NCBI GenBank assembly: GCA_029582155.1
Contig: CM055895.1
Span: 13,956,787 to 14,020,786, forward strand
Source: Panopea generosa
Lineage: Eukaryota > Mollusca > Bivalvia > Adapedonta > Hiatellidae
Length of the DNA stretch: 64,000 bases
Direction of reading: 5' to 3'
In this document: in pieces, positions 1 through 64,000 of the stretch
Layout: every line of letters starts with the position of its first letter
How positions within the stretch are numbered: position 1 is the stretch's first letter
The notes under the pieces: model-generated
Told to the model about the DNA's origin: nothing
The model's database searches: none
Seen by the model: the letters and a program-made list of their open reading frames with translations, nothing else
Made by a program: the position numbers and the translations under genes

Positions 1-1157
1 CTATGTCGCAACTTTAAAAATACAGAAATTTAAATTACGCATATTTGTTTCGGCAAGCTGTTTTCAGAGCAATTTTTACAATGCTAGTTAGACAGATCAG
101 GAAGTCTGATTCAGGGAAACCCCGGTCATGAGGTTCTACTAAGGTCCGTAAATGCTTTAATTGTGGTTATTAACGCTTTATTGATGCAATCGCATAAACG
201 ATTATGATCACATACATAATTTTCAGCGAACCAATATTGTAGTTTGAAGACAACATCTGTGAAAACAAACATATGCTGCAACAATAGCACTGATATATAC
301 CCAGTTTTAGGTTGTTTGTATATAAAGATGAAATTTGGAAATCGTGAAACTTGTCAAAAAAGTTGTTTAAAATGTACAGATGATATTCTACCTGAAAAAT
401 ATTTTATTTTGTTTTCTATATGGTATCGAGACGCGCATGGGCGACATTTGAATACCAGTTTAAACATCGGCCTGTCCAAGTTTTTTATGGCGGTATTCCC
501 GGTGCCGTATATGTTTCTTTAACGGACGATTAAAAGGTTATGAAAAAAGAAATTAACTTTTAGAAAATTATATTCATTTTGAAAAATGATTACATAATTT
601 CAACAATGTAATTAATTTTTGTGAAGTTATCATTAAAATGTTTTTATATTGTTTTTTTAAGGTAACATTGCTCTAAAATTAGTCTAGCTATGAGCCAGAA
701 GAGAAAAAGTTTTGTTTTCCAGAGAGTATAATGCTTGGTAACGCTAAACATTTAGCTTAGCTGAAATATAAAATATTGAAATAATTTTAGTATTTTTCAT
801 TTTAACCAGTTAGGGCCATGGTGATTGAGCTGTGGCCATGACATTTTAAAGTTCATGGCCCTGTGGCTATGATCATAAAAACAAATAGTTTTTAGTTGTT
901 GTAACTTGTTGCCAGAAGTGAAACATTCGTTTGAATTTAAATTGTTTTGAAGTTGTTAACTTAAGTTGCAGTTTTGATGGGAAATTTGTGTGAAGCAGGA
1001 AGTAAAACTGGTTTAGTAAAATATGTATTTTTTTAACTCCATTTATTCAAGTGGATTAAGTTTAAAACTGGTCAACTGATGACCCCCTGATTTTGAAAAT
1101 AACCCCCAGACTTTTAGGCAGCGGGTCATCAATGACCAAAAAAAAATTTGAACTAGA
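1..1157. other. AT-rich non-coding segment (probable intron)
   Basis: No convincing coding exon or RNA gene is visible. The short open frames here are AT-rich and have no recognisable protein similarity. A stretch at about 423-475 resembles one at about 8742-8795 (both begin GTATCGAG and share CCAGTTTAAA), so it is probably a relic of a dispersed repeat. The segment lies upstream of the first recognised RAPGEF exon and is most simply read as intron. Confidence 0.5.
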
Positions 1158-1365
1158 GAAAACTGTCTATATATTATAGGTATTTAGGGACTGAATCTAT
1201 ATATTATAGGTAGTGGGGCATGTATCTATATATCATAGGTATTGGGGCAACGGGCATGTTTCTATTTATTATAGGTATTGGGGCATGTATCTATATATTG
1301 TAGGTATTGGGGCATGTATCTATATATTATGGGTATTTAGGCCTGTATCTATATATTATGTTCAA
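1158..1365. repeat. Degenerate tandem repeat, unit about 29 bp
   Basis: About seven imperfect copies of a unit containing TCTATATATTATAGGTATT followed by GGGGCATG. The last copies drift (GGGTATTTAGGCCTG). The 65-residue frame starting at 1213 is only a reading of this repeat (YRYWG repeats). Confidence 0.8.
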
Positions 1366-2533
1366 TTGAAACAATTATGCTATGGAATGGTGCAATTTAC
1401 AAAAATATAGTTACCCTTTTTGCCAAAAATATGAGTTTTCCATGGCTTATAGCATCGATGGTTCATCTGTATATGGAGATGGTGTTTGTCATTGTTTTGT
1501 GAAGATAATAATTAGGAACATTATCTACGAAAAATGTAACCTGAAGCAGGCACTTTTACTCAACTTTGTTACACTACTCCGTAGCATTAGGTCACGTAGC
1601 TTCGCCAATTTGAATTTAGCCATTTATGAGAATCACAAAATAAATATTGAAATAAGGAATATAATTCATTTTTTCATCATTAGTTTGTGACTACCTCATG
1701 GAAGCAGGAGGTGTACATGTTATGCCTATACATCTCACACACCAATTCATTTTGTACTGTTCTACATATAGAGAGTTCTACATATAGAGACATGCACTTC
1801 TGGAACACTGGATACATTACCAATGGTTCTAAAAGTGCCTTATTCCCATAGATAGTCCTCTGTTGGTCCAAATATGCAGAAAAAAAACATGGGGTTGACC
1901 AGGTTGCTTTTTCACAATTTTGATGGTTTGATGGCATCCCTTCATTTTTGACAATTCTGCCCATTTGTTGCAGTGTATCACTACGCATCTTTAAACTGTT
2001 ATAGCATCATCAAACAGTTCCCGATGGAAATCATGAAAATGTTCCAATGTTCCCATATGCACAAAGAAATATGACGTTTTATGCATTTTTAACAAAAAAA
2101 TTGCCCAACTGCTTTACGCAGCTCTAATTTCTTTGGCTAATAATCTTGCTACCTTCATGCAAGGGAGGTAATTCCCAAGTGAGACCTATATGGAACTTTT
2201 TTTTTTTTGCATGACTAATTGTATGATGACCTCCTGTTTAGTAAATACAATGAATTTGCAGTTGTAAAGGCCATTATAAATTAATTGCTTTATTCTCATC
2301 CAAATTTTTCTTAAAAAGGGGGAAGGGGTAGGCGGAATGAAAATTAGGGGGCAAGCAGGGATGATAATCCAGGAATTAATTTATTATGGCCTATACCTGC
2401 AATGTTTTAGGCCTTCAATGCTGAAACTTTTGTCATGTTTTGGAAGGTCATACTTTTATACAAGGTGTAAGATGTTGGTTGATGTACCATTTTGGTGTCT
2501 TTCAATAATTTTATATTTACTTTGATATTACAG
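1366..2533. other. Intron upstream of the first visible RAPGEF exon
   Basis: AT-rich sequence with no supportable exon other than the one that begins at 2534. It ends in an acceptor (GATATTACAG). AAGGGAGGTAATTCCC near 2161-2176 is a small palindrome-like motif that I know from bivalve repeats, but no element boundaries can be drawn. Confidence 0.5.
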
Positions 2534-2661
2534 GACCTGGATGTTATTTATTCATACTTGCATGGTATGGAGGCACTTTCGTCACTGCGGGAACCAGCCC
2601 TCCGTGCCCTGTGTAAGACTGTACGCTACGAGTATCATGATGCCAACGATATATTGTATTG
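2534..2661 (+). CDS. RAPGEF2: RAPGEF2/6 (PDZ-GEF) internal exon, start of N-terminal cNMP-binding-like domain
   Basis: This 128-nt exon lies between an acceptor (TATTACAG) and a donor (GTGAGT). Read from phase 0 it encodes 42 codons plus two bases, beginning DLDVIYSYLHGMEALSSL and continuing through LCKTVRYEYHDANDILY. From memory of the family, human RAPGEF2 and RAPGEF6 contain the same YSYLHGME segment near their N-termini, followed by an RYE..ANEVLY-type segment, at the start of the divergent cyclic-nucleotide-binding domain. The two trailing bases TG plus the first base of the exon at 11641 make a Cys codon at the position of a Cys in RAPGEF6. The protein is a guanine-nucleotide exchange factor for Rap1/Rap2 acting at membranes and cell junctions. 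Only an N-terminal slice is present; the initiator exon is upstream of or outside the window. RAPGEF2 versus RAPGEF6 cannot be separated, since invertebrates usually have one PDZ-GEF. Confidence 0.9.
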
Positions 2662-3334
2662 GTGAGTTTCATAACTTGGGCTTTGCGCCTAGGTTAAAAT
2701 AGATTCCTTAAAGTGCAACACATTTTGTGACATATTAAATGAGTCACCTGATTTCATTTTGATATCAATTTGATCCTTTATACAGGTTTATACACAGTAA
2801 ACTTTGTTACATCTTAGAAAGAGTCCAAATGTCGCCAATCAGTATTTAAGTGAGCACTATCTATTTTCGAAATGGGAGATTTTGTTCTTTATTCTATAGT
2901 AAATAATAAAAGTTTGAAGGCTTGTCATTCATAGAGAATCCCAAATGAAAGAAGTGAAACCTACATTTTACTGTTTGTCAACCTCTGCACTATCAAAATA
3001 TGATGAGAAAAGTAGGGGTCATGTGTCATATAAGAGATTTTTTTTCTGCTCAGTGTGTACACTGGTGACAAAGTGAAAGTAGATTTCCGAAATCATGTAT
3101 TCATACCCCAATTTCCAAGCATCAATTTTTTTTTCTAAATTCACAATTCAAACATGACAATGCTATCAAAATGTTCAAAATACATCAATAATGCCATTCA
3201 AATAAAAAATTGAGCATTGAAATAAGGAAAATGCATTTTTAAAGAATAAGAAATGAGGATTATTTATAACTGCCATCATGCGACTACCCCACGGAAGCGC
3301 TTCCTCTTTGCAATGGTGGTACTATGCCTCAACA

Positions 3335-3590
3335 AGTACAAGTGCTAGGACACTCATATTTGGATCATAGTTACAACTAACACCCTGCATCATATTATAT
3401 ACTGCAGATGCTGAGTGTGACCTACATTTCATGGTCCATTGACATTGTTTGATGCTGAATTTTGCATTTACCTCCAATGTTAAGTTTTCATTTTTGCGCT
3501 ATTTCTCAATAAGTACTATTGTTGGGACACTCATACTTGGATCTTAGTTACAACTAACACCCTGCATTATATAATGCAGATGCTGAGTAC
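3335..3590. repeat. Direct duplication of an approximately 85-bp segment
   Basis: Two related copies at about 3335-3425 and 3487-3590 share GGACACTCATA, TTGGATC and AGTTACAACTAACACCCTGC, ending in GCAGATGCTGAGT. The copies are about 150 bp apart, which suggests a local tandem duplication with an intervening spacer. Confidence 0.7.
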
Positions 3591-3735
3591 TTTTTTTTTT
3601 AATTTATTTAAAAAAAATTTTTTTTTTTTTTTTTTTTAAATTAATTTAAAAAAAATTTTTTTTTTTTTTTTTTTAATATGTTTTTCTTAGAAATACTGGT
3701 TATAATTTTTTTTTAAAATATGTTTTACTTAGAAA
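3590..3735. repeat. A/T homopolymer foldback tract
   Basis: Alternating long T and A runs (T10, A8, T20, A8, T18) form a self-complementary low-complexity tract. A short duplicated sequence, CTTAGAAATACTGGTTA, follows in two copies near 3686 and 3728. It is likely a replication-slippage product. Confidence 0.7.
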
Positions 3736-4194
3736 TACTGGTTAAAGTTTTGTGTGCAACTACCATCAAGAATCACTTAATGTATTTGATCGAAACTTCA
3801 CACAATACTTCCTACAATATTTCTTAGTCATTAAATCTACTACATTAACCAAGTTAGATAACTCTTGCATGAATATAATATTTTAATTTTTTTCTCTCCC
3901 ATGTGTGTATTAACGGTCAAAGCAGACACGGCGAGACATATCATTCTGCGGAATTCTTGTTTCTCCGATATATTCCTTTTAAATAAGTGTAGTACTTTAG
4001 TGCATTTTTTATCATGGGTGAACTGAGCTATGTAAAAACAATGGCAGGGACAATAGTTACAAAAGTAAGGTAAATATTAGTGAAATTATGCCAATAAATA
4101 AAATTTATGATTATTTATAATTATTATTATGTGCAATTCAGCAGCTATCTTGAAGGGGAAGTAACACACTTCAATTAGTTCAAGACAATTCAAT

Positions 4195-4440
4195 TCATGT
4201 GTTTAGCTCTACTGGCCAAAAAAAAAAAAAAGGGCTTATGTCATGGTGAATTGTCCATCGTCAGACGTCTGTCTGTCAACCTTATTCTTGTAGACACGAT
4301 AGTGCGGTATTTTTCAAGGAATCGTAACCAAACTTGCACAGCAGTTATAAAACCACAATATTTTGGACGAGTTTTTGAACCACCCTGATTCAACCACAAA
4401 TGCCCCCACCACAGGCTTATAAGCACATTTTAAGGGAGAA
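4195..4440 (+). repeat. 5' portion of a TTTAGCTCTACTGGCC-type interspersed element
   Basis: The segment begins TTTAGCTCTACTGGCC, contains the CCATCGTCAGACGTCTGTCTG motif typical of this class, then ACTTGCACAGCAGTTATAAAACC and CCACAAATGCCCCCACCACAG. The last two match the block at 21740-21850 that follows another element. No 3' CTCTTGTTT terminus is present, so this is a truncated copy. An A13 run at about 4219-4231 lies inside. Confidence 0.6.
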
Positions 4441-4639
4441 TTTAAAAAACATTTTCTCTGAAAGCTGTTAAAGACTATAAAATCAGTCCATCAAAGTATG
4501 CGACCAATATGTCTTTAAGAGTCTAGGATAAGAGAAATAATCTCAAACGATGTGAATTAAATTGTGGCACAAAGTGATCATTGATGGTAGGGGTTTCATG
4601 CTCGGTACTTTGTATTCCATGGAAGGATTTGAAAGTTTT

Positions 4640-5625
4640 GAAGATATCTGCCTGCGGTACTCCCCACATGCCTACAGATGAGCAGACATGCAGAAGTGGC
4701 TGAAAAATACAAAAATCATTTCAAATTCAGTAAAAAGAATCACAGGCAATAAAACCTAAGAGATTTTCTATGAGCCTGTTTGGAAGTTTGGTAATGAGAT
4801 AAAGGCCACAAATCACAGTAGGAGATGATAGTGGCAAAAGTGTAAAGGCTTTGTATGCAATTTTCTTCACAGATCAGTGCTCTCATTTGCCCAATTTTGG
4901 GGCTGTTATTCTTCACCATTATTAATGGCAAATAGTAAAAAAAATTCCCAATCCAGAGTAACAAAATTCCCAATTTCAAAAAGAAAAAACAAAAACAATA
5001 TAAATATTTGGGGAAAGGTTTGGAGATTTTTTAATATTATGATTATTACATGATTGTCTTCTACAAGAACATGAATCACATTTTTCATACATTTAATATA
5101 CATTACACATAATATATTGTTATGTATATTGAAAGAACCTGTACTATGTAATTTCCCCAATTTCTTTAAAAAAATAATGCTTATTTTCCCAAAGTCAGAG
5201 GCCCCAACCCTGTCCCAAAAGTGCAAGAAAGAACCGTGCAGATAAAGGACTTATTTTTCAGATTCCTGAACCTAGGGATAAATATGTGACAGAAAAATCC
5301 TACAGGACGTAGTACTAAAAAGGTTGAGATATACTTTGTAAAACTTCACCCCAAAACCAGCATCAGACATATCTGCCATTGTTTAGGACTTTCTGAAGGC
5401 CAAGAAAATCGCTGTACTCTCCCATTCCCCTTATCATCCAGATTTAGTGCTGTGCAACTTTTTTTTGTTCCCAAATCTGAAAAAAATCTCTCCAGTCAAA
5501 GATATTATACCAGATCAACACTTGGTTCTGCTGTTTATCTGTGGCTTAAGAGTGTGCCAGAATCAGCATGCCGTGACGCATTCCACAAGTGGATTCTTCG
5601 CCTGAAAGGAGGAATACATTGAAGG
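4640..5625 (+). pseudogene. Tc1/mariner-like transposase relic
   Basis: Decayed fragments of a mariner transposase are legible in order: a WVP..TDEQ-like segment near 4655-4690; KRITGNKT*EIFYEPVWKFG at about 4731-4795 (family: TGDETW..YEP); KALYAIFFTDQ near 4844-4877; KILQDVVLKRL near 5292-5325; HSPYHPDLVLCNFFLFPNLK at about 5422-5480 (family: the PPYSPDLAPCDFFLFP block); and WLKSVPESACRDAFHKWILR near 5542-5600. Stops and frameshifts occur throughout, and catalytic positions are lost (TGNK instead of TGDE). The stretch at about 4905-5225 has no mariner similarity and is flanked by GGGGC and GCCCC, so it may be a later insertion. Terminal repeats were not found. Not functional. Confidence 0.75.
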
Positions 5626-5754
5626 GATGAAATGGGGAAAAAAATGGCAGTTTCAATCCAATTTCAAATCTTAAATGAAATTGCATTACTTTTGAGACAT
5701 CCCTGGTACATTCCAGAAAATGCAAAGATATTTATTAACATGATTAAAATGATG

Positions 5755-6010
5755 GATAGATAAATAATTTTGATTGCCCTGTGTTCGTCATCCGATGTGC
5801 ATCTGGCACCTGCATTTTTATTGGATATTATCAAACCTGCACAGTAGTTTTTAGCTCTGCTTTCTTGGCCAAATCAAATAATTAATGGCTCTTGAATCGG
5901 AAAACTTGCACATATGTGCACTTTAGCATTGGTGTTTTTCCTTTTGAATTATTATGTTTACTAACTGCCCTCTAGAACTAGTGACCAATCAAATCTAAAG
6001 TTGTCCCTCA
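5755..6010 (+). repeat. Degenerate internal unit of a CTCTTGTTT-class element
   Basis: The segment reads like one or two degraded units of the element family seen intact at 20651-21732: GTTCGTCATCCGATG, CTGCACAGTAGTT, TTGGCCAAATCA..ATAATTAATG, and TGTGCACTTTAGCA. A similar small remnant occurs near 6978-7030 (GAGTTATGGGCTTTGAA..TTTGACCATG). Boundaries are uncertain. Confidence 0.45.
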
Positions 6011-8998
6011 CTTTTAACAGTTTTCGTCCTTTTCAATGATCCAGCTAAATTCATCAAGCCATGATTCTTTAACTGAAATAAAACAATTTAAATTACAACG
6101 GCCTAGTTTTAATCAAAATAGTTTGTCTTCATTTTTTATAATAAACAAATTAAATGTAATCTTGGTTTGCACATATTTTCAGGGACATACATAATTTTAT
6201 CGTCCATTCTGAATTATAATTTACAAGTGTGATTCAATTTTTGCTTCTCAGCATGTTTAACAGCTGATGTTATCGTGTCATGCTGAATTTCTGTCACGAC
6301 GGTCTTTGCTTAGCTAGTACAAGTTTTCTTTTTCCCCCTCAAGAAATCGCCAATAGTCAATTGTTTGATAGACAGCAGGAAAATATCATAACTGAAAGAT
6401 GTATTAACAGAACTGTCCATAACAGTGTATAGGACTATCCTAATACATGCCGGCAGAGGGAATGCTTTCAATTCTAGTCATGCATGTTTCGCCATAGAAC
6501 ATTATAAGGATTGCGACAACAAATCTTTGTTTACATTTTACGATTGCTTCTTTATTTATTTCTGTATTGGGGGAATTTGCTATGTTTCCGATATGTACAG
6601 TATTGGAAAATAATCTGTATCATAAACTTTATTGGTGTAAACTATGTGGATATGTGACCTATAACTTGAGCAAAAACTGGCTCTTCAGCCCAGTTGAGTA
6701 TTTACAGATCTTCACTCGCACACAGTAAAATCAACTTGCAAATGCGAGCTTGTGAGTGGAATATTACACCCCTGACAATTAAATTATCATTTTTTCAATT
6801 ATCAAGTTTTTGCTCCGGTTGAATAGGTCAGAGTTTTGTCACTTGAAAGATCGCATTATTTAACCTAGTGTGCAATTTAGCTCAGGTCTGAATTTTTCAT
6901 TGAATCTAACCAAACTTATTTTACAGAATTGTATCTTTGGAAAATATTTCTTTGAACTGGCTGAATGGGATTATACATGTTGGAGTTATGGGCTTTGAAT
7001 AGTGAAAAAATTTACTATTTGACCATGTATTCACTTAAGCATGACTATTTTTGTTGTGTAGTTTCCATTTCCTAATCCCCATACTCATACACAGTAGTAG
7101 TTTCATTATCCAACTTATAGGTTCTTTAAATGGCCAAATCAAAACGTAGTTGTCAAGGTTACGACTATGTCTCTTTAATGATAATGTGTGTTAACTGATT
7201 ATTTATTGTGGTATTTGGGGGCTGTAAAACTGACAAGTCAATATAGTTAGACTTTTAGAAACTTGATGGAAACGTCGTAAGGAGAATTTACCTGGCAAAA
7301 AATCAACTTAGCTTTTCTAAACTCTGGGAGCGGAGTCTAGAACCTGAAGGCAAAGTTTTTGCCCATATTTCCCTGAATCTTGGTCCCTGTTTTCTTCCAA
7401 ACTATCTTGTTAACATCTAACTTCACAATCATTATGTAACAGTTTCATTGCTCCACCATTAACACTGCTTTAGTATTTACCAGCCCAGCGTCCCATAATG
7501 CTGCTGGGAATATAGCAGTATTTCCCAGCAGCCTTGTTATATTAATATAAAGTGTTTTCTTTTGTTATATACCCAAAATTGAGGCTATTGAGTCTATATT
7601 TTTGAGATTTAATAGCAATTAATTGAAGAGTGTCAATTAACAGATTGCTTGCTGTCTTTATTTTATTCCTCAAAAGTGTTACCAAATCTGGCAGGAGTGT
7701 GTTGCTGTTGATAAGGGAGATGACTGTATAGCAGCATTATAGTCTTTGTTAGAAAGGTTATTTCCCCTTGTACACTGATAAACATCTCAGGCCGAAATAA
7801 AAATAGTGTTTGTTTCCCCTATCGCGACCGACCCACGAAAAAAGCACCGACTGAAAACAAAATTGATTGGGGAAAATTTCTGACGTTTTTTTTTTTTTAA
7901 TTTTTTTGACCGCTCCAGGCTTGTCTTAAAAATCGGACAAGCGAGTTTTCACAATACACAGGTCTGCAAATATCTCTATTCTAAACAACACATGTGAAAC
8001 TGTTGCTTGTAGACCGTAACTAATCAGTAAAAACAATTGACCCCAGTGTTTACCGCATGCCCGATATTGCGACTTTGGAAAACCTCTGATGCAATTATCT
8101 GTTTTTAATCCCCTAATGTGATTGGAGGGTAGCTTTGAACATAAATTAATTTATTTTGAATAACCGCTATGATTGGTTGGATATCTACGACCACGGTACA
8201 CACATAATACTGCGCAACTGAGAAAGGAATTAAAAATAGATGATGACGTAGTTAGCGGTTGTCCCTCAAATCTTCCAATAAAATATTGTCTCCCTTTGCC
8301 AGAATGGTAGCAATTTCTAAAATCTGATTTGCAACCAATCGTGTAATGTGTAATAGTCAGCGTTAAGTTCTGGTATTTTTATAAATATTTCATAGATTTA
8401 CAATACGTAGATTTACAATAATCGGAACCATATGTATGTAAATTTTCTTCTGTGACCAGGGGCTGGCAAAATGACGACTGTTTTTTGTCTGTGAATGAGT
8501 GATTTTTACCAGTAACGAGTAAACTTTTTGGCAGAGATTGAAAAATAAACAATCTGAAAACTGTAAAACAAGTAATGATCCAAAGTTGTTTGGTATTTAT
8601 TCTATCTATATTTTATTGCTGTAAATATAATTTGTAAATCTGGCATTTAACGTTCATCAACGATAACTTTATCATGCAATTTCGTGTCAAGTCTCCAAAG
8701 ACATTTTTCATTACAAACTTTTCGGCATAATTTTTTATTAGGTATCGAGTCGTGCATGCGCAGTTTTTTAATTCCAGTTTAAAAATCAGACTTTTCGGTC
8801 TTCGGAATAATTCCCAGTCTCCGGAATATTAACGGTCTTTTTGCGTTTTACATGTTACGGAGGCTTGAATGCATTAACTTTTTATGTTTACCCAAAGCTG
8901 TTTGTATTCGGAATAAAGGTGATATATAAACATAAAAAAACTTAATGTTTATTGCATGACCATAACGGTTAAAGCTAGTGGTGAACTTACTGTAAATG
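6011..8998. other. RAPGEF intron, no gene seen
   Basis: About 3 kb of AT-rich intronic DNA. Open frames are short and lack similarity that I recognise. A poly-T run near 7890 and a somewhat CpG-richer stretch at about 7795-7960 suggest further decayed mobile DNA without clear ends. Confidence 0.5.
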
Positions 8999-9295
8999 AT
9001 TGATTGAATTGATTGATTGAATATTTAGCATCATTTTTATGCCATCGAGGGCTTACAGACGATCAGTTAACCTAACCACTGTTTCCTGGGATTAACCAGT
9101 ACTTGAGCACACCCCGTCTCCGCAAGTAACTGATAACATTCCCACTTGAATCAGTTGTGAGAGACAAATGATAATGAGACACAGTGTCGTATATCATTTA
9201 AATCATCACGGAGACTGTTGCCGGGCGGGGGATTCGAACTCATGACCCCTGGATTGATAGTCAGATGCGTAACCGACTGAGCTAATCGGGCCTGG
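8999..9295 (-). mobile_element. tRNA-derived SINE, family A (complete, reverse orientation)
   Basis: Read on the - strand it starts CCAGGCCCGATTAGCTCAGT (A-box region), then has GAGTTCGAATCCC (B box), a body with TGTCTCATTATCA and ATCCCAGGAAACAGTGGTTA, and a 3' tail of ATTCAATCAATC repeats. These are the hallmarks of a Pol III SINE with a tRNA-like head and a short-repeat tail. Related copies are at 18241, 27203, 28961, 32624 and 44669. Confidence 0.9.
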
Positions 9296-10007
9296 CTACT
9301 GTAAATGAAGTAATAAAACTATTTAAGGTAAGATAAAGTTATGACAACATGCTTCCACAATAGACCCTATTTTACTATAACTTTTTTGGACAGATGAGTT
9401 TTCCATCCGGAAGAGTCCTTTTTACCAGTCCACTTGCACGATGGACGAGTGCTTTTAAAATTTTTTCCCGACCCCTGCCGTGAAAACGTGATATTTAAAT
9501 ATAGTATACATTAAAGAAAAATGTGGTAGGGGTATTATAGTAATACACTTATTGTTTTTTGGTTATGTGATTTCAGCGTATAATTTTCTTTGGCAGTAAT
9601 ATCATGATTTAAATATAGTATTGAAAACAACAAATAAGATAAATTGTTTTTTTAATATTTGAAATATAGTTGACTAGTTGCACTTTTCTAGATCATAAAC
9701 TGCCAAGTTCTCTTGGATAAATTGAATAGCTTTGTAGTCTTGACATTGCCATTGTTGTATGTTATGACATTTAGCAATCATTAGAAAAGAAGAGAAAGAT
9801 ATTTAAAATAATGTTTTGAATTAACACTTGCTCCCATACTACCACAGACTGACAGAACAGAAATGATAGTCAATAAAGAACAAAGACTAAATACAACATA
9901 ATAAGAAGGTCACTCTTTTAGAGATATTATCAGTTCTCCCTGAAATTCTCTCACTTCTCCCGGTCTTATTCAAACTCTAAAACTTGTGATTTACACATGC
10001 ATAATGT
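9296..10007. other. RAPGEF intron, no gene seen
   Basis: Non-coding AT-rich DNA. The stretch at about 9363-9490 (CCATCCGGAAGAGTCC, CGACCCCTGCCG) is less AT-rich than its surroundings and could be part of an unrecognised repeat. Confidence 0.45.
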
Positions 10008-10021
10008 CATAGGGAGCTAAC

Positions 10022-10176
10022 GACCGCGGTGTCAGTATAATGTGACTGGGTGGGGTATCATACTATGTGTCTGCGGCACGATACTCCAGTGTGACAGTGC
10101 TTAAAATACAGTCTCAAGTAGACACCGTCGCGATATGACTGAAAAATTGTTGAAAGCGACGCTAAACACCATACAA
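10022..10176 (+). mobile_element. 5'-truncated SINE, family C, with 14-bp target-site duplication
   Basis: The body matches the 3' half of family C (GTGACTGGGTGGGGTATCAT, TCTCAAGTAGACACCGT, ending AACACCATACAA). It is flanked by identical 14-bp copies of CATAGGGAGCTAAC at 10008-10021 and 10177-10190, which is direct evidence of target-primed insertion of a truncated copy. Confidence 0.88.
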
Positions 10177-10323
10177 CATAGGGAGCTAACTTTATATAAA
10201 AATTATTGCATTTAAGTCAATTTATGTTTAATATTTTTATATTATACAGCAAAAATGGTAATAAAAATCTGGGCGAGCTAATCTTTGATCAGGGCAAGTT
10301 AGTACTACTTCTGCTAGTTTATT

Positions 10324-11180
10324 CAGAGATGCCAACTCCTCCGATTTTGGCGGAGTGAATCCGATTTTTGTATGAAAAATCCACTCTCTGATTTTCCATG
10401 GATTGTCTCCGATTTTTAAAATAAAAAGGTCCGGGATAAATTTCACGGGTAAAACAAATAATCAGCGCCGTTTACGCTACTCCGGTTTTGATGTTTGGAC
10501 ATTTCCGTACGCGATACGTCACCTCTAGAAGCGCTATTTATTAGGTTATCCTGAAAATACCCGAGTATTTACGAAAACAATATCGGATGATCCGGAAAGG
10601 CCAATCAACAACCTTCAAAATCTAATATGGCAGATGCAACACCACCAAAGAAAAAAAAATACGAACATAAACAAACATTTATTAAAAGTTACACCGATGC
10701 ATATTCTTGCTTTTCGACATCGAGGATGGGGGTGCATTATTGCATTCTGCAAGGTCTGCAATGCAGAAATTATGTTATCTCACGGTGGGATGAAAAATTA
10801 TTGCTACTAAACAGCACATCACCCGCTCAGCTTGTCAGTCGTCGTCAAGGAAAATATCGACAATGGTTGCGACAACTCAACCAATGGATTAGTCGGTAAT
10901 TAAATCACAATAAAGCTTAATTTGAATTTTCAATAAAGCCTCGCTTTTATCAGTTTGTCAGCTTTTTTAATTTATTCTTTAAAATTCGATCACTCAATTC
11001 TCTCATCAGGTATTATGAAATATTTCTTAATGAAAAATACATGACTTTTATCGCTGAAAAGTGCTGAAATGCCATCTCAGAGCATCTACAAGTTAAACAT
11101 TTTCTGAGGGAGAACCCCAGAACCCCCACTCCTCGCTTTTGACCACACCTATTTTCAGTAATTAAGGGTTGGCATCTCTG
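10324..11180 (+). mobile_element. Non-autonomous hAT-type DNA transposon
   Basis: Perfect 13-bp terminal inverted repeats (CAGAGATGCCAAC at 10324-10336 and its complement at 11168-11180) bound an 857-bp segment. The CAGAG start is typical of hAT elements. The flanks share GTTTATT (10317-10323 and 11180-11186), consistent with an 8-bp duplication with one ambiguous end base. Inside is a decayed BED-finger reading frame and no DDE/hAT-C region, so this is an internal deletion derivative. Confidence 0.82.
10627..10899 (+). pseudogene. Decayed BED-type zinc-finger N-terminus of a hAT transposase
   Basis: The frame opens MADATPPKKKKYEHKQTFIK and continues YTDAYSCFSTSRMGVHY. With a shift of reading frame near 10742 it reads AFCKVCNAEIMLSHGG. 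This order (basic start, F..Y..YPC-like segment, FCxVC, HGG) is that of BED fingers at the start of many hAT/ZBED-like transposases. The frameshift and the following stop make it non-functional, and the rest of the transposase is missing from the element. Confidence 0.65.
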
Positions 11181-11640
11181 TTTATTTTGATAAACAATGT
11201 TCAGAAACTGTGTAATTAAATAGAATGAATAATACTAGAAAATTTGACTGCAGTTACATAAGCTAGTTATTCTGTATACAGTTTCATTTTGTCAATCAAA
11301 ATAAACACAGTTCAGTTTATTATATATAAATGTTGTACAAATACTTTTCATTTTTACAGTGTTTCTCAGTTTTCAATCCTACACTTTTAGGAGCAATACA
11401 GTTAGTATTGAGCACAATTAATACATGTAATATAAATTATGTTGTTGTATTGGAATAGCCATATCAGTTAATAAAATGTTGAGTTTCTCTGTTTATCTTA
11501 TACATGTATGTTTTGTATGGATTTCAAAAAAAAAAAAAAAAAGCCTACCTGCCTACCCAGTTCTTAAATCTAGGGTTGGGCAAAGGGAAACAGATATTTT
11601 TAATTGTGGCCTCAACACATTGTTTGATATTTCTTTTCAG
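11181..11640. other. RAPGEF intron immediately upstream of the second visible exon
   Basis: AT-rich non-coding DNA with an A-run near 11525-11541. It ends in a good pyrimidine tract and acceptor (TTTCTTTTCAG). Confidence 0.6.
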
Positions 11641-11724
11641 TCAGAGAGAGTTGAGTACATGCTGGTACATTCTGTTGTCTGGTTCCGTGTTTATAGAGGG
11701 CTCCATGTTTTTACCCAGGAGCAG
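11641..11724 (+). CDS. RAPGEF2: RAPGEF2/6 (PDZ-GEF) internal exon, core of N-terminal cNMP-binding-like domain
   Basis: This 84-nt exon has acceptor TTTTCAG and donor GTGAGT. Its first base completes the split Cys codon from 2661. It then reads QRELSTCWYILLSGSVFIEG followed by SMFLPRS, ending two bases into a codon. CWYILLSGSV and SMFLPRSS are near-identical to my recollection of human RAPGEF2, making this the most diagnostic exon. It carries the beta-roll strand (WYILLSGS) of the cyclic-nucleotide-binding-like domain; PDZ-GEF domains of this kind are generally considered poor or non-binders of cAMP. A second AG three bases inside (11643-11644) could serve as an alternative acceptor but would break the reading frame alignment. 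Confidence 0.93.
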
Positions 11725-12012
11725 GTGAGTCCATCCTTTTAATAAACATAATGTTAACATTAAATTAACTTTCAGTGTTTCACATATATGTATTGTACCA
11801 ATTCATTTTTGAAACATTTCTAAGAATGGGCAGAAGGGGGTATAAAGTGTTAACTGTCTGCTTGTTCATTTGCCTTCTCCATCCCACTATTACCTACCTG
11901 TTTGTCTGACTGGTCAGTGATCACCTGTCTTGTGTCACCATATGTGTTTGTGAAGACAGCAAATACAGGAATGTCTGATGTAAAAGTATCATGCTCAGGA
12001 CCCCACCCTCTC

Positions 12013-12050
12013 AAAGGGCTAGGTTCACGAGTAGCCAAAATCGGCCCAAT
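12013..12050 (+). repeat. Left terminal inverted repeat of the 5.6-kb transposon
   Basis: 38 bp beginning AAAGGGCTAGGTTCACGAG and ending AAAATCGGCCCAAT, identical in reverse complement to 17557-17594. The similarity stops abruptly at both sides, as expected for a transposon end. Confidence 0.95.
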
Positions 12051-13924
12051 CTCAAAAATTGATAAGATTATATGTATGGAATCTTGAAACAATTTATTTT
12101 TTGTATTTGGTACTGTTTTTTTATATAACATAATATTATGTAAACACTGTTAATTTTAATACATGGTGTCGAAGGAGAAAACACGTTATTTTTGGCGACG
12201 TACGCAAAATGACGTCGTGAACGGCCGTGATATTGGCGTTCAGTTAATTTTCGTTTGGATTTTTTTTATTTCGTTGTTTTGATTTCGATGACATATCCGT
12301 GTTTCATAACCAATTTTAGTGAAAAATCAATATTTCGGCCCATTAAAATCGCGTGTTTATGTTACATAGCGTGTTCTAATTATTAACCTCTACCTCGCAA
12401 CACGGGGTAATCAAGGTGTGTATTAGTGTGCACCTTTTGGTGAGGACGTGTAATAAAGTCGTAACCGCAAATTCACTCGTTGGATAAAAGTTTCCTCATG
12501 CTTGATAAAAGATCGCTTGAAAGGAAATATGTTTTTCTGAGGTTGAATGTACCGCCTGTTCACTTATTGAATTTGGCATGTTCATCTAAGGAACAGTCTA
12601 TTTTTAGCAACTTACACAGTGACGAAAAATGTATACAAGATAATACATGACCTCTGACATTGACACGCATTAAACAGAGACAGCTGATTTTCTAGTACGT
12701 TTTACTAAATTATATAATTTAATACTGTACGAATTATATACACACATTGTGACTGTCCTTTAGTAATCACCTGACACTCATGTATAATCAGAGTATATTC
12801 GTAAATTATGTCCGGTGTCCGAACGCTAAACGTGATATTACTGTTGACAAACCTATACCAATACGTTATTAATACGGCATCATATCGCATTCGCGAATGT
12901 TGTACGGAGAAGCCATTTTAATCGCCCAACACATTTGTGAAGATTGACGAGTGACAAGGAAAATACCAGTGACTTAATTACATGTTTTTATGTCTCTGAC
13001 AAAACGCATTCCATTAAATGAAAAGGCTAACTGACGGATATTAAGAAACAACACAAATGTCATTTGACTTTGCTCAGACGTTTATATTATAGCATGAATC
13101 ACTCTGAATGTATCTGATATTGCATATATATACTAGTTTTAAATATTCGAAAACAACACGCTATAACAACACTTCAACACAATAAACAAACAATATGTTA
13201 TGCAGTTATCACAAAATAGTGAAACAAACTTGTAGATGAAAAGAAATGCATTGCTGGGAAGCCATTCAGGTATTCCGTATAATCCATGTATATTTAACGG
13301 AGTTCTTCCACACACAATAAAACTAGCATTTCCTGTTTAAAATATATCCATTATAAAATTATACTGCCGTGGTGACGAGTGACGGCAAGTCCCATAACTT
13401 CACTGTCATTTTAGTAATATAATTGTAACGGCCGCATGGTATCAACTTATTAAAACTATACCGTTTTTACACACCCATTTACAAAAACGATGTCTAATAT
13501 TGCATTCTTTCTCTTGCACGCTTTACACAGCACAAATGTAGCAAAATAATTAAGTATATGCATATTCATACATATTTATGGAATGCGAACAGTCAAACCT
13601 TTCTTAAGAAACCAATCAAGGGAAGCAGCAAAAGTGGCATTTAAAGACAGGTTGTTGCTTAATATAGGTAAATATAGTTACTCTGAAAGCATATGAATGA
13701 AAAACAGCAATTATGGCTGTTTAACACAAGTGGTTGCTTAATAGAGATGACCGCTTATACAGGTTTTGCTGTTTTTGTCCAAAAGCCGACAACAAATATT
13801 TACAGATCAAAAGGGTGGTAATTGAGTGATTTTATTTCAGATAAATAGCACGTTATATACGTTTGTTACAAACAACTTCGATTCCAGAGTCATACTTATT
13901 TAGAGATCCTAACAACACTGTCAG
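12051..13924. other. 3' non-coding region of the transposon
   Basis: Lies downstream of the transposase stop codon (in - orientation) to the left TIR. CRE-like TGACGTCG occurs near 12210-12217 and CpG is more frequent than in the surrounding intron. The segment 13600-13765 resembles a dispersed repeat at 33560-33710. No second gene, such as the Myb/MADF gene of classical Harbinger elements, is seen. Confidence 0.6.
13600..13765. repeat. Dispersed repeat segment shared with 33560-33710
   Basis: The two regions share, in order, ACAGGTTGTTG, CTCTGAAAGCA or its variant, TGGCTGTTT, ACAAGTG, TTGCTTAATAGA and ACAGGTTT. One copy is inside the DNA transposon, so either the transposon captured it or both loci derive from transposon fragments. 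Confidence 0.5.
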
Positions 13925-14656
13925 TTAGTCTGAGTCACAAGCTTCGCTGCCGGAATCCGAAGCATCAATCGCTTCCGGTATATTGCTTGCATCAAGCAAG
14001 TTCTCGCCCCAATTGCGAACACCAAATCCTCTCGTATCAACATACCGGTATCTGGCATATCCGAGATACCATATAATTGACGCAATATGTGAACATACTC
14101 CCACTACGCGACTACCAGCCCTGCATTTACAATACCACGCTGTCACTTCAGTTGGGTCGAACCTTAACCACAAAACGTACTGTTTAGCCGAAACATGACG
14201 ACTCTGAAGTCGAACACGTATCAGATCACTCTTTTCTGTGTGTATTTGAATATTGCAGTTCCCATCTAAATGTTCCTGCACATAACTTGAACTTAACTTA
14301 AGCTGATACACGCCACAGGTGAGAGAACGTAATTGATCCTCGCTTAATCTCGGGAAGTGATCAAGGTCTACTTCACTTACTGCTTTCCATATTGTCGACC
14401 GTCTTTCAAGATTTCGGTCTTCGATTTCGGATTTCAAGACATTTACTTGCTTTGACATTTTTAACATATGTGCTGCTATCTGTTTGTCTTCATCCGCATT
14501 ATCTGGACAACACAGAGATGATAAGTATTTGTTTGAGATGGCACACACTATTTTAACATAATCACCAATGTAAGGAACTTGATTTGTTGGTAGAACCCTG
14601 TCTAGGTATTTCCAACGTTTTATTCTGGCGTTTGCAGACTCGACAACCCAGCGTAT
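13925..14656 (-). CDS. Transposase exon 2: catalytic Glu and SWIM-type zinc finger
   Basis: The exon begins after an acceptor (TTTTCAATAG in - orientation) at 14656, in phase 0, and runs 243 codons to a stop at 13925. It opens IRWVVESANARIKRW; the Glu (residue 465 of the joined protein) is the expected third acidic residue of the DDE triad, in the usual R..VE.....RLK context of DDE_Tnp_4 proteins. Towards the C-terminus WYCKCRAGSRVVGVCSHI gives Cys635-x-Cys637 ... Cys647-x-His649, a SWIM zinc finger, which in other proteins binds DNA or protein. The tail is acidic (DASDSGSEACDSD). No stops or frameshifts are present. Confidence 0.9.
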   Translation of the reverse strand: MRWVVESANARIKRWKYLDRVLPTNQVPYIGDYVKIVCAISNKYLSSLCCPDNADEDKQIAAHMLKMSKQVNVLKSEIEDRNLERRSTIWKAVSEVDLDHFPRLSEDQLRSLTCGVYQLKLSSSYVQEHLDGNCNIQIHTEKSDLIRVRLQSRHVSAKQYVLWLRFDPTEVTAWYCKCRAGSRVVGVCSHIASIIWYLGYARYRYVDTRGFGVRNWGENLLDASNIPEAIDASDSGSEACDSD

Positions 14657-15128
14657 CTATTGAAAATAAACCGAAAACAACATCAATCGTTGTACAAGTC
14701 ATTTAAGTACAAATATATATATATTTTCAATTAAAGGGTTTTGCGACAATGTTAAAATCGACATTATATTATATAGATACATGTAAATAATTTTCAGTGG
14801 GGACATTGAAATAATATGACAATTGCCGTGCATCCCATTGATACGAATTATAATACGAATAAATACATATATAAAGTTACATTATCCTTATTAATAATAT
14901 ACCGAACAGGATGAATTGTTGCTCAACACCATGCATCATGGGCGTAAGAGTGTTTCAATTATTGGGGGTTGGGGGAAGTGGGGGCAGGCTGAGGAGATAG
15001 TAAAATATTGAGATAGAGGCAAAGTATATGCTGGCCCCTACAACCTAAACAAACCCCCACCCCCGGCCCCCGACTCCTACGTCTATGTGTATACATTTGA
15101 ATACAAATATGTAGCCTGTCAATCTTAC

Positions 15129-16505
15129 CTTTGTAACTAATCTGCTGGAGTTTGCGTCTTCAGTTGGCATCTGCTTCTGTCCCTTGGTCATAAACGATGG
15201 CATTTCGGCTTTTATTCCAAGGTTCGCCAACAATTCTACAGCATCTCGAAATCCCCTGTCAACTATAAATACATCTTCGGGCTGTATGTATGATTTAATA
15301 TCTTCAATATTTGTCATGAGCATGTGGTTTAGTATTCTAGCATCGTTGCTTTTTGAGTCCGATAGATATGGACCTACAATTGTTACAAAATATCCTGTAG
15401 TCGACACCACTACCATTGGCTTTACAAGTGGTCTGCCCTTATGCATACTGTATGACCTTCGCTGGAAAAGGAAATTGTTGCTTTTCTGTATATATATATA
15501 AGTACCGTCTAACAAAAGAATTAATTTTGCAGCTTCACCGGATTCATCGGTCCCAAACAATGACTGTGCTAGTGGGCGTGTGTGGGTATTTATTAAGACT
15601 TCCCTTGCAATGTGATGAAGTCCCAAGTGTTTGGGTACGAATGTTTTCATAAGGATCTGTCGGACAGATGTGATGGCCCTCCTTATACTAGACTTTGATA
15701 TACCGAATAGTGTCCCTATTAATTTGTTTGACATCCCCGACTTCAGTTTTAAAAGGAATATACCAACTGTAGTACGAATACTTCTGGAAGGCGTGTTACG
15801 TATGTGTCCATCTATCAATGTACAAAGATCATCAAAATCCTCTCTTTTCAAACCTGTCGTTTCGTTATATTCTGTATCATTGAGAGAATCAAAATTGAAT
15901 CTATTATTTGTCCGTAGGCACGTGTTCCTCATGCTGGATAAAAGATCCAATATCATACTTCTGTTGAGATACGTTGTAGCAAGCGTCGGCATATCTTTTA
16001 GAGCTGCAGGCAACAACTTCTGGTCTTGGATGTGCACCGGACAGCATCTAGATCCAGCAGCAATTATCACATTACTTTCCAAAAACGCAGCAAATCTTGC
16101 ATCTGATGCTATGACAACTAGTTTTGGGCCAGGTCGCTTACAAATGAAACACCTAGAGTGGGATTTTGGCGTTGATGGAATATTCATTGCTATCGACGGT
16201 GGGCTGGCCATTTGAGCTGACCTTTGCTGCTGTCGAACTGTTTGTTCCGGTACATAGTCTGGATCCGTTTGTTCAGTAAGGTCATTGCCGTGCTGCAAAT
16301 TGGAATTTAGTTTAACGGTCTTCGTTTCTGCAATGTAGTATTTGTGTCTGCAGGTATTACACAATACGTCCCTATCTGATGCAGTTATTAAAAACTTCTT
16401 GGCTAGGAAAGATTTGAACGACCCATTCATTGGTCGTCTGTTTTTGGGGTTTGTTCTTTTGCTGCACAAAATGCAGTTGTATGCTTTTTTGTTCCCCTCG
16501 GGCAT
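15129..16505 (-). CDS. Transposase exon 1: zinc-binding N-terminus, HTH and first two catalytic Asp
   Basis: 459 codons from an ATG at 16505 (MPEGNKKAYNCILC) to a donor AAG|GTAAGA, ending phase 0. Visible features: Cys11/Cys14 ... Cys49/Cys52; a second cluster Cys119/Cys122 ... Cys154/155 and His158; a helix-turn-helix-like segment at about 245-283 (LKSGMSNKLIGTLFGISKSS); catalytic Asp333 in LLLDGTYIYI and Asp416 in FIVDRGFRDA. With Glu465 in exon 2 this forms a complete DDE set. The start is preceded by an acceptor-like TTTTTCTTTCAG, so a non-coding 5' exon is likely; a candidate ends at a GTAATT donor near 16965. The reaction would be cut-and-paste transposition of elements carrying the 38-bp TIR. 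The protein could alternatively be domesticated, but the surrounding identical TIRs argue for an ordinary young transposon. Confidence 0.92.
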
Positions 16506-16535
16506 CCTGAAAGAAAAAAAAATTGTCAGTGACGG

Positions 16536-16602
16536 GATTCGATCTTGAGACCTTTCAGTCTATAATTAAACGCGGTACCACTACGCTACTGCCGCTTTAG
16601 AA
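16536..16602 (-). repeat. tRNA-like sequence inside the transposon
   Basis: On the - strand it reads GCGGCAGTAGCGTAGTGGTA, where GCGTAGTGGTA resembles an A box, and later AGATCGAATCCCG, a B-box-like T arm. The expected acceptor-stem complement CTGCCGC is not present at the 3' end. It is therefore a SINE head relic or degenerate tRNA rather than a functional tRNA. It lies just upstream of the transposase start. Confidence 0.55.
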
Positions 16603-16605
16603 CAA

Positions 16606-17556
16606 TAAGCAAAAAATCAAGTTATTATTTATAAAAATAGCAAGTAACGAAAAACTAAACTTGTGCTCTGCAGATTGTTTTGTTGTTGTTTTTTTTAGGT
16701 TGGGATTGTTCTTTCCATTAAAAAAAATAATAATATAGAAAACAATGCAATTGCTTGATCAAATCGACGGAATTATACATCGAGCATTCAGATTCGCTCC
16801 CGACCCTATTCGTACTTTTACATCGTTGTATAAATCTATATATGGTTGCAAATGTTGCCTTTTGTACGATTTAAATAAAATATAAAAATAACAAAATAAG
16901 TCTGTATTCACACCATTTTGAATGATTAATAGTATTACACACATAAAATAAAAAAAATTACCTTCTTGAAATGTATGTGGCGAAACAGCATCCAGGTTCC
17001 AACGCAAAACTCCGTTGACGACGAACAGAACATTACATCTTTATATGAAAAAAATGGTCACTTTGAAAGTTTAAAGTTGTGATGCTTGTAAGCATTTATC
17101 AACACTGCCGTATAATAAATTTGGAGTTTTTTAAATAAGAAAATAAAATGTCCTGGAAATAAAACGAACCATATCCGATATATGTGATATCCGAATGAAC
17201 GCAAGAAACAGGCAAGAAACAACCAGGTTCGGGAACGATTTTTTAATTATTTTAATATGAGCGCAAGTGTCGCCATACTAGATATTTCTGTACATGTTTT
17301 GTTTTAATACCAGTAAATGTTGGGGAAAATTTCAAGAATGGCGAAGAATGCGCTCTATGTAAAAAACAATAAATAATGGTTGAATATCCATGAAAATAGC
17401 CAATTTCCTTAAGTATTGGGTATATTTGGGGTTCAATAAAATACAACAACATACAATCAACACAATATATTATATATGGTTGGATCATTGAGGTGTCACA
17501 CAACAACAAACAAGTGGTATATTATAGGTTCCGTTTATTTTATATTTTGTAAATGT
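16606..17556. other. 5' region of the transposon (promoter side of the transposase)
   Basis: AT-rich sequence between the tRNA-like relic and the right TIR. A short possible 5' exon ends near 16965 at AAGAAG|GTAATT in - orientation; joined to the acceptor before 16505 it would leave the ATG at 16505 out of frame with any upstream Met, so it is probably untranslated. Confidence 0.45.
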
Positions 17557-17594
17557 ATTGGGCCGATTTTGGCTACTCGTGAACCTAGCCCTTT
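17557..17594 (-). repeat. Right terminal inverted repeat of the 5.6-kb transposon
   Basis: Exact reverse complement of 12013-12050 over 38 bp. Confidence 0.95.
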
Positions 17595-17604
17595 CCTCAA
17601 ATAT

Positions 17605-17961
17605 ATATATATGGAGATAATTATTTGTGAATAACCAAGACATAAATGTACAGACCAAGTGCCACCTAGCTACAATGCAAACCATAGATAAAATATCAAG
17701 GCCTCTGCCAAACCAATAAATTTGGTGTCGACCATGACTTATATACTATGGTTTTACATGCAACATATCTAGACTGGACGGACAATTTACATACAGGAAC
17801 TGATAGCTTTATATGAGTAGGATCCCATTAAGGATTCATGACTACTCACATGCTATATAAAGGACAGATTTATAAATCAGTTGGATCATATAGATACAGT
17901 GAATTCATATATATTTAATTTCATAAAGGGAGATTCCGTTGTTGTGAATTTTATTATCTCC

Positions 17962-18045
<84 letters not shown>

Positions 18046-18160
18046 GGAGATAATTAATTGTGAATAACCAAGACATAAATGTATAGACAGGGCTACGGTA
18101 AGTGCGCCTAGCTACAATACAAACCATAGACACAATATCAAGGCCTCTGCTAATTTTTGA
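17605..18160. repeat. Two direct copies of an approximately 110-bp sequence around a TA microsatellite
   Basis: Copies at 17612-17710 and 18044-18150 share TGGAGATAAT, TGTGAATAACCAAGACATAAA, GCTACAATRCAAACCATAGA and ATATCAAGGCCTCTGC. Both are preceded by TA repeats. AAGGGAGAT at 17928 and ATCTCCCTT at 17955 form an inverted pair between them. This is probably a duplicated small element or unequal exchange at the TA tracts. Confidence 0.75.
17964..18042. repeat. (TA)n microsatellite
   Basis: About 39 uninterrupted TA dinucleotides. A frame through it encodes an artefactual IYIYIY string. Confidence 0.97.
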
Positions 18161-18240
18161 ATTTTTTTTAAATATTTCATACATTTACAATAATTGAAAC
18201 TGAATGTCTGTAAATGCAAATATTGATCATATTTACACTA

Positions 18241-18440
18241 GGCCTGATTAGCTCATTTGGTTACGCGTCTGACTATCAATCCAGTGATCATTAGTTCGAA
18301 TCTTTGCCCGGCAACAGTCTCTTTGATGATCAATATACGACATTGTGTCTCATTATTCGTTTCTCACCGCTGATTCAAATGGGAAAGTTATCAGTTACTT
18401 GTGGAGATGGGGTGTGCTCAATTACTGTTTAATCCCAGGA
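18241..18440 (+). mobile_element. tRNA-derived SINE, family A, 3'-truncated
   Basis: Starts GGCCTGATTAGCTCATTTGG, with TTAGTTCGAATC as B box and the family body through GGTGTGCTCAATTACTGTTTA and AATCCCAGGA. The terminal block and the AATC tail are missing. Confidence 0.85.
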
Positions 18441-20650
18441 ATGTCCTGTTGGAATCCAACTAGACTTGGAACATAGAGGGAAATGTGTGTTGAAGTTCAT
18501 AGTAAAAGAACCATAAATTTATCTTTAATAATGACAGAATTATCTCCCTTGTTTAACTTTATTTTTTTGGAGGATATTTTTGCTTGTCCAACGCAAATAT
18601 GACCAAGCTAGGGTCCGGTCCGCTGTTTGTTGCTGTGGGAAATTAGCTCATTGCGAACTGAAAACCATAATTGCTTACACATCACATATTGTTATGTTGT
18701 TTATAACATTTAAGGTAGATGATCCAATTCAAGATCACCACAAAGAATTTTGTTACCTTTCCACATTAATAACAGTTTCAAGTTGCATTATATGTCTCCC
18801 AAGTTCCAAGTGGCACAATGTTCTTTATTAAAAACTAAAATAAGTTCTTCACCAACAAGCCTAACATAATCATTTCCTTACCCAAAACAACTCTACAACA
18901 AACTCTCTACAACGTTCCTCTTTCACATCTCAATTTCAACTCTTTCCTCTCAACTCTAACACCTCATTTCAAGGATATTCAGATTATCAAAATATGTGGC
19001 AGAAGCCAATTAAAGTTCTCATTATATCTTAAGAGTTATTAAAAAGCAAGCCAACCAGTCTGGATGGCATTTCATAAGAACATTTATACCTGGATGTTGT
19101 TACAAATAGTCAGTAAATAATCAAGCTAATACCTTACAAGAGAACAATAAGCATTTTCTGTCGTACAGGAAAAATGGCTGTTGATGGCTTTCACTAAGAG
19201 GTGTGAATAACTTTGTTCAAATACGTTTAATCAAAATAATGCTTTTGTAAGCCCAAAAAATAGTGACTTTGTAAAATATAAAAATGTCCAAATACTAATT
19301 TAGAAACACTATTTATGATATTAATAATATATTCAATATCAGGGGTAGTCAACTTACAAAACTATATAGTCTTAAAATTCACTGTTACACATATCTTTAA
19401 AAGCATGTAAGAGAATCCAATGTGACTTGGAACATAGATAGAAAGCAATGGGTGAAAGTGCCGAGAGAAAATGTCAACTTATCTTAAATAATGGCAGAAT
19501 TTTTTTTGGTTGTCCAAAATATATCTTCAAAAGAATGGAGGGAAATGTGTGGAAATACATCAATTTTGACTGACTTTTGTGAGTAAATCTAACAGTGTTT
19601 ATTTTTTTTGTTGGAATGGGGGTGGGGTCCCTTCATCAGGGGTAAATAGCACCTTAATGATGAAAGTTGGAGGGGGAGAGGTGTGGGGCATTGGGAGGGG
19701 GGGGGGGGGGGAGGGTTGGGTAGGAGAGGAATGAAAATGGTAAGTATAAATATTTAAAACATTTTACAGGTCAACATCCCTGTTCTTAATTGTTCTAAAC
19801 TGTAAAACTAGGCATAAACCCCATTAAAAACATTAAGAATTAAAAGAAAATACTTTTTAGGCATATTTTTCTTGCATTAGGGGGACAAAAGTGATTTAGG
19901 GAGGAGAATGACATCTGATTTCAGCCTAATTTCGGATCAGAAAATGGAGACAAAAAACCCTACTGTTTATTGACTGTGTTGCACTCCTTGTCTTATTTTG
20001 TTAAGTGTTACGTCTCATTTAAAAAAAAAAAATTATTTTAAAAATGTTTCCGCGCGTAATAATGAATATTATTTTCAAATATTGAGTGATTGTGCTTTCA
20101 AGTAATTTAGAATCAGCGAGTAGCTGTTGCCTTTTGACAGTTTAATGTGCACTAGACAAACTCAAACAATTACTGCTGTAGTACAGTTTTCACATATCTG
20201 TTGAAACTGAAACCACTGCCTTGCTTCCCGCATTGATTGGTGCATATGAAAATCTATTTCATAGTTGGTAAATAAAATACGAGGTGTGTACTGAAGGAGT
20301 TTCAGATGCTTCATCCGTCACTTTGCATGCAGTGTGCCAGTGTACAGACTGAATTGTTACATGTCAGTTGCCTGTATGATGTATATAGACTTCACATACA
20401 GATCATAATGATGCCATATATAGATTTCCTGTAATTACAATGTAAGTGTGTAATTGTCTGGATATTTGGGTTGCCAATTTGCCTAGATTAGTGCCCTGTT
20501 ACGTGTCATTGTTAGCTCTACTGGTCAAAGGCCAGATCCCGGTTTCACGAAAATACGCAAGTCTGTTATTTTACTTAAATTAAAAAATGTGCTCAAGTTT
20601 TGTATGAAATTAAGCGCACTATTGAATATATGTCATGGTACCATAAATTG
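18441..20650. other. RAPGEF intron with a local duplicated block
   Basis: No gene is seen. A block at about 18452-18550 (GACTTGGAACATAGA, GGGAAATGTGTG, AATTTATCTTTAATAATGACAG) has a diverged direct copy at about 19412-19510 (GACTTGGAACATAGA, GAAAGCAATGGGTG, ACTTATCTTAAATAATGGCAG). A short run of the TTAGCTCTACTGG start motif occurs at 20513. A poly-A run is at about 20020-20031. Confidence 0.5.
19669..19725 (+). other. G-rich tract with quadruplex-forming potential
   Basis: Contains GGAGGGGGAG, GTGGGGCATTGGGAGG, an uninterrupted run of about 15 G and AGGGTTGGGTAGG in under 60 bp. More than four runs of at least three G occur with short loops. This is strongly unlike the AT-rich surroundings. 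Confidence 0.8.
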
Positions 20651-21732
20651 CAAAGCTCAAGGTGAGCTATTCTGATTGGCTGTTGTCCGTCCGTCATCTT
20701 TTTGTTGTGTGCACTAGCACCTACATTATTGGCCAAATTAGATTATTAATATCAATCAGAGTTATAGCCCTTGTAACATTAAAAATTACACCATTTGACC
20801 GTGCGTGTAATCTAGGACCCAAATTTTTCATTTGATCTTCACCAAACCTACACAGTAGTTTTATGAGCATAATATCTTGGACAAGTTCTTGAATTGACCA
20901 AGTCAGATTATTAATGTCAGAGTTATGGCCCTTGAAGCATTAAAAAAAAATGCAGTATTTGACCTTGGGTGCACTCTAGAACTAGTTTTTTTCATTTGAC
21001 CCTCATCAAACTTGCACAGAAATTATATAAGCATAATAACTCTAGACAAGTTTTTGAATTGGCCAAATCGGATAATTAATGTCAGAGTTATGTCCCTTGA
21101 AACTAAACAGTCCACTATTTGACCATGTGTGCTCTCTAGCACCCATATTTTTCATTTGATTTTCACCAAATTTACACAGTAGTTATGTAATCAAAATATC
21201 TCGAGAAATTGTTGAACTGGCCAAATCGGATCGTTAATGTCAAAGTTATAGCTCTTTAACTATTACAAAATGCAATATTTTACTTCGTGCACACTTTAGC
21301 ACCCTCATTTTTCATTCCATCCTCATCAAACTTACACAATAGTAATATAAGTATAATATCTGGGACAAGTTCACAGTTATTAAATTACCATAATATATTG
21401 AAAAAGTTCTTGAACTGGCGACTCAGATAAATATTATCAGAGTTATGGCCCTTGAATTGTCAAAAATTATGTGTGTTTGATGTTGTGTGCATTCTAGAAC
21501 TCACAGTTTATATTTGATCTTCATTAAACTTACACAATTGTTATGTAACCATGATATCTGGACAAGTTCTTGAATTGGTCAAATTGGATAATTAATGTCT
21601 TGTGTTATGATCTTTGAATTGACATAAATTGAATTATATGAATTTATGTACACTCTAGCACCTGCAAAATTCTGGCATTGTCTCCTCTGTCGCAGGTGAG
21701 CAGTTTAGGGCCAATCTGGCCCTCTTGTTTCA
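20651..21732 (+). mobile_element. Non-autonomous element ending GGGCCAATCTGGCCCTCTTGTTT, with internal units
   Basis: Begins near CTCAAGGTGAGCTATTCTGA, then TGTCCGTCCGTCATC. It contains about five imperfect units of about 150 bp (TTCATTTGATCTTCACCAAA, TTACACAGTAG, TTGGCCAAATCGGATAATTA, GTCAGAGTTATGGCCCTTGA). It ends GCAGGTGAGCAGTTTAGGG followed by a hairpin (GGGCCA/TGGCCC) and CTCTTGTTT. The same start and end motifs bound the element at 29299-30775. This is a dispersed class I know as common in bivalve DNA; the superfamily cannot be fixed from these motifs. Confidence 0.75.
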
Positions 21733-22054
21733 TCAAATCTTAATCAAACTTACACAGCAGTTACATAGCCACAAGATCTCAGACAATATCTTGAACCAGC
21801 CACATTTGACCACAAATGTCCCCTGCCTCACAGCTTCTAAGCATATTTTAAAGGAAACTTAAGTTTTAATTACATTCTCTGTAAGTTTAAAGCCTAAACT
21901 TTAGATATTTTACATGTATTTTCGAGTGGTCCTGTGCAAGGTTTGCGGTCACTGCCTGGGGGTTATATGCCCTATCCTAGCGTAACTTACAAAAAACATT
22001 GGTCTGTAAGGTTAATCTATCCATTTGTCACCAGTAGAGTGTTCCTGGAGTCTG

Positions 22055-22286
22055 TCTTTTTTTTAACAACGTTTTCAACACATTTCAGGTTATATATGGC
22101 ATATCCAGTTTTACTGGTGGAGGAAGACCTCAGACTGAGTAGAACCACTGTCCTTCCGCAAGTAACTGGCAAACTTTCTCACATAAAATTTTTGGAGCGA
22201 GCGGGTGTTGAACCTGTGACCTTAGTGGTGAGAGTTAAGTGATCTTGCGATGACGTCTTTGACCACTCGGCCACAGAGGACCCTCA
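22055..22286 (-). mobile_element. tRNA-derived SINE, family B (reverse orientation)
   Basis: On the - strand it starts CCTGAGGGTCCTCTGTGGCC, then GAGTGGTCAAAG (A box), GTTCAACACCCGC (decayed B box), the body (AAAGTTTGCCAGTTACTTGC, TCAGTCTGAGGTC, CACCAGTAAAACTGGATATG) and an A-rich 3' end. The class-II tRNA-like (Leu/Ser-type) head identifies family B; other copies are at 26215, 27647, 28378, 37026 and 46379. Confidence 0.9.
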
Positions 22287-23637
22287 GGCATTATTATTAG
22301 TTATGGAGGTGTTCTCTGGCCTCTATATGTTAAAAAAAGGGTCAGTATTATATTGTTCAATAAAACTCAAGACCACCTTTGTGACCAGACAAAAATTGTC
22401 ATAATAGCAGTGGGTCTTAATTATTGAATTAAAAAAAAATGATATAGTTATATTACATTGTTGTTTTTCCTACCTTTTTGTGAAGCTAAGCCCCATTCCT
22501 CTGGCAAAAACATATACCTTTTATCTCTTAGAAAAAAAAAAATCTCTTCAAAATTGAAAAAAACACAAGAAAACATAAACAAATCACCATAAACAATAGT
22601 TCAGGTTGACATTGAATAAGGTAAAATCTGATACAGTAATATTAAATATGGTGGAAACATTGAGTTTGTATCAAAACTTACCAATCAATAACAGTACTCA
22701 CAGAAGTCAAATATTCTCCTACTATTAACAGAATAGGTTCTGTCATATTGAATTGGTTTTGTAAGTCGCCCTTGCTACATCTGAATCTGTACTAATGCAA
22801 TCCTCGATCATTTGGAACTTGCCCGTATCTGATCAATGATTGATTAACAAGGAGGTTAACTTTCTGTTACATTTTCATTGTTTAAACATGCTTCTGTGTT
22901 TATAATTTTTTTTCATTTCATCTGAAAGGACATTGTTACTGGTTAGAAATTCTGTTGCTATAGTTACTAGTTGAATATATGAGAAGTGTTTAAAGATTGA
23001 TTTTTAAACCTACACCATAGGCGAAACATGTTACAGAGCATTCAATTTGTTGGATGTTTTACAGCGATTTATGTAAGTAAGTTGTTTGTGTTTTAGATTG
23101 TTTTTGGTCCGCTATCACTGTCTGCTATTCTGTCTTCTTCTATTTGTATTCTTGTCAGTCTCATTTAAAATATTTCATGGAAAGCACATTTTTATTCCCA
23201 ACCCCCATGCAACGCAATTTTATGGGGGACATTAAATTGGACATTGCTGTCTGCAGTGTTTTTGTATGTGTGTGTTCCTCCCTAGGTAATACAAGAAAAA
23301 GATTCCCTCCCCGCCGTCCCCATTCATCAATTTTTTTTTTTTTTTTAAACATGCATACTATAATTTACATTGTTTTAAGCCCCCCCCTCCCCCTTTCCAT
23401 CATTACAATTCTATTTAATCAAATTGGAGAGACCATACACTAGGCTCATTAGCCACATTAGCTACTCTTATTGCAATTTTTTATTTAATGACAAGAAATC
23501 AATTTAGTACATAAGTTCAAAGGTTACGATAATCACAACATTAGTATGTAAAAACTGACACCATGATAACTGGTCACTTACTAGCAACATAACTGAACAT
23601 GTAACTTGGCCTTATTGATAATATGTCTTTGTAATAT
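22287..23637. other. RAPGEF intron, no gene seen
   Basis: AT-rich non-coding DNA. A T14 run near 23331 and a C-rich run (CCCCCCCTCCCCC) near 23380 stand out, but there is no supportable exon. Confidence 0.5.
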
Positions 23638-23951
23638 GTTGTTGTTGTATGATGGTAAGCGTCCCTTTGAACACTTTTTTAGTCATTTTGCGATATTGTC
23701 TACTAGAGATAGTAATCTAAGCCCTACCATATTGAAATTTCATGCTGCAGACATGTGTTATGATACCTCACCCAGTTACAGTATACTGATACCAGGACAA
23801 CCAGACCCAGAAATATCCTCTAAATGCTGAGCACCAAATGAGGACGCTTTTAGTACCATTTTTTACGTCGTTGGTATGACTTGGCCAGGGATCGAACCCA
23901 CGACCTTAAGCATGCAGTGCAGACACTCTACCATTAAACCACTGCTACAGT
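23638..23951 (-). mobile_element. tRNA-derived SINE, family C (reverse orientation)
   Basis: On the - strand it reads CTGTAGCAGTGGTTTAATGG (A-box region), GTCGTGGGTTCGATCCCTGG (B box), CATACCAACG, TGGTACTAAAAGCGTCC, a body with TGGGTGAGGTATCATAACA, and a 3' end with CATACAACAACA. It is full length but diverged. Confidence 0.87.
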
Positions 23952-24344
23952 TCCCCTGTTTGGATTACACTCACCATATACATTGAGGAATATGTGCTAA
24001 GTTGGCCAGATGATCAGTTTTAACAGGCCTTCTAATTCCATTTGTTGTAAAATTTATTTTATTAGCAGCACTACTGGCTTATTGTGTGGTACTCCTAGTG
24101 TTCTTGATCAGTTAACAATATGACTTGAAGATGGAGCAGTATTGATTCCTGTAATAACAGCTTCATCCAAAATAAGATATAGTCTTGGGGGAAGCACATG
24201 TCTCTGGGTAAATTTGTAATTTTCATTAGAGATAATAATGTGTCAGTGTTTGACACTGATTTGGTTTGTCAACAGTAGTCTTTGTGTTATGGCCACATTG
24301 TATTGGGTATTTTATGGACATGAAGAATGATCTTCTTCCCTGCA

Positions 24345-25857
24345 CTACACTGGCTGGGAAATGCAGCTGCTGTTGTACAAAATGTTTTTGTCATTATTAC
24401 ATGGTCTTAAGCACTACACTGGCCTGGAAATGCAGGTCTCAGCCATTGCTGTACATAGTTTTTGTCATTATTACATGATCTTAAGCACTACACTGGCCTG
24501 GAAATGCAGCTCTCAGCCACTGCTGTTCATAGTTTTTGTCATTATTACATGATCTTAAACACTACACTGGCCTGGAAATGCAGCTCACTGTCACTACTGT
24601 ACATAGTTTTTGTCATTATTACATGATCTTAAGCACTACACTGGCTTGGAAATGCAGGTCTCAGCCATTGCTGTACATAGTTTTTGTCATTATTACATGA
24701 TCTTAAGCACTACACTGGCCTGGAAATGCAGCTCTCAGCCACTGCTGTACATAGTTTTTGTCATTATTACATGATCTTAAGCACTACACTGGCCTGAAAA
24801 TGCAGCTCTCAGCCACTGCTGTACATCGTTTTTGTCATTATTATATGATTTTAAGCACTACACTGGCCTGGAAATGCAGCTCTCAGCCATTGCTGTACAT
24901 AGTTTTTGTCATTATTACATGATCTTCAGCACTACACTGGCCTGGAAACGAGCTCTCAGTTACTGCTGTACATAGTTTTGGTCGTTATTACATGATTTTC
25001 AGCACTATGCTGTGCTGTAAATGCAGCTCTAAGCCACTGCTGTACATAGTTTTTGTCATTATTACATGATCTTCAGCACTACACTGGCCTGGAAACGAGC
25101 TCTCAGCTACTGCTGTACATAGTTTTTGTCGTTATTACATGATTTTCAGCACTATGCTGTGCTGTAAATGCAGCTCTTAGCCACTGCTGTACATAGTTTT
25201 TGTCATTTTTACACAATTTTCATCACTATGCTGTGCTGAAAATGCAGCTCTTAGCCACTGCTGTACATAGTTTTTGTCAGTATTACACAATTTTCAGCGC
25301 TATGCTGTGCTGTAAATGCAGCTCTCAGCCACTGCTGTACATAGTTTTTGTCATTATAACACAATTTTCAGCACTATGCTGTGCTGAAAATGCAGCTCTC
25401 AGCCACTGCTGTACATAGTTTTTGTCATTATAACATGATCTTCAGCACTACACTGGCCTGGAAACAAGCTCTCAGCTACTGCTGTACATAGTTTTTGTCG
25501 TTATTACATGATTTTCAGCACTATGCTGTGCTGAAAATGCAGCTCTCAGCCACTGCTGTACATAGTTTTTGTCATTATTACATGATCTTCAGCACTACAC
25601 TGGCCTGGAAACGAGCTCTCAGCTACTGCTGTACATAGTTTTTGTCGTTATTACATAATTTTCAGCACTATGCTGTGCTGTAAATGCAGCTCTTAGCCAC
25701 TGCTGTACATAGTTTTTGTCAGTATTACACAGTCTTCATCACTTTGCTGTGCTGAAAATGCAGCTCTCAGCCACTGCTGTACATAGTTTTTGTCAGTATT
25801 ACACAATCTTCATCACTTTGCTGTGCTGAAAATGCAGCTCTCAGCAGCTGCTGTACA
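24345..25857. repeat. Minisatellite, unit about 74 bp, about 20 copies, partly dimeric
   Basis: Consensus elements: TTTTTGTCATTATTACATGA, TCTTAAGCACTACACTGGCC, TGGAAATGCAGCTCTCAGCC, ACTGCTGTACATAG. The left part carries the ACACTGGCCTGG type; further right this alternates with an ATGCTGTGCTG type to give a dimer, then the second type dominates. The short frames reading FVIIT..LSTTLAWKC are products of the repeat. Confidence 0.95.
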
Positions 25858-26214
25858 AAATATCTTGGTCACTTAGTTCCTTGGGTGAGGTACTTTTATT
25901 ATTTTGTTTGACTGGCATAAATCCAATATGGTTGCTGCTACTTAAAATAGATTAGAATAGAGAAAATTATAAATGATTGATGATGCTCTATTTACAAGTA
26001 CAGAAATAGTTACACTTCTAAAACCAGTCAAAGATTTTCATAAGACTAGAATTCTATATGCCTTTTAAGTTCACTTTCAGAGTTTTGTTATTTGCAGCCA
26101 TCCCCATGTTCAATAGACAAAAATAATGATGTCATCTCTGAATGTATTTATTCTTGTTGATTAAACTTTGTGAGCACGATCATTAATTCAGCCTGTTTTT
26201 TGTTTTCTGTTGTT
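25858..26214. other. Short intronic spacer
   Basis: Unique-looking AT-rich DNA between the 74-bp array and a SINE. No gene or motif is supported. Confidence 0.5.
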
Positions 26215-26451
26215 TGTTTTTTTAATGGTGTTTAACACCATTTCCAACACATTTCAGGTTATATATGGCATATCCAGTTTTACTGGTGGAAGAAGATCTC
26301 AGACTGAGTAGAACCACTGTCCTTCTGCAAGTAACTGGAAACTTTCTCACATAAAGTTTCTGGAGTGAGAGGGACTTGAACCAATGACCTTAGAGGTGAG
26401 AGGTAAGTGATCTTGAGATGGCACCTTTAACCACTTGGCGTTGGAGGATCC
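26215..26451 (-). mobile_element. tRNA-derived SINE, family B (reverse orientation)
   Basis: Same order as the 22055 copy: T-run and TTTAATGGTGTTTAACACCA at the 3' side, ATATGGCATATCCAGTTTTA, CAGACTGAGTAGAACCACTG, and a decayed head near GGATCCTCCAACGCCAAGTGG on the - strand. Confidence 0.88.
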
Positions 26452-26464
26452 TTTTTTTGCCTTT

Positions 26465-26702
26465 TTAACCCTTTACTTCATATAGACGCCTTTGGACACC
26501 TAATTTTGACACCTTTGGACACCTTATATAGAAGGCTTTTGAATTATTGGGTGAATTATGTTTATATTAACTGACAGAGTGGAAAATAGTCAGGAAATGT
26601 TCAGATTGCTCGTTACAAGCAATCTGAACTCTTCCTGCACTGTTTTCAAAGGCCTTCTGTGATTGGTGCGGGAAAACGCGTATCTATGGAGTAAAGGGTT
26701 AA
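26465..26702. mobile_element. TTAA-flanked foldback MITE (piggyBac-like ends), copy 1
   Basis: TTAA (26465-26468) + CCCTTTACTTCATATAGACG ... CGCGTATCTATGGAGTAAAGGG + TTAA (26699-26702). The 230-bp body is largely self-complementary: outer arms of about 25 bp, AGAAGGCTTTTGAA versus TTTTCAAAGGCCTTCT, and a central hairpin GTTCAGATTGCTCG-TTA-CAAGCAATCTGAAC. Between left arm and stem are two copies of a roughly 22-bp unit (TAGACGCCTTTGGACACCTAA). TTAA duplications with CCC termini are typical of piggyBac-superfamily elements. Confidence 0.85.
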
Positions 26703-27190
26703 ATACTCTATAAATCTTGATATTCATAATATACGTGTAGGGAACCAAGCTTGACAGTAATTTATGGGATACCTTTCTACATTTCACTCTCAGGATCCGG
26801 AAAAGTGAAGTTGACTTTGCCTTAAAATTGACATTAAGGTATTCCATACATAACAAAATTGGTTAAAATCGGGTAACTTCGGATAACTTGTAATTAGTCT
26901 TGATCATTTAGGACACTTGCTTTTCTAAGGCTTTTCTTAGGAAAAAGCAAGCATTGAAGATGATTTACACTTTTAATTACCATGATACTTTCATTTGTGA
27001 TTTTTGTGACATTTCACAAATAAATCATGTAAAACACAAAGTTATATGATTGCATGACTATTATGTTGATGGTCATGTTTAAGAATAAAGATTGTTGGAT
27101 AATGACGATTGCCTGTTTTTAATTACCTTAAACTGCGTTAAAATGTATGATGTTCATGCTAGACAGCTCTACTTCCAAGCTCACCAAATT
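26703..27190. other. Intronic spacer with a short hairpin
   Basis: CTTGCTTTTCTAAG at 26916-26929 pairs with CTTAGGAAAAAGCAAG at 26936-26951 across a 6-nt loop. The stem is too short for a microRNA precursor. No gene is seen. Confidence 0.5.
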
Positions 27191-27202
27191 TCTATCTAAT
27201 TT

Positions 27203-27476
27203 GCCAGGCCCGATTAGCTCAGTCAGTTACACGTCTGACTATCAATCCAGGGGTTGTGAGTTTGTATCCCCGCCCAGCAACAGTTTCTGTGATGATTGAT
27301 ATATGACATTGTGTCTCATTATCATTCATCTCTCACCACTGATTAAAGTGGGAAAATTATCAGTTACTTGTGGAGATGGGGTGTGCGTGAGTACTGGTTA
27401 ATCCCAGGAAACAGTGGTTAGGTTATCTGATCGTCTGTTAGCCCTTGGTGGCAAAAAAATGACGCATAATATTCAG

Positions 27477-27516
<40 letters not shown>
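27203..27516 (+). mobile_element. Full-length SINE, family A, with 12-bp target-site duplication
   Basis: Head CCAGGCCCGATTAGCTCAGT, decayed B box GAGTTTGTATCCC, complete body, and a (CAAT)n tail of about 12 units. It is flanked by identical TCTATCTAATTT at 27191-27202 and 27517-27528. A perfect duplication and a long homogeneous tail suggest a fairly recent insertion. Confidence 0.95.
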
Positions 27517-27518
<2 letters not shown>

Positions 27519-27646
27519 TATCTAATTTTCATTTTGATTTAACTGATGACAACTGTGATTTTTCTGATGGTAAATATTAGATGTATGGTTAGGGCCGGTG
27601 CATATTACATACTTAAAGGTAATGTCGTGTATTTATACTGCTTCTG

Positions 27647-27909
27647 AGGGTCCTCCGTGGCCGAGTGGTCTAAGGCGCCGTCTCAAGACCATTTACCTCT
27701 CACCGCTATGGTCGTAGGTTCGAGTCCCGCTCGCTCCAAAAACTTTATGTGAGAAAGTTTCCAGTTACTTGCGGAAGGACGGTGGTTCTACTCAGTCTGA
27801 CTCAGTCTGAGGTCTTCCTCCACCAGTAAAACTGGATATGCCATATATAACCTGAAATGTGTTGAAAATGGCGTTAAACCCCATTCAAAAAAAAAAAAAA
27901 AAAAAAAAA
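27647..27909 (+). mobile_element. Full-length SINE, family B, with 14-bp target-site duplication
   Basis: Head AGGGTCCTCCGTGGCCGAGT with GGCCGAGTGGTCTAAGGCG (A box) and GGTCGTAGGTTCGAGTCCCG (B box), body to GTTGAAAATGGCGTTAAACC, and a tail of about 21 A. It is flanked by TTATACTGCTTCTG at 27633-27646 and 27910-27923. Intact Pol III boxes, perfect duplication and long A tail make this one of the youngest-looking copies here. Confidence 0.96.
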
Positions 27910-28377
27910 TTATACTGCTTCTGCCAATATAAGGCATTGAGGTAGCCTATTACTCTTAGACATTTTAAATTGTATTCAAGTTGTAATACCAAATAGGTAA
28001 TGTTTGTAATACTACTAAATTGTTTTAAAAAGTAGATAGATAATTATGCTAGTTTGTACAGCTGACTTAGTCAGTAGGTTTCTTTTGTTCTAAGGTGTAG
28101 AGATTATAGGCTCTGTTGAATGTGTCACATAATGAAATTCTATACATTTTTAAAATGCCTTGTGTCTATAGTATATTACACCAGAATTATGCTCTTTAAA
28201 TTCTTCTTGAATGATTTGGTGTGGTTTATTTATTTGAGGGATTTAAATTGTGTTGGTGTGGCCAAGTAATTACAGTAAGTGGATTTTACGTATTTATAAG
28301 TTTATAGTAAACTGAATGAATGATTGAATGAATTGGGAGTATTTTAGCAGTACCAATACAAAATTGTTATTTGACAC

Positions 28378-28634
28378 TAGGGTCCCATGGCCGAGTGGTC
28401 TGAGGCACCATCTCAAGATCACTTACCTCTCACCGCTAAGGTCGTAGGTTCGAGTCCCGCTCGCTCCAAAAACTTTATGTGAGTAAGTTTCCAGTTACTT
28501 GCGAAAGGAAGGTGGTTCTACTCAGTCTGACTCAATCTGAGGTCTTCCTCCACCAGTAAAACTGGATATGCCATTTATAACCTGAAATTTGTTGAAAATG
28601 GCGTTAAACCACATTCCAAAAAAAAAAAAAATTT
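28378..28634 (+). mobile_element. Full-length SINE, family B, with 11-bp target-site duplication
   Basis: Head AGGGTCCCATGGCCGAGTGG, intact B box GGTTCGAGTCCCG, CTCAGTCTGACTCAATCTGA duplication as in the 27647 copy, and an A tail. It is flanked by TTATTTGACAC at 28367-28377 and 28635-28645. Confidence 0.95.
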
Positions 28635-28960
28635 TTATTTGACACCAACAGGAAGGAAGATTCCAGGCTTTCGCTCCATGTATATAAACATCAGTTTAGC
28701 ACACACTACAAAAACACATCACCGAATGAAAGCAGAAGGAACACAGAACTTTGAATTTCAGAGTTTAAGCGAATACTGAACTAAAGTAGTGCTTGCCATC
28801 ACTTAAGCAGTACCCCAGAACCATATTTAATCACAATAATGAACTTTAAAAGAATCGTTTAAATCTGACAAAACACTTATATGGGTATTCCTTCCATTTT
28901 TCAATGATTTTCAGTGGTGCCATCAGCATTGGTTTTATGGTTAAGTATGTATTTAAAAGC

Positions 28961-29215
28961 CGGGCCTGGTTAGGTCACTCAGAAGGGTGTCTTGACTATC
29001 AATCCAAGGGTCATAGTTTGAACATCTTTCTGGTCACAGGATCCATAATTATTGACATAATACATTGTGTCTCATTGTCATTCATCTTTCACCGTTGATT
29101 CAAGTGGGAAAGCTTTCAATTGCTTGTTGAGATTAGTGTGCTCTGGTTCCAGGAAAGAGTGAAAAGATAAACTGATCAAGCCCCTCGGCAGCATAATAAT
29201 GATCCTCAATATCAA
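28961..29215 (+). mobile_element. Degenerate SINE, family A
   Basis: Starts CGGGCCTGGTTAGGTCACTC and keeps TTGACTATCAATCCAAGGGTCAT, TGTGTCTCATTGTCATTCAT and ATTCAAGTGGGAAAG. The B box and 3' third are decayed. Confidence 0.8.
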
Positions 29216-29298
29216 ACACATAAATCCAATCTAGAGACTACACTACAGCTTCATAAATATAAATGCATATAAATAATATTGAGGTGATATGTTAATTT

Positions 29299-30775
29299 TT
29301 AGCTCACCTGAACCCAAGACTCACAGGTGAGCTTTTGTGATCGCCTGGTGACCGTCGTCCGTCGTCTCTCGTCTGTCATCCATTGTTAATTTTTAGCTTC
29401 TAACAACTTCTCCTCTGAAACCACTTGGCCAATTTTGATATAACTTTACAGAAATGTTCCTCTACAAAGTTTGTTCAAGCCATCTTGATTCGTCAAAAAA
29501 CATGGACGCCAGTGGGCGGGGCAAGTTTAATTAGTAAAAACTTAAAAAAATCTTCTTGTCAAAAAACATGGTGGCCAGGGGTTGGGGTAAGTTTACTATA
29601 TAAGCTATAGTATAAACTTAAAAAATCTTCGTCAGAAACTACTGGCTCGATTTTAAAATCATTTCACAGAAATGATCCTTGGGTGACCCTCTACCAAGTT
29701 TGTTCAACCCATATTGATTCATCAAAAAAGATGGCGGCCAGGGGATGGGGTTAGTTGACTTTATAAGCTATAGTAAAAACTTAAAAAATCTTCTTGTCAG
29801 AAACTACTAGCTCAATTTTAAAATGATTTCACAGAAATGTTCCTTTGGTGACCCCTCAACCAAGTTTGTTCAACCCATCTTGATTCGTCAAAAAACATGG
29901 TGGCCATAGTAAAAACTTAAAAAATCTTCTTTTCAGAAACTACTGGCTCAATTTTAAAATAATTTCACAGACATGTTCCTTGGGTGACCCTCTCCCAAGT
30001 TTGTTCAAGCCATCTTGATTCATCAAAAAACATAGCAGCCAGGGGGTTGGGTTAGTTTACTAAATAAGCTATAGTAAAAACTTAAAAAATCTTCTTGTCA
30101 GAAACTACTGGCTCGATTTTAAAATAATTTCCTTGGGTGACTCTCTACCAAGATTGTTCAAGCCATCTTGATTTGTCAGGAGGCGGGGCAAGTTTAATTA
30201 GTAAAAACTTAAAAAATCTTCTTGTTAGAAACTACAGGCTTGCTTTTAAAATAATTTCACAGAAATGTTCCTTGGAGGAACCCTTCCAAGTTTGTTCAAA
30301 CGGTAGTGATTCGTCAAAAAACATGGCGGTCAGGGGATGGGGTTAGTTTACTATATAAGGTATAGTAAAAACTTAAAAGATCTTCTTGTTAGAAACCACT
30401 GGATCAATTTTAACACAATTTCGCAGAAATGTTCTTTGGGTGGCCCTTTACCAAGTTTGTTCGAGCAGTTGTGATTTGTTAAAAAACATGACCGCCACAG
30501 TGAGGTGCTTGTTTACTATATAGGCAGCTATAGTAAAAACTTCAAAAGTCTACAGACTTGATTTCAATGTAATTTCACTGACATTTACCATTGGTGAACC
30601 TCTACCAAGTTTTAACTCTTCTACGCATCTTTTATATCTTCAAAACAAATAAAAAATCTTGCCAATCTCGTTTTTCTGGAATTTTAAGTGTACATGGTTT
30701 ATATAATCTACTTAAGTTGGGTGACTCAAGGTCAATCAGGTAAGCGATATAGGGCCGTCTTGGCCCTCTTGTTTT
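29299..30775 (+). mobile_element. Non-autonomous element AGCTCACCTG...GGCCCTCTTGTTT with about seven internal units
   Basis: Starts TTTTTAGCTCACCTGAACCC with an imperfect local hairpin (CTCACCTG/CAGGTGAG), then CGCCTGGTGACCGTCGTCCG. The interior has about seven imperfect units of roughly 130-170 bp, each with AAAAACTTAAAAAATCTTCT, AGAAACTACTGGCTC, TTTCACAGAAATGTTCCTTG, AAGTTTGTTCAA and CATGGCGGCCAGGGG-type blocks. It ends CAGGTAAGCGATATAGGG with hairpin GGGCC/GGCCC and CTCTTGTTT. No coding capacity. Confidence 0.82.
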
Positions 30776-30835
30776 TATTGTGATAATTTGCATGCTCAAA
30801 ATGCCCTATTTATGTGTCAGTATGCTATAAAACTT

Positions 30836-30948
30836 CCATCCATCCATCCATCCATCCATCCATCCATCCATCCATCCATCCATCCATCCATCCATCCATC
30901 CATCCATCCATCCATCCATCCATCCATCCATCCATCCATCCATCCATA

Positions 30949-30980
<32 letters not shown>

Positions 30981-30985
30981 CGTCA
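30836..30985. repeat. (CATC)n then (CAAT)n microsatellite
   Basis: About 27 uninterrupted CCAT units are followed by about eight AATC units. The frame through it reads IHPS repeats and is not a gene. It may have grown from a SINE tail, but no SINE body adjoins it. Confidence 0.95.
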
Positions 30986-31214
30986 ATCAATTAAGTTTAA
31001 ATACATTAGACTTGAGACTAAGCTTGGATTATTGGATTAACACTGGATTAAGTCAATGGAAGTGAGATAATCACTCAACTATGTGTATTCAGGTGAGGTA
31101 ATCATTCAATGATCAATGTAATCAGGTGGGGTAAGACCAAAGTATGATTGTGATTGTTGGTGTTAACAGTGTGAAACATTCAGCTGTGACACTTATCTGA
31201 TGCAGTTTTAATAG

Positions 31215-31735
31215 ACAGTTGTTTGTATTGTAAGTGGTTAGTAGGTTCACTGTCAATAATAACAGCTCATCCTTGTAAGTGGTTAGTTGTAGGTTCACTG
31301 TCGATAATAACAGCTTGTTTTTAGTGGTTAGTTGTAGGTTCATTGTTGAAAATAACAGCTCATCCTTGTAAGTGGTTAGTTGTATGTTCACTGTCGATAA
31401 TAACAGCTCATCCTTGTAAGTGGTTAGTTGAATGTTCACTGTCAATAATAACAGCTCATCCTTGTAAGTGGTTAGTTGTAGGTTCATTGTTGATAATAAC
31501 AGCTCATACTTGTAAGTAAGTGGTTAGTTGCAGGTTCGCTGTCGATAATAACAGCTTGTTATAAGTGGTTAGTTGTAGGTTCACTGTTGATAATAACAGC
31601 TCATCTTTGTAAGTGGTTAATTGTATGTTCACTGTCAATAATAACAGCTCATCCTTGTAAGTGGTTAGTTGTATGTTCACTGTCAATAATAACAGCTCAT
31701 CCTTGTAAGTGGTTAGTTGTTGGTTCACGTTGATA
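31215..31735. repeat. 48-bp tandem repeat, about 11 copies, open in one frame
   Basis: Unit: AATAACAGCTCATCCTTGTA-AGTGGTTAGTTGTAGGTTCA-CTGTCGAT, with two shortened copies (AACAGCTTGTT..AGTGGTTAG). As 48 is a multiple of three, the - strand stays open over several units and reads QLTTYKDELLLSTVN repeats in two segments (31122-31487 and 31504-31887). There is no start context, signal or similarity suggesting a real protein. Confidence 0.93.
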
Positions 31736-31887
31736 AAGATAATAAGAAAACAAATTTTTACTGCCCTGTTCAATCGCACAATCAGCATGAAGTGCCATGT
31801 TATCGTGCACACTGACTGCTGATTATGCGGAGTAGTAGCTGTATGTGTAATGCATACGTTGGACACGGTGGTTACACTGTGAGCCAC

Positions 31888-32623
31888 ACAACTCCACTTA
31901 TGGTATTCATTAGCCTTTTTTCACTGTTACATTATTACTTTGGAATGTTTCCAAATTAGCCAATAATTGTAAGTCTACCTTTATCTACTAGTGTCCCGAT
32001 AAGGAGAGAACTTTTCCCAGTATCTACTGAGGACAAACAGTCTTTTGTGCTCCAATCGTTTGTGACCAATTACTATTGTCTTTAAACAGATTAGTTAATC
32101 ATTGATCAATTATGAATTTATTGTGGTGCTATTTAAATTCATTATACAGTCACGGTATTTAAATTCTCCAAGGCTGAAATGGATATGTTGTAGCATTGTG
32201 TTTGGGTTTATCTGAAAATCCGCAGGATTTAAATATTTAAGGTCTGGGATTTAGGTTTTGATATAAAATGTCTTTGGATAGAGATGGTGTTTTTCAATTT
32301 CTTGTTCTGATACTTTGTTTATATGATATCAGTTTTAGAAACATTTAAATGTCGGGTCAAAAGTGTGAGTGAAATGAAAAATGAAATGTCATAATATTTG
32401 TGTCAGTCATGCGGTCATGTGCCTTAATGTGGAATAAGTATACTGTGCAGTGTGTAATGTGCAATAATTATAACCATTTGTGATTAATTATTGGATGTTA
32501 TAATTACAGTTACCTATTTTTGATACTGTAATTAAAAGGAATTGTTTTGAAGTGCAATATATTAGATATTTTCTCATTATCAGGAGATGTTTTGTAGTGA
32601 AGGTATAATTGTTTGTTTTGCAG
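31888..32623. other. RAPGEF intron, no gene seen
   Basis: AT-rich unique-looking sequence. No supportable feature. Confidence 0.5.
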
Positions 32624-32875
32624 ACGGGACCCAGGTAGATCAGTTGGAAGTGAATCAGACTTCCAATTCAGGAGTCCCGAGTTCAAATCTCACCCAACCA
32701 CAATCTCTAATAATCAATATATGGCATCTTGTTTCATTGTCATTTGTCTCACTGCTGATTCAAGTGGGATATACTTGCTGTGATTGCTTGAGTTCTGGTT
32801 AATCTTCCCGGATCACAGGAAAGAGTGTTTGGTTTAAGTGTTCATCCGTTAGCACTAATGATGGTAAAAGTTGTT
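32624..32875 (+). mobile_element. Diverged tRNA-derived SINE related to family A
   Basis: Head ACGGGACCCAGGTAGATCAG with B box GAGTTCAAATCTC, then AATCAATATATGGCATCTTG, CTGATTCAAGTGGGATA and TCACAGGAAAGAGTG with a GTTAGCACTAATGATGGTAA end. The body is family A, but the head differs (TTCCAATTCAGGAGTCC anticodon-side segment), so it may be a subfamily with another tRNA origin. Confidence 0.75.
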
Positions 32876-33703
32876 TTGTAAAATTAAGTTATAAAGGATC
32901 TGTTCCATTCATGTTATTCTAGAGGCAGTCACTCAAAATTGTGATCTTTTTAGGTCACCTACGCGCCGAAGACCTGCATCAAGTCTTAAAGAGCATTCAG
33001 GGGTCCTTTTCACAATGTTTATAAAATGATTAATTTTCAAAAAAAAATTTCTCAAGAACTATCCAGTCAAATTTAAACTTATTTTGGATTATCTGTATCA
33101 GTAAGGATTTCAGCTTTGCTTGTTTCACATGACAAACGGGTTCTTCAAAGGGACTTCGGTTTTTATAAAGAAAATATTCTGGAAAATGGAAAAATTCTTG
33201 TTTTTTTCATCCATTTCCGTAAATATTTAATTTAGTTGAGATCTGAAGTATTGTCTGATTTTAGTAAATTAGAACTGGCCCAATTATGAGAATTTGCCTC
33301 CTGCAAAACGGATCAAAAGGGTTTATAATTATTTATAAATAGTGAATCTGTTAAGTTTTTTTGTGTCCTGTGAGTTTCAAGACTACATACTTTAAAAATT
33401 CCATGGGAATTAAAAATAGAAAATTCTCATTTTTGCAAGTCTGTAGCATTCTATAATCCTAGTATATTAGAATGGTCATATAAGGGTTTTTAAACTTTGC
33501 TATAAGGAACCAGGAAATGACTGAAAAGGGATATAATTAATAAATAAAAATGTTTTCTAAAGAACTGGTTGTTTAAATAAGTTCATAGACAGGTTGTTGT
33601 TTAATAATTTGCCCTGAAAGCAGCTTTTAGTATTAGAAATGGGAATAAGCAAATGTGGCTGTTTATGACAAGTGACTGCTTAATAGATGTGACCACTTAC
33701 ACG
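32876..33703. other. RAPGEF intron with dispersed-repeat remnant
   Basis: No gene. The last part (33560-33703) resembles 13600-13765. The start (AAGACCTGCATCAAGTC, TCAAGAACTATCCAGTCAAA) has the style of an element internal unit but no ends were found. Confidence 0.45.
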
Positions 33704-33988
33704 GGTTTGACTTCATATAGACGCCTTGGACACCTCTAATATAGACGCCTTGGACACCTCTAATATAGACGCCTTTGGACACCTCTAATATTGACACCTT
33801 TGGACACCTAATACAGAAGGCTTTTGAATTATTTGGTGAATTATGTTTAAATTAAATGACACAGTGGAAAACAGTGCAGGAAGTGTTCAGATTGCTTGTT
33901 ACGAGCAATCTGAACTCTTCCTGCACTGTTTTCAAAGGCCTTCTGTGATTGGTGTGGGAAAATGCATATCTATGAAGTAAAGGGTTAA
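33704..33988. mobile_element. TTAA foldback MITE, copy 2 (four internal units, left end decayed)
   Basis: Left end GGGTTTGACTTCATATAGAC lacks TTAACCC. It then has four copies of the TATAGACGCCTTGGACACCTCTAA unit instead of two. The central stem GTGCAGGAAGTGTTCAGATT ... AATCTGAACTCTTCCTGCAC is well preserved, and the right end GAAGTAAAGGG-TTAA is intact. Confidence 0.85.
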
Positions 33989-35304
33989 ATATGCAGAAAT
34001 TCTCCATCTGAGTAGGTGTTTCAAATTCGTTCAAGTGGCTGTGATAGATTGATGTGAAGATTAGGAGATTTAATATGAAGAAAGAAGAACAGTATTGTTT
34101 CTTTCTTTATACAAGACTTTATGTTCAACCTGATCTCTGAAACATTGCTTAATAAAAGATTTTGAGATTTATACATCTGAAATTGTCAAAGAAGTGAGAA
34201 CAAAATTCAGTTGGGCCATCTTGTTTGTTTTTATGTAAATTGGGTAATCTGTGTGTCAATATGCAGATATTGACTTTTCTGGCAAAAAGAAAATTTTATA
34301 AAATCTAGCTTTGAAGTATGCTGTCTTCAAATATCTTTTTGTTATAAATAAGGCACTTTAATGCTGTATTAGTTTTTATAATTTTGATATAATGCCAGTG
34401 TTATATCAGAAGCAAATAAATGCTATAATTAGGTACTGTGAGAGATGATATTTTGAGATTACACCAATATGTTTGACTTTGGTATACTGAGGTTTTAATA
34501 TGGTATTCTTGGATTATACCCATCTATTTGATCATGATTCAGAGCTCATTAAAATGTCTCATTATTTCTTAATGAATGTATAAAAAATGTGGAATCACGC
34601 TTATGGTGCATATATAATATATGTGTGAATACACATGGTTGTATTCAAACCTGAGTGAACAAGTGTCATTGTTGGTTTCGAGTGTTTTGCACTTTTTTCA
34701 TTCAAGGATATCGAACAAGACAAAGTGGTTTGCGGTTCGAAAAAAAAAGTGTTGAGTGCATTTTTTTGTTAACGTTTTTATTGTAATAGAAAAAAGTTTG
34801 GATGCCCTTTACATACACATTGTTAATTACATGTCTGTATCTGCCTTGGTGATTGAAAATGGCACTAAACCACATATATAAGTTTTGGTAAGGGAAACCT
34901 ACAGATAAAACATTTCAAATACAATGTTAAAATTTCATTATTAAAGACAAAATTACTGCATATTCCTGTTTCTTCACTTAGCTATACGGTGTAATATTGT
35001 ATGAGTTATTATTTTTGTATTGTCCAGAAAAGTTGCACAGTTTGGTTTTGTCATTTTTAATGTGAACTCTTTTCTTTTTTTGAAGAGTGAGTGTGGTCGG
35101 GGAGGGAATCACACATACACATAATACATGCCAGTTTGTGCATGTTTAAAAAAAAAATTGTCATCCAGTCAAACATACAAGATCATGTTGTTGGCTCATT
35201 TTAATCTGATTGTAACGTTTTTGTGTAAATTACGTGCCTTGAAATATTAAAAACACAAAACATATCTTATGCTTCCATGTTATAACGAATTTTGAGATCT
35301 TTGC
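33989..35304. other. RAPGEF intron, no gene seen
   Basis: AT-rich non-coding DNA. GATTGAAAATGGCACTAAACCAC near 34851 looks like a tiny SINE 3' remnant. No exon is supportable. Confidence 0.5.
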
Positions 35305-35372
35305 TCCTCCACCAGTAAAATTGAATATGCCGTATATGACCTTTAATATGTTGAAAATGGTGTTCAAAAAAA
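35305..35372 (+). mobile_element. SINE family B, 3' fragment
   Basis: CTCCTCCACCAGTAAAATTG, AATATGCCGTATATGACC and ATATGTTGAAAATGGTGTTC correspond to the last 60-70 bases of family B. Head and B box are absent (5' truncation). Confidence 0.75.
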
Positions 35373-35939
35373 TAAATATCCACAAATTTTTACAAAATTT
35401 TTCCACGGTTTGGATTTGGTAACTCAATTTAGATTAAAGTCTTCATTAATTAGTATAAATTTATGAATTGTAATTAAAAAAATTGAGATATATGTAGTTA
35501 ATGATGTTGGTATGTAAGTTTACTGTATTATACTTTTAATGTAAGTTTTATACAGTACCACTTAGCAAATCAGTATGGTTCATTTCTCATTTTGATAAGA
35601 TTAATTATTTAAGATCGCAGATTATTAAAGATTATGCTGTCTTACAGTAGTTAATGTACCAACAGGCCAGGTGTGCAGATCACTTTTCTGTGATAACTAC
35701 TTCTCTGCTGTGTATGGTTTACTCATGCTGTTATGATTCAGGCTCTTACAAAGTGTATATTTGTTGTCAAAAACGTTTACCATCACCTGGTGTATGTTGC
35801 TACTTATCTGGGTCCGTCTGACTTTGTTTCTGTGAAAATTGGTGTATCTGCCAAGTCTTCCAATGTCTTCGATAAAACAGCTCTCTTTTGTTCCTAGTAA
35901 ATTTGTTTTCTTATGAAATGAGTATGTTTCGATTTGGTT

Positions 35940-36295
35940 GTCTATTTCTAGATGTTTGTAGTTGATTTTATTGAATGGGTGTATTTCTACATGTTTGTTT
36001 TTTATTTTATTGAATGGGTGTTTTTCTAGATGTTTGTATTTGATTTTATTGAATGGGTGTTTTTCTAGATGTTTGTATTTGATTTTATTGAATGGGTATA
36101 TTTCTGAATGTTTGTATTTGATTTATTGAATAGGTTTTTTTGTAGATGTGTGTATTTGATTTTATTAAATGGGTATATTTCTGGATGTTTGTATTTGATT
36201 TTATTGAATGAGTGTATTTCTAAATGTTTGTATTTGATTTTATTGAATGGGTGTTTTTCCAGATGTTTTGTATTTGATTTTGTTGAATGGGTTTT
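35940..36295. repeat. 39-bp tandem repeat, about nine copies
   Basis: Unit ATTGAATGGGTGTTTTTCTA-GATGTTTGTATTTGATTTT with few changes. The length is a multiple of three, so a frame stays open (CLYLILLNG-type 13-residue repeat, 36108-36311). No coding evidence beyond that. Confidence 0.92.
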
Positions 36296-37025
36296 GTACT
36301 GTTATCTATGACATTCCATTTTATTGGTGGAACAATATTTCTGATATAATTATTTACATACGTAAGTTCTACAAGTAACTTTTCACACAGCCGGTTCTGA
36401 CTGATCTTGACTCAGCTTGATCCAAGAACCGCAGCAGTGAAAGATAAGCAACCATGAGATGGTACTACCAGGCAATACTTATTTTTATCGTTGAACTCTT
36501 GTATAACATAACAGACAGGGTGTTCACTCTAAGCTGCATCTGATTCTGAAATAACTTTTTCATTGTTTGAATGTAGTGAATTAGAAGAAAATATTTTCCC
36601 TTGGTTAAGCTAAGGCTCCATGGTATATTATATGCAGGAATGTTACGCTATTTCAGTCAATCAGCTTTGCAAATGACTGACAAGACAAGTTTAATTTTTT
36701 GTAAAGTTTTTATCAATAAATATTATTATGTCCTTTAATGAAAAGAGAATGTGCTTACCTTTGCATAATGATATTCAGTAGTATCTGTCTGATGTATTGT
36801 GAATTATATGTTTCATTTTGTCACAACTGTGATGTTATGTCATAATATATGTATGGTGGGTTATTTAGAGGTGGTAATATAATGTACAGTTAATTGGTCG
36901 TTGGTTTTCATTGGCTTATACCAAAATATACGGTGTGTTTTAGTGTTATTTATTAAGGTTATCGGAGTATTATGAGTGAATTATTCTGTACTAACACGGA
37001 AAGCTCTGTATTTTGTATAAACATT
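36296..37025. other. RAPGEF intron, no gene seen
   Basis: AT-rich DNA. A decayed SINE B-like stretch may be present at about 36310-36480 (TTGGTGGAACAATATT, AAGTAACTTTTCACACAG, GACTCAGCTTGATCCAAG), too eroded to delimit. Confidence 0.4.
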
Positions 37026-37279
37026 GTTTTTTTAATGGGGTTTAAAGCCATTTTCAACAGATTTAAGCTTATATGATTATTTATTATGTCGTATATCCAG
37101 TTTTAATGGCGTGGATGACTTCAGAATGAATCTCAGTAGAACCACCATCCTTCTGCAAATAACTGGCAAACTTTCTCACATTAAACTTTTGGAGCAAGCG
37201 GGACTCAAACCTACAACCTTAGCGGTAACAGTTAAATAATCTTGAGACAGCGCCTTAGACCATTCATCCACAGAGGACC
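37026..37279 (-). mobile_element. tRNA-derived SINE, family B (reverse orientation), diverged
   Basis: T-run then AATGGGGTTTAAAGCCATTT, CGTATATCCAGTTTTAATGG, AGAACCACCATCCTTCTGCA, TTTTGGAGCAAGCGGGACTC and CATCCACAGAGGACC: the family B order in reverse. The flanks ATTTTGTATAAA and ATTTTGTGTATAAA may be a slightly mutated target duplication. Confidence 0.85.
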
Positions 37280-38307
37280 ATTTTGTGTATAAAAACTAAA
37301 TGATGTGTGTTCTGTATAAAACACTTACGGGGGGATTTGTATTGATAGTCTGGTACATATAGATCTGCCCGTAACCATTGGTCTGTTGATATGTAATGCG
37401 ATATTGTGTAGAATGTGTAATTGGGAGACAGGACCATTGATGTCTCATTACTCACTTATCATCTGTAGTTAATCAGAAATTATGTTAACTAAACTTCACT
37501 TTGATCTGGCTCTGTTGGTTAAAACAGAACCTTTCTATTATAGATCAGACTGCATGTTTCCACAGTATCTAGCTGCTACAGGAGGGATCTGTTTTTTAGT
37601 GTTGTGGTTTTATTTAGGTAGAACTTTTCAATTTGTCTCTCCTTTTCCTGTTGGGGTGGGGGAGATGCATTGTATTTAGCTTAGTCTATTTGAGGAAATT
37701 ATGAAGAGCTATTGTTGTGACCCTGGTGTAGGTTCTGTCGGCAGCGGTAAATTAAAAGTTTTATGTTTAGCTTTTTTTCTTTGTTTTTCAACGATTTACT
37801 TATGTCGTGGTGACTAAACTTTGTTAACACATTCATATTATGGCATACAAACAATGTATATTACTAAGTTATATATGTTTCCATAGGTTATTATCTAAAA
37901 CCTTCAATTTTTCGTTTAGCCCAGGTTTCAGTTTAATTTTTTTTCTTACCAGAGTCGAAAGTTCAAGCTCTTCAAATCACTTTTCATCAACAGCATCTGT
38001 TTGTCCTTCTGTAACATTTTGTACCTGTTCAGTATCTTTTAGCCCTTCAAGGAATTCTATATAATATAGTACATAATGTTTACCCCATTGAGGCAATGTG
38101 AAACTGACTTCTAGCCATGTATGGTTGAGGTCAAGGTCATTATCAAGGGTCAGATCTGCATACTTTTATTGTGTCTTGTTCCATATCTTCTAAATCCCCA
38201 GAAGGATTTACTATAACACTTCAGGCATTTGATGCAAATATTTATCTCATTGAGATGGCATTTGTAAAACCCGATTTCCTGTCAGTGATTGAGTTCAAGG
38301 TCTTGCT
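37280..38307. other. RAPGEF intron, no gene seen
   Basis: Non-coding. The frames at 37482-37679 and 37840-38064 have no recognisable similarity and no splice context that I trust. Confidence 0.5.
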
Positions 38308-38808
38308 TTAAAGCAACACATCCACGTTTGAACTTTTAAAAAAAAGAAAATTTAATTGAGTTATGAGCACATTTCCCATACAAACATATGATCAATTAGC
38401 TGTATATTAGCATATGAGCACAATCCCGAACAAAATGATGCCCAAATTATAATGCGTGACTAACACTTTATAAAACAAGTGTGTAACTCACCCAAGTCAA
38501 AAAAAATTGTCAAAATGACTTTCAAGGCAGGTAAAGTACACTACGCACTAAAACGTGAAGTTTTTTAATACGACTCGCATAATTCAATTTGAAGCCAAGT
38601 TGGAATCCTCGGCAATTTAAAAATAATTTATAAAGCGTTTGTCACGCTTTATAATTTGAACATCTTTTTTTTATAATTCTAAAGCGTTCTGGATAGTGTT
38701 TGTTAGCATAATACAGCTCACTGACCATATATTTATGTATGGGAAATGTGCTCACAACTCAATTGAAAAACTTTTTAAAAAAGTTTAAACGTGGATGTGT
38801 TGCTTTAA
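38308..38808. mobile_element. TTAA-flanked MITE with long (about 85 bp) terminal inverted repeats
   Basis: TTAA at 38308-38311 and 38805-38808 flank a 493-bp element beginning AGCAACACATCCACGTTTGA and ending in its complement. The arms extend about 85 bp with few mismatches (GAGCACATTTCCCATACA at the inner end). The interior has further short inverted pairs (TTTATAAAGCGT/ACGCTTTATAA) and no coding frame. TTAA duplications occur in piggyBac- and Kolobok-type elements; the AGCAAC terminus does not decide between them. Confidence 0.88.
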
Positions 38809-38936
38809 GGTGAAAGGTCAAATACTATATGTTTGTGTTAGTTGACTATTTTCATGTCTTAATGACTTTTCACCCCTTAAATGAATTTCAAAACAACTGA
38901 GGACATTTGGTTACATGATGGAGATGTTGTTCTAGT

Positions 38937-40492
38937 ATTGTCCGGATTATCATGTATTCTGTTCTAGTTTTGTCCTGATTATCAGGTATTCTGTTCCAGT
39001 ATTGTCCTGATTATCAGGTATTCTGTTCCAGTATTGTCCTGATTATCATGTATTCTGTTCTAGTTACTGTCCTGATTATTATGTATTCTGTTCTAGTATT
39101 GTCCTGATTATCATGTTTTCTGTTCAAGTATTGTCCTGATTATCATGTATTCCATTCCAGTATTGTCCTGATTATCATGTATTCTGTTCTAGTCTTGTCC
39201 TGATTATCATGTATTCTGTTCCAGAATTGTCCTGATTATCATGTATTCTGTTCTAATTACTGTCCTGATTATTGTGTATTCTGTTCTAGTATTGTCCTGA
39301 ATATCATGTTTTCTGTTCTAGTATTGTCCTGATTATCATGTATTTTATTCCTGTATTGTCCTGATTATCATGTATTCCATTCCAGTATTTTCCAGATTAT
39401 CATGCATTATGTTCCAGTGTTGTCCTGATTATCATGTATTCTGTTCCAGTATTATCCTGATTTTCATGTATTTTGTTCCAGTATTGTCCTGATTATCATG
39501 TCATCTGTTCCAGTATTGTCCTGATTACCATGTATTATGTTCCAGTATTGTCCTGATTATCATGTATTCTGTTTTAATATTGTCCTTATTGTCATGTATT
39601 CTGTTTTAATATTGTCCTGATTATCATGTATTATGTTCCAGTTTTGTTCTGATTATCATGTATTCTGTTCAAATATCCTAATTATCATGTATTCTGATCT
39701 AGTATTGTCCCCATTATCATGTATTCTGTTCGAGTATTGTCCTGATTATCATGTATTCTGTTTTAATATTGTCCTGATTATCATGTATTCTGTTCTAGTT
39801 ATTGTCCTGATTATCATGTATTATGTTCAGTATTGTCTTGGTAATCATGTTTTCTGTTCTAGTATTGTCCTGATTATCATTTATTCTGTTCCAGTATTGT
39901 CCTGATTATCATGTATTCTGTTTTAATATTGTCCTGGTTATCATGTATTCTGTTCTAGTATTGTCCTGATTATCATGTATTCTGTACCAGTATTGTCCTG
40001 ATTATCATGTATTCTGTTTTAATATTGTCCTGATTATCATGTATTCTGGTCTAGTATTGTCCTGATTATCATGTTTTCTGTTCAGTATTGTCCTGGTTAT
40101 CATGTATTCTGTTCTAGTATTGTCCTGATTATCATGTATTCTTTTCCAGTATTGTCCTGATTATCATGTATTCTGTTTTAATATTATCCTGGTTATCATG
40201 TATTCTGTTCTAGTATTGTCCTGATTATCATGTATTCGGTTCAGTATTGTCCTGGTTATCATGTATTCTGTTCTAGTATTGTCCTGATTATCATGTATTA
40301 TGTTCCAGTATTGTCCTGATTATCATGTATTCTGTTTTAATATTGTTCTGATTATCATGTATTCTGTTCTAGTATTGTCCTGATTATCATGTATTCTGTT
40401 CAGTATTGCCCTGGTTATCATGTATTCTGTTCCAGTATTGTCCCCATTATCATGTATTCTGTTCCAGTATTGCCCTGATTATCATCAGTCCT
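38937..40492. repeat. 32-bp tandem repeat, about 48 copies
   Basis: Unit GTTCTAGTATTGTCCTGATT-ATCATGTATTCT, with point variants and occasional 1-2 nt indels (GTTACTGTCC, TTCAGTATTG). Continuous for about 1.55 kb. Open frames inside are repeat artefacts. Confidence 0.96.
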
Positions 40493-41107
40493 GATTTTGG
40501 TGTCTTTATGGTTATTATCTTGCTCTAGAATTGTACTGACTTGCCAAAATGTCTAAATTAGATTTCCTCTACCTTAAAAAAATAACAGTTTTGAGAGTTG
40601 GCGCCTTCTGGAGGAAGTTGTGTGAAAACAGTCACACTGTTGGTAACAATGGCGAAATGACATACATAAGTAGTAGATAAGAGTTTCATGGGAACTGTGT
40701 CAATACAAACGTAAAAAAGCCAGCCCCAGTAAGTGTCAAGCTAATTAAATTGCATTACACTTGAATTGAATATAAAAATTACGATATTGTTTGTTGGGGA
40801 AAACGTGCAGAAATTGGTATAAACGAGTCTCCATATTGTAATTAGGTGCGTCTGTGGGGAATGGTTAGATTCTGCAGTATTGATTAGGTGGCTATGTAAT
40901 GAAAATGTAATGTTCATGAATGTTAAGAATCATGTGGTAGATTTATAAGTTAAAATTTGGCAGTGCCACAGTGCTAAATCCAAGTGTTAACAGAAATCTG
41001 TGTTGAAATTGCATTAAGGCATTTTTTTGTATGATTTTACAATTAGGCTGAACTACAAAACTGATGTCATTAATTCATTATATGGATTGCCAGGATATTT
41101 TTTAGTG
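40493..41107. other. RAPGEF intron, no gene seen
   Basis: Unique-looking sequence between a satellite and a SINE. Nothing supportable. Confidence 0.5.
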
Positions 41108-41415
41108 TATGTTGTTGTTGTATGGTGTTTAATGGCGCTTTCAATCATTTTTCAGTCATATTGTGATTGTGTCTACTTGAGACAGTGTTCTAAGCGCTGA
41201 CACGCCTGAGTATCATGCCCCAGACACATGGCATGATACCCCACCCAGTCACATTATACTGACACCGGGCTGACCAGTTCTAGAACTTTTCTCTAAATGC
41301 CAAGCAAATAACTTCTAGTATCATTTTTCAAGTCGTTGGTATGAACCAGCTGGGGATTGAACCCACAACATTCCACATGCAAGGGAAATGCTTACAACTA
41401 GACCACTGCTGCAGT
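41108..41415 (-). mobile_element. tRNA-derived SINE, family C (reverse orientation), best full-length copy
   Basis: On the - strand: CTGCAGCAGTGGTCTAGTTG (A box), GTTGTGGGTTCAATCCCCAG (B box), CATACCAACGACTTGAAAAA, GCTTGGCATTTAGAG, CCGGTGTCAGTATAATGTGA, CTGGGTGGGGTATCATGCCA, CTGTCTCAAGTAGACAC, and 3' end CATTAAACACCATACAACAA. It serves as reference for the truncated copies at 10022 and 53797 and the longer one at 58385. Confidence 0.9.
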
Positions 41416-41989
41416 GTGTGCTTGTCATAAAAGGTGTATACAGTGGTATCTTGTTTTTGTATCTTTGTTACTTTGCATGAAATGCTATATCCCTTGTGGT
41501 GAGAATGATCTGGGATAGATCACTGTAAAGTGAAAGGGGCCATTGTGAAAACAAGTTGCCATTTGTAACATGTGTACTATTGTTGAATGTTATAACCTCA
41601 TGAAGGGGATGTTGTTGTTTTTTTTGGGCTATAGTTTCAATGACTGTGAACTATTATATTTTAGCTGTTTCATTATTGGTAAAACACGTCATGTACTTTA
41701 TGTTTGGATACACTGTCAGACATCAATGTACATTGTAGTAGATGGTCTTGGATTTAAATTTGATAGAAACTCATTGGTTGATTATGAAAATATTCTGGAT
41801 GTTAATGAAATATTTGAAAGATATCCTTTGGTAAAACAGACATGCTGGCATCTTTTCCTTACATAAGAGGATATTTTAAATATCATCTTATGTTTTAAAT
41901 ATCACCTTATGTTTAAAATATCATCTTTAGGTACTGTTAGATATAAAATTAATGATTGGAATAATTTTGCATGATATAAAATTAAGGTG
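41416..41989 (+). other. Intronic spacer with an unassigned 98-codon frame
   Basis: The frame 41570-41866 (MCTIVECYNLMKGMLL...) is longer than most non-repeat frames here and has fairly balanced residues (VDYENILDVNEIFERYPLVK). It has no recognised similarity, and a poly-T run lies within its codons. I see it as probably non-coding. Confidence 0.35.
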
Positions 41990-43866
41990 CTAGCATATTT
42001 CAAGACTTAATTGGATAAACCAGTATAGAAATATGGTGCTGTCAACTTTCAAGACTTAATATGGATATACTAGTATAGAACTATGGTGCTGTCATCTTTC
42101 AAGACTTAATTGGCTATACTAGTATAGAACTTTGGTGCTCACATCTTTAAAGACTTAATTGGATATACAAGTATAGAACTATGGTGCTCTCATCTTTTAT
42201 GACTTAATTGGATATACTAATATAGAACTATGGTGCTCTCATCTTTCATGACTTAATTGGATATACTAATATAGAACTATGGTGCTCTCATCTTTCATGA
42301 CTTAATTGGATATACTAATATATAACTATGGTGCTCTCATCTTTCATGACTTAACTGGATATACTAATATAGAACTATGGTGCTCTCATCTTTCATGACT
42401 TAACTGGATATACTAATATAGAACTATGGTGCTCTCATCTTTCATGACTTAATTGGATATACTAATTTAGAACTATGGTGCTCTCATCTTTCATGACTTA
42501 ACTGGATATACTAATATAGAACTATGGTGCTCTCATCTTTTATGACTTAATTGGATATACTAATATAGAACTATGGTGCTCTCATCTTTCATGACTTAAT
42601 TGTATATACTAATATAGAACTATGGTGCTCTCATCTTTCATGACTTAACTGGATATACTAATATAGAACTATGGTGCTCTCATCTTTCATGACTTAATTG
42701 GATATACTAATTTAGAACTATGGTGCACTCATCTTTCATGACTTAATTGGATATACTAATATAGAACTATGGTGCTCTCATCTTTCATGACTTAATTGGA
42801 TATACTAATATAGAACTATGGTGCTCTCATCTTTCATGACTTAATTGTATATACTAATATAGAACTATGGTGCTCTCATCTTTCATGACTTAACTGGATA
42901 TACTAATATATAACTATGGTGCTCATCTTTCATGACTTAATTGGATATACAAGTATAGAACTATGATGCTCTCATCTTTCATGACTTAATTGGATATACT
43001 AATATAGAACTATGGTGCTCTCATCTTTCATGACTTAACTGGATATACTAATATAGAACTATGGTGCTCTCATCTTTCATGACTTAATTGGATATACTAA
43101 TTTAGAACTATGGTGCACTCATCTTTCATGACTTAATTGGATATACTAATATAGAACTATGGTGCTCTCATCTTTCATGACTTAATTGGATATACTAATA
43201 TAGAACTATGGTGCTCTCATCTTTCATGACTTAATTGTATATACTAATATAGAACTATGGTGCTCTCATCTTTCATGACTTAACTGGATATACTAATATA
43301 TAACTATGGTGCTCATCTTTCATGACTTAATTGGATATACAAGTATAGAACTATGATGCTCTCATCTTTCATGACTTAATTGGATATACTAATATAGAAC
43401 TATGATGCTCTCATCTTTCATGACTTAATTGGATATACTAATATAGAACTATGGTGCTCTCAACTTTCATGACTTAATTGGATATACTAATATAGAACTA
43501 TGGTGCTCTCAACTTTCATGACTTAATTGGATATACTAATATAGAACTATGGTGCTTTCATCTTTCATGACTTAATTGGATATACTAATATAGAACTATG
43601 GTGCTCTCAACTTTCATGACTTAACTGGATATACTAGTATAGAACTATATATGGTGCTCTCAACTTTCATGACTTAATTGGATATACTAATATAGAAATA
43701 TGGTGCTCTCATCTTTTATGACTTATTTGGATATACTAATATAGAACTATGGTGCTCTCAACTTTCATGACTTAATTGGATATACTAATATAGAACTATG
43801 GTGCTCTCATCTTTTATGACTTATTTGGATATACTAATATAGAACTATGGTGCTGTCATCTTTCAA
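41990..43866. repeat. 49-bp satellite-like tandem repeat, about 38 copies, with a 390-bp higher-order duplication
   Basis: Unit ATATAGAACTATGGTGCTCT-CATCTTTCATGACTTAATTG-GATATACTA. Diagnostic variants recur together 390 bp apart: TTTAGAACTATGGTGCACTC at about 42711 and 43101, AATTGTATATAC at about 42843 and 43233, and the 2-nt-short GGTGCTCATC at about 42919 and 43309. This shows a block of eight units duplicated as a whole. Confidence 0.95.
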
Positions 43867-44668
43867 GATAAGGATATGAATGTTAGGGATAATTTTAAAG
43901 GTTGCAAGATTAAAAATTGTTGTTTGAATTGTGAATATAAGGAAAGACTGGTATAATTTTGTGATGTCTGATCAATTTTATTCAGCATAATGTTTTGACA
44001 AGCAACAAATATTATACCTTTAATATTATTATGAATCATGGATATTGGTTAATCATGCCAGCAGGTATCACTTCACATATATGGTAGGGAGTTGGTGTCA
44101 GTACAGTTCAACATTATCTGCACATATTATCATAATACTGATAAATTAGGGTGATACCCGCATTAACTTGCTGTGTGTAAACACGTTATGCTTATATTGT
44201 TTTATAATATAAATGAGATAAATACAGGGATCATCATGATCAATTTGATCTTCCTATTACATGTTATTGCTGTTGTGATACTTGTTTTCATATTTTTAAT
44301 CGAGGACTTTATACTCCACTGGCACTTACCCAATTTCATTCTTAATGCCTTTGGACTCTTTGTTAGGATTGGACCTTCAATTTTGATAGATATACATTAT
44401 AAACAAATACACTCGGGTAAGAATGAAATAGTTCAATGGCAATTATGGGAAAGAAAAAATACCAAATTATTTCATTTGGAGATTTAGTAAACAAATTGTA
44501 AAAGTTGGATTTAATGTTGGATTATTCACAGCCGGTTATAAGTTATCAAGTTGTTTTTATGTGGCAGTTTTCTTCTACCTTTAAGTTTAAAATGTTTTAA
44601 GGATGGGGTGGGGGTGGGGAGGGGGGATGCAGTTTAATGCATCATTCAACACCTTACACTAAGATTAT
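43867..44668. other. RAPGEF intron, no gene seen
   Basis: AT-rich. The 104-codon frame at 44173-44487 is hydrophobic, ends without splice context and has no recognised similarity. A G-rich tract (GGGGTGGGGGTGGGGAGGGG) lies at about 44605-44625. Confidence 0.45.
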
Positions 44669-44872
44669 TGTTTAATAGTCTTGATGACAGTTGTCTCATT
44701 GTCATTCTCATCCCCCATTGCTGTTTCAAGTAGGGAAAGTTATCAGTTCTGAAGATTGGTGTGCTCGAGTACTGGTTTACCTTTCAGGACCCCAGGAAAC
44801 AGTGCGGCTAGACTAATTGATCATCTGTTAGCCCTTGATGGTAAAAAAATTATGTTAAATATTCAAACAAAT
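44669..44872 (+). mobile_element. SINE family A, head-less copy
   Basis: Keeps TGTCTCATTGTCATTC, TTTCAAGTAGGGAAAGTTAT, GTGTGCTCGAGTACTGGTTT, CCCAGGAAACAGTGCGGCTA and CATCTGTTAGCCCTTGATGG with ATATTCAAACAAA tail. The tRNA-like head is missing. Confidence 0.82.
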
Positions 44873-45644
44873 ATCTGAGAGATTATTATTAAAATGGCTT
44901 CAGGCGTCAAGATGGTTTTTTTGTTGACACCTCAGACTGAGGACCCCCAAATAAGATTCATAAGTTTTGTGTTTAGGTTAAAACATTGTATTTGTTGTGA
45001 TGTGTACTCTCGCAGTGTATATTTTATAGAGCTTCGAAAATTCTTATCTTGATAGATGTTCTTACTTTGGTATGCTGGCATTACGAGTACCGCTACATTT
45101 TATACAGACACTAGCAGGGGGGAATGCTGCTTATCGGGCTGAAATGATTGCTCAGGAATTCCATCACATATAAACTACTGGCACAGTCAGTTGATGGAAA
45201 TGAAAGAGATTTTGTTTGTGAGTGATACATTTTCTTTGACATATTTGTTGTGTGGAAGTTTGGTGGGGTAGATAGATGTGAGGATCCCATGGTGATAACA
45301 TCAAATTCTCTCACATACCTTTAAGAATTCTCAGAAGATTTCGAGAGAAATTATATACTGGTGAGATGAATGAGACACAAATTGGATTTAATGTTTGTTT
45401 AATTGTCTTTTTTTTTTACTGTTTAGTGAAGTTTCTGAACCTGGATTTAATTGAAATTAACATTTGTGAAAAATTAAAAGTGGATTAATTACATGTGTGT
45501 TTAGTGGTATTAAAAGGTTTAAATCGAGATCAGTGAAAAGCTTTGACTGATGCATGTTGGGAAGTGTCATGATAATACATTGTTGGATTAGTATCATCAA
45601 TGAACAGTATGTGTCATAAGAGGTTACTGGGTGCAGTGTGAGAT
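44873..45644. other. RAPGEF intron upstream of a candidate exon
   Basis: Unique-looking AT-rich DNA with no clear element. If 45645 is a first exon, the sequence from about 45400 would include its promoter and 5' UTR, but no TATA box or initiator is distinctive. Confidence 0.4.
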
Positions 45645-45844
45645 ATGTTGATATACCTGGTTGGACAAGACAAAAAAGTTGAGGATGGTGCGGAAGGGGC
45701 AGTGTCTTTGGACCCTGAGCCCCAAGCTGGCTATGATCAGGATGGCTCTACAGCTTATGCTATCAGGCAAACTGATCTCGGATTAGACAGAGATGTCGGC
45801 TGGATTGAAAATGTACAAGAGCAGAGGCCATGTACTTTCTCTAG
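45645..45844 (+). CDS. Candidate exon, possibly an alternative RAPGEF first exon
   Basis: An ATG-initiated open stretch reads MLIYLVGQDKKVEDGAEG followed by an acidic, mixed-composition region containing SLDPEPQAGYDQDGSTAY and GLDRDVGWIENVQEQRP. Residue use is coding-like compared with the K/N/I/F/L-rich noise frames nearby. A possible donor, TCTAG|GTCTGT, at 45844/45845 would end it in phase 2, the same phase as the exon ending at 11724, so it could splice to the exon at 49274. The donor is weak, and I recognise no homologous protein segment. It could equally be a chance open frame or an exon of an unrelated nested gene. Confidence 0.3.
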
Positions 45845-46039
45845 GTCTGTGTTATGTTTCTATTCACCTGACTTGACCCTTTCTTTGTATCTCTATACAC
45901 AAGGCTCCCCATTGGATGGAACTCTGCTTCTTCTTTCAAAAAGACAGACTTCAGAGTTAAGATTTTCATCAAACTGCTATCATAAAAGTTGCTGGTTTAT
46001 ATTACAAGCTTACCTGAGCCTTCGACTCCAGGGATATGT

Positions 46040-46281
46040 TTAACCCTTAACTTCATATAGACGCCTTTGAACACCTCTAATATAGAGGCCTTTAGGACAC
46101 TTAATATAGAAGGCTTTTGAATTATTAGGTGAATTATGTTTATATTAACTGACAGACTGGAAAACAGTGCAGGAAGTGTTCAGATTGCTCGTTACGAGCA
46201 ATCTGAACTCTTCCTGCACTGTTTTCAAAGGCTTTCTGTGATTGGTGCGGGAATACGCTTATCTGTGGAGTAAAGGGTTAA
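46040..46281. mobile_element. TTAA foldback MITE, copy 3 (both ends intact)
   Basis: TTAA at 46040-46043 then CCCTTAACTTCATATAGACG; right end GTGGAGTAAAGGG then TTAA at 46278-46281. The body is 234 bp with the central stem GTGCAGGAAGTGTTCAGATT / AATCTGAACTCTTCCTGCAC around a TTA loop. Two internal units. Confidence 0.9.
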
Positions 46282-46378
46282 CCAACTTTACTGAATTAAA
46301 TAATTCAGTAGATAGATCTATTTAAAAAGTTAGTAATAAACTTAAAATGCCTAGATAAAGATTATAATCAGTAACAAG

Positions 46379-46611
46379 GGTTGCCATTGCAGAGTGGCCT
46401 TAGTATGGCGCCATCTCAAAATCACTTACCTGTCATCGCTGAGGTTGTGGTTCGAGTCCTGCGCGGTCCAAAAACTTTTAGCCAGGTACTTGTGGAAACA
46501 ACAGTGGTTCAGATTCATTCTGAGGTCTTTCTCCACCAGTAGAACTGGATATGTCATATTAAATAATTTGAAAATGTAATGGATTTAAGCCCCATTCAAA
46601 AAAAAATAAAG
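46379..46611 (+). mobile_element. tRNA-derived SINE, family B, diverged
   Basis: Head GGGTTGCCATTGCAGAGTGG, B box GGTTCGAGTCCTG, CCACCAGTAGAACTGGATATG and an A-rich tail. The middle is shortened relative to the 27647 copy. Confidence 0.85.
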
Positions 46612-46649
46612 TAAAAATTTGTTAAAATTCTGTCATGCTTTAAGATTTT

Positions 46650-47220
46650 AAGTATTACTTTGCCAAGATAATCTCAGTGAAACTTGGTCCAGTGAGCTGC
46701 CATGTCCGTTATCTGTAGTTAAAGATTTACAAATATAGCTTCCTCTCCGAAACTGCACATGTAATGGCTAAAATACTTTACATGTAGTATATTCCTTTGT
46801 TCCTTAACCAATTCATGACCTGCCCAATTAAGGCCATCAAACTTTTGAATAACAAAAATCCAAAACTTCACATCTGAGACTGCAGGTGTTGATACACATA
46901 AATAGGCAAACCTTAAAAAATCATCTCTGTCACTATAAATATTAGGGCTTAAATATTTTATTCGCAGGGCAGGCCTGTGTTCCTCTTATCAAATTTGATC
47001 AAATCTGGACCCATGGGTCATATTTGGCCTCACACTGGGACATCAAACTTTTTAATAAACAACATAATAAATGTTCTGAGAATTATTTCGGGTAAAATAA
47101 ATTGTTTGAGATACGAATCGATCACACCCATCATACTACAGAAGGGGTTTTGTATCATGATAAGCCATTTTTTACAATGTTTCAGGTGAGCAATTTAAGG
47201 GCCACTTAGTCCTCTTGTTA
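46650..47220 (+). mobile_element. CTCTTGTT-ended non-autonomous element, 5' decayed
   Basis: Ends TTTCAGGTGAGCAATTTAAG with GGGCCACTTAGTCCTCTTGTT, the 3' signature of the 20651 and 29299 elements. The interior (TTCCTCTCCGAAACTGCACA, GACCTGCCCAATTAAGGCCA) shows eroded units. The left boundary is approximate. Confidence 0.6.
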
Positions 47221-47739
47221 AAGTATTGTATTTTATAGAAATCCATTTATATAATCATATTTCTATGATAATAATTTACCAGAGACTAAAAAACATTACC
47301 AGCTTTTTTTTTGCAAGCCTTTTGTATGATCCAGATTGCATACTAAGAGTCTATGCGGGTTTATTGACAGGGAGTTTAAACTCATTTTAAAACGATATTT
47401 CCATTATTTTGTTCTCAATCAATTTTTATCAAATCAGATTTCAATCCAACTCATGGGTGATTTCCCAGCAAAAAAGAAATGTCTGCTCCTGCAGGGAAAT
47501 ACAGAGTGTGACATAATTCATGGTTCATGATTAAGGACTGGCATACTTGCAAAAAGTGAGATGGTTTTAGAAAATGCGTGTTGAAATTCAAGGCACATGA
47601 AAAAAAGGTGTGTGAATTTCTAGTCGAAAAAAACACAAAAACTGTCCACAAGAAATGATAAATTTGTATCCAAATTTGTTACAGTATTTATTCTTTCTAT
47701 GTTTTTAACAATGTAAATATCATTAAATCACTTTGTTGA
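47221..47739. other. Intronic spacer
   Basis: AT-rich, no gene or element that I can support. Confidence 0.5.
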
Positions 47740-47905
47740 TTGGCATTGAACATTTGTCGACAGTAAGTTTTAGCGTGAAAAAGCATTTATTAGTAAATTG
47801 ACATTGAATGTTCATCAACATTAATTTTAATGTGAAAATGCGATTGCTAATAAATTGACATTGAACATTCATCAACAGTAAGTTTCAGCGTGAAAAGGCA
47901 ATTGC
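47740..47905. repeat. Short tandem repeat, unit about 60 bp, three copies
   Basis: Copies share TTGGCATTGAACATT or TTGACATTGAACATTC, ATCAACAGTAAGTTT, and GCGTGAAAAAGCA. Confidence 0.8.
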
Positions 47906-48074
47906 TATATCTAGGAAAATTACAATATGTTTTATAATGTATCTAGTTGCTCATGTATCACCTTATTATTCCAGTTTAAACATCAAAGATTTTCTAGTCT
48001 TTTCTAACTGTAACTTGAACCCATCAACTATTTTTATACTTAGCCTAAAAATAAAAAGTATATTGGGAAAAATT

Positions 48075-48235
48075 GTACCCTAGTTAGAGAATACAGTTAA
48101 CAATGTTACCACTTTGAGTGAATATAGTTTAAACAATGTTACCACTCTGAGTGAATACAGTTAACAATGTTACCACTCTGAGTGAATACAGTTAACAATG
48201 TTACCACTCTGAATGTATACAGTTAAACTTTGAGG
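48075..48235. repeat. 31-bp tandem repeat, about five copies
   Basis: Unit ACAGTTAACAATGTTACCAC-TCTGAGTGAAT, the first copies slightly different. Confidence 0.9.
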
Positions 48236-49273
48236 ATATAGTTACAATTGTTATCGGAGATGAACAATGTTCATTAATAATGACCTGAATAGATTTCCCA
48301 CTTATGTCTTGATTTACACTTTCTGAAATTGTTTCATCTTAGAAAGAGTTTGAATGACGATGCAAAATAGACTGCACTTAAATACTGTTTGATGACAATG
48401 CAAAGGATTAAAGTGTAGTCTATTTTTAGAATGGGGATTTCGTTTCAAGTTCAACCACTCCAATTTATCATGTTTTGGATGGATTTAACATATTTGGATG
48501 TTATTTATTAAAGACAATGAGATGCTTTTTATCCATTTTGATAATTATTGTATTTTTCAAGACATGTATAGCATGTTATCCTGCTATACTCCCTTTAACG
48601 AATACACTTCTGTATCATAATGTTCCTTAATAAAGATATACAACAAACAGTTAAGTTTAGCTCATGACTTGTCTTGTTACCCATTTTGAAATTGATTAGT
48701 TTATACTCATTGGGATAAAAAAAAGTATCTTGCACTCTAAAGATACAATAGTGACTGCCACTTGCAATGTCAACATTGTATGCAATTTCCAAGAAATGTA
48801 AAACTAAAACTTCATCACAAATGATTTTATGAGTTTACCAGTACATTACAAGGACATACCCCATCTAATCCGGTGTCATATTTTGACCTCCGGTGTTTTT
48901 TTTTAACTAAAGTAGAAGTCCTGCTTATTTCTTTAAATGATGTTGTCATTGACACCCTTATGTCAGATTCTTATGCTCCTGCTGTGAAATATGGTAGCAT
49001 AATATTTTGTCATGTACGAATTTCCAATTAATTTATGTCAGGAATTCTATTTGCCTTCAAACCTATTATATGCGGCTTGGACATGATTTCAAGTAATTTT
49101 TTTTTTGTGAATCTTTACTTGTTTACTCATTCTTACACATGTGCTTGATAGTTGGGACTTTGTTCTTCTCTTGCCCCTCTCAACTTGCTACCTTGCAGGG
49201 ATGTCGATCACCTACTTCTTTATTTTGTTTTCCCCTACATATATGCATTTTATGATTTATTTCATCTTTTCAG
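48236..49273. other. RAPGEF intron immediately upstream of the third visible exon
   Basis: AT-rich DNA that ends in a strong pyrimidine-rich acceptor (TTTCATCTTTTCAG). No other feature is seen. Confidence 0.6.
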
Positions 49274-49349
49274 TTTTGGCAAGAGGACCCCAGGATGTGC
49301 ACGCCGAGCAAGCGAATGTCTTATACTGGAGCCATCAGAGATGATAGTT
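49274..49349 (+). CDS. RAPGEF2: RAPGEF2/6 (PDZ-GEF) internal exon, end of N-terminal cNMP-binding-like domain
   Basis: This 76-nt exon has acceptor TTTTCAG and donor GTAAGT. Its first base completes a split Ser codon (AG from 11723-11724 plus T). It then reads FGKRTPGCARRASECLILEP followed by SEMIV, ending phase 0. Human RAPGEF2/6 have, from memory, SFGKR...RG(C)(E/D)C(I/L)VLEPSEMIVV at the same place, so the match covers the whole exon. The intron before it is about 37.5 kb, unusually filled with satellites and mobile DNA. The next coding exon, expected to include an Arg-rich segment, was not found before the window end, so the following intron is at least about 14.6 kb. Confidence 0.93.
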
Positions 49350-49439
49350 GTAAGTATGGATAATTGTTGTTTAACTGTCCTCGTCACAATCAACAGCTTT
49401 TGGAGCGATGTAGTCATCATCTACAAGTCCTGAAAAAGC

Positions 49440-51112
49440 ATAATATAAGTCCTAGAACTTTTGTAGGGTTTCGTCATCAACCAGAGGTCTAAGAAATTTT
49501 GTAATGCTCCATCGTCATCTACAGGTTCTAAAACAAAATAAGTGGTAGAACTTTTTTAGGGTTCCATTTCAGCCATAGGTCTTGAAACAACATAAGTCCT
49601 AAAGCTTTTGTAGTGTTCCATCATCAGTTAGGGGTCTTGATACAACATAAGTCATAAAGTTTTTGTAGGGTTCTATCATCAGCTAGGGGTCTTGATACAA
49701 CATAAGTCATAAAGCTTTTGTAGAGTTCCATCATCAGCTAGTAGTCTTGATACAACATAAGTTGTAAAGCTTTTGTAGGGTTCTATCATCAGCTAGGGGT
49801 CTTGATACAACATAAGTCGTAAATATTTTGTAGGGTTCTATCATCAGCTAGTAGTCTTGATACAACATAAGTTGGAAAGCTTTTGTAGGGTTCCATCATC
49901 AGCTAGGGGTCTTGATACAACATAAGTAGTAAACATTTTGTAGGGTTCTATCATCAGCTAGGGTTCTTGATACAACATAAGTTGTAAAACTTTTGTAGGT
50001 TCTATCATCAGCTAGGGGTCTTGATACAACATAAGTAGTAAACATTTTGTAGGGTTCTATCATCAGCTAGTAGTCTTGATACAACATAAGTTGGAAAGCT
50101 TTTGTAGGGTTCCATCATCAGCTAGTGGTCTTGATACAACATAAGTTGGAAAGCTTTTGTAGGGTTCCATCATCAGCTAGGGGTCTTGATACAACATAAG
50201 TTGAAAAGCTTTTGTAGAGTTCCATCATCAGCTAGGGGTCTTGATACAACCTAAGTCGTAAAACATTTGTAGGGTTCCATCATCATTTAGTGGTCTTAAT
50301 ACAACATAAGTCGTAAACATTTTGTAGGCTTCTATAATCAGCTAGGGGTCTTGATACAACATAAGTCGTAAACATTTTGTAGGCTTCTATAATCAGCTAG
50401 GGGTCTTGATACAACCTAAGTTGTAAAACTTTTGTAGAGTTCCATCATCAGCTAGGGGTCTTGATACAACATAAGTCGTAAAGCTTTTGTAGGGTTCCAT
50501 CATCAGTTAGGGGTCTTGATACAACATAAGTAGTAAAGCTTTTGTAGGGTTCTATCAGCTAGGGGTCTTGATACAACATAAGTAGTAAAGCTTTTGTAGG
50601 GTTCTATCATCAGCTAGGGGTCTTGATACAACATAAGTCATAAAGCTTTTGTAGGGTTCCATCATCAGTGAGGGGTCTTGATACAACATAAGTCGTAAAG
50701 CTTTTGTAGGGTTCTATCTTCAGCTAGGGGTCTTGATACAACATAAGTCGTAAAGCTTTTGTAGGGTTCCATCATCAGTTAGGGGTCTTGATACAACATA
50801 AGTAGTAAAGCTTTTGTAGGGTTCTATCAGCTAGGGGTCTTGATACAACATAAGTAGTAAAGCTTTTGTAGGGTTCTATCATCAGCTAGGGGTCTTGATA
50901 CAACATAAGTCATAAAGCTTTTGTAGGGTTCTATCATCAGCTAGGAGTCTTGATACAACATAAGTCGTAAAGCTTTTGTAGGGTTCTATCATCAGCTAGG
51001 GGTCTTGATACAACATAAGTTGGAAAGCTTTTGTAGGGTTCCATCATCAGCTAGGGGTCTTGATACAACATAAGTCGTAGGCTTTTGTAGGGTTCCATCA
51101 TCAGCTAAGGTT
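49440..51112. repeat. 55-bp tandem repeat, about 30 copies, starting about 90 bp after a coding exon
   Basis: Unit TCTTGATACAACATAAGTCG-TAAAGCTTTTGTAGGGTTCT-ATCATCAGCTAGGGG. The first copies are more diverged (CTAGAACTTTTGTAGGGTTT). A shortened unit (GGGTTCTATCAGCTAGGGG, missing 3-4 nt) recurs about 275 bp apart at about 50544 and 50819 with the same neighbours, showing duplication of a five-unit block. Confidence 0.95.
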
Positions 51113-51152
51113 TTGCAATAGTATAATTTTTATGTCGAAGAGCATTTCATAA

Positions 51153-51952
51153 TTTTTATACCCCCGACAAACGAAGTTTTGAGGGTGTATATTGGAGTCA
51201 CCCTGTGGTCGGTCTGTCGGTCGGTCTGTCCGTTGCAATTTTCCTTGTCCGGAGCATCACTTGAAAAGAACTGGATGGAATTTCATCAAACGTCATACAA
51301 TGGTAGAATATAATGAGAGGAAGTGCAGTGTACAAGAAACATAACTCTATTCTTGCTAATTTACAGAGTTATTGCCCTTTGATATTTTTTCTTGTCCGGA
51401 GCATAACTTGAAAAGTACCAGATGGAATTTCATCAAGCTTCATACAATGGTAGAATATAATGAGAGGAAGTGCAGTGTACAGGAAACATAACTCTATTCT
51501 TGCTAATTACAGAGTTATTGCCCTTTGATATATTTCCCTTGTCCGGAGCATTACTTTTAAAGTACTGGATGGAATTTCATCAAACTTCATACAATGGTAG
51601 AATATAATGAGAGGAAGTGCAGTGTACAAGAAACATAACTCTATTCTTGCTAATTACAGAGTTATTGCCCTTTGATATATTTCCCTTGTCCGGTGCATTA
51701 CTTTTAAAGTACTGGATGGAATTTCATCAAACTTCATACAGTGGTAGAATATAATGAGAGGAAGTGCAGTGAACAAGAAACATAACTCTATTCTTGCTAA
51801 TTACAGAGTTATTGCCTTTTGATATATTTCTCTTGTCTGGAGCATAACTTTAAAACTATTGGATATAATTTAATAAAACTTCATACAATGGTAAACCATT
51901 TTCTGTCATGGCGGCGTTCGGGGGTATTCATCACCTTCAGTGATAGCTCTAG
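51153..51952 (+). mobile_element. Helitron-like non-autonomous element with five 147-bp internal units
   Basis: Starts TTTTTATACCCCCGACAAAC, then GGGTGTATATTGGAGTCACC and a GGTCGGTCTGTC run. Internal units of about 147 bp begin CTTGTCCGGAGCAT (near 51243, 51391, 51538, 51686 and 51833) and include TGGAATTTCATCAAACTTCA and GAGAGGAAGTGCAGTGTACA. The 3' end has a short hairpin ATCAC-CTTCA-GTGAT followed by AGCTCTAG and then T, which fits a Helitron 3' terminus (hairpin, CTRR, insertion before T). The 5' end is not the classical TC. Confidence 0.78.
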
Positions 51953-52389
51953 TTTTCTTCTGATTTTCTTGTCCATGAATGTTTCCCTTATATCCTTCAT
52001 GTATAAACCTCTCTATTTACATGTGCTATATTAGTTCCACTGTACTGTTAAATGACATGCCTGAATATATCTAATAGATTTGATGAAAGAAGTGATTGGG
52101 AGGGCTGTGTGGAGATGTTTTCTTCACACAAAGAACTGAAGTACAAGAAATCATGTGAGAAGAATGTATGCATATTTACACAACAAATTGTCTACTAACT
52201 ATGTATCGTTCTCACAAAGTAAAACATCAACATTGTTTTTGTAGTTTTATTGGCAGTAAGAGATGAATATATAAAAGGCATTTAGATTACACTATGATAA
52301 CATCCATAATGTTGCATTCTTTTGGAAATCAGTCTAGGAGTGTAATTAAACAGAGTGTTAAAAATGGATATTTTTTTCCAGTGAAAGAG

Positions 52390-53010
52390 TTGAAATACTT
52401 TCATCTGTATTCATATTCAAAGAATTATGTGATTGTGACATACTTAATGAATTTTTTTTTTAATGAATTTTATAAAAGCATTGATAATGTTATTTTAGGC
52501 GACAGTGATGAAAAGTGGTAGTACGCACATTACAACAAATCATAAATGGTAGTGTAGTGCCAATAAAACTGCTACTGGTTAGTCTGTTTAAATGTCACTT
52601 TCAATAAATGTGCTTGGACTTTGTTCAAAATGTTGAATGTGACATCGGCTCTAGGCAAACGCTACATTCAGTATTCACAGTACTTCCGGTGTACATCCTG
52701 AACCTATTTTTACGTGAAATTAATTGAAACTATTAATATTGAATACATGATACCAACAATTAAAATGTACATATTAAGAAAAGTTAAGTTAAATTAAACA
52801 GAGCTAGCATGAAAAATAAACACAAAATTTCTCTTTTAGCAAGCAAACTGATAAAATTGTGTGATGTGCGGACTACATATACATGCATGGGCAAAATATA
52901 TACAGTAGTTTTAAAATAAATAAAATGCAATTCTTACGGCAGTGATTCTTATACAATGAAAACCCTAAAATGATTTGTCTTTTTGAATTTTAAAAACCCT
53001 GATCTATTGT
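52390..53010 (+). repeat. Arm 1 of a long imperfect inverted repeat pair (partner 62640-63200)
   Basis: Its reverse complement aligns with 62640-63200. Shared blocks include AATGTACATATTAAG, CATGAAAAATAAAC, TACATGCATGGGCA, TTCTTACGGCAG, AACTGATAAAATTG, CACCGGAAGTAC-like and CATTTAAACAGACTA (in the partner orientation). Similarity is strongest over about 52545-53005 and weaker outward to about 52390. It stops where the Helitron-like copy begins at 53012. Confidence 0.75.
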
Positions 53011-53011
53011 A

Positions 53012-53662
53012 TTTTTATACCCCCGACAAACAAAGTTTGAGGGGGTATATTGGAGTCACCCTGTGGTCGGTTTGTCGGTCGGTCTGTCCGTTGCAATTTT
53101 CCTTGTCCGGAGCATCACTTGAAAAGTACTGGATGGAATTTCATCAAACATCATACAATGGTAGAAAATAATGAGAGGAAGTGCAGTGTACAAGAAACAT
53201 AACTCTATTCTTGCTTATTACAGAGTTATTGCCCTTTGATATTTTTTCTTGTCCAGAGCATGACTTGAAAAGTACCGGATGGAATTTCATCAAGCTTCAT
53301 ACAATGGTAGAATATAATGAGAGGAAGTGCAGTGTACAAGAAACATAACTCTATTCTTGCTAATTACAGAGTTATTGCCCTTTGATATATTTCCCTTGTC
53401 CTGAGCATTACTTTTAAAGTACTGGATGGAATTTCATCAAACTTCATGCAATGGTAGAATATAATGACAAGAAGTGCAGTGTACAGGAAACATAACTCTA
53501 TTCTTGCTAATTACAGAGTTATTGCCCTTTGATATATTTCCCTTGTCCAGAGCATAACTTTAAAACTATTGGATATAATTTAATAAAACTTCATACAATG
53601 GTAAACAATTTTCTGTCATGGCGGTGTTCGGGGGTATTCATCACCTTCAGTGATAGGTCTAG
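53012..53662 (+). mobile_element. Helitron-like non-autonomous element, second copy, four internal units
   Basis: Same ends as the 51153 copy (TTTTTATACCCCCGACAAAC; ATCACCTTCAGTGATAGG then TCTAG-T) but with four 147-bp units instead of five. It is only about 1.06 kb from the first copy in the same orientation. It interrupts or abuts the long inverted-repeat arm. Confidence 0.78.
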
Positions 53663-53796
53663 TTTAAAATTTTGAAAAATCCTGATATACACTGAATCAC
53701 CAATTTGAGCAAAACTACCTTTGGTTTGAAACAAAAACATTCTGTTTCTGCCTTCTTTACAGTTTGTGTCAGATGATCTAATTCTGAGAAATGTGA

Positions 53797-53932
53797 CTAG
53801 GTGGGGTATCATACCATGTGTTTGTGGAATTATATTCCAGTGTGGCAGCGCTTAGAATGCTGTCTCAAGTAGGCACCGTTGTGATATGACTGAAAAACTG
53901 TTGAATACAGCACTAAACACCATACAACAACG
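53797..53932 (+). mobile_element. SINE family C, 5'-truncated
   Basis: TGACTAGGTGGGGTATCATA, TCCAGTGTGGCAGCGCTTAG, CTCAAGTAGGCACCGT and AACACCATACAACAACG match the 3' half of the 41108 copy. Confidence 0.85.
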
Positions 53933-54544
53933 TCATCCATTGGGCAACTCTGGAATTGCCTTGATTTTAACTCTGCCTTGCTCTTACAGCAGATTCAAAT
54001 TGCGATTAAACAATTCAGTTCAAAACACAGGGAAGTAGTTTGTAATTCATATAAAGCATATGGGTTTAATTTAACTTCTGGGAAAAAGCTCTGGTAAGAC
54101 AAGTGAATTTGGTTGTTGGTTCTGTGTTGGATTACGGTATAAAGCGTTGCATTTTACTGTGTGTGGATAAGTCTTGTTATATAACAGGAGGCTGGCAGAT
54201 CACTGAGTCATTCTCCTTACAATTGTCCAGTAATAGAGAGATCTTTGTTTAGTTTAGTTAATAAGGATAATAGTTCATCTGTCCAAGTGTGTTGTAAATT
54301 ATTATGATAAATAGTGTTTGAGTGTATCATACATATGTACGTGACCAGGATTAACAGGAGTGACCCAAAATTTGTTGGGATGTGTCAGAAATATTACTAA
54401 TACTACTACACCAAAAATGTCTTTGACGTTTACTGTGGTGGTACATAGATAGAAAGAATTGACAACATAAGGTAGGTTAGCAATATTTACTTACATTTTG
54501 GGCTAATCTTCAAGAAAAAACTTGTAACTAACACACAAAGTCCA
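53933..54544. other. RAPGEF intron, no gene seen
   Basis: AT-rich, unique-looking. No supportable feature. Confidence 0.5.
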
Positions 54545-57455
54545 CATTGATTCACACATATTGCAGTCCACATTTCACATACAGCAGTCAGTGATTCACA
54601 TATTGCATATTGCAGTGGACTTCACAGCAGTCAGTGATTCATTGACATTTTCCAGATTATAGTGGATTTCTCAGCAATCAGTGATTCAAATATTGCAGAT
54701 AACAGTGGATTTCTCAGCAATCAGTGATTCACAATTATTGCAGATTACAGTGGATTTCTCAACAATTAGTGATTTATAGTGGATTTCACACCAATCAGTG
54801 ATTCACATATTGCAGATTACAGTGGATTTCACAGCAGTCAGTGCTTCATTGACATTTTGCAGATTACAGTGGATTTCGCAGCAATCAGTGATTCACATAT
54901 TGCAGATTACAGTGGATTTCTCAGCAATCTGTAATTCACATAATTATTGCAGATTATAGTGGATTTTACACCTATCAGTGATTCACTTATTGCAGAATGC
55001 AGTGGATTTCATGCCAATCAGTGATTCACATAATTATTGCAGATTATAGTGGATTTTACACCTATCAGTGATTCACTTATTGCAGAATGTAGTGGATTTC
55101 ATGCCAATCAGTGATTCACATATTACAGATCACAGTAGATTTAACTAATGCAGATAACAGTGGGATTCCACTGTATTATTAGAGATTCACATATTTTAGA
55201 TTATAATGGATTTCACAGTAATCAGTGATCCACTAATTGCAGATCACAGTGGGTATCATACCTGAATCAATGATTCACATCTTTCAGATTACAGTGGATT
55301 TCTCAGCAATGAGTGATTCACATATTGCACATTACAGTGGATTTCAAAGCAATCAGTGATTCACATATTTCAGATTGTAGTGGATTTCGCGCAAATCACT
55401 GATTCACATATTGCAGATCACAATGGATTTCAATTAATGCAGATTACAGTTGGATTCCACCGTATTATCAGTGATTCACATATTTTAGATTAAAGTGGAT
55501 TTCACAGCAATCAGTTATTCACATATTACAGATTATAGTGGATTTCACACCAATCAGTGATTCAAATATTGCAAATCAAAGTGAATTTCAATAAATGCAG
55601 ATTACAGTGGGATTCAACCATATTATCAGAGATTTACATATTTTAGATTAGATTATAGTGGATTTCACAGCAATCAGTGATTCACATATCGCAGATTACA
55701 TTGGATTTCATGCCAATCAGTGATTCACATATTGCAGATTACAGTCGATTTCAATAAATGCAGATTACATTGGGATTCCACCGTATTATCAGAGATTCAC
55801 ATATTTTAGATTATAGTGGATCTCACAGCATTCAGTGATTCATATATTGCAGATTATATTGGATTTCACACCAATCAGTGATTCACATATTGCAGATCAC
55901 AGTCGATATCAATGAATGCAGATTACCAGTGGGATTCCACCCTATTATCAGAGATTCACATATTTTAGAGTATAGTGCATTTCACAACAGTGATTAACAT
56001 ATTGCAGATTACAGTGGATTTCACACCAATCAGTGATTCACATATTGCTGATTATAGTGCATTTCACACTTATCAGTGATTCACATATTGCAGGATACAT
56101 TGGATTTCATGCCAATCAGTGATTCACATATTGCAGATTACAGTGGATTTCACAGCAATTAGTGATTCACATATTGCAGATTATAGTGCATTTCACACTT
56201 ATCAGTGATTCACATATTGCAGGATACATTGGATTTCTTAGCAATCAGTGTTTCACATATTGCAGATTACGGTGGATTTCTCAGCAATCAGTGATTAACT
56301 TATTATCCCCGCCACCGCTCATATAGAAATGGGCTGCATACAGTGTCCGTGCGTCCCCTGCTATCTTCTTCACAAATGTTCACTAGGACAAGACAATGTG
56401 TCATGCGAATGACTTGGGTCTGTTCGTCGAAGATCAAGGTCATAGGTCAAGTGTTTGGAAATCCAATGTATACACTGTATTTCCACTTGTCCGGACCTTA
56501 TCTTCTTAAGTTGTTATTGTATTTTTAAATAACTCAGCACAAATGTTTACTAGGACAAGATGATGTTTGAGTGACTTGGGTCTGTTCTTCAAAAGTCAAA
56601 TCTCCGTCCTTCAACTGTTGTCTGGAACCGTGTCTTCTTTAGTTTTGATTGGATTTTTAAATAAATTGACACAAATGCTAACCAGCCCAAGACGATGTGT
56701 CATGTAAATGAGTTTGTTTGTCAAAGATAGTTTTTCTTTTGTTTTGGGGCTATCACTCACATATTTATGTTTCAATTTTGATCATCACACCAGTGCTCAC
56801 TGGGACAAGACAATGTGTCATATTACAGTCAGCTACTTATTTCCGTTTTCGGCATCTACATGTGCTTTCTGTGATCGGCAACTTTTTCATTTTGCATAAT
56901 TTAAATCTGCTTCTCTGAAAATGCCTCTAAGGGTAAATGAGGTGGCGGAGGATATGACTATGTCAGTGGCAACCTCTTGTTTCATATTACATTGGATTTC
57001 ATGCCAGTTAGTGAGTCACATATTGCAGATCACAGTGGATTTCAAAGCAATCAGTGATTCACATATTGCAGATTACAGTAGATTTCACACCTGAATCACT
57101 GATTCACATATTGCAGATTACAGTGGATTTCAAACCCGAATCAGTGATTCACTTATTACAGATTACAGTGAATTCCACACCTGAATCAGTGATTCACTTG
57201 TTGCAGATTACAGTGGATTTCAATTAATGCAGATTAAAGTGGATTCCATAGCAATCAGTGATTCACATATTGCAGATTACAGTGGATTTCACACCTGAAT
57301 CAGTGATTCACATATTGCAGATTACAGTGGATTTCACAGCAGTCAGTGGTTGATTGGCATTTTGCAGATTGCAGTGGAATTCATAGCAATCAGTGATTCA
57401 CATATTGCAGATTACAGTGGATTTTACAGCAATCTTGCAGAATACAGTGGATTTT
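54545..57455. repeat. 43-bp tandem repeat array, about 50 degenerate units, split by an insertion
   Basis: Unit TCAGTGATTCACATATTGCA-GATTACAGTGGATTTCACAG-CAA, with many variants (CACCTGAATCAG, GATTATAGTGGAT, AATAAATGCAGATTACAG). The array runs 54545-56300 and resumes 56986-57455, interrupted by the element at 56303-56985. A longer composite unit (TATTATCAGAGATTCACATA then TTTTAGATTATAGTG) recurs several times between 55150 and 55980. Confidence 0.93.
56303..56985 (+). mobile_element. Element TTATTATCCCCGCCACC...CAACCTCTTGTTT inserted in the 43-bp array
   Basis: The array sequence stops at about 56302 and resumes at about 56986. The insert begins TTATTATCCCCGCCACCGCT, has about three internal units with CACAAATGTTCACTAGGACA, AGACAATGTGTCATG and TGGGTCTGTTCGTCGAAG, then GAGGTGGCGGAGGATATGAC near the end and a CCTCTTGTTT 3' end. 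CCCCGCCACC and GGTGGCGGAGG are near-complementary terminal motifs. No coding capacity. Confidence 0.75.
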
Positions 57456-58173
57456 ACAGAAAAAAGTGATTCAGATTTTGAAAAAAAAATAAACACAAAC
57501 AGCTGACAGTAGATGGTATGTGTATTTTGACTTCAGTTACAAGTGGGTATGAAACACACAAATTTATTTCATTGCACTTAGTAGTTGACATCTTGCCACT
57601 ATCTTCCCAATCCCAGGGTTTCCTTTCCGTTTCCTGAACATAATGGGTCAGTCACTTTCACGACCAATTGAGTTACACTAGTCAAATTAGAACATTAAAA
57701 AATGTTCAAAACAAGTAAATAAATAATTGATGGATAGTTTTGAGAAAGATTTTAAGAAACATTACAAAGGATAATTTTGGAGATTTATTAATTGTAGTGA
57801 AACATTTTTTTTTTTTAATCTTTTTCATGGTTGTGTTTGTATGATTTTTTTTAATAACGCATTGAAGGAGTTCCTTAAAAATGAAATGAAATTAAGGAAG
57901 ATTATTGTGAAAATGTGATGGGATTTAGAAATTGATAAATGATTGACAACATTGAAACGTTAACATATAGTAGTGATCTGGATTAGATATTTTAAAGAAA
58001 AAAGAAGAGAAAAAAGAGAAAAGTAGTCGATTACTTTTTATGAGTTATTCTGAAAAATTTAAGTCGGGGGAAAGATGAAATTGAATTGAATTTTAGTTAA
58101 ACCTAGACAAAGAATATAAAGATATGATATGTGCTAAGTGGCTGATATATATATATATTTGCTTGTGCTAAAA
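57456..58173. other. Intron; purine-rich stretch before a candidate exon
   Basis: Mostly AT-rich non-coding DNA. From about 57990 to 58110 it becomes purine-rich (AAAGAAAAAAGAAGAGAAAA), which could be part of a 5' UTR if the frame at 58174 is real. Confidence 0.4.
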
Positions 58174-58326
58174 ATGGAGCTTCTTGGATTATCAAAAAGA
58201 TATAGAAAAAAGTCTGTGTTTGTTAGAGATGTACAAGAGGTGGCAAGACTTCTACATGAGCAAAACAACAATGAAGTAAAAGCGAAAGAAAGTTCTCAGT
58301 TTTTTGTCGATCATAAAGAGATCAAG
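58174..58326 (+). CDS. Candidate exon, possibly an alternative RAPGEF first exon
   Basis: An ATG at 58174 opens 51 codons: MELLGLSKRYRKKSVFVRDV then QEVARLLHEQNNNEVKAKES and a short charged end (FVDHKEIK) to a donor-like AAG|GTATCA, phase 0. The exon at 49274 also ends phase 0, so either could join the same downstream exon. The composition is basic/charged and more protein-like than nearby frames. No homologue is recognised. The region just downstream (from 58385) is a SINE, so the frame beyond 58326 is not meaningful. It may be chance. Confidence 0.3.
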
Positions 58327-58384
58327 GTATCACAGTTTGTAGAAAGCTCTTCATTTTGTATGATTGTCATTATGAACCACAAAA

Positions 58385-58752
58385 GTGTTGGTCTATTGGT
58401 AGTGTCAGCCTTGCATATGAAAGGTTGTGGGTTCAATCCCCGGCTGGGTCATACCAAAGACTTGAAAAATGGTACTAGAATATTCTTCACCCTGCGATAA
58501 ATCAAAATCAAGTGAGATATTGCTCTACGCAAGGTTTCCGTCCTCGCTGGGCTCACCTTAGGACACCTGCGTTACCTTTTGACAGATGTACTGCCCTGTC
58601 TGACAAGAAATATTCCTCGCTTGGCATTTAGAGGATAGTTCTAGGTCTGGTCAGTCTAGTGTCATTATAATTTGACTGGGTGGGGTATCATACTGTGTGG
58701 TCTGCAGCATGCTACTCCAGTGTGGCAATGCTTAAGTTACTGTCTTGTGTTT
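58385..58752 (+). mobile_element. SINE family C with about 125 extra internal bases
   Basis: Head TGTTGGTCTATTGGTAGTGT with B box GTGGGTTCAATCCCCGG, then CATACCAAAGACTTGAAAAA and TGGTACTAGAAT. About 125 bp follow (TTCTTCACCCTGCGATAAAT to CTGACAAGAAATA) that are absent from the 41108 copy, then CGCTTGGCATTTAGAGGATA and the usual 3' half. It is either a long ancestral form or an insertion. Confidence 0.83.
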
Positions 58753-58916
58753 AAAGTCTTCCTGGGTGGAACCGGTTCTACACATGTGGGGATCAAATTT
58801 TTTACCCAAGAACACAACACACAGTCCTGGTCAAGTATCAGACCCTGAATCTTCTGGTCATGGGTCAGATCTGCCACTGGATCACGGGTTCATATTTGGT
58901 AAAAATTATCCCAATG

Positions 58917-59148
58917 ATTTACCCTTTACTTCATATAGACGCCTTTGGACACCTCTGATATAGACGCCTTTGGACACCTAATATAGAAGGCTTTTGAATT
59001 ATTGGGTGAATTATGTTTATATTAACTGACAAAGTGGAAAACAGTGCAGGAAGTGTTCAGATTGCTCATTACGAGCAATCTGAACTCTTCTTGTACTGTT
59101 TTCAAAGGTCTTTTGTGATTGGTGCAAAACGCATATCTATGGAGATAA
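58917..59148. mobile_element. TTAA foldback MITE, copy 4 (both termini eroded)
   Basis: Left end TTTACCCTTTACTTCATATA (TTAA changed to TTTA), two units of TAGACGCCTTTGGACACCT, stem GTGCAGGAAGTGTTCAGATT / AATCTGAACTCTTCTTGTAC, right end CTATGGAGATAAATA without the AAAGGGTTAA terminus. Confidence 0.85.
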
Positions 59149-59612
59149 ATACCTCCACCACATCCTTACTAAACAAAAAGTTAATTAAATGAAAAGGAAA
59201 TACTTTAAATTCCCATACCATTCATCTGAAGAAAAAAATATAGTCCCCATACAGGACCCTTATACATTCCAGCCCATTGATTTGTCAAAACTTCAATCAC
59301 CTTTGCCATGAGTGGACAATGCCTTAGGTTTTAAATAGAAGTTTTTTTGTAGACATGGATACAGAATTTCAGTTTTCCACATAATATTCCTAAGTAAAAG
59401 TAAAAGTCACCTTACAGGGTCCCTGTAGATCCCAGACCCTTGATTTGCAGACTCTTCAATCCCTTGCTGATGATAGGATAATGTTTTAACTGTCGTACTC
59501 CTTAAGGGGTTAAGATGACACCTCAAGAGGGTTAATATTATGAAAGTTCAAAAAGTACCATGGTCACTATAAGCCAGTAGAGCATCCAAAAGCCCTCTAG
59601 GACCTCTTGTCT
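59149..59612 (+). mobile_element. Decayed CTCTTGT-ended element
   Basis: Internal blocks such as TACAGGACCCTTATACATTCC and CTACAGGGTCCCTGTAGATCCC-like repeats (59247 and 59412), and a 3' end GCCCTCTAGGACCTCTTGTC, resemble the family at 20651. The left boundary abuts the MITE. Confidence 0.5.
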
Positions 59613-60274
59613 AAACAATTACAATGTTTAGAATTTCAAAAAACATTAGCAAGCTAGCAATTTGAACTTGCCCAATATAACGGGAAATTCATCTAGGGTT
59701 TCGTTGTCATTATTTTATGAATTTTTGTAAGCCTTTTAATTAAATAGGTCACAATTTGTTTGTATGAATATCTCAAACTTACGAAAGTTAGGAAAGTCTT
59801 ACTTTGATGACATCTTCAAAATATCCTCAGTCAAATTTATCAGATGTTTCTTTTCTTTTTTCAGTAAATTATTGGCATTGTTTGTTTTTACGTTTGTAAG
59901 TTAAGACAATTGGATCAGCGTTTTTACATCCTTGCAGGATTACCAGAGAGTGATTAACGTCAAGTCTTTCTGATCCTGACAGATATGTCATTAAAACTCC
60001 ACTGACAACACTTGATTATTATCCCAGATATATATATATATATCATTGGAACTTCATCCCTTTTTACAATTGACCTGATGTGAGCTCTCAATCAAACAAG
60101 TCGATGCTCCAAGCCTTTTTTCTGGAAATTGGGAAGAGACCCAAGCCTCCGAGATTGGGAAAAAAACAGCACAATTGAGGGGATTTTTTAAGGCTTGAGC
60201 AAACTGGAAAATATAGTGTAACACTTTAAGATATAACAATAATACTTCATATCCAGTTCTTTCCATTTTGGGAA
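59613..60274. other. RAPGEF intron, no gene seen
   Basis: AT-rich. A short (TA) run is near 60030. The frame on the - strand at 60054-60266 is unassigned and probably chance. Confidence 0.5.
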
Positions 60275-60938
60275 TTTTTATACCGTCGCCATTTTCAGTG
60301 GGGTGGCATATAGTATCACCGCATTGTATCTCTGTACATACATGCGTACGAAAATGGTTTCCGACTTATATCTTTAGTTTTAAAGAACAGATTTAAATCA
60401 AATTTGGTGTGTGACTTCACATTCAGGTAATACAGGTCAAGTTCGTCTTTTGTTCCCGTCTGATGATTTTTGATGGAGTTATGCCCCTTTTTGGACTTAG
60501 ATTATTGACAATTTCAAGAAATTGGTTTCCGCACAATATCTCTTGAAGGATTAGATGGATTTTATTCATATTTGGTAGAAAGATGTATGGTGATTAACTT
60601 CAGCTCAAGTTTGATTTCCGTCAAAATCCCTGCATATTAATTAGGTGTTTTGGGCTCTGATTGGCTGATAGTTTCCGACCTCTAAAGTCTTCATTTTTGG
60701 ACCGATTTTGATGAAAATTTATATTTGGCTGTATATCAACAATACCCAGGTCGAGTTTGAAATGGATTGAATTGGCGTATATTAATTAAGTGATCTGAAC
60801 TCTGATTGGCTGACGGTTTCCAGCCTATAAAATCTTTATTGATGGACTGATTTTGATGAAACTTGATATTTGGCTTTATTGATGTCTACAATGTAGTTAC
60901 AAAGCAGGGACATCTGTGTCCCATGGATGTATTTCTAG
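60275..60938 (+). mobile_element. Helitron-like non-autonomous element, second family
   Basis: Starts TTTTTATACCGTCGCCATTT, then GTGGGGTGGCATATAGTATC. It contains two diverged internal units (CTGATTGGCTGA.GGTTTCC, GACCGATTTTGATGAAAATT). It ends with hairpin GGGACA-TCTG-TGTCCC, a 12-nt spacer, CTAG and then T. The 5' TTTTTATACC and 3' CTAG-T are shared with the elements at 51153 and 53012. Confidence 0.72.
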
Positions 60939-61020
60939 TTTAGGCCTCAATGGTGAAAAAAAACATTTGAATTGGTAAGCCACCGAATATCGCCTCTGTT
61001 TAATAAGGTAAAGAGCCCTG

Positions 61021-62495
61021 CAATCAGCTATCAATATTTGTTGCTACAACGCCATTTTCCTTAAACACCATTTTCCTTAGACGAACAAACATTGTCTAAG
61101 TAAACATATCATTGTATAAACTTAGACAAACAATGCCACAAGGCCAGTGGGCAGAGCCATAGTCGTTCTTGCATCAGGCCAATTAGAACTTCACCCCTTC
61201 ACCCCTGACAATATGTCATTGTACCTAATTAAGTACAATCGGACTTTCACCCTTTCCTAGATATGTCATTGTTACTTACTTGGTACAATTGGACCTTCAC
61301 CCCTTCCTAGATATGTCATTGTAACTTACTAGGTACAATTGGACCTTCACCCCTTCCTAGATATGTCATTGTAACTTACTTAGTACAATTGGCCCTTCAC
61401 CCCTTCCTTGATATGTCATTGTAACTAACTAGGTACAACTGGCCCTTCACCCCTTCCTTGATATGTCATTGTAACTAACTAGGTACAATTGGACCTTCAC
61501 CCCTTCCTTGATATATCATTGTAACTAACTAGGTACAATTGGCCCTTCACCCCTTCCTTGATATGTCATTGCAACTTACTAGTTACAATTGGACCTTCAC
61601 CCCTTCCTAGATATGTCAATGTAGTATGCTGCATACAAATGGACGTTCACCCCTTCCTAGATATGTCATTGTAGTATGCTGCATACAAATGGACCTTTAC
61701 CCCTTCCTGGATATGTCAATGTAGTATGCTGCATACAAATGGACCTTCACCCCTTCCTAGATATGTCATTGTATTATGCTGCATACAAATGGACCTTCAC
61801 CCCTTCCTGGATATGTCAATGTAGTATGCTGCATACAAATGGACCTTCACCCCTTCCTAGATATGTCATTGTAATATGCTGCATACAAATGGACCTTCAC
61901 CCCTTCCAAGATATGTCATTGTAGTATGCTGCATACAAATGGACCTTCACCCCTTCCTAGATATGTCATTGTAGTATGCTGCATACCAATGGACCTTCAC
62001 CCCTTCCAAGATATGTCAATGTAGAAAGCTGCATACAAATGGACCTTCACCCCTTCCCAGATATGTCAATGTTACTAATTCAGTACAATTGGACCTTCAC
62101 CCCAGTGTGACTAACTCAGTACAATTGGACCTTCACTCCTTCCCAAATATGTCAATGTAACTAACTCGGTACAATTGGAACTTGACCCCTTCCCAGATAT
62201 GTCAATGTAATATGTTAAAATTAATTTTGTTACACTTAGGGTTGCCATTTGTACAAACTTACAATTGCAATGCATTGAAGTCGTCTTATCTAAATTCAGA
62301 AGGCCTTAAAACTGTCAAATATTTTGATGTTGTCATCCCAATTAACCTGAGGCAAGTGCAACTATTGCTCTGCCTTCTAGCCTAGTTGCATTGTGTAAGT
62401 AATTACAATGTACTACAATGTAGTGTTTACTTAGACACCGTTAGTTTGTCTAAGGAAAATGGTAGATTAGGAGTCAATATTGATTGCTGATTGGA
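61021..62495. mobile_element. Pearl-like element: inverted arms flanking a 50-bp tandem array
   Basis: Left arm about 61021-61100 (CAATCAGCTATCAATATT, CCATTTTCCTTAGACGAACA) and right arm about 62430-62494, whose complement reads CAATCAGCAATCAATATTGA and CCATTTTCCTTAGACAAACT. Between them lies the 50-bp array. Terminal inverted arms around a core tandem array are described for the pearl family of bivalves; assignment to that family is by architecture only. Confidence 0.6.
61190..62205. repeat. 50-bp tandem repeat, about 20 copies, two subfamilies
   Basis: Unit ATATGTCATTGTAACTTACT-AGGTACAATTGGACCTTCAC-CCCTTCCTAG. The outer copies carry AACTAACT..GGTACAATTGG; copies between about 61620 and 62040 carry AGTATGCTGCATACAAATGG instead. 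One copy near 62100 is shortened. Confidence 0.95.
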
Positions 62496-62639
62496 TTATC
62501 GACTTTTTTCATTGACAGCTCGCATCAGGTCAATTCTCATCATTTGTTGTGAAATGAAAAAGGAGCTTAATAGTTTGGTCAGGTTTTTTCATGAATTTCA
62601 AAAGAATTGGTTGATTTGCTTAATTTAGTTAATTATATT

Positions 62640-63200
62640 TGGTGCAGGGCTTCTAAATTCCAAAATGCAAATCGTTCCAGGGTTTTTATTTCTGTAAGAA
62701 TCGCTGCCGTAAGAATCACTTCTTCCTTTTAAAACCACTCTACAGTATGCCCATGCATGTAAATATATCCCAATACCCCACCCACTGAGCAATTTTATCA
62801 GTTCGTTTATTTTTCATGTTTTCTGTGTTTAATTTGACTAAACTTGTCTTAATATGTACATTGTTATTACCAACATCATGTGTTTTCATTTGAATGAACC
62901 AGTTTCAATCAATTTCACGCAAAACTGGAAAACCGGAAGTACGGTGTATCGGGATATAGCCTCGGTTCATCTTGAGCCGATGACACATTCAATGCTTTAA
63001 ACATTGTCAGAAGCACTTTTTATTGAATGTGTCATTTAAACAGACTAGCCAATAGCACTATTATTCTCGCTAAACTATATAAGAATATATGTAAATTTGC
63101 GTTCAACCACTTTCATTTCTTGTCTCCTATCATAGTATTATCAGTTCAATAAAAAAACGTTTGCATCTAATGGAAGATATTTAAAATGGAATATAAAACA
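62640..63200 (-). repeat. Arm 2 of the long imperfect inverted repeat pair (partner 52390-53010)
   Basis: See the arm at 52390. In this copy the conserved order is AAACCCTGGAACG-like block (complement), TTCTTACGGCAGCGATTCTT, TACATGCATGGGCATACTGT, AACTGATAAAATTG, AATGTACATATTAAGACAAG, CCGGAAGTACGGTG, GAGCCGATGACACATTCAA, GTCATTTAAACAGACTAGCC. TATATAAGAATATATG at about 63076 is TATA-like but has no associated gene. Confidence 0.75.
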
Positions 63201-64000
63201 TACCGACGAAATCCCATTTTAAGTGAACACAAACAAACTGTACAATTTCATTGCATGTATTGAATGAAACAACACGTTTGCCGCGTCTCTTTGATGACTA
63301 TGAAGTCACTGTGTGTCGGCTAACATCAAAGAGATATTGTACTGGTGACACGTACATGATTTCAAGTCCTTGAAAGTGACAGGTTTATGTTGTTCCTTTT
63401 TGAAAATTGAAGCATGTTTTTGGATTGCGAGGTTTGTAATATGGAAGAAATATATCAAATTAATGGATAAGATATATAAACGACATATACTCTGTGGACA
63501 ACTATTTTTTCAAACGTTATGGCTAACACAAAAAATTCCAGTCCGACATCAAAATAAAATCAGTCAAGGTTTGGTCACTTTTCTAATTAATGTCATTAAT
63601 ATTATAATTAAAGTCAGTGTTAAAACACTCAAACAAACAACTAATACTGCGCGTTTTTATTAAATATTTTAAAGACGCAAGCAATGTTTGGTCCGAAAGT
63701 CCCAGCTTTGACCTCTTGGAAAAAATAAAAGTCACAAGCAAACAATTTAACGCATTACGGCAAGCAAAATCATTTTGGTGAACCGATATGGGCTGCTGAT
63801 TACACATCGAAGGCCTGTTACATAGCGATAGACTCTTCCGAAAAACTCCCCTACATATCTGTAATGGCTTAGTCAAAATTGACCTCCTTTTGCAGAGCGG
63901 GTGACAAAACAATCGAATGTTACTGCCGCAAGGTATATTTCACAGCTTAGTAAAGCATGATAGGGGTAATTTATATGTCTGATATAAAATAAAATATCTG
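63201..64000. other. Right end of window, no gene seen
   Basis: AT-rich DNA. TCTTTGATG (63288) and CATCAAAGA (63326) form a small inverted pair. The frames at 63370-63663 (+) and 63583-63912 (-) are longer than average but unassigned, and they overlap each other on opposite strands. Confidence 0.45.

Follow-up and report, generated by a model that had tools for sequence, protein, structure and literature searches.

At positions 12,013 to 17,594 of a 64,000-nucleotide stretch of the Panopea generosa genome (the whole stretch is referred to as the window), an earlier note had described an apparently intact, recently active, intron-split DDE transposon with perfect 38-bp terminal inverted repeats (TIRs), possibly of a little-described lineage. 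This raises the question of where the element ends, how it is inserted in the host DNA and to which kind of transposon it belongs. Positions 12013-12050 and 17557-17594 form an exact 38-bp inverted repeat, and its first 24 bases have no other site in the window with up to 6 mismatches allowed. Further copies of the element were sought across the 39 contigs (1.474 Gb) of the host assembly, as the earlier note had proposed. The 104 matches were read as 27 copies including that of the window, and a 21-mer of the TIR was found at 157 sites genome-wide with at most 3 mismatches, compared to 0 for the reversed control. The 27 copies fetched with their flanks are the better-preserved ones; more copies exist beyond these. 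Twenty-six left and 26 right ends were readable (L030 is without a left end and L034 without a right end). With this many copies, 25 of them carrying both ends, the TIRs are linked and do not represent unlinked repeats.

The junctions are highly uniform. AAA adjoins 25 of the 26 left ends (TAA in L021) and TTT adjoins 25 of the 26 right ends (TAT in L029), compared to a background in the window in which AAA starts at 3.8% and TTT at 4.7% of positions. Outside AAA/TTT, the flanks are unlike between copies. Three filled copies (L018, L027 and L023) were compared with two unfilled paralogs, in which a single uninterrupted AAATTT is present with no gain or loss at the junction. The unfilled counterpart of the L018 site lies in a repeat of the window itself, with a 1-bp indel four bases from the junction, and that of L027 and L023 is the left flank of L019 (AACAAATTTGAC); L023 and L027 occupy, in opposite orientations, the identical AAATTT in two copies of a single repeat. 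The paralog of the L021 site is diverged beyond reading, and the empty site of the window copy itself was not found by flank comparison. As the unfilled paralogs carry one AAATTT, this target is split by the insertion into AAA and TTT, and each TIR proper measures 35 bp, the termini of the element being GGGCTAGG...CCTAGCCC (12016-17591). The 38-bp repeat of the earlier note is therefore exact as a repeat, but its outer 3 bp on each side belong to the host. The comparison with empty sites, suggested at the same time for fixing the target duplication, revealed none. The features of the insertion are the following:

12016 to 17591, minus strand (that of the transposase gene): whole transposon, 5576 bp, delimited by the TIR pair, 26 left and 26 right junctions and the empty-site paralogs
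12016 to 12050, plus strand: left 35-bp TIR, 100% complementary to the right arm
17557 to 17591, minus strand: right 35-bp TIR, complementary to the left arm
12013 to 12015, no strand: host target half-site AAA, outside the element, from the left ends and the AAATTT of other copies' unfilled paralogs
17592 to 17594, no strand: host target half-site TTT, outside the element, from the right ends and the same paralogs
982 to 987, no strand: AAATTT in the window repeat, unfilled counterpart of the L018 insertion site, from flank comparison

The near-invariance of AAA and TTT among the copies could also be taken to mean that the TIRs extend outwards to include these bases and that insertion is non-specific and without duplication. 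This reading is very improbable: the unfilled paralogs themselves contain AAATTT, and L021 and L029 vary precisely at these bases while the GGG/CCC ends are constant.

The transposase gene is carried on the minus strand and is organized as follows:

15129 to 16505, minus strand: coding exon 1, residues 1-459, with two Cys/His clusters, an HTH_Tnp_4-like region (residues 250-288, below cut-off), D333 and D416
14657 to 15128, minus strand: predicted phase-0 GT-AG intron, 472 bp, with splice sites conserved wherever a two-ended copy still has the region (24 of 24)
13925 to 14656, minus strand: coding exon 2, residues 460-702 and stop, with E465 and a SWIM-like C-x-C-x9-C-x-H motif (residues 635-649)
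16507 to 16961, minus strand: possible intron in the 5' UTR (predicted), GT..AG just upstream of the ATG, both dinucleotides being conserved in all 25 two-ended copies

As the earlier note had read it, the spliced frame of 702 aa is open across the intron and the catalytic residues D333, D416 and E465 are all present; the intron (15128-14657) falls between codons 459 and 460. In Pfam searches, DDE_Tnp_4 covers residues 332-501 (E 3.3e-18) and DDE_Tnp_1 also matches (1.6e-8); HTH_Tnp_4 reaches 21.9 bits against a cut-off of 27, and THAP is not called. The SWIM zinc finger has the motif CxCx(n)CxH and is represented in Pfam by the profile PF04434; the motif of the window transposase (C635, C637, C647 and H649) is without a Pfam SWIM call. 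No second large gene is seen between 12016 and 13924, where the largest stop-to-stop frame is 99 aa, and the only further ORFs of at least 100 aa in the element are two antisense to the transposase. No relative was found in viral contigs searched with the exon 1 product, the exon 2 product and the TIR 21-mer, nor in prokaryotic genome contigs searched with the exon 1 product. Sequence searches of the PDB returned nothing meaningful (best E 0.16 and 0.34), and AlphaFold predictions of the two exon products made without relatives gave no usable fold (mean pLDDT 36.6 and 36.0). The scans of the whole window for tRNA and Rfam families were empty.

Two known groups can be weighed against both the junctions and the gene content. 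The likeness to PIF/Harbinger resides in the catalytic domain, as DDE_Tnp_4 is linked to that group. PIF/Harbinger insertions are described with a 3-bp TWA duplication in the available part of PMC4482050; this duplication is absent from our junctions and unfilled paralogs, and a PIF/Harbinger identity is rejected on the junctions. The second group is ISL2EU, for which the same part of PMC4482050 gives TIRs that usually begin with GG, an A|AT|T target with a 2-bp AT duplication and, in most autonomous members, a second ORF with YqaJ. The element begins with GG, encodes a DDE transposase of the same superfamily and has an AT-rich palindromic target of which AATT is the core. However, its flanks are AAA/TTT and not AAT/ATT, the AT duplication is found neither at the junctions nor in the unfilled paralogs, no YqaJ-like second gene is seen among the frames of at least 100 aa, and the transposase is without a Pfam THAP call; that it is an ISL2EU element inserted at A|AT|T with duplication of AT is hardly credible.

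The age and integrity of the family were assessed on the 25 two-ended copies. Their divergence from the window copy ranges from 0.11 to 2.9%, and the spliced frame is open in 16 of them (15 of 702 aa and one of 705 aa). The nine broken frames comprise two with frameshifts, four with stops and three with larger deletions or rearrangements. Coding variants among the copies give a pN/pS of 0.61 and include 8 stop variants, which indicates weak constraint on the exons. The copies also differ by a segment of about 207 bp (202-210 bp):

17203 to 17204, no strand: site of the segment, a subfamily marker, carried by 20 of the 25 two-ended copies and lacking from the other 5

The five copies without it are the window copy, L009, L010, L011 and L033, among which are the copies closest to that of the window, and its absence marks a recent subfamily. 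Combined, the low divergence (0.1-2.9%) and the open frames indicate that amplification was recent, which agrees with the initial description of the element as apparently intact and recently active; the family is young, and its members are probably mobile at present. The conservation of the open frame and of the splice sites between copies might suggest a domesticated host gene. The probability of such a reading is close to nil, as the copies are dispersed and multiple, carry TIRs and have unlike flanks at each place; at the window locus, the host-gene reading is refuted by this copy pattern. Besides, a repeat motif is common to the element and the host: window positions 13589-13777, inside the element, resemble window positions 33587-33712 and the flanks of L020 and L029.

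Searching the host genome at the protein level revealed relatives. A sister family carries an uninterrupted open frame of 704 aa (657 aa from the first ATG) with 46% protein identity to the window transposase. Its two best copies (L038+L036 and L039+L037) are 99% alike, and its TIRs share the outer 9 bp with those of the window element. The three catalytic residues are identical in both proteins, as are C11, C14, C49, C52, C119, C122, C155 and H158 and the four residues of the SWIM-like motif, for which the sister protein scores 12.9 bits with the Pfam SWIM profile against a cut-off of 19.6. At the position of the window intron, the sister gene has none and is read continuously (RLVTK-VRWVVES), which supports the splice predicted in the window element. 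A third family (L081, L082) shows 50-59% identity in longer pieces, with an apparent break in L082 at the intron position of the window transposase. The SWIM-like finger is kept in L081 (CKCRAGERVVGMCSH) and the CxCx9CxH motif also in L083 and L084; L082 is frameshifted inside the motif.

The insertions of the sister family were analyzed at 22 left and 22 right ends, which correspond to the two best copies and 20 further ends per side among the 43 matches listed for each. AAA adjoins 18 of the 22 left ends (the misses being L062, L070, L075 and C19) and TTT adjoins 20 of the 22 right ends (the misses being L042 and C19); several of these ends share flanks through larger duplications, and not all are independent. 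Two comparisons with unfilled paralogs revealed no duplication at the junction; in those of C16, the unfilled sequences deviate from an exact AAATTT, and a few bases left of the junction there is a gap of about 10 bp. The C19 copy (L038/L036, G000:C19:17389112-17394304) has AAATTT on both flanks and not AAA/TTT, which could reflect a 6-bp duplication or an insertion at TTT|AAA within an 18-bp palindrome. Such flanks are not expected from simple insertion between AAA and TTT. The copy L075 also has AAATTT at its left flank, and its right end is absent from the further 601 bp examined. A dispersed repeat of the window (9036-9253, 18280-18440 and 27246-27457) is the landing site of some insertions of the sister family. 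The window also contains long tandem arrays with units of 74, 32, 49 and 55 bp in 20-49 copies each (24384-25857, 38928-40485, 41974-43865 and 49533-51107).

The insertion behaviour of the window element is that of a published group. Spy elements of the PHIS superfamily are described, in the available parts of PMC4482050 and PMC11304231, as inserting at AAATTT without target-site duplication, with a transposase of about 700 aa and a length of 1165-5910 bp. The element resembles them, as far as these parts go, in its insertion at AAA/TTT without duplication, in a single large gene coding for a DDE enzyme of about 700 aa, in its length of 5576 bp, which is within the published range, and in its low-divergence amplification. 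From these descriptions of the target, the missing duplication and the enzyme, the element very likely represents a young autonomous cut-and-paste family of the Spy type. Its behaviour is of an already published kind and it is not a new superfamily. Less usual are its intron and its finger-rich transposase. The two-exon gene and the SWIM-like C-terminal finger have no mention in the available parts of PMC4482050 and PMC11304231. More precisely, SWIM is absent from what is available of PMC4482050, and SWIM, THAP, zinc, intron, exon and HTH from that of the main text of PMC11304231. Among titles of open-licence PMC articles combining SWIM with ISL2EU, DDE_Tnp_4, target site duplication, Spy or PIF-Harbinger, none is about such an architecture.

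This silence would be accounted for if the element did not descend from Spy but belonged to another PHIS lineage, in which joining at AAA|TTT with no duplication arose by convergence. We consider such convergence unlikely: the target, the missing duplication, the single gene and the size of about 700 aa are those published for Spy in the parts cited above, and the silence of two partial texts is no proof that other Spy proteins lack the finger or the intron. The little-described lineage proposed in the earlier note could hold only for the SWIM-like finger, the Cys clusters and the intron; the junctions match published Spy and not an unnamed lineage.

For a family of the Spy type, a mechanism can be proposed on the basis of the ends, the target, the missing duplication, the copy number, the open frames and the low divergence, all of which are read directly in the DNA. 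The spliced 702-aa DDE transposase would recognise the 35-bp TIRs, presumably through the Cys clusters, the HTH and the SWIM-like finger. It would excise the element at its GGG/CCC ends and join it to both strands at the centre of the palindromic AAATTT with no stagger; joining with a 0-bp stagger would leave no target-site duplication. This blunt chemistry is deduced from the insertion products, and splicing of the coding intron and current activity are likewise predicted.

A more speculative extension, to which we give little weight, is that the families form a Spy-type branch rich in zinc fingers (Cys clusters, the SWIM-like finger and an intron in apparently two of the three families) that normally joins with a 0-bp stagger and sometimes with a 6-bp stagger leaving a duplication of AAATTT. 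If this is true, one kind of DDE enzyme would switch its stagger on a palindromic target.

Spy elements catalogued in the available text of PMC11304231 comprise 4 from molluscs and 3 from cnidarians versus 175 from insects and arachnids, and a Spy element is under development there as a gene-transfer tool. The Panopea genome, which carries one very young family whose spliced frames are intact and a sister in which a long frame is open, provides good material for the comparison of such enzymes. Cut-and-paste elements without target duplication are unusual, and both families may serve to study how a DDE transposase can cut without a stagger.
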